Of a stretch of DNA of 44,900 nt, positions 1 to 44,900 are shown in pieces (the stretch's first letter is position 1; every line of letters begins with the position of its first letter). The DNA comes from Nitrospirota bacterium (GTDB lineage: Bacteria; Nitrospirota; Thermodesulfovibrionia; UBA6902). A program made the translations under genes and the position numbers. Under the pieces are notes generated by a model, which was given only the letters and a program-made list of their open reading frames with translations, was not told where the DNA came from and ran no database searches. The stretch is from NCBI GenBank assembly GCA_016222905.1, contig JACRPZ010000084.1:1-44900 (forward strand). The letters run 5' to 3'.

Positions 1-7
1 ACTTCAT
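1..7 (-). CDS. First codons of a gene running off the left edge
   Basis: On the minus strand an ATG at 7-5 is followed by AAG and leaves the window. It is called only because a strong Shine-Dalgarno (GAGGAGGT) ends six bases upstream of it. Nothing can be said about the product. The gene is divergent from the efflux operon that starts at 215. Confidence 0.4.
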
Positions 8-107
8 ATGTGCACCTCCTCTTAAATTTTAGGGGATATTAACACTATCACCCTGTTTTAAACATTAGGGGTTAGCTTTTTGCTATCGCCCTCAGGAGGT
101 GCACTCT
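8..107 (-). promoter_or_regulatory. Structured 5' leader: SD-sequestering stem enclosing two similar hairpins
   Basis: Read on the minus strand, AGGAGGTGCAC at 20-10 contains the Shine-Dalgarno of the left-edge gene. It is perfectly complementary to GTGCACCTCCT at 104-94, about 73 bases upstream in the same RNA. The loop holds two related hairpins. One is 92-67 (AGGGCGATAGC, loop of A, GCTAACCCCT) and the other 54-31 (AGGGTGATAG, loop, TATCCCCT). Both follow the pattern AGGGYGATAG...TA.CCCCTAA. This suggests RNA-level control of translation (riboswitch, thermosensor or protein-binding leader), which is inference. I do not recognise a named riboswitch class. Confidence 0.5.
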
Positions 108-120
108 TTTTCATGTTATC

Positions 121-191
121 ATTCCCGCTTGTCGGGAATCTGACGTTTATCATAACTGTTTAAAACGACACGATTCCGGACAAGCCGGAAT
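121..191. repeat. Dispersed palindromic repeat pair (copy 1)
   Basis: Two short palindromes, ATTCCCG-CTTGT-CGGGAAT at 121-139 and ATTCCGG-ACAAG-CCGGAAT at 173-191, are separated by about 33 bases. The same arrangement recurs at 22796-22862. This is a REP/MITE-like intergenic repeat. It sits between the divergent left-edge gene and the efflux operon. Confidence 0.7.
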
Positions 192-214
192 GACAACGAA
201 ATAAGGAGACAGAC

Positions 215-1507
215 ATGAAGAAAATTATTATTTCGATTTTTTTATTACTGTTAATCCCTCTCAAAGCAGGCGCGGAAGATATCATTAAGAAGGGTGAGAC
301 CCTCAATTTACAGAGGTGCATTGAGATCAGTTTGTTGCGGCAGCCGAATATTCTTGCTGCGGCAAGTACCGTTGACGCAAACCGGAGCAGGGTGGGACAG
401 GCGCAGGCAAATTATTATCCCCAGATAAACCTGTCAGCAGGTTACAGCAGAATATCACCCATGGCAGGTACTGCGAGCGGCATCTCCACAGGAACTTCTT
501 CCGGCAATTATAATCAATACTCAAGCAGCGCCTCGCTGAGCCAGAATATCTATGACTTCGGCAGGACAGCGGCACAGGTGAAGATACAGAACCTCAATCT
601 TGATTCTTCCCGCTCAGACCTTGAGAATGTGTCGGAACTTACTATATTTAATGTTAAGCAGGCATATTATGGAATATTGGCGGCACAGAGGAACGTGATT
701 GTTGCCGCTGATTCCGTTAAACAATTCCAACAGCATCTTGAACAGGCTAAAGGATTTTTTGACGCCGGAACAAAGCCCAAGTTCGATGTCACGAAGGCGG
801 AAGTAGACCTCGGCAATGCAAAACTGAATCTGATTACCGCTGAAAATTCTTTGAAGATAGCCAGGGTGGTAATGAACAACGCAATGGGCGTACCGGATGC
901 GCCTGAATACGAGATAGAAGACAATCTTGATTTTTTAAAATTTGAAATTGCATTCGATAATGCCCTGGAGACGGCATATGCGAACAGGCCTGACCTCAAG
1001 TCTCTCATTTTCAAAAGAGAGGCGACGGAAAGCTCTATCAAGCTTGCAACCAGGCAGTATTATCCCTCCCTCTCAGGCAGCGCATCGTATAACTGGGCAG
1101 GAGAGGATTTCCCCCTTGATCACGGATGGTCAGCGGGAGCAACCTTATCGTTTCCGTTGTTCAGCGGGTTCCTTACCAAATATCAGGTGCAAGAGGCACA
1201 GGCAAACCTGAAGATAATCAGGGCAAACGAAGAGGCATTGAGGCAATCCGTTCTCCTTGAGATCCAGCAGGCGTTTCTGAACCTGCAGCAGGCAGAGGAG
1301 AAGATAAATACTGCGGGACTTAACGTGAAACAGGCTGAAGAGAACCTTGAGATCGCAAGCGGCAGGTATGGCGCGGGTGTGGGCAGCCCCATTGAGGTAA
1401 CAGATGCAGAGGTATCCATGATCAACGCAAAGACTTCTTATAACCAGGCTCTTTATGACTATAAGATCGCCCAGGCAAGCCTTGAGAAAGCAACGGGTGT
1501 AAGATGA
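215..1507 (+). CDS. TolC-family outer-membrane efflux channel
   Basis: This 430-residue protein has an N-terminal signal peptide (MKKIIISIFLLLLIPLKAGA) followed by the two-fold repeated alpha-helical/beta layout of OEP (TolC) proteins. Long Gln/Ala-rich helices lie around residues 35-215 and 240-425, including the typical SLSQNIYDFGRT and SFPLFSGFLTKYQV strands. The family forms trimeric outer-membrane channels joined to inner-membrane pumps by periplasmic adaptors. The start has a good ribosome binding site (AAGGAG, six bases upstream). The stop overlaps the next start as ATGA, so it is co-translated with the MacA-like adaptor. It is the only outer-membrane channel in an operon with two different pumps and probably serves both. 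Confidence 0.92.
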   Translation: MKKIIISIFLLLLIPLKAGAEDIIKKGETLNLQRCIEISLLRQPNILAAASTVDANRSRVGQAQANYYPQINLSAGYSRISPMAGTASGISTGTSSGNYNQYSSSASLSQNIYDFGRTAAQVKIQNLNLDSSRSDLENVSELTIFNVKQAYYGILAAQRNVIVAADSVKQFQQHLEQAKGFFDAGTKPKFDVTKAEVDLGNAKLNLITAENSLKIARVVMNNAMGVPDAPEYEIEDNLDFLKFEIAFDNALETAYANRPDLKSLIFKREATESSIKLATRQYYPSLSGSASYNWAGEDFPLDHGWSAGATLSFPLFSGFLTKYQVQEAQANLKIIRANEEALRQSVLLEIQQAFLNLQQAEEKINTAGLNVKQAEENLEIASGRYGAGVGSPIEVTDAEVSMINAKTSYNQALYDYKIAQASLEKATGVR

Positions 1508-2679
1508 AAAAAATATTAATCGGCATTTTAATCGCAGCCGCAGTTGGATCAGCAGCGTTTTTTTTATTCAAAGGCAATAAAGACGAGATGAATTTCAAGA
1601 CTGAAAAAGTTGCCAAAGGCGATATCGTATCATCCATTACCGCATCAGGCGCGGTAAACGCGGTGACAACAGTCCTTGTCGGAACACAGGTCTCCGGCAC
1701 AATAAAAAATATATATGTTGATTTCAATTCCGTGGTAAAACAGGGACAGCTCATAGCGCAGATTGACCCGGCTATTTTCGAAGCGCAGGTGGAGCAGGCA
1801 AAGGCGAACCTCCTTTCAGCAAAGGCAAACGTGGAAAAGGCAAACGTGGCGCTGGCGGACGCGCAGAGAACTCTGAAGAGACAAAAAGAACTCTTTACAA
1901 AGAATCTGATAGCAATGAGCGACGTTGACGCTGCCGGGACAGCCTATGATGCAGCCGTCACACAGGTGAGCGCTGCAAAGGCGCAGATGGCCCAGACAGA
2001 GGCTGCCCTGAAGATAACAGAGACGAACCTGAGATATACGAGGATAGTATCTCCGGTAAACGGAACCGTCGTATCCAGAAACGTGGATACAGGCCAGACA
2101 GTCGCGGCCAGCTTCCAGACGCCGACACTCTTTAACATTGCGCAGGACCTTACGAAGATGCAGATAAACAGCAGCGTTGCCGAGGCTGATATAGGGAAGA
2201 TACAGATAGGCCAGCCGGTTGAATTCACTGTTGACGCCTATCCCGACAGCCCCTTCAAAGGCACTGTATCCGAGATAAGGAATGCGCCGGTCACTGTCCA
2301 GAACGTAGTCACATATGATGTGGTGGTCAAGGTTGACAATCCTGAACTGAAGTTAAAGCCCGGGATGACCGCAAATGTATCAATCATCGTTTCAAGCAAA
2401 AGTAATGTCCTCAGGATACCAAATGCAGCCCTTCGCTTCAAGCCTTCTGCTTCTGATCAGCAAAAGACAAATGAGAAGAGGGAAAAGGGCAGCGGAGTAT
2501 GGGTCCTTGAGAACGAGAAACCCAAGCGCATTGCAATAACAACCGGCATAAGCGACAGCACATATACTGAACTACTTTCAGGCAAAATAAGGGAGGGACA
2601 GGAAGTGATCGTCGAGTCACTTTCAAAACCAAAAAATCAGTCACAGTCCCCGTCTTCAGTGCCGCGCATGCGTTTCTGA
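1504..2679 (+). CDS. macA: MacA-like periplasmic adaptor (HlyD/RND membrane-fusion family)
   Basis: This 391-residue protein has an N-terminal membrane anchor (about residues 4-22), a lipoyl/barrel-sandwich half (VSGTIKNIYVDFNSVVKQGQ), a coiled-coil hairpin at about residues 90-160 rich in Ala/Lys/Gln, and a second lipoyl half (SPVNGTVVSRNVDTGQTV). A beta-barrel domain with the usual PDSPFKGTVSEIRNAP segment follows. In the family this protein bridges an inner-membrane ABC permease and TolC. It overlaps the channel gene by four bases and lies one base before the ATPase gene, an arrangement diagnostic of a MacAB-TolC type exporter. The substrate (drug, peptide, lipid or siderophore) cannot be read from sequence. 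Confidence 0.9.
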   Translation: MKKILIGILIAAAVGSAAFFLFKGNKDEMNFKTEKVAKGDIVSSITASGAVNAVTTVLVGTQVSGTIKNIYVDFNSVVKQGQLIAQIDPAIFEAQVEQAKANLLSAKANVEKANVALADAQRTLKRQKELFTKNLIAMSDVDAAGTAYDAAVTQVSAAKAQMAQTEAALKITETNLRYTRIVSPVNGTVVSRNVDTGQTVAASFQTPTLFNIAQDLTKMQINSSVAEADIGKIQIGQPVEFTVDAYPDSPFKGTVSEIRNAPVTVQNVVTYDVVVKVDNPELKLKPGMTANVSIIVSSKSNVLRIPNAALRFKPSASDQQKTNEKREKGSGVWVLENEKPKRIAITTGISDSTYTELLSGKIREGQEVIVESLSKPKNQSQSPSSVPRMRF

Positions 2680-2680
2680 T

Positions 2681-3373
2681 ATGGCCCTCATCGAAACACA
2701 TGAGATCACCAAGACTTACAATCTTGGTGATATAGCCTTGAATGCCCTCAATAATGTTTCACTGAATATTGAAAAAGGCGAATTCATAGCCATCATGGGG
2801 CCCTCCGGTTCAGGCAAGTCTACATTTATGAATATTATCGGCTGTCTTGATAAGCCGACAGGCGGAAGGTATCTGCTCGAAGGGGTCGATGTGGCTCACA
2901 TGAACAGGGATGAGCTTGCATCCATAAGAAACAAAAAGATAGGCTTTGTCTTTCAGGGTTTTAATCTGCTGCCGAGGACTTCAGCAATAGAGAACGTTGA
3001 GCTCCCTCTGCTCTATGACGGCCTTGCCGCAAAGGAGAGGGCAGAGCGCTCAGCAGCAGCGCTTGCAAAAGTCGGTCTTGCAGGGAGGGAAAACCACCAT
3101 CCTAACCAGCTCTCAGGAGGCCAGCAGCAGAGAGTGGCCATCGCACGGGCGCTGGTAAACAACTCGCCTATAATCCTCGCGGATGAGCCGACAGGGAACC
3201 TTGACACAAAGACAAGCGCTGAGATAATGGAGCTTTTTGTGAGATTGAACAAAGAGTCAAATATCACGATCATTGTTGTGACCCATGAAAAGGACATAGC
3301 TGATTTCAGCAGGAGGCTGATATTCTTCAGGGACGGCGTTGTCCTCAGCGATGAATCATCAGGGAAGATATGA
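2681..3373 (+). CDS. MacB/LolD-type ABC transporter ATP-binding protein
   Basis: This 230-residue ATPase has Walker [10 protein letters not shown], a Q-loop ([22 protein letters not shown]), the signature LSGGQQQR, Walker [12 protein letters not shown] and an H-loop (VVTHEKD). The NLLPR...NVELPL segment is characteristic of the LolD/MacB/FtsE subfamily that powers mechanotransmission rather than classical substrate import. In E. coli MacB the ATPase is fused to the permease; here the two are separate genes, as in many other bacteria. It starts one base after the adaptor stop and overlaps the permease start by four bases. Confidence 0.93.
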
Positions 3374-4599
3374 TCAATATACCTTCAACAATACGCATAT
3401 CCTTCAGGGCGCTCAGGGTGAACAAGATGCGCTCTGCCCTCACCATGCTCGGAATTATCATTGGAGTCGGCGCTGTCATCACCATGCTTGCTGTGGGAAC
3501 GGGAGCGAAACAGAAGCTTGGGGACCAACTCGCAAGCATTGGAAGCAATCTTATCATGATAGTGCCAGGATCAAGCGCCGCAGGCGGGGTGAGGATGGGG
3601 GCAGGGACACAGTCTACGCTTTCCATAAGTGATGCAGATGCAATACAGAAGGAGTGCCCTGCGGTATTGTATGTTGCGCCGGTACACAGCGGGTCGGCCC
3701 AGGTGGTCTACGGCAACCAGAACTGGGCTACCAGCATTACCGGGACCACGACAAATATGCTCTCTGTGAGGGATTGGCCGCTGACAGGGGGAAGGCCTTT
3801 CAGCGATGAAGAGGTCAGGAGCGCGGCAAAGGTCTGCCTGCTCGGCCAGATAGTAGTTGATAATCTCTTCGGAGGCATCAACCCCATCGGCCAGATCATC
3901 AGGATAAAGAATGTGCCCTTTACGGTCATTGGGATCCTTGATACTAAAGGCCAGGACCCTACCGGACGCGACCAGGACGATACCATCTACGTCCCGATAA
4001 CAACAGCACAGAAGAAGCTCTTCGGCACTGCATTCCCGGGGATGGTGAGGATAATAATGGTGAAGGCAAAAAGCACTGAAGACCTTGCCGCAGCAGAAAA
4101 ACAGATAAACGAACTGCTGAGGCAGAGGCACCATATCGGGCAGAATGAGGAGGAAGACTTTACAGTGCGTAACCTTACACAGTTTATGCAAGCCGCAGAG
4201 CAGCAGGCAAGGGTAATGGCCCTGCTGCTTGGGGCAATTGCGTCTGTATCCCTGCTTGTGGGAGGAATCGGCATAATGAACATCATGCTGGTCTCGGTCA
4301 CGGAACGTACCAGGGAGATCGGCATCAGGATGGCTATCGGGGCCAAGACCTGGGACATCAGGCTCCAGTTCATCATAGAGGCGCTTATCCTCTCTATGAT
4401 AGGAGGGGTGGCGGGGATCATTGTAGGCATATCCGGCTCAGAGATATTGTCGATGCTCGCAGGATGGAGCACTGTCGTGTCTCCCTTTTCTATCCTGCTG
4501 GCCTTTGGTTTTTCAGCGCTGGTTGGAATATTCTTCGGATTTTACCCTGCTTACAAAGCTTCTCTGCTTGATCCTATAGATGCGTTGAGATATGAATAA
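3370..4599 (+). CDS. macB: MacB-type ABC transporter permease
   Basis: This 409-residue protein has the MacB_PCD plus FtsX layout. One N-terminal transmembrane helix is preceded by the conserved segment [25 protein letters not shown] large periplasmic domain spans roughly residues 45-270. Three C-terminal helices follow, with the signature [21 protein letters not shown] and the terminal [17 protein letters not shown]. It overlaps the ATPase gene by four bases. It should form the MacB-like dimer with the preceding ATPase and work with the MacA- and TolC-like proteins encoded upstream. A block of hairpin repeats separates it from the EmrA-like gene. Confidence 0.92.
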
Positions 4600-4607
4600 G
4601 CTAATTA

Positions 4608-4698
4608 ATTCCCCCTTTGTAAAAGGGGGATGCAGGGGGATTTTTTGAAATTTTATAAAATCTCCCCTCACCCCTCTTTGCCTAAGAGGGGAAGGACA
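4608..4698. repeat. Hairpin-rich intergenic repeat block
   Basis: CCCCCTTTGTAAAAGGGGG followed by a second GGGGG-ATTTTTT run, then CCCCTCTTTGCCTAAGAGGGG, gives at least two stable hairpins in a 90-base stretch. A related element (CCCCCTTAAAAAAGGGGG) lies at 43742-43760. The block divides the MacAB part of the export operon from the EmrAB part. It could act as an attenuator or mRNA processing site, or be an inert mobile repeat. Confidence 0.6.
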
Positions 4699-4724
4699 AA
4701 AAATAAAACTCGCGAGAGGTAGAA

Positions 4725-5825
4725 ATGGAAGAACAAAAGACTTCACCACCTGCAAATCATAAAAAAAAGAAAATAGCCGCTGTGGTCTTTGCACTTATTG
4801 CAATAACAGGCATTATCATAGGCTATCTTTATGTCCAGTATAAAAAGACCCACATCACAACAGACGATGCGTTTATCACAGGGCGCGTTCATACCATCGC
4901 ATCAAAAGTTTCAGGGACAGTAAAAACCATTTACATTAAAGACAATCAGACAGTTAAGCAGGGAGAGCTTCTTATTGAAATAGACCCGGCGGATATTGAA
5001 GTAAGGCAGAAAGAATCCTCTTCAGGTCTTGAAGCAGAAAAGTCAAAACTCATAGAGTTGAAATCTAAACTAGATACAGCACGGCAGCAGTTTGAAGAGC
5101 TTAAATCGGCAGTTGGAGTAGTAAAGGCAAATATCGAGCTTCAGGATGCAAGCATGAAACAGGCAGAGGCAGATATGAATAGGGCCGAGAACCTCTTTAA
5201 AGAAGGCCTTATCTCAGAAGAAAGATTTGAGAAGACAAAGACAGCGTATGATGTTGTGCTTGCCCAGGTAAAATCTGTCAAAGAGGAAGTCAAACAGGCA
5301 GAGTCGCGCCTTGAGACACAGAAGGCAATCATAAGACAGGCCTCTGCGGCAATAGAACCGCAAAATGCATTGATCAGACAAAAAGAGGCTTCACTGGCAG
5401 CATCTGAACTCAACCTCGGCTATACAAAGATTTCTGCCCCTACTGATGGTTATATAACAAGGAAATCTGTTGAAACGGGAAATCAGATTCAGACGGGACA
5501 GCCTCTTATGGCTGTTGTGTCTCTTTCTGATACATGGATTTTAGCCAACTTCAAAGAGACGCAGCTTGAAAGAGTGAAAGTAGGACAGAAGGTTGAAATA
5601 GAAATAGATTCCTATCCCGGTAAAAAATTCACAGGTAGAATAGAAAGCATAATGGCTGGAACCGGTTCAGTATTTTCGCTCTTTCCGGCGGAGAACGCTA
5701 CGGGAAATTATGTTAAGGTCGTACAGAGGGTACCGGTGAAAATAGTGTTTGATAAAAATACAGACTCCGAACATATTTTGCGAATCGGAATGTCTGTTGC
5801 CCCGACTGTTTTAATTCAAGAATGA
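4725..5825 (+). CDS. emrA: EmrA-like periplasmic adaptor (HlyD family)
   Basis: This 366-residue protein has a short Lys-rich cytoplasmic tail, one transmembrane helix (about residues 15-37), the EmrA hallmark HITTDDAFITGRVHTIASKVSG, a long coiled-coil hairpin (about residues 90-220), and a second lipoyl half with YTKISAPTDGYITRKSVETGNQI. A beta-barrel domain (LANFKETQLERVKVGQKVEIEID) follows. EmrA proteins couple DHA2-type MFS pumps to TolC. The ribosome binding site is GAGAGG, five bases before ATG. The stop overlaps the MFS gene start (ATGA), indicating translational coupling. Confidence 0.9.
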   Translation: MEEQKTSPPANHKKKKIAAVVFALIAITGIIIGYLYVQYKKTHITTDDAFITGRVHTIASKVSGTVKTIYIKDNQTVKQGELLIEIDPADIEVRQKESSSGLEAEKSKLIELKSKLDTARQQFEELKSAVGVVKANIELQDASMKQAEADMNRAENLFKEGLISEERFEKTKTAYDVVLAQVKSVKEEVKQAESRLETQKAIIRQASAAIEPQNALIRQKEASLAASELNLGYTKISAPTDGYITRKSVETGNQIQTGQPLMAVVSLSDTWILANFKETQLERVKVGQKVEIEIDSYPGKKFTGRIESIMAGTGSVFSLFPAENATGNYVKVVQRVPVKIVFDKNTDSEHILRIGMSVAPTVLIQE

Positions 5826-7339
5826 ACAAATGGCTTGTCGCGTTAACAGTAATGCTCCCCACGCTGATCGAGATCATAGACACTTCTGTTGTCAATGTCT
5901 CTCTGGACCACATACGCGGAAGCCTTTCTGCCGGCATTGACGAATCCACATGGACGATCACGTCATACCTTGTGTCCAATGCCATTATAATCCCCATGAC
6001 GGGATGGCTCAGCAGATATTTCGGCAGGAAGCGGTATATGATGGCTTCCATATCTTTATTTACTCTGAGTTCACTGCTTTGCGGATTGGCCTGGAATCTG
6101 CAGAGCCTTGTCTTTTTCAGGGTGCTTCAGGGTATCGGAGGAGGCGCACTGCAGCCCTTGTCGCAGTCAATACTCTTTGAGACATTCCCGAAAAAGCAGC
6201 ATGGGATGGCCATGGCAATATTCGGCGTAGGCATCATGTTCGGACCCATAATCGGGCCGCTTCTCGGAGGCTGGATAACTGACAACTGGTCCTGGCACTG
6301 GATCTTCTTTATAAATATCCCTATAGGCATCATATCTATATTGCTTGTGGCATTTGTAATAATTGACCCGCCGTATATGCAGCGGATGAAGATGAAGATC
6401 GACTACTGGGGGCTTGCTTTGCTCTCAACAGCGCTTGGATGCCTGCAGATAGTCCTTGATAAGGGAGAGAGGGCGGACTGGTTTGCGTCGGATTTTATAA
6501 CATGGCTGAGCATACTATCAGCAGCCACTTTCATACTCTTTGTGATCAATGAATTGTTCGCTGAACATCCCATCGTAAATCTGAAGACGTTCAAAAACGT
6601 AACCTTCAGCGCGGGCAATATAATCATGTTCCTTGCATTTTTCAATCTGTTCGGCAGCATTGTACTGCTGCCGATATACCTTCAGACGCTTATGGGATAT
6701 ACCTCAACACTTGCAGGAGTAGTGCTTGGCCCCGGCGGGATAGCAACACTCATTGCAATGCCTATAGCGGGAAGACTTATAACAAAGGTGAATCCAAAGG
6801 GCTTGCTCGGATTTGGCATACTTGTGGCCGCTTACTCTGTTCATCTCATGTCCAATTTTAATCTTGCCGCTGATTTTAATACCATTATCTGGCCGAGGCT
6901 CGTGCTTGGTGTCGGTATGGGATTTATTTTTATACCCCTTACGACCATGACCATGTCGGGCATCAAGAAAGAGGAAATGGGCAACGCAACAGGAATCTAT
7001 AATCTCCTCAGGAACCTCGGTGGCAGTTTCGGTGTTGCGTTTATTACGACCATGATAACAAGGCGAGCGCAGTTCCATCAGACACGTCTTGTAGAACATC
7101 TCACTCCGTTTGATAGAAGCTACCAAATAACTACGTCACAGTTATCGCAGATTTTCCAGCAAAAGGGATTCGATCCGGCCACTTCAGAGCAAGCAGGGTT
7201 GAGCAGTATTTACGGTCAGTTATTGAGACAGGCCTCGATGATGTCTTTTAATGATGCTTTTCATCTGCTCAGCGTGCTTATGATATGCACCTTTCCCCTC
7301 CTTTTTTTAATAAAGAGGCCTAAGATAGATAGTCATTAG
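5822..7339 (+). CDS. emrB: EmrB/QacA-type MFS efflux pump (DHA2 family, 14 TM)
   Basis: This 505-residue integral membrane protein begins MNKWLVALTVMLPTLIEIID. The aspartate in the first helix (IDTSVVNVSL), the motif A-like loop SRYFGRKRYMM, and the helix-5 motif C-like GVGIMFGPIIGPLLGGWI are typical of DHA2 drug:proton antiporters such as EmrB. Length and hydrophobicity fit 14 helices. With the EmrA-like adaptor and the upstream TolC-like channel it would form a tripartite pump for hydrophobic compounds. It is the last gene of the operon and converges on the VanZ-like gene, with only six bases between the stops and no obvious rho-independent terminator. Confidence 0.92.
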   Translation: MNKWLVALTVMLPTLIEIIDTSVVNVSLDHIRGSLSAGIDESTWTITSYLVSNAIIIPMTGWLSRYFGRKRYMMASISLFTLSSLLCGLAWNLQSLVFFRVLQGIGGGALQPLSQSILFETFPKKQHGMAMAIFGVGIMFGPIIGPLLGGWITDNWSWHWIFFINIPIGIISILLVAFVIIDPPYMQRMKMKIDYWGLALLSTALGCLQIVLDKGERADWFASDFITWLSILSAATFILFVINELFAEHPIVNLKTFKNVTFSAGNIIMFLAFFNLFGSIVLLPIYLQTLMGYTSTLAGVVLGPGGIATLIAMPIAGRLITKVNPKGLLGFGILVAAYSVHLMSNFNLAADFNTIIWPRLVLGVGMGFIFIPLTTMTMSGIKKEEMGNATGIYNLLRNLGGSFGVAFITTMITRRAQFHQTRLVEHLTPFDRSYQITTSQLSQIFQQKGFDPATSEQAGLSSIYGQLLRQASMMSFNDAFHLLSVLMICTFPLLFLIKRPKIDSH

Positions 7340-7345
7340 GTTTTT

Positions 7346-7723
7346 TCATCCGCGGCTGCTTAATTTTGCGGCAAGGAAGCTTCCAAGCAGAGCCCCAAAG
7401 GAATCAGCAATAATATCGCCGATTGATGCGACCCTGCCCGGGACGTAATATTGATGAAGCTCGTCGCTGACTCCATAAATGACCGCAAAAATCAAAGTGA
7501 TCAGAAGAAGGTATTTCTTTAAACCACTTTTCAAAAAAGAGAAGTAGAGCAAAAGAGCAAGTATAAAATAAACAAAGGCGTGGATGATTTTGTCTGTGCC
7601 GTGGATTAAGTTGGGCAGAAGTTGACTCTTCGAGGAGAGATAGAATATCAGCCCCATGTAACTTATCGTGAAGAACCAGAGGCTTACCGCTGTTAGTTTG
7701 TTTATTTGCCCGGCTCTCTTCAT
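7346..7723 (-). CDS. VanZ-like membrane protein
   Basis: This protein of about 125 residues has four hydrophobic segments and the conserved VanZ-family pattern DKIIHAFVYFILALLLYF...YGVSDELHQYYVPGR.ASIGDIIADSFGALLG. The family is named after VanZ (low-level teicoplanin resistance); the biochemical role of most members is unknown. I chose the ATG at 7723 because it overlaps the feoB stop as TGATG; a start seven codons upstream (7744) is possible. The coupling to feoB suggests co-expression under Fur control, which is unusual for this family. Confidence 0.85.
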   Translation of the reverse strand: MKRAGQINKLTAVSLWFFTISYMGLIFYLSSKSQLLPNLIHGTDKIIHAFVYFILALLLYFSFLKSGLKKYLLLITLIFAVIYGVSDELHQYYVPGRVASIGDIIADSFGALLGSFLAAKLSSRG

Positions 7724-9720
7724 CAGTTGAATATTTCCAGCCATATTAATACTCTGTGGAGCAGTCCGCCGACAAGCACGGCAAACGGAAAGATAAAGGC
7801 TGTCATCAGAAACGCTGTTTTAGCACCGCGCTCTTTTATTATCATGAAGAGGTTTGCAATGCACGGGATAAAGAGGGTTATGGTCACAAGGCTTACCACC
7901 ACTTGCTCTGTGTTGAGCAGCCCCTGCTCCTGCATGGCGAATATTCCGGCTGAGCCGTAATCACGCCGCAGAAAACCTATCAGGAAGGCTTCAGTTGCCT
8001 TCGCGGGCAGACCAAGAACCGTTACAACTATAGGGGATCCAAGCCTTTCAATAAACGGAAGTATCTTTAATTTGTCCGCTGTAAAGAGTATAAGTGTGCC
8101 GAGGATAAAGAGGGGAACAGCTTCTTTCAGATACCACTCAATGCGCCATACTGTCTTAATCAGCACATTTGATAATTGAGGCAGCCTCAGCGGAGGCAGT
8201 TCAAGCATGAAATCAGCCCTCTGCCCCGGTATGATCTTGGCAGCCATATAGCCTACAAGTATTATCACGCCTGTTAAGACACCCGCCCAGATAAAAAATG
8301 CAGCTATCGGCTGTTTGCCGAATATACCAAGTATCACTCCAAGCTGGGCTGAGCACGGCACGCCGAGTGCAAGAAGAAGGGTGACTATCACCCGCTCTTT
8401 TTTTGTATCAAGTATCCTTGTTGTAAGAGTCGCCATTGTGTCGCAGCCAAGTCCGAGCACCATTGGAAGCACTGCCTTGCCGTTGAGCCCCATCGCCCTG
8501 AAGACCCTGTTCAGCATGGAAGCGAGACGGGGCAGGTAACCGGAATCCTCCATAATTGAGAATGCTATAAAAAATGTTGTGGTTATAGGAAGTATTATGG
8601 CTATCGCATATGTAAGCGCCATTGTAATGACGCCGTACGGCCCGATCAGGAGATCCTGCAAAAACTGCACTGGCACGAGCGCTGTTACCAGTTTTGTCGC
8701 CCAAGGGTTCAGATATTTACCGAAGATTTCATTTTCGATTAAGTCTACGAGGACCCCTGCGCCGAACCTGCCGACAAATTCATACATAGCGTAAATAACG
8801 AGCAGAAGAAACGGCAGTCCCATTATAGGGTCTATCGTCATTTCATCAAGAAAGCCGGCAACCCTCCTCTTTTCAGAGGCGGTCTTTGTGAGTATCTTGT
8901 CTGAGATTAAATCGACAGCCTTTAGTCTCTGCTGGCTGATTATATAGCTTAGAGAAACGGAATATTTTTCTGATGCCTTGTCCCTTATTGACTCTATAAG
9001 GCTTATTTTGTCTTCTTTGAGGTTTTTGAGAAGCCAATCCCTTAATGTCTCATCCCCAGCAAGAAGCATGAGGGCAATTGAGCGTTTGGATATATTTGAT
9101 TCAGGAAGGAGCGGCTCTATCTCCGAGATGCGGCTCTCGATTTCATGGTCGTAAGAAAATGCAAACGATGAAACCCTGGGATGTGAAAGCACCTTTTTGA
9201 GAGAAGATATCCCCTTCTTCTGGACAGCGATTGTTGAGACAACATCTACTTCTAACATTTTGCTGAAGAGATTTTCATTGATCGCTATTCCCCTGCGGTC
9301 CGCCTCATCCCTCATGTTCAGGTCAATAACAAGCGGAACGCCCATTTCAATGAGCTGAAGCGTAATTGAGAGCGCCCTTTTGATATTCTTTGTGTCCACT
9401 ACATGTACGACCGCCTCTGCCTTCTCATCAAGCAGTATGTCTCTGGTGACCTTTTCATCCTCGCTCATCGGGATCAGGCTGTTAACGCCCGGCGTGTCTA
9501 TAATGATGACTTTCTCACCGTGAATGGTTGCCTCGCCTCTTGTCAGCTCAACAGTTGTGCCGGGGTAATTGGAGACCGTCACATAACGTCCTGTCAGAAG
9601 TCCGAAGACAGCGCTCTTGCCGACATTGGGATTGCCAATAAGGTATATCTTTGATACGCCGGTGTCTGTGCTCTTATGTTTGCTGTGATGATCGTGCATT
9701 GCTTTTATTTGTAAATTCAA
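7723..9720 (-). CDS. feoB: FeoB ferrous iron transporter
   Basis: This 665-residue protein has an N-terminal G domain: G1 GNPNVGKS, switch I YPGTTVELTRG, G3 DTPGVNSL and G4 NMRD. A helical spacer and a C-terminal membrane domain with two gates follow (VLPMVLGLGCDTMATLTTRILDTKKER and ALGVPCSAQLGVILGIF), each with its conserved Cys. FeoB imports Fe(II) across the inner membrane. The frame opens at a TTG (9720); an ATG at 9699 (MHDHHSKHK) is an alternative, and neither has a clear ribosome binding site. The N-terminus is His-rich. No feoA is present in the window. It lies seven bases downstream of fur. Confidence 0.95.
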   Translation of the reverse strand: MNLQIKAMHDHHSKHKSTDTGVSKIYLIGNPNVGKSAVFGLLTGRYVTVSNYPGTTVELTRGEATIHGEKVIIIDTPGVNSLIPMSEDEKVTRDILLDEKAEAVVHVVDTKNIKRALSITLQLIEMGVPLVIDLNMRDEADRRGIAINENLFSKMLEVDVVSTIAVQKKGISSLKKVLSHPRVSSFAFSYDHEIESRISEIEPLLPESNISKRSIALMLLAGDETLRDWLLKNLKEDKISLIESIRDKASEKYSVSLSYIISQQRLKAVDLISDKILTKTASEKRRVAGFLDEMTIDPIMGLPFLLLVIYAMYEFVGRFGAGVLVDLIENEIFGKYLNPWATKLVTALVPVQFLQDLLIGPYGVITMALTYAIAIILPITTTFFIAFSIMEDSGYLPRLASMLNRVFRAMGLNGKAVLPMVLGLGCDTMATLTTRILDTKKERVIVTLLLALGVPCSAQLGVILGIFGKQPIAAFFIWAGVLTGVIILVGYMAAKIIPGQRADFMLELPPLRLPQLSNVLIKTVWRIEWYLKEAVPLFILGTLILFTADKLKILPFIERLGSPIVVTVLGLPAKATEAFLIGFLRRDYGSAGIFAMQEQGLLNTEQVVVSLVTITLFIPCIANLFMIIKERGAKTAFLMTAFIFPFAVLVGGLLHRVLIWLEIFN

Positions 9721-9727
9721 TCTGTTT

Positions 9728-10210
9728 TTAAGTCTGCTCTCCGTGTTTTGAAGTCTGTTTGTTACATTCCATGCAATATCCGTAAATTTCCATTTTGTGT
9801 GTCATCGGATGGAAGCTGAAATCATCAGCGATCTTCTCCTGCAGTTTTTCCAGCTTTTCATTCTTAAACTCTGTGATTGACCCGCAGTTAAGGCATATAA
9901 GGTGGTCATGGTGGTCTTCGGACGAGAAGGACTCATACCTTGTCAGGTTGTCTGAAAAGACCCTTTCAGCGGCAAGCCCTGACCTAGTCAGGAGCTTCAG
10001 GGTTCTGTAGACTGTTGTAAAGCCGATATCCTTATGTTTTCTGTTTATTATTCTGTATAATTCCTCTGCTGTAACATGCCCCTTGTTGTTGAGAAATTCA
10101 GTTGCGATAATATCTCTCTGCCTTGTTGATTTCAAACCGCCTTCCTTTAAGAAGGATTTTAACTGTTCTTTTTTTCCGGCGACTTCAAGGCTCTTCGCTG
10201 ATTTCTGCAT
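9728..10210 (-). CDS. fur: Fur-family transcriptional regulator
   Basis: This 160-residue protein has an N-terminal winged helix (LKSTRQRDIIATEFL...HVTAEELYRIINRKHKDIGFTTVYRTLKLL) and a C-terminal metal and dimerisation domain. The domain carries the HHDHLIC segment and two CxxC pairs (CLNC and CMEC) expected for a structural zinc site. Its place directly before feoB and the Fur-box-like site upstream indicate an iron-responsive, probably autoregulated repressor. A Zur- or PerR-like specificity cannot be strictly excluded. There is no good ribosome binding site before the ATG at 10210, and no later in-frame start would keep the winged helix. Confidence 0.92.
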   Translation of the reverse strand: MQKSAKSLEVAGKKEQLKSFLKEGGLKSTRQRDIIATEFLNNKGHVTAEELYRIINRKHKDIGFTTVYRTLKLLTRSGLAAERVFSDNLTRYESFSSEDHHDHLICLNCGSITEFKNEKLEKLQEKIADDFSFHPMTHKMEIYGYCMECNKQTSKHGEQT

Positions 10211-10252
10211 GTATTATCTTTGCATAATTCAAAGAGCCTTGTCAAGGAAATT

Positions 10253-10271
10253 GAAATTCATTTTCAATATC
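10253..10271 (-). promoter_or_regulatory. Fur-box-like operator upstream of fur-feoB
   Basis: On the minus strand GATATTGAAAATGAATTTC matches 14 of 19 positions of the classical Fur consensus GATAATGATAATCATTATC. A TTGACA hexamer (minus strand, about 10245-10240) follows within ten bases, so bound Fur would occlude the promoter of fur-feoB-vanZ. A convincing -10 box at normal spacing from this TTGACA was not found. Confidence 0.65.
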
Positions 10272-10325
10272 ATCGTGGAATAAAAGGGAAACCCGGCAGC
10301 AAACTTCGGGGAATTGGAAAAAGTT

Positions 10326-11147
10326 TTATTTAATAAGCTCGGAGAGCGGAACAACTTCCACTTCGTTTTTTTGCAGAACTTCTTTTAGAAATTTAATTGT
10401 GTTCTCTTTCGGATGTCCCAATGCAATTGCAGTCCCCCTCTTACGCGCTATCTTGAGGAAAGTCTCCCACTGAGCCCTTATATAAGCGGGGGAATTTTCA
10501 TCATCTAAAAATACATCCCTGCGAAGCGACTTTACTCCCGCTGTTTTAGCAAGTTTATTGCCGAAAGAGCCTGAAGTGGTAAGGCTGTCAAGAAAGAAGA
10601 GCCCCCTTTTTTTGAGAACAGTCATCACAGCGCGCATTGCCCGGCTGTCTTCGGTAAAAGCCGAGCCCATATGATTGCTGATTCCGGCGGCATGGGGAAC
10701 CGCTTTTATATCATCGTTAATGTTATCTATAATTTCGGCCTCGGTCATCCACGTATAGAGACCGCCTTTGCCCAGCTTGTGAGGCGACTTCGCCTCCATG
10801 GGGATATGAGCTATTACTTCATGTCCCAAACGGCTGCATTCTCCGGCAACCCATTCCGTATGGGTCTCATGCGGAATTATGGCGCAGGCAAACCGAACGT
10901 TTATATCAAGAAGCTCCAAAGCAGCCTTTTTGTTTTCTCCCATGTCGTCTATCACAATCGCTACTTTCGGGCGTTTGATTTTTCCGGACGGGATATTCTC
11001 TTTTTTGGGGTTGATAACTGCGGGGGGCTTTCCCTTTGTCCCCTCTTTGCCCAATTCTTCATGAAAAAAGAACGCCCCTGCAATAATCAGAAGAAATATC
11101 AATACGATATAACTGCGCTTTTTACTCTTTCTCTTGTTTTTAGGCAT
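10326..11147 (-). CDS. Divergent polysaccharide deacetylase family protein
   Basis: This 273-residue protein has a basic N-terminus and one transmembrane helix (about residues 13-28), then a deacetylase-like (beta/alpha) domain. It shows the features of the divergent polysaccharide deacetylase family (YibQ-like): VAIVIDDMGENKKAA with paired Asp, CAIIPHE, VIAHIPMEAK, and ISNHMGSAFTEDSRAM with a possible metal-binding His. The domain should lie in the periplasm and may act on peptidoglycan or another surface glycan; the family's substrate is unclear. It lies 34 bases upstream of lolA on the far side of the ftsK-lolA pair and could be the last gene of that operon. Confidence 0.88.
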   Translation of the reverse strand: MPKNKRKSKKRSYIVLIFLLIIAGAFFFHEELGKEGTKGKPPAVINPKKENIPSGKIKRPKVAIVIDDMGENKKAALELLDINVRFACAIIPHETHTEWVAGECSRLGHEVIAHIPMEAKSPHKLGKGGLYTWMTEAEIIDNINDDIKAVPHAAGISNHMGSAFTEDSRAMRAVMTVLKKRGLFFLDSLTTSGSFGNKLAKTAGVKSLRRDVFLDDENSPAYIRAQWETFLKIARKRGTAIALGHPKENTIKFLKEVLQKNEVEVVPLSELIK

Positions 11148-11181
11148 CTAAGATGAATTAACGATGGTTGATTGTGGAAGG

Positions 11182-11889
11182 TTATTGGCTGAAATCATGC
11201 ACCTCAACCCCCTGAGGTATTTTGAATACAAAGAGCGAGTCATCAAGTCCTGGGTTTATCTTTACATCTTTGAGCTTCAGTATGATAGTATTGCCGTACA
11301 TATCGAATATGGTGAGCGTCTTTATAGGGAATTCACTTGAAGCAATTTCAAGCTGAATCTTTTTTACAAAACCCATCTCTCCCTTAGGGACCAGTTCGAG
11401 CACACTTTCTCCAGCCGTCTTTATTTCATAATCAGCCTTCATCTTTTCAAGACTCTCTAACATCGCTATGGGTAGCTGACTGTAAGCGCTCTTGTTGAAT
11501 TTGCTCTTCAGTGCCTGTTTTTCCGAAGCCTTGTATATCCATATCTCTGTCCCGCTTATTATGACCTCCTCGTTGCGCGGCAGCGCATATTTCCATCTGA
11601 ACATGGAAGGCTTCTTTATGGAAAAACTACCTGAGTATTTTTCAGTCCGCTCAAGGTCCTTTAAATAACTTGTCTGAGTAAACGCCCCTTGCATATCATG
11701 AATCTCGCCGTACTTTTTCTCTATCCTGTTAACAGTATCATCAACACTTTCAGCGCTTATCGCAGCAACAGGCAATAAAGAGTAAATGATAAATGATAGC
11801 CCCACCGTCAGATAAACGCACAATTTCTTTGTGCCTCTGTGCCTTTGCGCCTCTGTGCCTTTGCGCCTCTGTGCCTTTTCTTCTTTCAT
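11182..11889 (-). CDS. lolA: LolA outer-membrane lipoprotein carrier
   Basis: This 235-residue protein fits the periplasmic lipoprotein chaperone LolA. It has the early conserved segment YGEIHDMQGAFTQTSYLKDLERTEKYSGSF (quoted in parts), then KKPSMFRWKY, GTEIWIYK and IFDMYGNTIILKLKDVKINPGLDDSLFVFKIPQGVEV. The hydrophobic signal sequence is at residues 24-46, after an odd 22-residue hydrophilic extension (EEKAQRRKGTEAQRHRG). That extension is encoded by a tandem DNA repeat (11828-11880), so the true start may be later, or the repeat has been captured into the gene. It overlaps the ftsK stop by four bases. No lolB is visible. Confidence 0.88.
   Translation of the reverse strand: MKEEKAQRRKGTEAQRHRGTKKLCVYLTVGLSFIIYSLLPVAAISAESVDDTVNRIEKKYGEIHDMQGAFTQTSYLKDLERTEKYSGSFSIKKPSMFRWKYALPRNEEVIISGTEIWIYKASEKQALKSKFNKSAYSQLPIAMLESLEKMKADYEIKTAGESVLELVPKGEMGFVKKIQLEIASSEFPIKTLTIFDMYGNTIILKLKDVKINPGLDDSLFVFKIPQGVEVHDFSQ
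11828..11880. repeat. GGCACAGAGGCGCAAA low-complexity repeat inside the lolA 5' end
   Basis: Alternating units of AAGGCACAGAGGCGC and AAGGCACAGAGGCAC (minus strand) are repeated at least three times. Relatives of the same repeat occur as a long inverted pair at 16164-16293. Here the repeat is read in frame as the hydrophilic N-terminus of LolA. Confidence 0.75.
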
Positions 11890-14018
11890 TGTTTCCTCCT
11901 TAGAACCTCTCTTGGTTTTCCCGCCTCTCCCGGAGGGCCTACAATCCCGTCTTCCTCTAACATCTCCATTATGCTCGCCGCCCTGTTATAGCCTATCTTC
12001 ATTCTCCGCTGTATATATGAAATTGATGCCTGTCCGGCTGAGAGCACCAGATCTTTAGCCTGAATATAGAGTTCGTCCCTATCATCCAAGACAGGCTCTT
12101 CGCCAGGCACGGAGATAAGGTCTTCAAATAATTTATAATCAGGCCGGCCCTGCGCCTTTATAAAGCTGACAACATCCCTCACCTCTTCCTCACTGACATA
12201 TGCGCCATGAACTCTTGTTGTCTTTTTGCCGGGGCTCATGAAGAGCATGTCGCCTTTGCCAAGCAGCTTTTCAGCTCCATAAGTGTCTATGATGATCCTC
12301 GAATCTATCTTTGAAGAGACATGAAAGGCGATCCTTGAAGGAAAGTTCGCCTTTATCAGCCCTGTGATGACATCAACCGATGGCCTCTGGGTCGCAAGTA
12401 TAAGGTGAATACCGGCAGCCCGCGCCATCTGGGCAAGCCTTGCAATGGAGTCTTCCACTTCGCGGGCAGAGACGAGCATCAGGTCAGCAAGCTCATCAAT
12501 GATTATGATGATATAGGGAAGTGGTTCCTTGCTGACCTCCTGTACGGTCTCATCCGTATCTTCGTCTTCACGCTTCTTTTCCGGACGCGGCAGAGCCGAG
12601 ATCTTCCTGTTATAGTCCTCAATGTTTCTTGAGCCGGTTTCAGCCAGGAGCCTGTACCGGCGCTCCATCTCAAAGACCACCTTCTTCAGAGCTCCTGAAG
12701 CCTCTTTCGGCGACGTGATGACCGGCATCAGGAGGTGTGGAATATCTTCATATAATGAGAGTTCAAGCATCTTGGGGTCTATCATGAGCATCCTCACCTC
12801 ATCAGGAGTTGCTCTGTAGAGCAGGCTTAATATCATTGCGTTCACGGTAACGCTTTTGCCCGCGCCGGTGGCCCCTGCTACAAGGAGATGGGGCATTTTT
12901 TCAAGGTTGGCTGTTACGGGCGTCCCGAATATATCCTTGCCAAGCGCCAATATGAGTTTTGACGATTTCTCCTTAAACGTATCAGAAGAAAATACATCCT
13001 TTATAAAGACTTCATCCCTTACCTGATTGGGAATCTCAAAACCAAGCGTCGCCTTGCCATGAATGGGTGATATGCGCAGACTGTTTGCCTTGAAAGCCAT
13101 GGCAAGATCATCCGAGAGGGAGATTATCTTACTTATCTTGATGCCCGGAGCAGGTTCGAATTCAAACATCGTAACAACAGGGCCGGGCGAGACATAAGTT
13201 ACCTTGCCCTCTATCGAAAAATCCCCCAGTTTCTTCTCAAGGAATTCCGACATCTGCAGCAGCTCTTCTTTTGAAGGTTTGGATTTTGAGGCTTCAGGGT
13301 TCCGTAAAAGATCAAGTCCGGGGAGTTGGTAGCCGCCGCCGGACTTGAGAGCGGGTTTAATAATCTTCTTCTCAACAGGATAAGTAAGCGGAAGAGGCTC
13401 TTGCTTATAGACAGGCTCCGGCGCCTCGGTCTCCTCAATGTGCGGAGGCTCCTCATTCTTCTCCGCCACAGCAGGCGTAATTTTGGCTCTTGATGAGGCT
13501 CTGTCTTTGACAGACCGTATTATATCAACGATAGAGAACTGTATCAGATACATTAAAGCAACCATCACAAGCGGTATAAATATAAGGTAAGAGCCCACGG
13601 CAGAGAGAAATCTTAATGACAGCCTCGTAATGAGAAAACCAACTGTTCCTCCTGACGGATTTCCGGCGGAAGGGCTGCCGAAGAGGAGAACGAGAAGGGA
13701 AGACGCGGATAATATCAACAGGACAAATACGCCGATATAGATTAAAGTCCGCTGTTTCTCTGCTCTGCCAATTATCTTCTTCACCCCGCCTACAACAAAT
13801 ATGAGAGGGAATACATAGGCGCTGAAGCCGATAGCCTGAAGCAGGAAATCTGAAAGATATGAGCCTAAAAGACCTAACAGGTTTTTGAGCTCAGGGCTTT
13901 TTGTGGAGAGAGATGCGTCCCAGACGCTGTGACTTATAAGGCTGAAGAGAACAACAAGGCCTGCAAGAACATAGAGAACGCCGAAAATTTCTTCCTTTAT
14001 CCTGCCTGCACGCTCCAT
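11886..14018 (-). CDS. ftsK: FtsK/SpoIIIE DNA translocase
   Basis: This 710-residue protein has an N-terminal four-helix membrane domain (residues about 10-165), a short Pro/Glu-rich linker, and the alpha/beta motor. The motor carries Walker A GATGAGKSVT and Walker B PYIIIIIDELADLM, followed by ARAAGIHLILATQRPSVDVI. A C-terminal gamma winged helix (ISYIQRRMKIGYNRAASIMEMLEEDGIVGP) reads KOPS-type sites. FtsK pumps chromosome ends through the division septum and activates dimer resolution at dif. The linker is much shorter than in E. coli FtsK (1329 residues), the normal situation in most phyla. The start is ATG at 14018 with a weak upstream site. Confidence 0.95.
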   Translation of the reverse strand: MERAGRIKEEIFGVLYVLAGLVVLFSLISHSVWDASLSTKSPELKNLLGLLGSYLSDFLLQAIGFSAYVFPLIFVVGGVKKIIGRAEKQRTLIYIGVFVLLILSASSLLVLLFGSPSAGNPSGGTVGFLITRLSLRFLSAVGSYLIFIPLVMVALMYLIQFSIVDIIRSVKDRASSRAKITPAVAEKNEEPPHIEETEAPEPVYKQEPLPLTYPVEKKIIKPALKSGGGYQLPGLDLLRNPEASKSKPSKEELLQMSEFLEKKLGDFSIEGKVTYVSPGPVVTMFEFEPAPGIKISKIISLSDDLAMAFKANSLRISPIHGKATLGFEIPNQVRDEVFIKDVFSSDTFKEKSSKLILALGKDIFGTPVTANLEKMPHLLVAGATGAGKSVTVNAMILSLLYRATPDEVRMLMIDPKMLELSLYEDIPHLLMPVITSPKEASGALKKVVFEMERRYRLLAETGSRNIEDYNRKISALPRPEKKREDEDTDETVQEVSKEPLPYIIIIIDELADLMLVSAREVEDSIARLAQMARAAGIHLILATQRPSVDVITGLIKANFPSRIAFHVSSKIDSRIIIDTYGAEKLLGKGDMLFMSPGKKTTRVHGAYVSEEEVRDVVSFIKAQGRPDYKLFEDLISVPGEEPVLDDRDELYIQAKDLVLSAGQASISYIQRRMKIGYNRAASIMEMLEEDGIVGPPGEAGKPREVLRRKQ

Positions 14019-14067
14019 ATCGCTAATATGATAACAAAAGCAGGAAAAAAACGATATTAGACAGTAA

Positions 14068-14862
14068 CTATTTTACGTAATAAAAAAGAACAGCCGCGCC
14101 GAAGATGATACGGTAGACGGCAAAGAAGTCGAAGGTATGTTTCGTCACAAAGCCGAGGAATGCCTTTATCACGATCAGGGCTGAAAAAAAGGAGACTATG
14201 AAACCGACAGCGAAGACGGGAATATCGTTTATGCTTAAATTATGATAAGTCTTAAGCAAGTCATATGACACAGCGGCGAACATGGTTGGTATCGCAAGGA
14301 AGAAAGAGAATTCCGTGGCAGCTTTTCTTTCCAATCCGAAGCACATTGCGCCCATTATCGTTGCGCCTGCCCTCGATACTCCGGGAAAAAGCGACAGGGT
14401 CTGCGCCATGCCGATCCCCAGAGCCTGTTTAAACGAGACATTATCAATATCCATGACAACCGGTTTTTTAACAACTCTTTCAATAACAAGTATGGCAATG
14501 CCGCCTGCAATGAGCGCACAAGCAACGGTTATTGGACTAAACAAGTGACGCTTGATAAAGGAGTGCGCAATGAGTCCAAAGAATACTGCCGGAAGGAATG
14601 CGGTCAATAAATTCAGAAGGAAGCGGTTCGTCTTTTCTGTTCCGATACTTTTTATTATAGAGGTCAGCTTCGTACGATACATCCATACGACCGCCAGGAT
14701 TGCGCCGAGCTGAATAAAAACTTCAAAGGTTTTTGCCGTTTCATCGTTAAAGCCAAGCAAGTCGCCGGCAAGTATGAGATGGCCTGTTGAGGATACCGGC
14801 AGGAATTCGGTTATGCCTTCAACTACGCCAAGTACAGCTGCCTTAATAATTTCTATATTCAT
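14068..14862 (-). CDS. uppP: Undecaprenyl-diphosphatase UppP (BacA)
   Basis: This multi-pass protein of about 264 residues has the two BacA/UppP signatures: GVVEGITEFLPVSSTGHLIL near the N-terminus, and GMAQTLSLFPGVSRAGATI in the second half. It dephosphorylates undecaprenyl pyrophosphate to recycle the lipid carrier for peptidoglycan and O-antigen; overexpression gives bacitracin resistance. I chose the ATG at 14862 (MNIEIIKAAVLG), the usual family start. An in-frame ATG 14 codons upstream (14904) would add a hydrophobic stretch, and a TGCTATAAT extended -10-like box lies between the two. Confidence 0.94.
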   Translation of the reverse strand: MNIEIIKAAVLGVVEGITEFLPVSSTGHLILAGDLLGFNDETAKTFEVFIQLGAILAVVWMYRTKLTSIIKSIGTEKTNRFLLNLLTAFLPAVFFGLIAHSFIKRHLFSPITVACALIAGGIAILVIERVVKKPVVMDIDNVSFKQALGIGMAQTLSLFPGVSRAGATIMGAMCFGLERKAATEFSFFLAIPTMFAAVSYDLLKTYHNLSINDIPVFAVGFIVSFFSALIVIKAFLGFVTKHTFDFFAVYRIIFGAAVLFYYVK

Positions 14863-14932
14863 GATAAACACCGAAATTATAGCAGTTTTCATATTCTTTC
14901 TCATTTCTCATCCCTTATGCTAAACTTCCTGC

Positions 14933-15205
14933 ATGATTGATGAATCAGGAATGAAGCCGTCCGGCGAGAAAGAGCGCAAAAGAGAATTTGCCCGCTATCT
15001 CGGCGTAGCAAGCACTGTTGGAATAAACATGGTCTTAAGTGCTTCCATAGGCTTTGCAATCGGCCACTGGCTGTTGGATAGATATTTGAATACCGATCCG
15101 TGGTTTACTATAATATTCCTGATTCTCGGCATTGCATCGGGATTTATTTATCTCTTCAGGATCGCGCTAAAATCCGGGGAGAAAAGCGGCAAGGGTTCAA
15201 GTTAA
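14933..15205 (+). CDS. AtpZ/AtpI-like small membrane protein
   Basis: This 90-residue protein has a charged N-terminus and two transmembrane helices, with the family pattern G...MVLSASIGFAIGHWLLDRYLNT.PWFTIIFLILGIASGFIYLFR. Members precede F1Fo-ATP synthase operons and are linked to Fo assembly or Mg/Ca transport. Here it is followed by a second small ATP-synthase-I-like gene and then by pyrE, not by atpB. The pair may therefore have become separated from the main atp operon. It is divergent from uppP. Confidence 0.82.
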   Translation: MIDESGMKPSGEKERKREFARYLGVASTVGINMVLSASIGFAIGHWLLDRYLNTDPWFTIIFLILGIASGFIYLFRIALKSGEKSGKGSS

Positions 15206-15209
15206 AACA

Positions 15210-15569
15210 TTGGAAATTTTCAGAGGCGTACTAAAAAAGAGTATCTTTGTCATCCTGCCTGCTGCTCTGATTTCAGCTTTTTTTGAGTGGCAAAGAATGC
15301 CGCATGGGATTCTTGCAGGTTGGCTCTTCGGTATACTGAATCTGCGGCTGATGACAAAGAATGTCCAGGCTTTTATCGGTTCTGAAAAAGCAACGGCAAA
15401 GATACTTATATTGAGCGTCACAAGGCTTATCATATTGCTTGTAGCTATGGCTTTTCTAATCTACTACAAGGCAGTAAATATATTCGGTCTCATATTCGGC
15501 TTTACAGTGGTCTTTGCCCTGATATTGATTGAAGGTATGAGAGCGGGTAATGCGAATAAAGGAGAATAA
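15210..15569 (+). CDS. ATP synthase subunit I-like membrane protein
   Basis: This 119-residue protein begins at a TTG codon four bases after the previous stop. It has four hydrophobic helices (residues about 10-30, 32-50, 65-85 and 88-110) and resembles the ATP synthase I (AtpI/UncI-like) family, including the GILAGWLFGILNLRLMTKNV segment. The family is thought to help assemble the c-ring. Sequence conservation is low, so the call rests on topology, size and pairing with the AtpZ-like gene. The pyrE start lies one base after its stop. Confidence 0.68.
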   Translation: MEIFRGVLKKSIFVILPAALISAFFEWQRMPHGILAGWLFGILNLRLMTKNVQAFIGSEKATAKILILSVTRLIILLVAMAFLIYYKAVNIFGLIFGFTVVFALILIEGMRAGNANKGE

Positions 15570-15570
15570 A

Positions 15571-16173
15571 ATGAAAAAATATAGAACGTCAGCCGCAATG
15601 AAGAAGAGGCTTATCGAATTAATACTTGAGCGTACATTCAGGTTTACTGAAGAGCCTTCATTTAAGCTTGCCTCCGGCAGAATGAGCAATTTTTATTTTA
15701 ACTGCAAGCCGACCACGCTCAACTCCGAAGGAATGTTTCTTATCGGCAATCTGCTGTATGAGCTTATCAAAAGCGAAAGCAGATGGGAAGTAAAAGGTGT
15801 CGGGGGTCTTACGCTTGGCGCTGATCCTGTAGCAAATGCCATCGCATATACAGCCGATACAAAGGGTGATTCTTTGGAGTCCTTTGTTGTAAGGAAAGAG
15901 CCGAAAAAGCACGGGACTATGCAGTGGATCGAAGGGGAGGTAAAAAAGGGGGATAGAGTTCTCATTGTTGAAGATGTCATTACAACAGGTGGTTCTTCAA
16001 AAAAAGCGGTTGAAAGGGCGAAAGAATGCGGGCTAAAGGTTGCAGGTGTTCTTGCTCTTATTGACAGGCAGGAAGGCGGCAGTGAGGCGATAAAGGCAAT
16101 GAAACTCCCCTTTAAGGCGCTGCTTACAAAAGAGGAGATATTTGAGGCGTATAGAGAAAAAGGCACAAAGTGA
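15571..16173 (+). CDS. pyrE: Orotate phosphoribosyltransferase
   Basis: This 200-residue protein catalyses orotate + PRPP to OMP in pyrimidine synthesis. The evidence is the substrate segment FKLASGRMSNFYFNCKPTTL, GVGGLTLGADPVANAIAY, and the PRPP-binding motif RVLIVEDVITTGGSSKKA. I chose the ATG at 15571 because GGAG lies six bases upstream; the frame also extends to an upstream ATG at 15550 inside the previous gene. The last codons (KGTK-stop) are encoded by the left arm of the GGCACAAAG inverted repeat. Confidence 0.94.
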   Translation: MKKYRTSAAMKKRLIELILERTFRFTEEPSFKLASGRMSNFYFNCKPTTLNSEGMFLIGNLLYELIKSESRWEVKGVGGLTLGADPVANAIAYTADTKGDSLESFVVRKEPKKHGTMQWIEGEVKKGDRVLIVEDVITTGGSSKKAVERAKECGLKVAGVLALIDRQEGGSEAIKAMKLPFKALLTKEEIFEAYREKGTK

Positions 16174-16293
16174 CAAAGGCACACAGGCACAAAGCTGAAA
16201 AACTTTAAAATTATATCCTTATCTTTTTACTTTATCCCTTTGCTGCTCTGTGCCTTTGTGCCTTGCATTTCAGTGTGCCTTTGTCACTTTGTG
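16164..16293. repeat. Long inverted GGCACAAAG repeat between convergent genes
   Basis: CACAAAGTGACAAAGGCACAC at 16164-16184 is perfectly inverted at 16273-16293, and further GGCACAAAG units lie inside both arms. It lies between the convergent pyrE and dppC-like genes and overlaps the pyrE stop. It could act as a bidirectional transcription barrier. The sequence is related to the repeat in the lolA 5' end. Confidence 0.75.
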
Positions 16294-16300
16294 TCTGTTG

Positions 16301-17140
16301 TTATCTTCCTCTCTGCCATAATCTTGGATCAAGGGCGTCTCTCAGTCCTTCTCCAACAAGGTTATAAGCCAGAACTGTAAAGAGTATTGCAAGCCCTGGA
16401 AATACGGAAAGCCACCATGCTATCTCGATATTGTCTTTGCCAAGAGTAAGAATGTTTCCCCAGCTCGGCGTCGGCGGCTGAATACCAAGACCCAGAAAAC
16501 TTAGTGCAGACTCTAGAAGAATTGCTGCTGCCACTCCAAGCACGGCAGAGATAAAGACAGGGGACATGCTGTTCGGCATTATATGTGAAAATATTATTCT
16601 CATATCACCTGCGCCCATCGCCTTTGCCGCAAGTATAAACTCCCTCTCTTTTAGAGAAAGAAATTCTGCCCTTACAAGCCGCGCAACGCCCATCCATGAA
16701 GTCAGCCCTATTATGATCATAATGTTCCATATGCTCGGGCCGATAAAGGCTATGACCGCAAGGATCAGGAAGAGGGTTGGGATAGAGAGCATTATATCCA
16801 CAAACCTCATGATTATCCTGTCTGTCCAGCCGCCGTAATATCCTGAGAGCGCCCCAAAGATTATTCCTATAAAGGTGGCGATGCCTACAGCAACAAAACC
16901 GACCGCAAGTGAGATCCAGCTTCCGAATATCATCCTTGAAAAGACATCTCTTCCCAGATCATCCGTTCCAAGAATATGAACTTCGCTTGGAGGCTCAAGG
17001 ATGCTGTTCCTGTCAATCTCATTAGGGTCAAACGGAGATATAAGCGGCGCAAACGCGGCAACTATAAAAAGGAGGAGCACCATTACCCCGCCCGCTGTTG
17101 CAAGCCTGTTTTGCTTAAATCTCTTCCAGAATATATTCAT
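16301..17140 (-). CDS. dppC: Peptide/nickel-type ABC permease, DppC/OppC family
   Basis: This 279-residue protein has the N-terminal OppC segment (KRFKQNRLATAGGVMVLLL), the family loop PSEVHILGTDDLGRDVFSRMI, six transmembrane helices and the EAA-type coupling loop SLKEREFILAAKAMGAGDMRIIFSHIMPN. The C-terminus ALDPRLW is typical. It pairs with the DppB-like permease encoded upstream. The cognate ATPases (DppD/DppF) are not in the window, so they are elsewhere or shared. Transported substrate (dipeptide, oligopeptide, nickel) is not determinable. Confidence 0.93.
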   Translation of the reverse strand: MNIFWKRFKQNRLATAGGVMVLLLFIVAAFAPLISPFDPNEIDRNSILEPPSEVHILGTDDLGRDVFSRMIFGSWISLAVGFVAVGIATFIGIIFGALSGYYGGWTDRIIMRFVDIMLSIPTLFLILAVIAFIGPSIWNIMIIIGLTSWMGVARLVRAEFLSLKEREFILAAKAMGAGDMRIIFSHIMPNSMSPVFISAVLGVAAAILLESALSFLGLGIQPPTPSWGNILTLGKDNIEIAWWLSVFPGLAILFTVLAYNLVGEGLRDALDPRLWQRGR

Positions 17141-17149
17141 ATCTATTAT

Positions 17150-17275
17150 TTCGTCCGCAGATTTCTCAGATTTATTTACTTAAGTGAATGACAATTCTCT
17201 ACGCTTATAATTAGTTGTTTTATGATTTTCATTCTTTTATCTGTGTAATCTGCGTAATCTGTGGATTACCGCTGT
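17150..17275. repeat. CAGATT low-complexity repeat between dppC and dppB (copy 1)
   Basis: CCGCAGATTTCTCAGATTT near 17156 and ATCTGTGTAATCTGCGTAATCTG near 17239-17261 (quoted in parts) are opposing arms of a CACAGATTACGCAGATT-type repeat. A second pair lies at 18290-18369. Both copies fall in gaps of the same operon. Confidence 0.6.
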
Positions 17276-17278
17276 TTC

Positions 17279-18277
17279 TCACTTCGCTCTTATCCTCGGG
17301 TCTGCAAACATATACCCGATATCAGCCATCAGGTTTCCGACAAGCGTCAATATCGCAGTTATTGTAAGAATACACAAGACCAGCGGGTAGTCTCTCGTCA
17401 TAACGCTCATATAAAACAATTGTCCCATTCCGGGGATGCTGAAGATATTCTCAAAAATAACGCTTCCCCCTATCAGTCCCGGAACAGAAAGGCCGAGCAA
17501 TGTAATAATAGTAAGAAGCGAGTTCCGCAAAGCATGTTTGTATATCACTGTCCTTTCGGATAAACCTTTTGCCCTCGCTGTCGTTATATAGTCCTGCCTG
17601 ATAACCTCAAGCATGCTGCTTCTCATATACCGTGAATATCCCGCAACTCCCCCGAAAGAGGAGACAAAGACAGGTAGTATGAGATGCCGCGTCCTGTCCC
17701 ATATCTGCCCCGGCAAAGTCAAGGACTCATAATTCATGGACTTGAATCCCGATATTGGAAGCCAGTCAAGGTAAATGCCGAAAAACATCATCAGGAGCAG
17801 AGCAAACCAGAAGGAGGGCATCGCAAAACCTATAAACCAGAAGACTGTCGAAATATTGTCAAACATTGAATGCTGATGAGTTGCAGAAAAAATGCCGATA
17901 GGGATGGCGATAATGAAGATGAAGAACATTGAAAGCAGATTAATAAAAAAAGTTATGAACAATCTCCTATCAATCAACTTTTGTTTTGTGTCCCATATCT
18001 TTTCAATGACTGGCCTTCTGTCTGTTGAAAATGATTCACCAAAATCCATCTTAACGATCCTCTTAAGCCACATGCCATACTGGACATATATCGGTTTATC
18101 AAGCCCGTAGTATTTTTCAAGTTTCTCCCTTGCCTCCGGTGTGATCTTGGGGTTCATCTCTGTCATAACATCTGTGGGTTTACCCGGAGCAAGATGGATA
18201 ATGAAAAAAGATAGTAGCGTAATCCCTAAGAGAGTCGGGATCATTCCAAGTATTCGTTTAACGAGATAAGTCAACAT
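17279..18277 (-). CDS. dppB: Peptide/nickel-type ABC permease, DppB/OppB family
   Basis: This 332-residue protein begins with the typical [32 protein letters not shown]. It has six transmembrane helices, and its EAA coupling loop is [32 protein letters not shown]. It ends with the ...[19 protein letters not shown] motif of the family. It lies between the binding-protein gene and the DppC-like gene in the same orientation. The 100-140 base gaps on either side are filled with CACAGATT-type repeats, so transcription through the operon may be uneven. Confidence 0.94.
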
Positions 18278-18289
18278 ATGATTTGTTTA

Positions 18290-18369
18290 TTAATCCACAG
18301 ATTGCACAGATTTTCACAGATTTCTTCTGATTTTGTCCCTTAATCTGCGTCATCTGTGAAATCTGAGGA
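18290..18369. repeat. CACAGATT low-complexity repeat between dppB and binding protein (copy 2)
   Basis: Opposing arms ATCCACAGATTGCACAGATT and TAATCTGCGTCATCTGTG form a potential stem. It is the same repeat family as at 17150-17275. Confidence 0.6.
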
Positions 18370-18379
18370 TATTTTGTTA

Positions 18380-20044
18380 TCACTGCTCCATCATACTGTG
18401 CCTCTGCATCTTTTTAGGCACATACCATTTATGAAAATTATAACTGATGCCTATGGGCGTTGGTTTTATGCCTTTAAATCTTGAGTGCACGATGGGCGTA
18501 GCATTAGGCACATATAAAAATATATACGGCAGTTCATCTGCTAATATCTCCTGTATCCTGTAGTATGCCTTCTTCCTCTCTGCCATATTAAATGTCCTTC
18601 TGCCCGCTTCAAGAAGACTGTCCACTTCGGCATTATTGTAACTGACAAAATTAAGTTCCTTCTCCCCTGTCTTGCCGGAATGCCAGATGTCGTACTGGTC
18701 AGGCTCAAACCCGAGGCTCCAGCCTAAGATCACCGCCTGAAAACGCCTCTTGTCAATAAATTCGTTTATGAATGTGCTCCATTCAAGCAGCCTTATCTGG
18801 ACCTTTATGCCTATCTTTGCAAGCCGCCACTGTATAATGGTCGCTGTATTGTTCCTGAGTGAGTTGCCCATATTGGTTAGGATGGTGAATTCAAAGGGCT
18901 GGCCTTCCTTGTCAACAAGCCCGTCTCCATCAGTATCTTCCCATCCAGCCTCTTTCAGCAGTTCCTTTGCCAGCGCGGGGTTGTGCTCATAATCCTTAAC
19001 ATCCGGATTGTAATACCATGTGTTCGGCACATAAGGTCCGGTTGCAGAACTTCCGAGACCGAAGAGCACCACATCAACTATCTCATTTTTATCTATTGCA
19101 TGGGCTATTGCCTGTCTCACGCGTTTGTCTTTAAAAAATGGGTGCTTAAGATTGAATCCCATGTAGGTATATGAAGGCATAGGATAACGGAACTTCTGGA
19201 AATTCTCTTTGAAAAACTTTGTATTCGTCTGCTTTGTATACTGAATTGGCGTCAGGCCCATCATATCAACATCACCTGCCTGCAACCCTAAAAACATTGT
19301 TGCAGAATCGGGTATTATTTTGTAAACGTATCTGTCAATGTAAGGCCTTCCTTCAAAGTAATCTTTATTCGAATCAAGCACTACTTCTTGTCCCGAAGTC
19401 CATCTCTTAAATATATAAGGCCCCATTCCAATCGGATTTCTTGCAAAATCAATTTTTGTTATATCTTTCCCTTCAAGCAGGTGTTTGGGCAGCACAACTG
19501 CATTTCCCCATGATGCCAGAGCAGGCGCAAAGGGCTTTTCATAAGTAACTCTGAATGTATACTTGTCAAGCACCTCTGCTTTTTTGACCTGAAGATAATC
19601 CTCCTTATTTGGGGTGGGCGTCTTCTCATCTATGATGGTTTTGTAGCCGAACATCAGATCATCTGCGGTAAATTCAATGCCGTCTGTCCATTTCACGCCT
19701 TTTCTCAGATGAAAGGTTATTATCAGTCCGTCAGGAGATATATCCCATGATTCCGCAAGGTCACCGGTAATGCTAAGGTCAGTGTCATACTTTACAAGAC
19801 CGTTAAAGACCTGACCCGCAACGCTGTGAGAGGCGCTGTCACTGGCAAGCATCGGGATGAGGATGCTCGGCTCCCCTATACTTCCTTCTATCAGCGCGTC
19901 TCCGTAAGCAGGTTCCCCGTCTGAGCTTTCAAGCTCAGTAGTTACAGCCCCTTTTGCGGCAGGCCCTTGTCCTGCCTTACCCTTGCATCCTGCGCCGATA
20001 AATCCTATAATGACGATAAGGAGCAGGAAAATTACCCTTTTCAT
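18380..20044 (-). CDS. Peptide-binding lipoprotein, SBP family 5 (DppA/OppA-like)
   Basis: This 554-residue protein has a lipoprotein signal (FIGAGC, Cys about residue 19) and the bacterial extracellular solute-binding family 5 pattern: LAESWDISPDGLIITFHLRKGVKWTDG, then GFNLKHPFFKDKRVRQAIAHAIDK, and an ELLKEAGW segment. An EF-hand-like DTDGDGLVDKEG loop follows that last segment, a known feature of some members. It captures peptides or related ligands for the DppBC-like permeases encoded downstream. It is the first gene of the minus-strand operon. The residual IS3 sequence starts 40 bases upstream. Confidence 0.93.
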   Translation of the reverse strand: MKRVIFLLLIVIIGFIGAGCKGKAGQGPAAKGAVTTELESSDGEPAYGDALIEGSIGEPSILIPMLASDSASHSVAGQVFNGLVKYDTDLSITGDLAESWDISPDGLIITFHLRKGVKWTDGIEFTADDLMFGYKTIIDEKTPTPNKEDYLQVKKAEVLDKYTFRVTYEKPFAPALASWGNAVVLPKHLLEGKDITKIDFARNPIGMGPYIFKRWTSGQEVVLDSNKDYFEGRPYIDRYVYKIIPDSATMFLGLQAGDVDMMGLTPIQYTKQTNTKFFKENFQKFRYPMPSYTYMGFNLKHPFFKDKRVRQAIAHAIDKNEIVDVVLFGLGSSATGPYVPNTWYYNPDVKDYEHNPALAKELLKEAGWEDTDGDGLVDKEGQPFEFTILTNMGNSLRNNTATIIQWRLAKIGIKVQIRLLEWSTFINEFIDKRRFQAVILGWSLGFEPDQYDIWHSGKTGEKELNFVSYNNAEVDSLLEAGRRTFNMAERKKAYYRIQEILADELPYIFLYVPNATPIVHSRFKGIKPTPIGISYNFHKWYVPKKMQRHSMMEQ

Positions 20045-20083
20045 ATGTGAATTAAGTTAATAAATAAGCCGCATATTGTCAAC

Positions 20084-20230
20084 ATGAAAAAATACGAATA
20101 TGTAGAAAGCAGTAAAGAGCGGCCTCATTCTTCTCTGGACGGCAGAGCACCCTATGAGGCATACTACAATCTACACAGGATACCCGTTGCAAAAGGCGGA
20201 ATGATGACGGATGGGGTACATTTCAACTAA
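20084..20230 (+). pseudogene. IS3-family transposase C-terminal remnant
   Basis: A 48-codon reading frame contains KERPHSSLDGRAPYEAYYNL, the hallmark C-terminal end of IS3-family (rve integrase) transposases. Everything upstream (DDE catalytic core, orfA) is missing, so this is a fragment. The segment TGTCCAAAGGATGGGGACC at 20241-20259 resembles the right terminal inverted repeat of such elements. The remnant marks an old insertion at the border between the housekeeping operon and the accessory surface locus. Confidence 0.72.
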
Positions 20231-20240
20231 GCCACAAACC

Positions 20241-20265
20241 TGTCCAAAGGATGGGGACCACCTCT
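20241..20265. mobile_element. Probable right end of the decayed IS3 element
   Basis: TGTCCAAAGGATGGGGACCACCTCT lies 10 bases after the transposase stop and matches the general TGTCC...GGGGACCAC form of IS3-group terminal repeats. The matching left end was not found, consistent with deletion. Confidence 0.45.
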
Positions 20266-20296
20266 GGCTAATACTAATTCCATGCAAGGAGAGTTT

Positions 20297-21705
20297 ATGA
20301 AAATATTATTGATTCAGCCTTTTGGTAGAGAAAGCAATACGAATTATCCTCCATTAGGATTATTGTATCTATTTTCATATCTGAGAAAATATTCGAAACA
20401 CGAGCTTAAGATTCTTGATCTCCGAGTCCATAAGACTCCTATAGAAGATAAGATACCCGATATAGTAGATTGGCTTCCTGATGTTATTGGAATTACCGGA
20501 TTGTCTATTGAGTGGTCAGGCTTTAAGTCAGTCGCTCTTGCTGTCAGACAGGCACTGGGGAGCACGGTAAAGATTGTTGCCGGCGGCCCCCCCATGCAAA
20601 TATGTTTCGCAAGATGGTTCTTCAAGATGCCCCTGTCGATTATATAGTCAAGGGTGAAGGGGAAGTGACTTTCACGGAGCTGATAAATGCCCTTGGAACT
20701 GGAAGAGAAATCCGATCAATCAGCGGACTGGTTTTTAAGGATAATATCGGAGATATTGTTGAGACCCCGGACAGGGAATTTATTGGGGATTTGGATTCGA
20801 TCCCTTTCCCTGCCTATGACTTGCTTCAGATAGGTGATTATTTTAAGGATCCGCATTTTCATGGCGGTCTTAATAAGTACAATTTGGTGCTGCCGATCTT
20901 GACATCAAGAGGGTGCCCATTTAAGTGCAGCTTCTGCTATCACGCTATGGGTTATACCTTTAGGCCAAGAAGTCCCCAAAACGTAGTAGCGGAGATAGAC
21001 TGGCTTGTAAAGGACTTCGGAATAAGAGAGATCCAGATCGAAGATGATACATTCAATTTCAAAATTGAACGTGCGAAAGAGATCATGCACCTTCTTTCTC
21101 AGCGCGATTATAAACTTTCGATCGTCTTTCCAAGCGGCCTTAAATTTAATATGATCGACGAAGAGCTAATGGATTTATTTAAAAAGGTCGGCGTATACCG
21201 AATCCACTATGGCATTGAAACTGCTGTACCACGGATCCAGCAGTTAATTAACAAGCCTATAAACAGGGAAAAATTGGATCGGGTTATAGAACTTACCGAT
21301 AAGGCCAATATAAGCTCACATGGTTTTTTTATTATTGGATTTCCGACCGAGACTGAAGACGAAATACAGCAGACTATTGATTATGCCTCAAAATCAAGGC
21401 TGGCGACTGCTAATTTTTCCATTCTTAAGCTTTTCCCCGGCACTTTACTTGGCGATAAATACTTGAAGAAGACGGAAAAATTTGAGGACGACTTTTCTTT
21501 TAGCTATGATGCTGTTACCGACAACCTAAGTTGTGTGTCGGATGATAGGCTCAAAGAACTTCAAAAGTCTGCGATGACGTCGTTTTACTTTCGGCCCAGC
21601 AGGCTCTGGCGAATTTTCCGGACTACCCCTAATAAAAAACAGCTTTTCACCAGAAATCTTGCCATAGTTAGCAGCCTAATATTCAAGGGGAAGACAAAAT
21701 ACTGA
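20297..21705 (+). pseudogene. B12-binding-domain radical SAM protein, frameshifted
   Basis: The two parts of this gene are in different frames: 20297-20600 (MKILLIQPFGRESNTNYPPL... to VAGGP) and about 20590-21705. Joined, they align end to end with the intact paralogue at 28387-29793 (both begin MK.LLIQPFGRESNTNYPP and end LIF.G..KY). The break lies in a run of seven C at 20587-20593, where the paralogue reads GGPHAT; five C (or eight) would restore the frame. The radical SAM cluster CPFKCSFC is intact in the second half. Start 20297 has GGAGAG three bases upstream. Real decay, phase variation or a sequencing error are all possible. The gene lies upstream of pilA on the same strand. Confidence 0.85.
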
Positions 21706-21810
21706 GACAGGCATCTAAAAAACAGTTGTTTTTTGTATTTTTTTGTTGCGAAAGGGATAATTATTTAATATAATCTACAAGTAAGGATAAACGGGGACTC
21801 ACTTTACAAT

Positions 21811-21835
21811 TGACAAATATTGTCAGTTATGACAA
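21811..21835 (+). promoter_or_regulatory. Candidate activator (PilR-like) binding site upstream of pilA
   Basis: TGACAA-ATA-TTGTCA at 21811-21825 is a perfect six-base inverted repeat, and another TGACAA follows at 21830-21835. It lies about 90-110 bases upstream of the sigma54-type promoter, the usual distance for a bacterial enhancer. PilR sites in Pseudomonas contain TGTC cores, so a PilR-type NtrC-family activator is a reasonable inference. Confidence 0.45.
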
Positions 21836-21923
21836 ATCATCTAAATTGAACTGAAGATTCATAAGGATCAACGGAAAGACGTAACTTCAATATTTATTGG
21901 AATTTTTCTGTAGTAAAGGCTTT

Positions 21924-21939
21924 TGGCACAAAAAGTGCA
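21924..21939 (+). promoter_or_regulatory. Sigma54-type (-24/-12) promoter of pilA
   Basis: TGGCAC-AAAAAG-TGCA carries the invariant GG and GC at the correct ten-base spacing, compared with consensus TGGCAC-N5-TTGCA. Transcription would start near 21950, giving a leader of about 100 bases before pilA. pilA genes are commonly RpoN/PilR dependent (Pseudomonas, Geobacter, Myxococcus). Confidence 0.75.
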
Positions 21940-21969
21940 AATATGTTAACGTAAACAAAAGGATTAATT

Positions 21970-22032
21970 GTGAAGGAGGTGATAAGCAAGTCAGTAAAGC
22001 AGAAAGTCCAGTTTTTTAAATCAATATTTTAA
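21970..22032 (+). CDS. Possible 20-codon leader ORF in the pilA 5' UTR
   Basis: GTG at 21970, preceded by AAAGGA, opens a 20-codon frame (begins VKEVISKSVKQ, ends FFKSIF) that stops 20 bases before the pilA start. The frame contains GAAGGAGGTGAT (21972-21983), an unusually complete match to the 16S anti-Shine-Dalgarno, but no ATG at proper distance follows it. It could be a translated leader, a ribosome standby site, or chance. No homologue is recognised. Confidence 0.25.
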   Translation: MKEVISKSVKQKVQFFKSIF

Positions 22033-22052
22033 TTTTAAGAAGGAGGGAAGAA

Positions 22053-22670
22053 ATGTTTAAGGCAATGCAAAATCTAAAAGAGAGAAAAGGATTTACCCTG
22101 ATCGAGCTTCTGATAGTTGTTGCGATCATCGGTATACTCGCGGCGATAGCCATCCCTGCGTACTTAGGCGCTCAGGAGAAGGCAAGGAAGTCGAATATCA
22201 TCAAGGCTGCTGAGTCTTCAGAGGCAGATATTCAGCACTGGCTCAATTCTGCCCTTAAAGGTGTTGCTTCTACGCAACCACCAGCGGCATTGATAGAGGT
22301 TGACACAAACTGGGACGGAACTGTGAATACTGTTGATGTTAACAATTTTGACCTGAACGCTTTGGGCACAACTCCAGCTAATGCTGTTACCACACAGTAT
22401 CGTACAATAAGGACTAATGGCAGCGGCATGAACGGAGCAGAGCTTTCACCATGGGCAGGTATGGACGCGTGCGTCGCCACTCAGGTATTGTTTACTGCAG
22501 CTGCCGCAGACGTTCTTTGCGACGTTCTTACCGTAGCAGACGAATGCACGGTAGAATTTTCAACGCCTTCGGCGACCACTGTCAGGATAAGGGCGAACAG
22601 TAATGGTCCCGGCGGCACTAATAGTGCAAGCGCCGAATTGCTCAAGTGTAAAGTTGCTTCTTCAGAATAA
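22053..22670 (+). CDS. pilA: Type IV pilin (PilA-like major pilin candidate)
   Basis: This 205-residue prepilin has a short basic leader (MFKAMQNLKERKG) cleaved before Phe in G|FTLIELLIVVAIIGILAAIAIP, with the conserved Glu5, then the alpha1 helix (AYLGAQEKARKSNIIKAAESSEADIQHW). The C-terminal globular part is Thr/Asn/Ser-rich with four Cys (DACVA, LCDV, DECTV, LLKC), enough for two disulfides. It is longer than the short Geobacter-type pilins. The ribosome binding site is AAGGAGGG. It has its own sigma54-type promoter and a strong terminator. No pilus assembly genes (pilBCTMNOPQ) are in the window. The neighbouring GT-C-like genes suggest pilin modification, which is inference. Confidence 0.93.
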   Translation: MFKAMQNLKERKGFTLIELLIVVAIIGILAAIAIPAYLGAQEKARKSNIIKAAESSEADIQHWLNSALKGVASTQPPAALIEVDTNWDGTVNTVDVNNFDLNALGTTPANAVTTQYRTIRTNGSGMNGAELSPWAGMDACVATQVLFTAAAADVLCDVLTVADECTVEFSTPSATTVRIRANSNGPGGTNSASAELLKCKVASSE

Positions 22671-22692
22671 GGGTTTTACTGAAAATGAGACT

Positions 22693-22727
22693 AAAAAAAG
22701 AGGGGGCATTTATGCCCCTCTTTTTTT
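22693..22727 (+). terminator. Rho-independent terminator of pilA
   Basis: AAAGAGGGGGCAT-TT-ATGCCCCTCTTTTTTT forms a GC-rich stem followed by a T run, about 25 bases after the pilA stop. It isolates pilA as a single-gene transcript. Confidence 0.9.
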
Positions 22728-22795
22728 AGATATGCCGATGATTATTTTTTTGATGTTATCCTCAATATAATACAAGTGTTCAGTTTTTAGCAGTT

Positions 22796-22862
22796 ATTCC
22801 CGCAAACGAAGCGCGTCGGGAATCATTCTGAAAACAAAGAAAGATTCCGGACAAGCCGGAAT
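22796..22862. repeat. Dispersed palindromic repeat pair (copy 2)
   Basis: ATTCCCG...CGGGAAT at 22796-22823 and ATTCCGG-ACAAG-CCGGAAT at 22844-22862 repeat the arrangement of 121-191. Apart from the pilA terminator and this repeat, the 310 bases between pilA and the next gene hold nothing I recognise. Confidence 0.7.
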
Positions 22863-22980
22863 GACATTGTATTGCATGTTTTATACCTTAGAAGAAGTTT
22901 TTTTCGTCTTTTCAACTTTATTACGAATGAACCTTTATTATTTTGAAAATCGTTGATAATTCACAATAAAGGAGTTCAAT

Positions 22981-24777
22981 ATTACGCAATTAATTTTCAG
23001 GAAAGATTCAATTGACCCGGTTGCCGTATTACGATACCTCGCGGTATTCTCTTTCTTCCTCTATTTTTTTATCTGCTTTCTGCTAATACCGGTACATAAT
23101 AATGATTTTTGGTGGCACCTCGCTACCGGCAAATATATTGCAGACAATTCTTCCATCCCACAAAACGACCCTTTTTCTTTCACATCAAATAACACTCCTT
23201 CAATGAGAAAAACAGTAATATTAAAAGGCAACTGGCTTGCCGAGGTAATATTTTACAAGGTTTACAGTCTGTGGGACATGCAGGGGATAATTGCATTAAG
23301 GTCTATTTTGTTGCTGCTGTCCCTATTTTTTGTCTTTCTCACCATAAAAAAGCAGTATCTATCCGACCTGCTCTCGCTTATTATCCTTGTAGGAGTCTTT
23401 TTAGTTGCCAGGAAATTTCCAGGGGAGCGTCCGCAACTATTCACCTTTCTTTTTTTTGCCATAATCTATTTTCTGTTAGAGGATTACGGGAGGAGAAGAA
23501 CAAAAAGAGTTTTCTTGATCCCAGTGCTTGTAATGGTGCTTTCAAATATGCATCCCGGTTATATCGTATGTATACTGCTGATAACTATATATACAGTTTC
23601 AGAGGGAGTCCTGTTTTTTTTCTCCGGGAATCGCAAAGACAGTATTTTCAGGGGAATGCTCATAATATGGTGTCTGACCATTCTCTTGTCCATGCTAAAT
23701 CCTACTGGCATGACAATGTTAAAGAGTTTATCATCCATCCATGATGATACGCAGGGGATTGTGGAATTCATGCCTACGTTCTCATTGGCTGCAAGGAATG
23801 TTGTGCTTATAGATTATTCATACATTGCCTTCCTTTTATTTTCTTTGTTAATTCTGAGATATTTCAAGAAGGTCGGACTGACCCGCATGCTGCTGCTCAT
23901 TACATTTACTATTATGAGTTTTGTCTCAATGAGGTATATAATATTTTATATGATTGCTTCCGCGCCTATATTAGCCGGAATAATTGTTAATATGAAAGAT
24001 GAAAAGGTCTTTGACGGGCTGTACGGCTTTTTGAAAACAAAAGAAGGTTTTTTATATCTACTTGCCTGCTTTTTCGGTATATTTCTTGTCTTCAATGTAA
24101 TACCTTCCTTTGCGAGACAGAAATACAAAGTTGATATCAATTCTTCGGTACCAGAAGGCGCTGCCGATTTTTTAAAGAAAGAGAACCTCAGAGGAAACAT
24201 CTTTAATGAGTACGGGTTCGGAGGGTATCTTATATGGAGGCTTTATCCTGATAAAAAGGTATTTATTGACGGCAGGATGCTTGAGGAGAATGTCTTTGCA
24301 GATTACCAGATTGTTGTATTCGCTGTTGAGAGTCCGGAGGAGTCATGGAAAAATATGATCGAAAAATACGACATCTCCTGCATCATAATGCGGCCTCTGT
24401 GGCCGCACGGCGGCATATATCCTTTAGTTGAAAAACTGTTTGACAGTGAAGAATGGGCGCTGGTATATAACGATCACCTGTCCTTGATTTTTTTACGGAA
24501 TGATATAGGTAACTCACCTGTCATCAAAAAATTTGCAATAGAAAAAAAGGAAGGATTAAAAACTATTATTATACAGGCATCTGATAGGGCATTGAGAAAT
24601 CCCGCAAATCCGTATTTCCCTATAACGCTTGGCAAGGTGTTTATTAAGCTGGAAAGATTTGATGATGCTGAAGCGGCATTTAAGATGGCTCATGAAAAAG
24701 ACCCGGACAATGAAGAACTAAGGTTTTGGATGCAAAAACTTAAAGACAAGCGAAAAAGTGACGTGAAAGTGGAATGA
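22981..24777 (+). CDS. GT-C-like polytopic membrane protein with C-terminal TPR (copy 1; probable ATT start)
   Basis: No ATG, GTG or TTG opens the conserved N-terminus. The first in-frame ATG (23203) lies inside it, after DFWWHLATGKYIADNSS and DPFSFTSNNTPS, which align with the tandem paralogue. AAAGGAG at 22968-22974 lies six bases before an in-frame ATT (22981), the best start, giving 598 residues. About ten transmembrane helices are followed by a soluble part with NEYGFGGYLIWRLYPDKKVFIDGR and a TPR-like tail (ITLGKVFIKLERFDDAEAAFKMAHEKDPDNEEL). The layout resembles GT-C lipid-linked sugar transferases of unassigned function. Its place after pilA suggests, without proof, a role in pilin or surface glycosylation. 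Confidence 0.8.
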   Translation: MTQLIFRKDSIDPVAVLRYLAVFSFFLYFFICFLLIPVHNNDFWWHLATGKYIADNSSIPQNDPFSFTSNNTPSMRKTVILKGNWLAEVIFYKVYSLWDMQGIIALRSILLLLSLFFVFLTIKKQYLSDLLSLIILVGVFLVARKFPGERPQLFTFLFFAIIYFLLEDYGRRRTKRVFLIPVLVMVLSNMHPGYIVCILLITIYTVSEGVLFFFSGNRKDSIFRGMLIIWCLTILLSMLNPTGMTMLKSLSSIHDDTQGIVEFMPTFSLAARNVVLIDYSYIAFLLFSLLILRYFKKVGLTRMLLLITFTIMSFVSMRYIIFYMIASAPILAGIIVNMKDEKVFDGLYGFLKTKEGFLYLLACFFGIFLVFNVIPSFARQKYKVDINSSVPEGAADFLKKENLRGNIFNEYGFGGYLIWRLYPDKKVFIDGRMLEENVFADYQIVVFAVESPEESWKNMIEKYDISCIIMRPLWPHGGIYPLVEKLFDSEEWALVYNDHLSLIFLRNDIGNSPVIKKFAIEKKEGLKTIIIQASDRALRNPANPYFPITLGKVFIKLERFDDAEAAFKMAHEKDPDNEELRFWMQKLKDKRKSDVKVE

Positions 24778-26627
24778 GATGGAAGCCGATAAAAATCTAT
24801 TATCCAACAGGGCAGGATATGGGTATAGCAAATCTAGGCAAAGATTTCAGCAACTCAGGTAATGTAGTGCGGTTTGTCGCAATATTTTCATTTTTTTTAT
24901 TCTTTTTTATCTCTCTCCTTCGGATGCAGCCGTCAAATGTAGATCTCTGGTGGCATATTGCAACCGGCAAATATATTGTGGAAAATCATTCACTTCCTCA
25001 AAAGGATCCATTCTTATTTACCTCAAGTAATACCCCTTCAGAGAGAAAATCAATTATACTAAAAGGTTACTGGCTCTCACAGGTGTTCTTTTATGAGGTC
25101 TTCAGTATTGGAGACATGAAGGGTATAATTCTTCTCAGAGCGATATTCCTGCTGGGCTTTCTCTATTTTGTCTTTCTTACTATAAAGAAGCAGGGTGTGC
25201 ATGATATAGTCGCGCTTTTAGCAGTTTCCGGGGTCTTCTGGTATACCCTTATCGCTGAAGGGGAAAGACCGCAGCTATTCACATTCTTTATCTTCTCAGT
25301 GATATATTATTTGATAGAGGACTACAGAAGAAACAGATGCTGGAAGGTATATCTCGTGCCTGTCCTGATAATGGTGCTGTCAAATATGCATCCGGGCTAT
25401 ATTATCTGTTTTATCCTCCTCTTGATGTATCTTGCCGGCGAATCAATAAGATACCTCTTTAGAGAGGTGAGAAGGGATAACGCTGTGAAAGGGCTCTTTC
25501 TTATATCGGTACTCTCCTTCCTCTTCTCGTATCTGAACCCCAATCACTGGGATGTCTTAGTGCATCTTGTCTCAACCAGTTTTTTTACAAAGGATACTAT
25601 GAATGTTGTAGAGATGCTGCCCCCCTTTAAGCTTTATTCAATGAAGATGATTCCCGTTGATTACCCGTACATTATCTTCCTTTTTCTTTCACTACTCAGT
25701 CTTCTTTTTATCAGGAAGACAGGGCTTGTCCATATGTTGTTGCTCATCGCATTTACCCTGATAAGCATGTCCGCTTATAGGTTTCTGATGTTCTACCTGT
25801 GTGTATCAGCTCCGGTTGTCGCAAGGGTAAGCGTCTTTGCAAAAGATAAAAACGCATGTGCAAGGCTCGTCGGCTTTCTGAAGGCAAAAGAAGGCTTAGT
25901 CTATATTATTGTTAGCATGACCGGGGTTTTTCTCATTATTACCGCGTCCGTTTCTCTGGCAGGGTTCAGATTTCAAGGGAATGAACTCTTTTTCTTACCG
26001 AAAAACGCTGCGGATTTTCTGAGCAAAGTGGAAATAAAAGGCAACATGTACAATGAGTATGGTTTTGGCGGCTATTTGACTTGGAGGTTATATCCTGAAA
26101 AAATGGCATTTATAGATACCAGATCACTGGAACCTGACGTTACGTATGAATACAGGGGCGTGGCATTTGCAATTGATAGACCATATCTTTCATGGAGAAA
26201 TATTATGAAGAAATACAACATTTCATATGTTGTTACGCTGCCCCTGTGGCAGAACGGGAAGATCATGCCTATAGTGGAGGAACTACTCGACAGCGAGGAT
26301 TGGGCGCTTATCTATACAGACCAGTTGACATTGATATTTGTAAAGAGAGATTCCGGGAACTCTTCTGTTATAAACAGATATGAGAAAGAGAAGGAGAAAG
26401 GGATGAATACAATCATAGCTCAGGCATCGGCATGGGCTATGACACCGAATCAGGTTAATCCAAATTACTTCATAACGCTTGGCAAGGCGTTTTTCAAACT
26501 TGGCAGGTTTACTGATTCAGAAAAGGCCTTTTTGATGGCTTACGACAAGGATTCTGAAAATCCTGAAACAACGGGATGGCTAAAAAAATTAAGAGAAGAT
26601 AAAACGTCTGGGATGAAGGGTAAATAG
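24774..26627 (+). CDS. GT-C-like polytopic membrane protein with C-terminal TPR (copy 2)
   Basis: This 617-residue protein is a tandem paralogue of the preceding gene, aligned from VDLWWHIATGKYIVENHSLP through NEYGFGGYLTWRLYPEKMAFIDTR to a TPR-like C-terminus (GKAFFKLGRFTDSEKAFLMAYDKD). It overlaps copy 1 by four bases (ATGA), so translation is coupled. An internal ATG at 24819 (MGIANLGKD) is an alternative start. About ten transmembrane helices and an extracytoplasmic domain are expected. The Asp in the first loop (D-L-WWH) occupies the position of the catalytic Asp in GT-C enzymes such as PMTs, which is suggestive only. Divergence of the two copies (FIDGR versus FIDTR) may reflect different substrates. 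Confidence 0.85.
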   Translation: MRWKPIKIYYPTGQDMGIANLGKDFSNSGNVVRFVAIFSFFLFFFISLLRMQPSNVDLWWHIATGKYIVENHSLPQKDPFLFTSSNTPSERKSIILKGYWLSQVFFYEVFSIGDMKGIILLRAIFLLGFLYFVFLTIKKQGVHDIVALLAVSGVFWYTLIAEGERPQLFTFFIFSVIYYLIEDYRRNRCWKVYLVPVLIMVLSNMHPGYIICFILLLMYLAGESIRYLFREVRRDNAVKGLFLISVLSFLFSYLNPNHWDVLVHLVSTSFFTKDTMNVVEMLPPFKLYSMKMIPVDYPYIIFLFLSLLSLLFIRKTGLVHMLLLIAFTLISMSAYRFLMFYLCVSAPVVARVSVFAKDKNACARLVGFLKAKEGLVYIIVSMTGVFLIITASVSLAGFRFQGNELFFLPKNAADFLSKVEIKGNMYNEYGFGGYLTWRLYPEKMAFIDTRSLEPDVTYEYRGVAFAIDRPYLSWRNIMKKYNISYVVTLPLWQNGKIMPIVEELLDSEDWALIYTDQLTLIFVKRDSGNSSVINRYEKEKEKGMNTIIAQASAWAMTPNQVNPNYFITLGKAFFKLGRFTDSEKAFLMAYDKDSENPETTGWLKKLREDKTSGMKGK

Positions 26628-26665
26628 CCGATAAGACGAATCAACTTTTTTCCGTGCAACCGCAA

Positions 26666-26966
26666 TTAGTTATGTTCCCTAAATGGAAGGGAGAACGCAT
26701 CACCTCTTGTTTTGGTGGAATTTTCGTAGGATATTTCCATTGCGGTTCTATGATATTCACATCCGGTCACTTCATAGCCCTTTGCGGACAAAAAACAGCT
26801 GACATTGCCGGTGCCGCAGCCGACTTCCAATATCTTTGCAGAAGGGGCAGAAGCGTTTTACCTTGTCATAAATATATCTTCTCCGAACCTTAAACCAGAA
26901 GTTTTCGGTTTCGGCTTTCTTCAGACATTCAAATAAAGCAGGGCAAAAGTATCTCTTTTTTTCGTT
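26666..26966 (-). pseudogene. Frameshifted SAM-dependent methyltransferase remnant
   Basis: On the minus strand one frame encodes YFCPALFECLKKAETENFWF and then KVRRRYIYDKVKRF. A second frame, one base away, continues APSAKILEVGCGTGNVSCFL, SAKGYEVTGCEYHRTAM and RGDAFSLPF, then stops at 26668-26666. Motif I (EVGCGTG) and the FWFxxRR lead-in are typical of class I methyltransferases of the Methyltransf_11/23 type. The frameshift is at about 26843-26855, and the C-terminal half of the domain is absent. It follows the WbqC-like gene and was probably the last member of that operon. Confidence 0.75.
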
Positions 26967-26972
26967 GATAGT

Positions 26973-27710
26973 CTATGCTTCGTCTGCCTGCCTGACCCGT
27001 ATGTTTTCAGGCTGGGGGATAACTTTTTTGCCTGTAATGACCGCATGGGAATCAGTCCCGCAATTAAAGAGGAGGTCTATTATAGAAAGGTGAGAGATGA
27101 ACCCCTGTTTTTTTAACCAGAGTTGATTGTAGTAGGGCGGATGATAGTTATGCCACTCAACAGAGATCCTTTCGGCATTGAAGATCGGTTCTCTCAAATA
27201 TGCCTTTGCCGCGTCTCCTGTTAAATAATGCGTTGCGTTAAGATGTTTGCAGATTGAGAGAACTTTTTCATCTCTTTTGCCGGCTGAGGGGATTTCAGAG
27301 GAAAGAACAATGTTGGTCTCTAAAGACAAAAATTCTTTTGCCTTCAGAATAAAGTCCATATCAACATCAATGAGATATTTGAAATTCTTTGAATAAATCT
27401 TCTCCATCTCTTCTATATAATTTTTAAAGAATCTGCTTTTGCCATACCATGTTTTTAATGCCCGCAAATGTTTTTTTTGCCATAGAGAATTATTATCAAT
27501 AGCTGTATCTTTGATTATTTGTCCGAACTCATGAATAACCGGTATAGTCAACCACTGAATCCCATTGTCGGTCTTTATCCTGTTTCTGTTTCTCCAGTCA
27601 TTTTTTGTAAATTGAACATCATCAAGAATAACAAAAATGTCCGACTTGGACATAAGGTCAAAAAAGCCGAGCCACGGGAGATATCCGGGCTGGAGAATGC
27701 TCACCTTCAT
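26973..27710 (-). CDS. WbqC-like family protein
   Basis: This protein of about 245 residues has the WbqC family pattern: MKVSILQPGYLPWLGFFDLM, FVILDDVQFTKNDWRNRNRI, WLTIPV, and a late TGDAAKAYLREPIF segment. Family members occur in O-antigen and surface-polysaccharide clusters; their biochemical activity is not established (some are annotated as glycine transferases). I chose the ATG at 27710 because it overlaps the upstream methyltransferase stop as ATGA and begins exactly with the conserved core. A frame extension to 27785 is not needed. The neighbours (methyltransferase, radical SAM, GT2) fit a glycan-modification operon. Confidence 0.88.
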   Translation of the reverse strand: MKVSILQPGYLPWLGFFDLMSKSDIFVILDDVQFTKNDWRNRNRIKTDNGIQWLTIPVIHEFGQIIKDTAIDNNSLWQKKHLRALKTWYGKSRFFKNYIEEMEKIYSKNFKYLIDVDMDFILKAKEFLSLETNIVLSSEIPSAGKRDEKVLSICKHLNATHYLTGDAAKAYLREPIFNAERISVEWHNYHPPYYNQLWLKKQGFISHLSIIDLLFNCGTDSHAVITGKKVIPQPENIRVRQADEA

Positions 27711-28486
27711 TTGAGAATTCCTACCGTTATTTCCCATAAGGGATAGGAAGTGACAATGGTCATCTTCCGACCTAATTTTCTGCAAATAAAATCAAAGAGA
27801 ACATCCATAGCGGGATAATACAATTTCGGATCTTTAAAGCTCGGTGAAGGGGTCATGAGATTAAAAAAGATTCCCTTTTCACAGAGGGCAAACATCAGTT
27901 CGACTGTATGGAAGATATGTTTTTCAAAGGTTGAGTCATCAATATGCCCCTTCACATTAAAAATCCCGCTGCTTATGACGACATCATATTTGCTTCCAAA
28001 GCTGAATGACTTGAATTCGCCGACATAGAGGTTATTTTTCAGTTCTGGATATTTTATTGCTGCCTCCGTTACCATTTCATCGACCAAGTCTATCCCGAAG
28101 TAAGCAATATCATTATTCATCTCCGTTGCCTTTAAAAATTCAAAGAAGGCGCCGTATCCGCAACCAACCTCCATAACTGAAAAGGATTTTAAGGAAGGGA
28201 AAGAAAACTGGATTGTATCCATAATATATTTGAAGCGACGGACCTGGGATTCTTTATCTTTCCAGTCTACTCCTTGCGGGGTGTCTCCGAATTGACGGAA
28301 CTTATCTTTAAAATATTTCAAGTAAAATTGATCAACTTCTCCGGCCATCATTTTATCTGGGGACATAAAATTGAAATTCCACCCGCTCAATACTTTGCTC
28401 TTCCGCGAAATATCAAGCTCAATACCGCGAGCAAATTCCTCGTAAAAAGATTTTTTTTGTTTGGTGATGTCCTGAAAATCCTCCAT
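27707..28486 (-). CDS. Class I SAM-dependent methyltransferase
   Basis: This protein of up to 259 residues has motif I FSVMEVGCGYGAFFEFL, a following acidic strand (YFGIDLVDEMV), and motif IV-like YDVVISSGIFNVKG. The 28486 start overlaps the radical SAM gene by 100 bases. Two later starts avoid this: a TTG at 28390 that overlaps the radical SAM stop (TTGA) with GGAAG nine bases upstream, and an ATG at 28366. The target (sugar, lipid or small molecule) is unknown. Its place between a B12-radical SAM enzyme and a WbqC-like protein points to surface-glycan or lipid modification. Confidence 0.82.
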   Translation of the reverse strand: MEDFQDITKQKKSFYEEFARGIELDISRKSKVLSGWNFNFMSPDKMMAGEVDQFYLKYFKDKFRQFGDTPQGVDWKDKESQVRRFKYIMDTIQFSFPSLKSFSVMEVGCGYGAFFEFLKATEMNNDIAYFGIDLVDEMVTEAAIKYPELKNNLYVGEFKSFSFGSKYDVVISSGIFNVKGHIDDSTFEKHIFHTVELMFALCEKGIFFNLMTPSPSFKDPKLYYPAMDVLFDFICRKLGRKMTIVTSYPLWEITVGILK

Positions 28487-29793
28487 ATTCTGTCCGGCCT
28501 TAAATAGAATCTTTTCATGGCCATTTTTTGTAATTGCTTCAGACGAACATCCGGTACAGCGCTAAAATTAGTGGATGTCGAATCATAGCTGAAGGCAAAA
28601 TCATCGTCAAATGACTGTTCTCCCTTCAGGTACCGATCGCCAAAAGGTGTTCCGGGAAAGGTTTTCAATATTGAGAAATTTGCCGTCGCCAATCTTGATT
28701 GTGTCGCATAAATGATAGTTTGCATTATCTCTTCTTCTGTCTCGGTAGGAAATCCCATCATAAAAAAACCGTGTGAACTGATATTTGCGCGGTCAGTTAA
28801 CTCGATCACACTATTCAATCTTTCCAAATTAATGGGTTTGTTCACGATCTTCTGTACCCTTGGCACTGCTGTCTCTATTCCGTAATGGATTCGATAAACG
28901 CCGGCTTGTTTAAAGAGAGTCATGAGTTCTTCGTCAACTAACTCGAACTTTATTCCACTTGGGAACACAAATGACAGGCGATAATTGTTTTGAATTATCC
29001 TCTTCATTATTTCTTTTGCGCGCTGAATATTGAAATTGAAAGTGTCGTCCTCGATCTGTAATTCCTTCACTCCATATCGATTTACCAGCCAGTCAATTTC
29101 TCCCAGCACATTTTCAGCGGAGCGGGCCCTGAATTTGTATCCCATGGCATGGAAGCAGAAATTACACCTGAACGGGCACCCGCGTGAGGTCAGGATTGGC
29201 AGGACCCTGTTATATTTATTGAGATTGCCGTGAAAATGGGGGTTTTTGAAGTAGTCCTCCATTGATAAGAGCTCGTATTCAGGGAACGGGATAGAATCAA
29301 GATCTTTAATCGATTCTCTATCCTGTGTTTCAACAATTTCACCGCCGTTCTTTCGTATAACTAATCCTTTTATGTTTTCAATTTTCTCTGATTTTTCTAT
29401 TGCATGGAGCAGCTCCATGAAGGTTTCTTCGCCCTCGCCTTTTACCACATACTTAACAGGCGTTCTCTTCAGGACCATATTCTTGAAGATAGTGGCATGT
29501 GGTCCGCCTGCAACAATTACGGTCTCTTCGCCCAATGCATCTCTAACGGCATTTGTGACTTGTTTAAATCCGGTCCATTCAATGGACAATCCCGTGATAC
29601 CCACTACATCCGGCCGCCAACTCTTTATTTCAGTAATCTTTCCTTCAATCGGTATTTTGTTCGCACGTAAATCAAGTATCTTAATCTCATAATTTGTGTT
29701 TGCTTTTAAATAAGAGGCCAAATAGAGCAGACCCATCGGGGGATAATTAGTGTTACTTTCTCTGCCGAAGGGCTGTATCAATAAAACTTTCAT
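28387..29793 (-). CDS. B12-binding-domain radical SAM protein (intact paralogue)
   Basis: This 468-residue protein has an N-terminal cobalamin-binding-like Rossmann domain (residues about 1-120, with GITGLSIEW and VAGGPHATIF). A radical SAM TIM barrel follows with the cluster Cys206-x3-Cys210-x2-Cys213 (GCPFRCNFC) and the later GIETAVPRVQKIVNKPIN and FFMMGFPTETEEEI segments. The B12-binding motif DxHxxG is not obvious, as in many class B members that bind cobalamin base-off. Members methylate unreactive carbons or carry out ring rearrangements. It lies between GT2 and methyltransferase genes. It matches the broken copy at 20297-21705 over its full length. Confidence 0.9.
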   Translation of the reverse strand: MKVLLIQPFGRESNTNYPPMGLLYLASYLKANTNYEIKILDLRANKIPIEGKITEIKSWRPDVVGITGLSIEWTGFKQVTNAVRDALGEETVIVAGGPHATIFKNMVLKRTPVKYVVKGEGEETFMELLHAIEKSEKIENIKGLVIRKNGGEIVETQDRESIKDLDSIPFPEYELLSMEDYFKNPHFHGNLNKYNRVLPILTSRGCPFRCNFCFHAMGYKFRARSAENVLGEIDWLVNRYGVKELQIEDDTFNFNIQRAKEIMKRIIQNNYRLSFVFPSGIKFELVDEELMTLFKQAGVYRIHYGIETAVPRVQKIVNKPINLERLNSVIELTDRANISSHGFFMMGFPTETEEEIMQTIIYATQSRLATANFSILKTFPGTPFGDRYLKGEQSFDDDFAFSYDSTSTNFSAVPDVRLKQLQKMAMKRFYLRPDRIWRIFRTSPNKKNLFTRNLLAVLSLIFRGRAKY

Positions 29794-29816
29794 TCAATCT
29801 CCTCGTGTTTAGGATA

Positions 29817-30845
29817 TCATTTTATCCGGCCACAGCAACTCAAAACTCTTTCTCCAGATGGTGTCCTTTCCTTTATCATATACAACGGCCTTGCCTGGAC
29901 TTCCGTAAAAACCCGTCCCAGATACTCACCGATAAGACCAAGGAAGGCGAGCTGGATTCCTCCCATAAACAATATCGCCACCATAGTCGATACCCATCCC
30001 TCTACATACAGATTAAAATAGAATCTTCCTATTATCAGCCACAGCCCGGTGAGAAAAGCCAGCGTCGAAATAGACATCCCAAGAATGCCTGCAAGCTGAA
30101 GGGGGAAATACGAGAATGAAGTGAGGGCGTTAAATGTGAGTCTTATCATCTTCCAGGTACTGTATTTAGACTCACCAGCAAATCTCGGCGCATGTTCAAC
30201 CTGGATCGTGGTCTGATTAAATCCTGTCCACGCAAAGAGGCCGTCAAGAAATCGGTTCCTTTCCTTGATCTTCCTGAAATTAGCCAAATACTTCTTGCTC
30301 ATAATCCTGAGCAGAGACTGATTTTCAGGAATATCGAGCTTCATAAAGGTTTTGAACATAATCCAGAAGAGATAAGAAATAGCCCTTCGGTAGAGGCTGT
30401 CCGATCTTTTCTTCCTTATTCCAATGACTAGGTCATATCCTTCTTTCAATTTACAACACAACTTGGGTATCTCTTCAGGCGGGTCCTGAAGATCACCGTC
30501 CATGAAGACCACCGCTTCCCCCTCCGCATGGTCCATGCCGGCAGAGAGCGCAATGTGATGCCCGAAGTTCCTCGAAAAACTTATCCCCGTTACCCGTGCA
30601 TCCTTTTCGTGTAATTCTTTCGTAAGCTTCCAGGAGCTGTCGGTGCTTCCATCATCTACAAGAATGATCTCATAATTGTCTATGGGGCACCCTTCGTCAG
30701 CGCATAATTTTTCTAATACGCCAGTCAACCGTCTATAAAGTTCAGGGATATTTTCCTCTTCATTATATAAGGGGATGACCACTGAAAACAGAGGGCGGGA
30801 ATTTTGCGTATTTATTTCTTCCGGGTTAAGACTTTTAGTATCCAA
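29817..30845 (-). CDS. Family 2 glycosyltransferase, GtrB/ArnC/DPM1-like, with two TM helices
   Basis: This 342-residue protein has a GT-A domain: FSVVIPLYNEEENIPELYRRL, VDDGSTDSSW, SRNFGHHIALSAGMDHA, and VVFMDGDLQDPPEEIP with its DxD-like metal site. Two C-terminal transmembrane helices (about residues 238-262 and 273-300) are typical of polyprenyl-phosphate sugar synthases. Such enzymes load a sugar from an NDP donor onto undecaprenyl phosphate, creating donors for GT-C enzymes, of which two lie nearby. The start is TTG at 30845 with no clear ribosome binding site. It is divergent from the aminotransferase gene. Confidence 0.92.
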   Translation of the reverse strand: MDTKSLNPEEINTQNSRPLFSVVIPLYNEEENIPELYRRLTGVLEKLCADEGCPIDNYEIILVDDGSTDSSWKLTKELHEKDARVTGISFSRNFGHHIALSAGMDHAEGEAVVFMDGDLQDPPEEIPKLCCKLKEGYDLVIGIRKKRSDSLYRRAISYLFWIMFKTFMKLDIPENQSLLRIMSKKYLANFRKIKERNRFLDGLFAWTGFNQTTIQVEHAPRFAGESKYSTWKMIRLTFNALTSFSYFPLQLAGILGMSISTLAFLTGLWLIIGRFYFNLYVEGWVSTMVAILFMGGIQLAFLGLIGEYLGRVFTEVQARPLYMIKERTPSGERVLSCCGRIK

Positions 30846-30888
30846 GATTCTTTAATAGTACAATAATGTAATTTTTCTGTAAAGATTT

Positions 30889-30894
30889 TATAAT
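30889..30894 (+). promoter_or_regulatory. -10 box giving a near-leaderless aminotransferase transcript
   Basis: TATAAT at 30889-30894 ends seven bases before the ATG at 30902, so transcription would begin at or next to the start codon. No Shine-Dalgarno is visible before this ATG, which agrees with leaderless translation. The -35 region is weak. Confidence 0.4.
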
Positions 30895-30901
30895 ATTCCG
30901 A

Positions 30902-32026
30902 ATGAAAAAGATAGAGTTCTTTAAACATTCTATTGACGATAAAGATATTGAACGGGTGAACACTGTCCTGAGGTCAATATTTTTAACCACCGGAAAAGAA
31001 GTTGAGGAGTTTGAGCAAAAATTTTCAAACTACGTCGGCATAGAGTACACAGTAGGGCTTACAAGCTGTACAGCCGCCCTTCATCTGAGTCTTATTGCGC
31101 TTGGCATCGGTCAGGGAGATGAGGTTATAACAACCCCCATGAGTTTCTGCGCAACTGCAAATGCTATTATTCAAGCGGGGGCTAAACCCGTCTTTGTAGA
31201 TGTGGAAGAGGAAACAGGCAATTTAAACGGAGAACTTATTGAATCCAGTATAACTAATAAAACAAAAGCTATTATGCCTGTACATCTCTACGGACAGATG
31301 TGTGATATGGCCTTGATTGCCAGGATTGCAAAAAAATATAATCTGAAAATCATAGAGGACGCTGCGCACGCTATTGAGGCGTCTCGTGATAGTATAAAAG
31401 TCGGTCATTTATCAGACACAGTATGTTTCAGTTTTTATCCTACCAAGAATATAACATCCGGCGAAGGCGGTGCAGTCTGTATAGACAAAGAAAAATTAGC
31501 AAAGCATTTGAAGATGCTGAGAGTTCACGGAATTGATTCAGAGGCGTCGGACAGATATACTAAACGTTATCGGCACTGGGACATGCCGATCTTCGGCTGG
31601 AAATACAATATGGATAATATACAGGCCGCGCTTTTAATCGGACAGCTCGGGCGCATCGAGGAACTCTGGCAGAATCGGGACACGCTGTGGAAGATATATG
31701 AAGAGGCGCTGTCTCATCTGAAAGGCATCAGTCTTTTAAAGACCCTTCCTAATGTTAAACACGCGAGGCATCTTTTTACCGTTTTGACACCTGCGGGCAA
31801 AAGGGACTCGCTTCTTTTTACAATTCAAGACAGGCATGTGGGGGTAGCTGTGAATTACCGGCCCATTCATCTGCTAAAATATTACAGAAAGACATTCGGC
31901 TATAAAAAGGGGGACTTTCCTGTAGCTGAAGAAATAGGGAAACGCACTTTATCACTGCCACTGTATCCTTCTTTAAAGGAAAAAGAAGCAAGATATGTTG
32001 TGCAGATATTGAAAGAGGTATTATAA
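30902..32026 (+). CDS. DegT/DnrJ/EryC1/StrS-family sugar aminotransferase
   Basis: This 374-residue PLP-dependent protein shows SCTAALHLSLIALGIGQGDEVITTP (cofactor phosphate site), the PLP-pyridine Asp153 in IIEDAAHAIEA, and the Schiff-base Lys182 in FSFYPTKNITSGEGGAV. These enzymes aminate 4-keto (or 3-keto) nucleotide sugars. It lies two bases before an SDR sugar epimerase/dehydratase gene, so the pair probably produces an amino-deoxy sugar nucleotide. The start has no Shine-Dalgarno and a TATAAT lies just upstream. Confidence 0.93.
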   Translation: MKKIEFFKHSIDDKDIERVNTVLRSIFLTTGKEVEEFEQKFSNYVGIEYTVGLTSCTAALHLSLIALGIGQGDEVITTPMSFCATANAIIQAGAKPVFVDVEEETGNLNGELIESSITNKTKAIMPVHLYGQMCDMALIARIAKKYNLKIIEDAAHAIEASRDSIKVGHLSDTVCFSFYPTKNITSGEGGAVCIDKEKLAKHLKMLRVHGIDSEASDRYTKRYRHWDMPIFGWKYNMDNIQAALLIGQLGRIEELWQNRDTLWKIYEEALSHLKGISLLKTLPNVKHARHLFTVLTPAGKRDSLLFTIQDRHVGVAVNYRPIHLLKYYRKTFGYKKGDFPVAEEIGKRTLSLPLYPSLKEKEARYVVQILKEVL

Positions 32027-32027
32027 G

Positions 32028-33053
32028 ATGAAAACAGTTCTTGTTACAGGCGGAGCGGGTTTTATCGGCAGCAACTTTGTCGAGTTTATCTTCAGGAAAT
32101 ATCAGAATTATAAAATACTTGTCCTTGATGCGCTTACTTATGCCGGCAGCATCGAGAATATTCCGGTATATATCAGAGATTCCGACAGGTTCGAGTTCTG
32201 GTACGGCGAAGTCAACAACCTCGATATTGTCAGCGACCTCGTCAGTAAATCAGATATAGTTGTGCACTTTGCCGCAGAGACACATGTAGCCCGCTCTCTT
32301 TATTCGCACAGGTCATTTTTTATAACCGATGTCTTGGGTACCCAGTCTGTTACAAATGCCGTTCTGAAATACTCTGACAGGATAGAAAGGTTCATACATA
32401 TATCCACTTCAGAAGTCTACGGCACTGCTGCCTATGAGCCTATGAATGAAGAGCATCCCCTGTCCCCCACAAGCCCCTATGCGGCGGCAAAGGCAGGGGC
32501 GGACAGGCTCGTATATTCTTATATAGCGGCATACGGTATCCCTGCGGTTATAATAAGACCTTTTAATAATTACGGTCGAAGACAGCATCTTGAAAAGCTT
32601 ATCCCGCGTTTTATCACAAGCTGCATACTTGGCGAACCTCTTACAATACATGGCGACGGCTCTGCTTACAGAGATTGGGTTCATACGGAGGATACAGCAA
32701 GGGCTGTTGATCTTGCCATTCACTGCCCGTTAGATAAAGTAGGGGGAGAGTGTTTTAATATCGGGACAGGCAAACAATTCAGTGTCATAGAAATAGCAAA
32801 GAATATCTCATCTAAATTCGGGGTTGAAGAAAACTTTGATTTCATTCCTGAGAGATATGGTCAGGTTCAGCAGCATATTTCTTCAACAGAAAAGGCAGAG
32901 AAGGTGCTCGGCTTTAAAACATCCATATCCTTTGAAGAAGGTTTAGAAAAAACCATACAGTGGTATAAAGAAAACAGGCCCCTTTGGGAAAAGCAGATAC
33001 CCTTGCGCAGAGTGCCGGTTAAGAGACGGGATGGGTCTGTAATATGGTATTAG
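32028..33053 (+). CDS. NAD-dependent sugar epimerase/dehydratase (RmlB/GDP-mannose dehydratase-like SDR)
   Basis: This 341-residue extended SDR has TGGAGFIGSN (GxxGxxG at residues 8-14), Asp34 for NAD, and the active-site pair Tyr151/Lys155 (SPYAAAKAGAD). The DALTYAGSIENIP segment is RmlB-like, but the dehydratase triad reads Thr127-Ser128-Glu129 (STSEVYG) where RmlB has TDE. That resembles GDP-mannose/UDP-sugar enzymes and makes a plain RmlB call unsafe. It lies directly after the aminotransferase gene (ATG two bases after the stop). It converges on the ABC permease gene with five bases between the stops. Confidence 0.9.
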   Translation: MKTVLVTGGAGFIGSNFVEFIFRKYQNYKILVLDALTYAGSIENIPVYIRDSDRFEFWYGEVNNLDIVSDLVSKSDIVVHFAAETHVARSLYSHRSFFITDVLGTQSVTNAVLKYSDRIERFIHISTSEVYGTAAYEPMNEEHPLSPTSPYAAAKAGADRLVYSYIAAYGIPAVIIRPFNNYGRRQHLEKLIPRFITSCILGEPLTIHGDGSAYRDWVHTEDTARAVDLAIHCPLDKVGGECFNIGTGKQFSVIEIAKNISSKFGVEENFDFIPERYGQVQQHISSTEKAEKVLGFKTSISFEEGLEKTIQWYKENRPLWEKQIPLRRVPVKRRDGSVIWY

Positions 33054-33058
33054 ATGCT

Positions 33059-34795
33059 TTAGTCCAACCGGATGCCATCAAATTTCTTGATGCTTCTATG
33101 TATTGAAAAGGCTGTCACAAATATATTCACCAGAAGCAAAACTAAAATAACTCCCCCGATTATCAACCATGTCCTTTGAACGAATATGATCTTTTCAGAT
33201 TCCTTTAAAAAGTATAAATACACCGGAATGATTTCCAGCGCCAGGGTGAAGAGCACAAAAAGCACTGATGTAATCATGTAAGCTGTGTTACCTGTTTTGA
33301 CTTCCTCAATATCGCTTTTCTTGATAGCGCTCTTCAGATCGGAAATACTGAAATTAATTGAGATGCTTACCAGAGATAAGGAGAGCAACGCGGTTGAAAA
33401 AATTATCAGGGAAGTCAGGACCTTTTCAACATCTATGAAGAATGAGGAGAATATGGTCAATGCCTGCCCTAATAAAAATATCGGAATAAAGAGGAGAATA
33501 AATTTTGTCATTATATATTTTCTGGAGGTAATCGGAGAAGCCTTTAATATCCATAAAAAACTGCCTTCCGAAACTATTGCAGGATAAACAAGCTTTGAAG
33601 ACAACGAGGCCATTATAATCAGTATCAGGCCGAGATTGAAGAAGAGGACAAAGTATTTTATCTTTACGGCATACTCAACCCAGTTTAGCGGCAGCGATGC
33701 GATGCTGACAAGGTAGACTATGATCAGCGAAAAGAGTATCAGATGCTGATGAATATTTTTTATATCCCTTACCTGGTATAAGAAATCTTTTTTCAGAAGC
33801 GTCAGCCTCTGGATGTCTAAGGGTGACAGCAATTTTTGAACCAGTCGTGAATAAATAGTTTTATTTGCAAGTCTGCCGGCATCTAAAGGGTGTTCACGTT
33901 CCCTTTTTGAAATTATGCCTCCACCCTGCAAGAGGCTCCACCCTCTGTAATGATACTTTTTATATATCAAGATTAAGAAAATAACGGTTAGATAAGAAGA
34001 AAGAATCAGCAGCGCGGCGAAGATTAAGGTATTGTCATAATTTTTATTAAGAAAATTAAAGATAGCCTCACTTAGCCATCTGTTGGGAAAAAGTATGAAA
34101 GAGGGAGTCCTGAGTTCGATTAAAAAGAGTTTCAGATTTGCAAACAATTCAGGATTTACAAACCTCTCGGGCCTGTATATACGCAAGAGAGTAATTAAAA
34201 CCACCAATGTGGCTATCCCAGCGGAGAATAAAAATCTCTTTATCTTTTTAATATGAAAAATTCCGGAGAGCATTATGGTTATGCCAATGCCGACATTGAC
34301 GGGAATTGTTGAAAATAACATAAAAAGCGCAAGAGAATAAAAATAATATATAAGGCTTGCGTGAAACAAAACCCCAAGAGATACAAGAAGCGGTACGCCG
34401 AAGATTATAAGCATCCAAGATGTCTTCAGGTGCGTCTCAAGAAGCCTTGAAAAGAACAAGGATACCCTGTTCACTGGAGAAACGAGCAGTATCTCTAATT
34501 CATTTGACTGGTAAAACCTGTCAAGCGACATTATAAATCCGTTGATGATCTGACTGAAAAAGATAATCATGAAGACAACGGAATAACCCTTAACAAGCAG
34601 AACATTAAAGACCTCCGGAGACATCTTCTGCAGTTTGATCATACCTTCATTCAAGAGTTGTGTAATAAGAAAAATAAATAGAACGCTTGAAAAAAGATAA
34701 AAGAATATCTTTCTATAAAATGACCTGTTGAAACTGAGCAGGTCATTCTTGATTGACCAGAAGAGAGGGGACAAAAGTATTAATAATTCTTTCAT
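33059..34795 (-). CDS. ABC-2-type exporter permease, large
   Basis: This 578-residue protein has about twelve hydrophobic segments and no recognised soluble domain. The topology suggests two six-helix halves joined by a cytoplasmic loop near residues 285-345 (GGGIISKREREHPLDAGR). It resembles large ABC-2 family permeases that work with ABC-2-type ATPases. It lies 12 bases after the ATPase gene on the same strand. With the transglutaminase-fold gene upstream, it forms a three-gene operon. Substrate unknown. Confidence 0.75.
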   Translation of the reverse strand: MKELLILLSPLFWSIKNDLLSFNRSFYRKIFFYLFSSVLFIFLITQLLNEGMIKLQKMSPEVFNVLLVKGYSVVFMIIFFSQIINGFIMSLDRFYQSNELEILLVSPVNRVSLFFSRLLETHLKTSWMLIIFGVPLLVSLGVLFHASLIYYFYSLALFMLFSTIPVNVGIGITIMLSGIFHIKKIKRFLFSAGIATLVVLITLLRIYRPERFVNPELFANLKLFLIELRTPSFILFPNRWLSEAIFNFLNKNYDNTLIFAALLILSSYLTVIFLILIYKKYHYRGWSLLQGGGIISKREREHPLDAGRLANKTIYSRLVQKLLSPLDIQRLTLLKKDFLYQVRDIKNIHQHLILFSLIIVYLVSIASLPLNWVEYAVKIKYFVLFFNLGLILIIMASLSSKLVYPAIVSEGSFLWILKASPITSRKYIMTKFILLFIPIFLLGQALTIFSSFFIDVEKVLTSLIIFSTALLSLSLVSISINFSISDLKSAIKKSDIEEVKTGNTAYMITSVLFVLFTLALEIIPVYLYFLKESEKIIFVQRTWLIIGGVILVLLLVNIFVTAFSIHRSIKKFDGIRLD

Positions 34796-34807
34796 AGTGA
34801 TTAAATT

Positions 34808-35539
34808 TTATCTGTCATAATGTGAAGTAAGCCTGAGGAAGATATCTTCAAGCGTCTTATCTTCAGATTTTGCATAATGTTTCAAGTCATCGTTGCTGCC
34901 ATGGGCAGCTACCGAACCTTTATTTAAAATCGCGATCTTGTCGCATATCTCTTCTGCAAGGGCTATGATATGCGTAGAGAGAAGTATCGTCATACCTTCA
35001 TCTCTGGATTTAAATAAAATGTCCTTCAATAACCTTACGCCTTTGGGGTCAAGCCCGTTGTGCGGTTCGTCCAGAATCAAGACCTTAGGTCTTCTCATAA
35101 AAGAAGAGGTTAACACCAGCCTCTGTCTCATGCCATGCGAAAAATTTCCGATTATTCCGTCTCTCCAGTTGTAAAGCTCAAAGGTCTTCAAATACTCTTC
35201 CGCATTCTTTCTAAAGAGATCATTATCCAGATTGTAAAGTCCGCTTATGAAGGAGAGATATTCCCACGCGGTCAATTTATCAAAAATATTGCTCTTTTCA
35301 GGAACGTATGCCAGCATCATCTTTGCGTTAATCGGATCCTGGCTAATATCATAGCCGCCAATCCTGATAACTCCGGCGTCCTGTTTTATGAGGCCGACCA
35401 TCATCTTTATTGTTGTTGATTTTCCAGCTCCGTTCGGTCCAAGCAGTCCGTATATCTCTGATTCACCAACCTCAAGAGATAGATTGTTAACAGCAAGGAG
35501 TTCCCCGTATCTCTTTGTGCAATCTTTTATCTCAATCAT
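34808..35539 (-). CDS. ABC-2-type transporter ATP-binding protein
   Basis: This 243-residue ATPase has Walker A GLLGPNGAGKSTTIKMM, Q-loop YVPEKSNIFDKLTAWEYL, signature FSHGMRQRL (a variant of LSGGQ), Walker B KVLILDEPHNGLDP and H-loop STHI. This profile fits exporter ATPases of the CcmA/YadG/NatA group that pair with separate ABC-2 permeases. It overlaps the transglutaminase-fold gene as ATGA, so the three proteins of this operon are probably made together. Confidence 0.92.
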   Translation of the reverse strand: MIEIKDCTKRYGELLAVNNLSLEVGESEIYGLLGPNGAGKSTTIKMMVGLIKQDAGVIRIGGYDISQDPINAKMMLAYVPEKSNIFDKLTAWEYLSFISGLYNLDNDLFRKNAEEYLKTFELYNWRDGIIGNFSHGMRQRLVLTSSFMRRPKVLILDEPHNGLDPKGVRLLKDILFKSRDEGMTILLSTHIIALAEEICDKIAILNKGSVAAHGSNDDLKHYAKSEDKTLEDIFLRLTSHYDR

Positions 35540-36993
35540 GACGCCTCCAGAACCTCAATTTCAATCTTTTTTAAATCATTTATTATAGAAACAATATCTT
35601 CCAATGTCCCTTCTTTTAGCGGTATATGTGTCGCATCTGCCGGAAACTGCTCCAGGCTCGGGTCTGCAGGGATCCATCTGTCAAGCCAGACCTCAGGCCA
35701 GACATGAAAATAAAAGTAGCCGTTTCTGTATACAATTCCTCCTATCAGGCGTGTCGGAAGACCGGCTGTGCGTGCATAGGTGGCAAACATTATGCTTCTT
35801 TCAATATAATCTCCATAGCGATATTTTTGTATCTCCGTGGAATTTCGCAGAACAAATTCGGGCATTGTCCTGATCAGTCCATATAAGTAACTGTTCAGGT
35901 ACTCTGCAAAACTGAATCCATCATACTTGTGAAGTTTGGCATATAAGCGCCCTGTGTATGCTAATGGCTCGTAATCAGTAAGAACCCATCTGTCAGGGCT
36001 CAGATATTCATTAAAGTCCTTTTCCTTATAGGGGAAAATATATTTCTTCTTCTTCAACTCTTCTACCGCTTCTCTCCTTATAATAAGGGTATCCCCCTTG
36101 AGCTTAGCAAGGGTCTTTTCGTAAAGTTTAGATTGGAAGTTGTAGTCTTTTATCTTCACTCTTAGAAGATTTAAGTCTTCTGGATTAGCAATTAATTTAT
36201 TTGATTTGAGAACCGGCAGTGATGTATAGTCTAAAAACACCCTGTCATCAGACTCTTTCGCAATACTCTCAAGCTCGGAATAAAATGTAGTCCCTGAAGG
36301 GTATTCTTTTTTTATAAGAGCTCCTTGTTCATTGATCCATAAGATTGTGTCACCTGCCCTGAATTTATACAAATTAAAAACATTTGTACCTATTTTCACA
36401 GGCCTGATTTCTTCCAGTACAACCTTAACATCATTAATAGAGAGATTTGCAAGGTCTAACATTAAGACCTTAAAAGGGCTCCCGGGCACAGGCATGTTTT
36501 GATTCAGCAATGGGATAAGAGTTAGAAAATGGTAGAAACTCTTTTTGTTAATCTCGATCTTATGCGTTTTCCTGTGTTTCGCAGATTCAAGAATGAAAAT
36601 TATAGCATCATCTTCAAAACTACCGCTTGCCCTAATGCCTTCCTCTCCTTTGAAAACTGATGAGTAGTCAGCTGATCTAATTTTATAATCATTATCCGTA
36701 AGCAGTCTGACCTCTTCTGTGAGCAGAGTTTCTTTGCCGTTTTTAAAAACTTTCAACTCTTTATTCTCAGTGATAATTATCTCATCCCCTGCTTTTTCAA
36801 AGGTGGTAACAGCAAAACCAAGTTTATTTGTTCCATTATAAATATCATACCAATCGCTCGTTTTACTAAAGGCTTCCTCTATAATCTCCTTTTTCTCCAA
36901 AGGAACTCCAGTGTAATTCTTATATAAAAGGAGAGAGATCAGTGCAAGCCACAGGCAGAAAACAACTGCATTTATTATTTTTATTGTTTTCAC
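35536..36993 (-). CDS. Transglutaminase-fold protein lacking the catalytic Cys
   Basis: This 485-residue protein has one N-terminal transmembrane helix (about residues 6-25), a large beta-rich periplasmic region (about 30-270), and a C-terminal transglutaminase-like core. The core reads YGDYIERSIMFATYARTAG, then LPTRLIGGIVYRNGYFYF, HVWPEVW and WIPADPS. In active relatives the first segment is GDCxE. Here the Cys position is Tyr396 (codon TAT, 35806-35808, one base from TGT), while His430 and Asp444 are kept. A non-enzymatic (binding or scaffold) role is likely. It is coupled to an ABC exporter by a four-base overlap, and its only membrane helix anchors it on the periplasmic side. Confidence 0.85.
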   Translation of the reverse strand: MKTIKIINAVVFCLWLALISLLLYKNYTGVPLEKKEIIEEAFSKTSDWYDIYNGTNKLGFAVTTFEKAGDEIIITENKELKVFKNGKETLLTEEVRLLTDNDYKIRSADYSSVFKGEEGIRASGSFEDDAIIFILESAKHRKTHKIEINKKSFYHFLTLIPLLNQNMPVPGSPFKVLMLDLANLSINDVKVVLEEIRPVKIGTNVFNLYKFRAGDTILWINEQGALIKKEYPSGTTFYSELESIAKESDDRVFLDYTSLPVLKSNKLIANPEDLNLLRVKIKDYNFQSKLYEKTLAKLKGDTLIIRREAVEELKKKKYIFPYKEKDFNEYLSPDRWVLTDYEPLAYTGRLYAKLHKYDGFSFAEYLNSYLYGLIRTMPEFVLRNSTEIQKYRYGDYIERSIMFATYARTAGLPTRLIGGIVYRNGYFYFHVWPEVWLDRWIPADPSLEQFPADATHIPLKEGTLEDIVSIINDLKKIEIEVLEAS

Positions 36994-37051
36994 GATAACC
37001 TATAATAAATATTTTTTTGCTGCTTCGCAAGGGGATATTTAGAGGCTGGGG

Positions 37052-38488
37052 TTAAAGAAAAAGTGCAATCTGCTCTGCCTTGTCTTCAGGCGTAAATGCC
37101 GGATAGTTATTATCAAAGCAGGCGGTGCAGTAATTTTCAGAGTCCGGAACCACTTTTTTCAATCCTTCAAGGCTCAAATAATTGAGGCTGTCAGACGTCA
37201 CATATTTTCTTATCTCATCAATGCTATGGGTTGCAGCTATGAGCTCCTTCCGGGTAGGGGTGTCAATGCCGTAGAAACACGGGCCTATTGTCGGCGGAGA
37301 GCTGATCGTAAGATGAACCTCTTTTGCCCCTCCGACCTCCCTCAGCATCTTGACGATCTTTTTGCTTGTTGTTCCCCTGACAATGGAATCATCAACCACG
37401 ATTATCTTCTTGCCTTCAAGAAGTTTTCTTACAGGGTTCAGCTTAAGCTTCACTCCGAAGTGCCTAATCGCCCCCTGAGGCTCGATAAAGGTCCTGCCGA
37501 CATAATGACTCCTGACTAAACCGAAATCAAACGGTATCCCGCTCTCTTCAGCATATCCGATAGCCGCCGGCACTCCCGAATCAGGCACGGGTATTACAAG
37601 GTCAGCCTTTATAGGATGCTCTCTTGCAAGCTGACGTCCGAATTCTTTTCTAATGCCGTTAACGTTCTGGTTGCCGAAGATGTAACTGTCAGGCCTTGCG
37701 AAGTAGACGAATTCAAATATGCACGAGGCCCTCCTGTGAGCACAAAGCGGCTTGAGAGACTTCATGCCTTTTTGATTTATTATGACCATCTCCCCGGGCT
37801 CAACATCGCGCAAATATTGGGCATTTATAAGATCAAACGCGCATGTCTCAGAGGCAAAGACGTAAGCGCCGTCAAGCTTTCCGATACTCAAGGGCCTGAA
37901 TCCATAAGGGTCTCTTATCGCAATAATCTCGCTTTCGGTCATTATAAGGAGGCTGAAGGCTCCGTTGAGTCTGCCCATCGCATCTATAATCCGCTCGTAA
38001 AGACCGTCGCCTTTGGAATTTGCTATCAGGTGAACTATGACCTCACTGTCGGAGGTTGACTGGAATATTGCGCCGTCAGCCTCCAGTTCGCTTCTTACTT
38101 CAAGGGCATTTACAAGATTGCCGTTATGAGCTATAGCAAGAGAGCCTAATGAGAAGTTTACTGTTATGGGCTGAACATTCTTAAGTACGCTTGAGCCTGC
38201 GGTTGAGTAACGGTTGTGACCGATTGCAATGTCGCCCGGAAGGCGTTTTAATCTCTTTTCGGAAAAGACATCCGCAACAAGCCCAATAGATTTTTCTACA
38301 TACAACTGCCTTCTGTCTGAAGAGCAGATGCCCGCCCCTTCCTGCCCCCTGTGCTGAAGCGCGTGGAGCCCAAGATAAGCCATGTTTGCCGCCTCAGGGT
38401 GGCCGAAGATGCCGAAAACCCCGCATTCGTCGTGGAACTTGTCCGGGGAAAATGATGAATTGTGAATGTTCTTTTTCTTGTTGCTCAA
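37052..38488 (-). CDS. purF: Amidophosphoribosyltransferase PurF (Fe-S type)
   Basis: This 478-residue enzyme makes phosphoribosylamine from PRPP and glutamine, the first step of purine synthesis. A propeptide (about 21 residues) precedes the nucleophile in DECGVFGIFG. LHALQHRGQEGAGI and IAIGHNRYSTAG mark the glutaminase domain, and KKIIVVDDSIVRGTTSKK the PRPP site. Conserved Cys in ASCIFEFVYFARPDS, GPCFYGIDTP and the C-terminal YCTACF match the 4Fe-4S-bearing Bacillus-type PurF. The start is TTG at 38488; no ATG precedes the catalytic Cys. It is downstream of purL on the same strand, 115 bases away. Confidence 0.95.
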   Translation of the reverse strand: MSNKKKNIHNSSFSPDKFHDECGVFGIFGHPEAANMAYLGLHALQHRGQEGAGICSSDRRQLYVEKSIGLVADVFSEKRLKRLPGDIAIGHNRYSTAGSSVLKNVQPITVNFSLGSLAIAHNGNLVNALEVRSELEADGAIFQSTSDSEVIVHLIANSKGDGLYERIIDAMGRLNGAFSLLIMTESEIIAIRDPYGFRPLSIGKLDGAYVFASETCAFDLINAQYLRDVEPGEMVIINQKGMKSLKPLCAHRRASCIFEFVYFARPDSYIFGNQNVNGIRKEFGRQLAREHPIKADLVIPVPDSGVPAAIGYAEESGIPFDFGLVRSHYVGRTFIEPQGAIRHFGVKLKLNPVRKLLEGKKIIVVDDSIVRGTTSKKIVKMLREVGGAKEVHLTISSPPTIGPCFYGIDTPTRKELIAATHSIDEIRKYVTSDSLNYLSLEGLKKVVPDSENYCTACFDNNYPAFTPEDKAEQIALFL

Positions 38489-38547
38489 TTTTTTCCGGCA
38501 GAAATCAGGATATTTACGTTTTTAGTATAACATTTCATAATAACTAA

Positions 38548-38603
38548 AAGGACTGGGGTTATAAGTAATGGGTAATGGGTCAAATTCTCTTACCTCTTAC
38601 CCA
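38548..38603. repeat. Inverted GTAATGGGT repeat between purL and purF
   Basis: ATAAGTAATGGGTAATGGGT is followed by the roughly complementary TTACCTCTTACCCATCACC, giving a hairpin in the purL-purF gap. It may dampen transcription from purL into purF or be one more inert dispersed repeat. Confidence 0.5.
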
Positions 38604-41600
38604 TCACCTGTTTTCACACCATTCCCTTGCATTCTGGAATATCTTCAACCATGGGGAAACCGCCAGATTCTTTCTCCATTCCTCAGGCATCCAGCCCCAC
38701 TGCCATTTGAGGAACGTCCTCTCAGGATGAGGCATCACTGCCAGATGCCTGCCGTCAGTAGAGGAAAGTGCTGCAATTCCGCATGCTGAGCCGTTCGGGT
38801 TAAATGGATACCTTGTGGTAATCTCATGATTGTCATCTACATAGCGAATCGGCGCCATGCCTTTTTTTTCTACCTCTCTAAGGATCTCCTCATCAGGGAA
38901 ATGAGCCCTTCCTTCGCCATGCGCAACCCATATGCCAAGCACAGAGCCCTCCATCCCTTTAAGCAGAACTGCATTGCTCTGAAGTATCTTCACTGTCGAA
39001 AAACGAGACTCAAACCGTCCTGAAATGTTATGGATAAACCTCGGCTGCTTTTTATCATCAATTCCCTGTTTTGGGATCCATCCAAGGAGCGCCATGAGCT
39101 GACAGCCGTTGCATACCCCAAGGCTGAACGTATCCTGTCTGTTATAGAAATCCTGGAATTCTTCCTGGACTTTTTTATTGAACTTTATAACACCAGCCCA
39201 TCCCTTTGCAGAGTCAAGAACATCAGCGTAACTGAATCCACCCACAAATGCGATACCCCTGAAATCAGCAAGCGTTATATTATCCTCAAGGAGATCGGTC
39301 ATCGTCACATCCCATACCTCAAAACCCGCCTGATAAAATGCCGAAGCCATCTCCCTGTCGCTGTTGCTGCCCTCCTCACGTATGACGGCAACTTTTGGTT
39401 TGACTGCTCTTTCAAGCAGAGCAGCCGGGGTCACGGCAGGTTCAAAACTTAAAATATAATCAGGTCCTTTTCTGTCAAGATTATTCTTTCGCTCCTCTTC
39501 AGCGCACACGGAATTCATCTGAAGCTTCTCTAACTGATAACTCGTCTCTTCCCATATTTCCCTTAGATAGATCATCTCTTCATCGAGCAGAGTTATGAGT
39601 TCCGAGTTGTGAGTTTTGGTAGTTATCCTTATCCTTTTTTCTTGCAATGTCCTACCGATTACTTGATAAGGCACAGAAGATTTTTCAAGAATTGATATTA
39701 TCTCATTTTCCCTGTCCGGGAGATATTCCATCACAAGCCCTAATTCTTCAGAGAACAAGAATGCTATAGCCGCATTATTGACTCCTGACTCTGAACTCTG
39801 AACTCCTAACTCTACATCCATCCCACAGTTGCCTGCAAATGCCATCTCAAGAAGCGTTGTTATTAAGCCGCCGTCGCTTCTGTCATGACCGGAGAGGACC
39901 ATATCTTTCTCAATTAATTCCTGTATTGCATTAAATGCGCGTTTTAATAATTTCGGGTCTTCAACATCGGGAGCTTCATTTCCAATCTGATTGAAGACCT
40001 GTGCCAGCGCTGTTCCGCCAAGACGGTTCTTGCCGTTCCCCAAATCAATATAAATCAGCCTGCTCTGTCCCGGCTTCTTTATATTAGGCGTGATCACCTT
40101 TGTAATATCAGGGCATGGTGCATATGCTGAGATAACCAGCGTGCCCGGCGCTTTTACTGTTTCAGTATTGCCTGAAGAATCCCTCACCTGCGCAGCCATT
40201 GATAGGCTGTCCTTTCCACCGTCAATAGCTATGCCGAGCTTTGTCATAATATCGCTCACAGCCACTGCCGCATCATAGAGCCTTGCGCCTTCGCCGGGAA
40301 GTTTTGCAGCCCACATCCAGTTGCCTGAACACTTTATATCCTCCAATGCGCTTATCTTTGCCCAAACAATATTGGTCAGCGCTTCTCCCACGCACATCCT
40401 TGCCATGGATGCAGGGTTTAAGAGCCCCTTTACCGGCTGCTCTCCGATGGATATGGCTGAACCTGTCAGGCCGAAATGGCTCTGGGCAATAACAGCAATA
40501 TCCGATACAGTAAGCTGCAAAGGCCCGGCGCATTGCTGTCTCGCTATCAGTCCTGTAACGCTTCTGTCCACCTTGTTTGTGAGGAACCGCTTAGAGCCAA
40601 CTGAAAGCAGTCTCAACACCCTTTCAAGAGCCTCTTTGACCGTAACAATATCGACGTTCAGCTTCGATAATGTTACGGGGATGCGGTTAAGGTGAAATGT
40701 CTTCTGTGGCATATCCCCAAGTATCTTTTTAAGATCAAGATTCACAGGTGTGCTTCCGTCTGTTTCGTCATGAAGAATTGCATATCCGTCGCCTGTTATT
40801 CGTCCGATAACAGCATAAGGAACCTTCTCTCTTAAGCACATCTGCTGAAAGATGCCTATCTCTTCAGGTTTAATGAGCAGAGCGTTCTGCTCCTGATATT
40901 CAGCTCCCCAAATCTCAAGGACTGAGAGGGTTGCATCTCCAAGTTGTATATTTCTCACCTCTATCTTTGCTCCGGCAGGGTAGATTATCTCTTTTACAAC
41001 ATTGCAGTTGCCGCCTGCGCCCTGATCATGTATGCTCACGACCGGATTCTTGTCGCCGATCTCAACACAGGCGCGCATGACCCGGTTCATCTTCTGCTCC
41101 ATCTCCGCATCCCCGCGCTGAACAGCGTTGAAATCGAGTTCCGCGATATTCTCTCCCTGTATCATGCTGGATGCAGCGCCTCCGCCGATGCCGATCCTGT
41201 ATGCAGGCCCGCCTATCTTTACTACAAGCATTCCTCTTTCCGGCTCACCCTTTTCAGTGTGCCTCGAGTCCATCTGTCCTATACCTGCGGTAAACATTAT
41301 CGGTTTTATCCACTCAATGCGTTCTTTATCAGGCAGCCTCATGCCAAAGGAACGCGTAAATCCCTGTATAACAGGCTCGCCGAATTTATTGCCGTAGTCT
41401 GATGCGCCGTTGCTTGCCTGGATCTCTATCTCCAGAGGGGACGCAAGGTTTGCCGGATAACTGAATGATCTGTCTTCCCACGGCAGTTCGTATCCGGGGA
41501 TCAAAAGGTTGCCTACACAATAAGCGGCTGTACCTGCAATGACCAGCCCCCCCCTGCCTGTTGCCTGCACATCCCTTATCCTTCCGCCTGTGCCGGTCTC

Positions 41601-42608
41601 AGCGCCCGGAAAAGGCGCGACACCGCTCGGGAAATTGTGGGTCTCAGCGGTAAATATCAGGTTGTAATTCAGGCTCTGCTTCTTGAACGGAGAAGGCTGG
41701 ACAGGTTTTTCGGGGATTATGGTTTGAATGTCATATCCCATTATCGCGCTTGAGTTGTCCCTGAACGCGATAACGCTGTTCCCCTTGTTAAGGTTAAGAG
41801 GCTGCTTTATCATCTCTATAAGGTTATGCGGCATTTCTTCTCCGTCAATTATCAGCTTCCCCCTGAAGAACCAGTGCCTTGAGTGCTCGCTGTTTGACTG
41901 GCTCAGGTCAAAGCACTCCACATTGGTTGGATTTCTGCCGATATCATTGACAAAGAGGTTGTAGTAATAATCAATATCCCAATCATCAAGCCCAAGTCCC
42001 ATCTCGCGGTTTATCTTCTCAAGCGCGGGCTTGCCCTCCTCTTTCATGGGTATCTCATAAACAGGCTCAGGCTTAACGCCTGATTCAAAACTCCGCAGCG
42101 GCTCAGGATAAGGGCATTCGGTCATCCGGTCATAAAAGAATGATGAGTGAATGGTTATTAGTGATTCGTAGAAATCTGTTAATTTATCAATGCTGCATGC
42201 CGATCCTTCTCTGAATATGAACTTATATCTTCGGGAGCGTTCAATGCGGGTAATATTGCGAAGCCCGCATGAATGACAGACTGAAACGGCATTTGTCGAC
42301 CACGCGGTTGTAAAGTTCATACGGGGGCCGACTTCCAAAACAACCCACTGACCCCCCTCGGTAAAAGGTGAATTATTGGGTAAAAAACTATAATCTGAAA
42401 AATTCTCGGGTTCAAATGTCTCTGAAAGGAGCCAACGGAGGGTCTCCGTCTCTTTAGGGGAAATCCCTTCAGGCGCCTCTATATTGAAGCAGTGCTCGGT
42501 GATTATATCTTCAATCTCTGAAGACACGACCTGCCGCACAACAGATAAGAGGGCATTCTTCTTTGCATCTGAAAAAGCGGGTGTTCTGTATAAGTGTATC
42601 AATCTCAT
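38604..42608 (-). CDS. purL: Phosphoribosylformylglycinamidine synthase, single-chain PurL
   Basis: About 1334 residues, the large E. coli/eukaryote type (E. coli 1295). It converts FGAR to FGAM. N-terminal linker domain; two PurM-like synthase halves (ETHNFPSGVAPFPGAETGTGGRIRD and DGGKDSLSM); C-terminal class I glutaminase with Cys in FSLGVCNGCQLMALLG and His/Glu in MPHPERTF. I chose the ATG at 42608 (MRLIHLYRTPAFSD) because GGAGAG lies seven bases upstream and it matches the family start; an in-frame start at 42641 is unnecessary. Extra length comes partly from low-complexity GAGTT-type repeats read in frame (39590-39617 and 39781-39812). Large PurL does not need PurS or PurQ. Confidence 0.96.
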   Translation of the reverse strand: MRLIHLYRTPAFSDAKKNALLSVVRQVVSSEIEDIITEHCFNIEAPEGISPKETETLRWLLSETFEPENFSDYSFLPNNSPFTEGGQWVVLEVGPRMNFTTAWSTNAVSVCHSCGLRNITRIERSRRYKFIFREGSACSIDKLTDFYESLITIHSSFFYDRMTECPYPEPLRSFESGVKPEPVYEIPMKEEGKPALEKINREMGLGLDDWDIDYYYNLFVNDIGRNPTNVECFDLSQSNSEHSRHWFFRGKLIIDGEEMPHNLIEMIKQPLNLNKGNSVIAFRDNSSAIMGYDIQTIIPEKPVQPSPFKKQSLNYNLIFTAETHNFPSGVAPFPGAETGTGGRIRDVQATGRGGLVIAGTAAYCVGNLLIPGYELPWEDRSFSYPANLASPLEIEIQASNGASDYGNKFGEPVIQGFTRSFGMRLPDKERIEWIKPIMFTAGIGQMDSRHTEKGEPERGMLVVKIGGPAYRIGIGGGAASSMIQGENIAELDFNAVQRGDAEMEQKMNRVMRACVEIGDKNPVVSIHDQGAGGNCNVVKEIIYPAGAKIEVRNIQLGDATLSVLEIWGAEYQEQNALLIKPEEIGIFQQMCLREKVPYAVIGRITGDGYAILHDETDGSTPVNLDLKKILGDMPQKTFHLNRIPVTLSKLNVDIVTVKEALERVLRLLSVGSKRFLTNKVDRSVTGLIARQQCAGPLQLTVSDIAVIAQSHFGLTGSAISIGEQPVKGLLNPASMARMCVGEALTNIVWAKISALEDIKCSGNWMWAAKLPGEGARLYDAAVAVSDIMTKLGIAIDGGKDSLSMAAQVRDSSGNTETVKAPGTLVISAYAPCPDITKVITPNIKKPGQSRLIYIDLGNGKNRLGGTALAQVFNQIGNEAPDVEDPKLLKRAFNAIQELIEKDMVLSGHDRSDGGLITTLLEMAFAGNCGMDVELGVQSSESGVNNAAIAFLFSEELGLVMEYLPDRENEIISILEKSSVPYQVIGRTLQEKRIRITTKTHNSELITLLDEEMIYLREIWEETSYQLEKLQMNSVCAEEERKNNLDRKGPDYILSFEPAVTPAALLERAVKPKVAVIREEGSNSDREMASAFYQAGFEVWDVTMTDLLEDNITLADFRGIAFVGGFSYADVLDSAKGWAGVIKFNKKVQEEFQDFYNRQDTFSLGVCNGCQLMALLGWIPKQGIDDKKQPRFIHNISGRFESRFSTVKILQSNAVLLKGMEGSVLGIWVAHGEGRAHFPDEEILREVEKKGMAPIRYVDDNHEITTRYPFNPNGSACGIAALSSTDGRHLAVMPHPERTFLKWQWGWMPEEWRKNLAVSPWLKIFQNAREWCENR
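39590..39617. repeat. GAGTT-type repeat embedded in purL (1)
   Basis: GAGTTATGAGTTCCGAGTT followed by GTGAGTTTT encodes the KTHNSELITLL stretch of PurL, which has no counterpart of similar sequence in E. coli PurL. It is like the GAGTT/AACTC repeats found in intergenic DNA of many genomes. Confidence 0.5.
39781..39812. repeat. GAGTT-type repeat embedded in purL (2)
   Basis: ACTCCTGACTCTGAACTCTG followed by AACTCCTAACTC is a tandem low-complexity run that PurL reads as ELGVQSSESGVN on the minus strand. It is the same repeat type as at 39590-39617. Confidence 0.55.
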
Positions 42609-42645
42609 CTGAATTCTCTCCGGCAAGGTAATGTAAGGCAAGACT

Positions 42646-42674
42646 ATTTTAGCATTTTAAGGATACTCTGTCAT
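42646..42674 (-). promoter_or_regulatory. Sigma70-type promoter of purL
   Basis: On the minus strand ATGACA (42674-42669) and TAAAAT (42651-42646) are separated by exactly 17 bases. Transcription would start near 42640, about 30 bases before the purL ATG. Confidence 0.65.
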
Positions 42675-42942
42675 TTTGAAGAATACGGCTGGAACGAGCG
42701 AGCAGAAAAAATCAGTTTGTCAAGTTGTTCCATATACCATACTATAGTTTTTGTGATTATTCCCCCGACCTATTCAAAAAACCGGATGTGCGTTATTTTC
42801 ATCAGCCTTGTGGTGAATTTACTAATATTTAAATATTAGCGTGAGAATTCTAACTTATATAAAGCAGGGAATTATATTCAAAAGTCCTTGTTAATATTAC
42901 AAAAAATGACACAACATATCATTATATATCTCTGACCGTATT

Positions 42943-42958
42943 TGGCATATCACTTGCA
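42943..42958 (+). promoter_or_regulatory. Sigma54-type promoter of a small gene
   Basis: TGGCAT-ATCAC-TTGCA matches the -24/-12 consensus TGGCAC-N5-TTGCA at all but one position, with GG and GC correctly spaced. The start of transcription should fall near 42969, 13 bases before the small gene's ATG. The rest of the gap from purL (42675-42942) is AT-rich and shows nothing else I recognise, apart from an imperfect palindrome TTGTTAATATTACAA around 42887-42901. Confidence 0.75.
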
Positions 42959-42981
42959 TTTCTCTATAGTGAGAGGACAAA

Positions 42982-43122
42982 ATGAAAACCTTAACCCAAA
43001 ACGAGATATTAGAAGAGCTGATGAAATTGGGAATATCCTCTGAAGAGGATCTGCAGATTTCCTATAAGGAATACACTCTTTATTTAAATAATGAAAACCT
43101 CTTTTCAGGGGAAACTATTTAA
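42982..43122 (+). CDS. 46-residue hypothetical protein under a sigma54-like promoter
   Basis: The frame begins MKTLTQNEILEELMKLGISS, continues EEDLQISYKEYTLYL, and ends NNENLFSGETI. It is preceded by GAGAGG five bases before ATG and by a near-perfect sigma54 promoter, so it is very likely expressed. It is acidic, helical in appearance, with no Cys, no signal peptide and no membrane segment. I do not recognise a family. The promoter type suggests a nitrogen, motility, pilus or stress regulon; the function is open. A truncated version of a longer protein cannot be excluded, since decayed genes follow. Confidence 0.6.
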   Translation: MKTLTQNEILEELMKLGISSEEDLQISYKEYTLYLNNENLFSGETI

Positions 43123-43260
43123 ACCAGCCCCCATGTTATTTCTCTCTCTTCAACATAAACTCTCCCTGCCCTCAATACCATTACAATCTCGCTCTCGACA
43201 TCGCTGCTGTACACTCGGCTTGTGAAGAATGGGCAGCCATGTGAGACCGCCCATTAAAAT
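43123..43260 (-). pseudogene. Coding-like fragment of an unrecognised protein (minus strand)
   Basis: A minus-strand frame reads GCPFFTSRVYSSDVESEIVM and then VLRAGRVYVEEREITWGLV before a stop at 43121-43119. The residue pattern looks like genuine protein, but no start codon with a ribosome binding site is present and the frame is closed upstream. It is probably the tail of a disrupted gene. Family not recognised. Confidence 0.3.
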
Positions 43261-43319
43261 CCTTATAGCCGGCTCCTTTTTTCTTTTCCATGCCAAGTGA
43301 CTTAATGTAAGCAACCATC

Positions 43320-43385
43320 TCCATCATTTCCTTTTTCAAAACCGTCCAATATTCCCTGTTTTTACGTGGACAATTTAGTTTTCAT
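43320..43385 (-). pseudogene. Truncated copy of the CopG-like antitoxin gene
   Basis: The minus strand reads MKTKLST-stop-KQGILDGFEKG, matching the intact gene's MKTKLSMEEQGILESFEKCG, but carries a stop at codon 8 and loses similarity after about 20 codons. Upstream GGAGGAG is retained. It overlaps the HsdR fragment's stop as ATGA. Confidence 0.7.
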
Positions 43386-43480
43386 TTTTCTCCTCCAAAA
43401 CAAATGTCTGTTGCCACGCCCCAGCCTGCGGCCTTCAGTGCAGGGTTAATATGTTCATCTCTTGTCTCGGCTTCATTCAT
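43382..43480 (-). pseudogene. hsdR: N-terminal fragment of a type I restriction HsdR subunit
   Basis: A 32-codon minus-strand frame begins MNEAETRDEHINPALKAAGW. This is the characteristic opening of the HsdR motor/nuclease subunit of type I restriction-modification systems. It then ends after GVATDICFGGEK. The rest (nuclease, helicase) is absent, as are recognisable hsdM and hsdS genes, so this is a residue of a lost system joined to the truncated antitoxin copy. Confidence 0.65.
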
Positions 43481-43546
43481 GAATTATTTTTCTTCTGAAG
43501 TACGCCAATCTTCCAGACGCCTTTTCCAAATTCACGCTTTTGTCAA

Positions 43547-43593
43547 CATAACCGTGAAAAATGCCAGTTTATTATAGATTTTTCACGGTTATG
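43547..43593. repeat. Perfect 16-base inverted repeat with 15-base loop
   Basis: CATAACCGTGAAAAAT at 43547-43562 is exactly complementary to ATTTTTCACGGTTATG at 43578-43593. There is no T run after the stem on either strand, so it is not a standard terminator. It could be an operator, a recombination site or a mobile-element end. The surrounding 43481-43740 has open stretches (a 64-codon frame, 43543-43737 minus) but no recognised gene. Confidence 0.75.
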
Positions 43594-43741
43594 AACTATA
43601 ATTGCCCCTATAGCGCACCGCTGAAGGTTTGATGCAACAGGGATTTTTTCAGCACATCGAGTGCGGCGGGTTTTATAAAAGTTATCCTGCAGGAGAGCAT
43701 CGTCAATCTCCGCAAATACAGAGCGATCTGATTTCATTATT

Positions 43742-43760
43742 CCCCCTTAAAAAAGGGGGC
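43742..43760. repeat. CCCCCTT/AAGGGGG hairpin repeat
   Basis: CCCCCTTAAAAAAGGGGG is followed by GAGGGGG. This is the same repeat type as at 4608-4698. It lies just downstream of the CopG-like gene and may end its transcript. Confidence 0.55.
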
Positions 43761-43774
43761 GAGGGGGTTGTTGC

Positions 43775-44053
43775 TTAATTTTTTGCCTCTCTCAGCTTGC
43801 CGCTGACAAATTTATGAATTATGCTGGAAACATATGTCTGATAAGGCAACCCCTCGCTTACCGCCTTCTTTTGCAATTCAGTCAGGTCTCTTTCGGAAAT
43901 TCTTATGTTTAGTCTTTTATCTTTCTTTAAAGTTTTTCTTGCATACTTCATAAGTTCCGCCCTTCTTTTTGAAAGGTTTTTTACCGGAACCCATCCACAT
44001 TTTTCAAAACTCTCCAATATTCCCTGTTCTTCCATGGATAATTTGGTTTTCAT
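43775..44053 (-). CDS. CopG-like (ribbon-helix-helix) antitoxin
   Basis: This protein of about 92 residues begins MKTKLSMEEQGILESFEKCGW. A C-terminal RHH-like segment reads KRLNIRISERDLTELQKKA, then SEGLPYQTYVSSIIHKFVSGKL. The pattern fits the CopG antitoxin family of type II toxin-antitoxin systems, which bind DNA as dimers and often pair with a BrnT- or RelE-like toxin. I chose the ATG at 44053 (GAAGG seven bases upstream); a TTG at 44065 is possible. No toxin gene is recognised next to it; the neighbouring gene is higA. A decayed second copy lies at 43320-43385. Confidence 0.78.
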   Translation of the reverse strand: MKTKLSMEEQGILESFEKCGWVPVKNLSKRRAELMKYARKTLKKDKRLNIRISERDLTELQKKAVSEGLPYQTYVSSIIHKFVSGKLREAKN

Positions 44054-44089
44054 TTTTACCTTCAAAATAGCGGATTGTAAAACCTTGTA

Positions 44090-44407
44090 TCAGGCATGAG
44101 CAAAGGCAGGCAATCTCTTTATCTTTTGTATCTCCTTCGCAGATGATGAGTGAGTTACATGATAAAGATCCCATGCCAATTGCAAATTAAGCCAAAACTG
44201 CGCGTCCATGCCGAAGAGTTTTTCCAGACGAAGAGAAGTATCAGGGGTTATCCCCCGTTTCCCATGAATCAGTTCATTAACGCGGGGATATGAAACACCA
44301 AGCTTTTCAGCCAACTCACTCTGTGTCATCTTCAGCGGTTTAAGAAACTCCTCCAACAGCATTTCGCCGGGATGAGTCGGCGGACCATTTTTGGGTATAC
44401 GAACCAT
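44090..44407 (-). CDS. higA: HigA-family antitoxin (XRE/HTH)
   Basis: This 105-residue protein opens with the HigA signature PTHPGEMLLEEFLKPLKMTQ, then a helix-turn-helix (SELAEKLGVSYPRVNELIHGKRGI) and the conserved PDTSLRLEKLFGMDAQFWLNLQLAWDLY. It would neutralise a HigB ribosome-dependent mRNase and repress its operon. I chose the ATG at 44407 because GAGGAGG lies six bases upstream. higB normally directly precedes higA, but 44408-44560 contains no recognisable HigB sequence, so it is an orphan antitoxin or its toxin has been lost. Confidence 0.92.
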   Translation of the reverse strand: MVRIPKNGPPTHPGEMLLEEFLKPLKMTQSELAEKLGVSYPRVNELIHGKRGITPDTSLRLEKLFGMDAQFWLNLQLAWDLYHVTHSSSAKEIQKIKRLPAFAHA

Positions 44408-44572
44408 TTTTTGCCTCCTCATTGAGCATCAACAGCAGTGCCAACGCGCTACCGGCACTCGATAGACTATCAGCAATATTCGACAAGTTCAATTGCATTT
44501 CGTTACCTCAAGGAAGCAGCGAAGCTTACGAAAAGACGATTTGTTTTGCGTTTTATGGGCTTATTTAAGTTA

Positions 44573-44812
44573 TTAGTGACCACTTTCATTAGCGTGCTTT
44601 ATTAGCAGTTTTTGTGAGGGGATTTTAAGTTTATTTTCTATCTTTTGCTTATCTTTAAAACCTATTGAGTGCATAGAACAATGATTAACAACCATAAATC
44701 TCATTATCTTTTTTGCCGTTTCAGAAAAACCATCTTCGTCAATTTTTTTTGTGATATTATCAATTTGAGACTGCTGAAAAAGACTGGCATTAAGTTTGCA
44801 TAAATAAAGCAA
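44573..44812 (-). CDS. Hypothetical protein, doubtful
   Basis: A 79-codon frame starts at a TTG with no good ribosome binding site. The product is Lys/Ile/Ser-rich with two Cys and has no membrane segment. I do not recognise it. It may be a gene fragment; the AT-rich composition matches the surrounding decayed island. The 165 bases between it and higA show no gene. Confidence 0.25.
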   Translation of the reverse strand: MLYLCKLNASLFQQSQIDNITKKIDEDGFSETAKKIMRFMVVNHCSMHSIGFKDKQKIENKLKIPSQKLLIKHANESGH

Positions 44813-44832
44813 ACATAAAGTCAGGAGGGACG

Positions 44833-44900
44833 ATGATAAAGAAGGATTACGGGCAGGTCAGTTTCTACAGCTATATATACGACGCGGTAATACCGAAAGA
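44833..44900 (+). CDS. Start of a probable transposase, cut by the window edge
   Basis: An ATG at 44833 with GGAGGG four bases upstream begins MIKKDYGQVSFYSYIYDAVI and runs off the right edge. The opening resembles IS4/IS1182-type transposases (…GQ.SFY…IPKDH). Only 23 residues are visible, so this is tentative. An insertion sequence here would fit the broken genes to its left. Confidence 0.45.
   Translation, partial: MIKKDYGQVSFYSYIYDAVIPK

What the first reader, a model, noticed from the sequence alone, without database searches (positions are those of the whole stretch)
1..110. Tandem-hairpin leader that can hide its own ribosome binding site
The Shine-Dalgarno of the left-edge gene sits in AGGAGGTGCAC, perfectly complementary to a segment 73 bases upstream. 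The loop holds two hairpins with a common pattern (AGGGYGATAG ... TA.CCCCTAA). Tandem similar hairpins within an RBS-occluding stem look like a designed RNA switch, and I cannot match them to a named class.
Basis: partly seen in the sequence, partly recalled or inferred. Interest (0 to 1): 0.62.

Follow-up and report, generated by a model that had tools for sequence, protein, structure and literature searches.

The report
Transposon leader that locks its ribosome-binding site
The stretch is the left tip of a ten-copy jumping gene (an IS110/IS1111-type insertion sequence), and the RNA copied from it folds back on itself to hide the start signal of the transposase gene, a built-in brake that recurs with different letters but the same pairing in many related elements.

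Summary
In detail: two perfect 11-nt arms (window 94-104 and 10-20) enclose two look-alike hairpins, with z = -4.9 against shuffles. It is not the leader of a unique host gene. It is the left end of an IS110-superfamily insertion sequence, present as 10 left and 10 right ends in this genome, all at contig edges and all in REP-like palindromes. A full relative (L029) shows the gene (IS110 RNA-guided transposase, NCBIfam 5e-63), a downstream non-coding region with target-like and donor-like guides, and IS1111-type subterminal repeats. No Rfam family matches the leader.

Covariation supports a Shine-Dalgarno-occluding stem. 26 of 52 distinct IS110-family leaders have a perfect stem of at least 8 bp over the SD (1.1 expected; 0 of 28 ordinary starts). 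True partners pair far better than swapped ones (63% against 8%). The 5' arm is usually the inner part of the element's own inverted repeat, and the SD segment is a third, inverted copy of it. Relatives carry one internal hairpin; the tandem pair looks like a local duplication.

Most likely function: a default-off translational clamp that keeps transposase low. The precedent is ISPpu9, where weakening such a structure raised expression 26-fold. A ligand or temperature switch is not supported. The trigger, if any, is unknown.

The parts
5..7 (-). start codon (ATG at 7-5) of the transposase gene, which runs off the left edge of the contig
   Evidence: C58 copy reads on; 37 codons, 86% identity to P0001; family of P0001.
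10..20 (-). 3' arm AGGAGGTGCAC with the Shine-Dalgarno sequence (20-15); an inverted copy of the 5' arm
   Evidence: SD 7 nt before the ATG (sequence).
31..54 (-). second internal hairpin (AGGGTGATAGTGTTAATATCCCCT)
   Evidence: in copy C58 one G-C pair reads G-U.
67..92 (-). first internal hairpin (AGGGCGATAGCAAAAAGCTAACCCCT), the position of the single hairpin in relatives
   Evidence: relatives.
94..104 (-). 5' arm (anti-SD) GTGCACCTCCT, next to the subterminal inverted repeat; a partner copy GGAGTGTGCAC lies in the right end
106..114 (-). subterminal inverted repeat ATGAAAAAG (right end: CTTTTTCAT)
113..118 (-). -10-like TAACAT; with TTGAAA of the right end at 17 bp it would form a promoter in the circular form
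   Evidence: 9 of 12; not significant alone, P 0.14; significant in most of the related junctions tested.
115..121 (-). 7-bp left extension TGATAAC, tip of the element
   Evidence: 7 + 3 bp rule of IS1111 elements (PMC11187229) applied.
122..190 (.). REP-like palindrome pair that holds the insertion (target ...GGGAA^TGAC...)

Best explanation
Window 1-121 is the left end of an IS110-superfamily, IS1111-type insertion sequence. RNA that enters the transposase gene through this end, whether from an outside promoter or from the promoter that forms when the two ends join in the circular intermediate, begins with or contains the anti-SD arm. It therefore folds at once into a stem that hides the SD. 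This is a default-off clamp that keeps transposase synthesis low. The arm is part of, or adjoins, the element's subterminal inverted repeats, and the SD segment is a third inverted copy of it. The internal hairpins bring the two arms together. In this element that hairpin has been duplicated. Shown here: what the element is, the pairing and its covariation. Inferred: transcription start, repression in the cell, and what (if anything) opens the stem; leaky opening or an antisense RNA as in ISPpu9 are possible.
For: 10 left ends and 10 right ends in the own genome, always in REP-like palindromes. Gene identity: NF033542 5e-63, PF01548, PF02371, with C58 continuing the reading frame. Subterminal repeat ATGAAAAAG/CTTTTTCAT with 7 + 3 bp outside it, and a downstream non-coding region with guides matching target and right end that change together with them (L029 ATAGATGA, L034 CATAGGTGA). 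Stem: z -4.9; 26 of 52 leaders with at least 8 bp over the SD, 1.1 expected; 0 of 28 ordinary starts in the window; own partner against swapped partner 63% and 8%, 0 of 2000 permutations. Two-sided changes: GC/CG/AU at the outer pair of the close family; 5 pairs and 23 cells, 0 of 500 shuffles for cells, in a second clade. The arm is part of the inverted repeat in L064, L077, L078, L079, L080 and others. Precedent: in ISPpu9 (same superfamily, REP-targeting) loosening the 5'-UTR structure raised translation 26-fold (PMC8450116).
Against: No transcript or expression data for this element. Half of the 52 leaders lack a perfect 8-bp stem, and IS4321, IS5075 and most plasmid-borne representatives tested lack it. 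In the close family most stem pairs never vary and only one pair changes on both sides. The own junction promoter is weak on paper. How enough transposase is ever made is not explained.
Confidence: 0.77

Rival explanations
1. The third repeat copy acts as DNA: the transposase binds LE, RE and the internal copy as sites (end recognition or promoter autoregulation), and RNA pairing is a by-product.
For: The arm belongs to or adjoins the subterminal repeat in most elements inspected; DNA of this stretch also folds well, z -4.5.
Against: The internal copy sits at the SD and ATG with ribosome-like spacing in many clades with different sequences, and the internal hairpin covaries, which a DNA binding site would not need.
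Confidence: 0.12
2. The leader is a true switch: an antisense RNA (as Asr9 in ISPpu9), the element's own guide RNA, or the right-end copy in the same mRNA displaces the stem and opens the SD. This adds a trigger to the clamp and is not exclusive with it.
For: Asr9 does this in ISPpu9 (PMC8450116). L029 has an extended -10 site on the antisense strand inside the gene start. The right end carries GGAGTGTGCAC, which could compete for the 5' arm. CCCCTAA of both hairpins is complementary to TTAGGGG in the L029 downstream RNA.
Against: The antisense site is one found against 0.7 expected; from the sequence it is not kept in L030. The complementarities are 6-7 nt and were not tested for chance.
Confidence: 0.25
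3. Ligand riboswitch or RNA thermometer controlling a host gene.
For: Shape only: tandem similar hairpins within a stem that covers an SD.
Against: The gene is a transposase in a multicopy element; no Rfam hit; hairpin number varies between relatives; the stem stays shut at 60 C (10.7 kcal/mol).
Confidence: 0.02
4. The leader is the element's guide (bridge/seek) RNA itself, as in IS110-type elements with an upstream non-coding region.
For: Structured RNA upstream of an IS110-family gene.
Against: Target-like and donor-like guides lie in the downstream region; the leader is only about 110 nt and I found no such guides in it by eye.
Confidence: 0.03

Closest known systems
ISPpu9 5'-UTR of Pseudomonas putida (PMC8450116)
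   Same: IS110-superfamily transposase, inserted in REP sequences, leader that folds over the RBS and represses translation.
   Different: ISPpu9 has a 244-nt leader with an antisense RNA (Asr9) and a downstream sRNA (Ssr9); no tandem hairpins are described. Origin of the stem from the inverted repeat was not discussed in the parts I read. Here no antisense RNA is shown.
IS1111/IS110 elements with seekRNA or bridge RNA (PMC11187229, PMC11208160)
   Same: DEDD transposase, subterminal repeats with 7 and 3 bp outside, downstream non-coding region with guides, promoter at the circle junction.
   Different: I found no mention of an SD-occluding leader in the passages I searched of these two papers.
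IS200 / IS10 / IS50 protection against read-through transcription
   Same: Terminal sequence that, when transcribed from outside, folds over the transposase RBS (IS200: PMC3196728, citing earlier work; IS10 and IS50 from general knowledge).
   Different: Different transposase families. In IS10 and IS50 the internal promoter starts after the arm (general knowledge), whereas here the predicted junction promoter starts before it.

Membership tests
IS110 superfamily (DEDD, RNA-guided) | DEDD_Tnp_IS110 and Transposase_20 domains | tested here: met
   For relative L029/P0001: PF01548 1.6e-14, PF02371 1.1e-24, NF033542 5e-63. The own gene is assembled only for its first 37 matched codons, 86% identical.
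IS1111 group | subterminal inverted repeats with 7 bp left and 3 bp right outside | tested here: met
   ATGAAAAAG/CTTTTTCAT, 9 bp, 7 + 3 bp fit the empty target GGGAA^TGAC; slightly shorter than the usual 11-13 bp of PMC11187229.
IS1111 group | long non-coding region downstream of the transposase with target and donor guides | tested here: met
   In L029, L058, L034; in the own genome only the last ~140 nt of it are assembled.
IS1111 group | transposase falls in the IS1111 clade by phylogeny | not tested
   No tree with reference elements was built.
RBS-occluding IS leader (as in ISPpu9) | structure that pairs the SD, conserved | tested here: met
RBS-occluding IS leader (as in ISPpu9) | loosening the structure raises translation | not testable with these tools
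   Needs a reporter.
ISPpu9-like control by antisense RNA | antisense RNA promoter at the start of tnp | tested here: inconclusive
   One weak site in L029, 0.7 expected.
Rfam riboswitch, thermometer or leader family | match to a covariance model | tested here: not met
   No match at gathering score; the relaxed search gives only sub-threshold matches, mostly animal and plant microRNA families over the neighbouring palindromes.

The most novel reading that the evidence does not exclude
A clade-wide translational clamp of IS110/IS1111 elements: a third inverted copy of the subterminal repeat supplies the Shine-Dalgarno, and the junction promoter starts just before the first copy, so that the sequence that defines the transposon's ends also silences its transposase.
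Probability: 0.55. Interest if true: 0.55.

Novelty: new variant of a known kind. Interest (0 to 1): 0.42.

Why it matters
IS110-family recombinases are being developed as RNA-guided DNA-editing tools, but the only experimental account I found of how such an element holds its transposase down by leader structure is ISPpu9. A shared lock built from the transposon's own repeats would be a simple, testable rule for the superfamily. It also tells annotators that such leaders at contig edges are insertion-sequence ends, not riboswitches.

Tried and rejected
Riboswitch or other Rfam class: no match. Viral collection: no close relative and no exact match of the SD-ATG pattern; three distant IS110 genes only. 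Leader peptide from the ATGAAAAAG of the repeat: open in the window copy and fused in frame in L030, but stopped after 7 codons in L029, so not conserved. Antisense promoter as in ISPpu9: not significant. Rhizobium elements (L051, L052), the nearest plasmid hits, do not show the stem; Phaeobacter does (10 bp, 0 of 200 shuffles), ISEc45 and Vibrio weakly (7 bp, about 0.05). RNA thermometer: the stem is too stable. In one search a few loci were skipped, probably because alignment rows with the same names overwrote them; the rows shown were read from their loci.

Full report
WHAT IS THERE. On the minus strand of window 1-121 two perfect 11-nt arms, GTGCACCTCCT (104-94) and AGGAGGTGCAC (20-10), enclose two hairpins (92-67 and 54-31). 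The second arm holds the Shine-Dalgarno sequence 7 nt before an ATG (7-5) at the left edge. The fold is far better than shuffles, z -4.9.

WHOSE LEADER IT IS. The stretch is repeated: ten left ends in the own genome, all at contig edges, identical or nearly so up to about position 127. Ten matching right ends were found with the downstream region of a relative. The contigs stop there because the element is a collapsed repeat. Every copy sits in a REP-like palindrome. The relative L029/L010 (G030, a Nitrospiraceae MAG) carries the complete element: left end, a 345-aa transposase and about 270 nt downstream. The protein is an IS110-family RNA-guided transposase (NF033542 5e-63; PF01548, PF02371). 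Copy C58 of the own genome reads at least 37 codons into the same gene, 86% identical.

WHICH KIND OF IS110 ELEMENT. The ends are TGATAAC-ATGAAAAAG... and ...CTTTTTCAT-AGA, that is, a 9-bp subterminal inverted repeat with 7 bp outside on the left and 3 bp on the right, the rule given for IS1111 elements in PMC11187229. The empty target would be GGGAA^TGAC. The region downstream of the gene contains GGAATGAT (target-like) and ATAGATGA (right-end-like) in L029. In the distant L034 the corresponding stretches are CAAGACTTGAT (its flank: CAAGACCTGAT) and CATAGGTGA (its right end: CATAGGTGA), so guides and sites change together. These were recognised by eye from the sequences. The guide RNA is therefore most likely downstream, as in IS1111, and the leader is something else.

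IS THE LOCK CONSERVED? I collected leaders of IS110-family genes, mostly from the phylum (and the regions). Of 52 distinct leaders 26 have a perfect stem of at least 8 bp over the SD with the 5' arm 45-190 nt before the start; shuffling the upstream part gives 1.1. Of 28 SD-bearing starts of long reading frames in the window none has it. For 40 leaders anchored on the TGATA/TGATTA of the left tip, true partners reach 8 bp in 63%, swapped partners from other lineages in 8%, and no permutation of 2000 reached the observed mean. The stem sequences differ between lineages (GTGCACCTCC, GGCTGCAC, AGCGACCTCC, GGCACCTCC, AGGCCTCCT, GGCTCCTC, GCGTGCCTC, AGCTATGCC) while pairing is kept. In the close family the outer pair is G-C, C-G or A-U. 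In a second clade of 13 the outer stem and its single internal hairpin together have five pairs with two-sided changes; 23 cells change on both sides, 0 of 500 shuffles. Relatedness inflates such shuffle tests, but slid controls fail as well. A recurrent C.A mismatch opposite the SD adenine occurs in L058 and six of the 13.

WHERE THE ARMS COME FROM. In L064, L068, L071, L077, L078, L079 and L080 the 5' arm is part of the subterminal inverted repeat found again at the right end. In the window element it lies just inside the 9-bp repeat, and the right end again has GGAGTGTGCAC. The SD segment is thus a third, inverted copy of the repeat. Most relatives have a -35-like TTGACA just inside the right-end repeat and a -10 in the left tip, so the joined ends of the circle would form a promoter whose predicted start lies a few nt before the 5' arm. 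For the window element itself that promoter is weak on paper (TTGAAA-17-TAACAT, P 0.14).

THE TANDEM HAIRPINS. L030 and L058 have one such hairpin, the window element and L029 two with the same pattern (AGGGYGATAG...CTA.CCCCT, bulged Y). The simplest reading is a duplication of the single internal hairpin. Deleting either or both in silico leaves the outer stem intact, so they probably shorten the loop and help the arms meet.

HOW IT WOULD WORK. Opening the SD costs about 15.6 kcal/mol in a transcript that starts at the junction promoter, and 2.5 if the 5' arm is missing. Any transcript entering through the left end is therefore predicted to be locked. ISPpu9, a REP-targeting relative, gives the experimental precedent: mutations that loosen its leader raised translation 26-fold (PMC8450116). 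I infer a default-off clamp. Whether it is ever opened by an antisense RNA, by the guide RNA or by the right-end copy is open; the hints are weak.

LIMITS. No expression data. The own transposase and guide RNA are not fully assembled. The lock is common in this phylum but not universal: IS4321 and IS5075 lack it; Phaeobacter has it; ISEc45 and Vibrio show weak versions. My literature search covered open-access papers only, so 'not described' means not found there.

Noticed in passing
window 122-196: A pair of REP-like palindromes (ATTCCCGCTTGTCGGGAAT, ATTCCGGACAAGCCGGAAT) of a family scattered through the genome; all ten copies of the element sit in such palindromes.
   Followed up: partly
window 215-7339: Two adjacent efflux-type gene sets (from their sequences: TolC-like, MacA-like, MacB-like, then EmrA-like and EmrB-like) directly beside the insertion; the transposase reads away from them.
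   Followed up: no
L058, L081, L090, L091, L093, L095, L112 leaders: Recurrent C.A mismatch opposite the adenine of the SD in an otherwise perfect locking stem; it may tune the strength of the lock.
   Followed up: partly
L030 2420-3538: In the Smithella copy the leader is in frame with the transposase from the ATGAAAAAA of the left repeat, giving a possible 27-residue N-terminal extension; not conserved in L029.
   Followed up: partly
L011, L013, L015, L017, L018 (G087): A decayed multicopy relative with the same outer stem (ATGCACCTCC/GGAGGTGCAT) but three different internal hairpins; its copy in L013 has an early stop codon.
   Followed up: partly
L032 2480-2560: A Planctomycetota contig holds a 19-codon fragment of the transposase start (79% identity) followed closely by a right-end-like CTTTTTCATAGATGAC, possibly an internally deleted or non-autonomous copy.
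   Followed up: no
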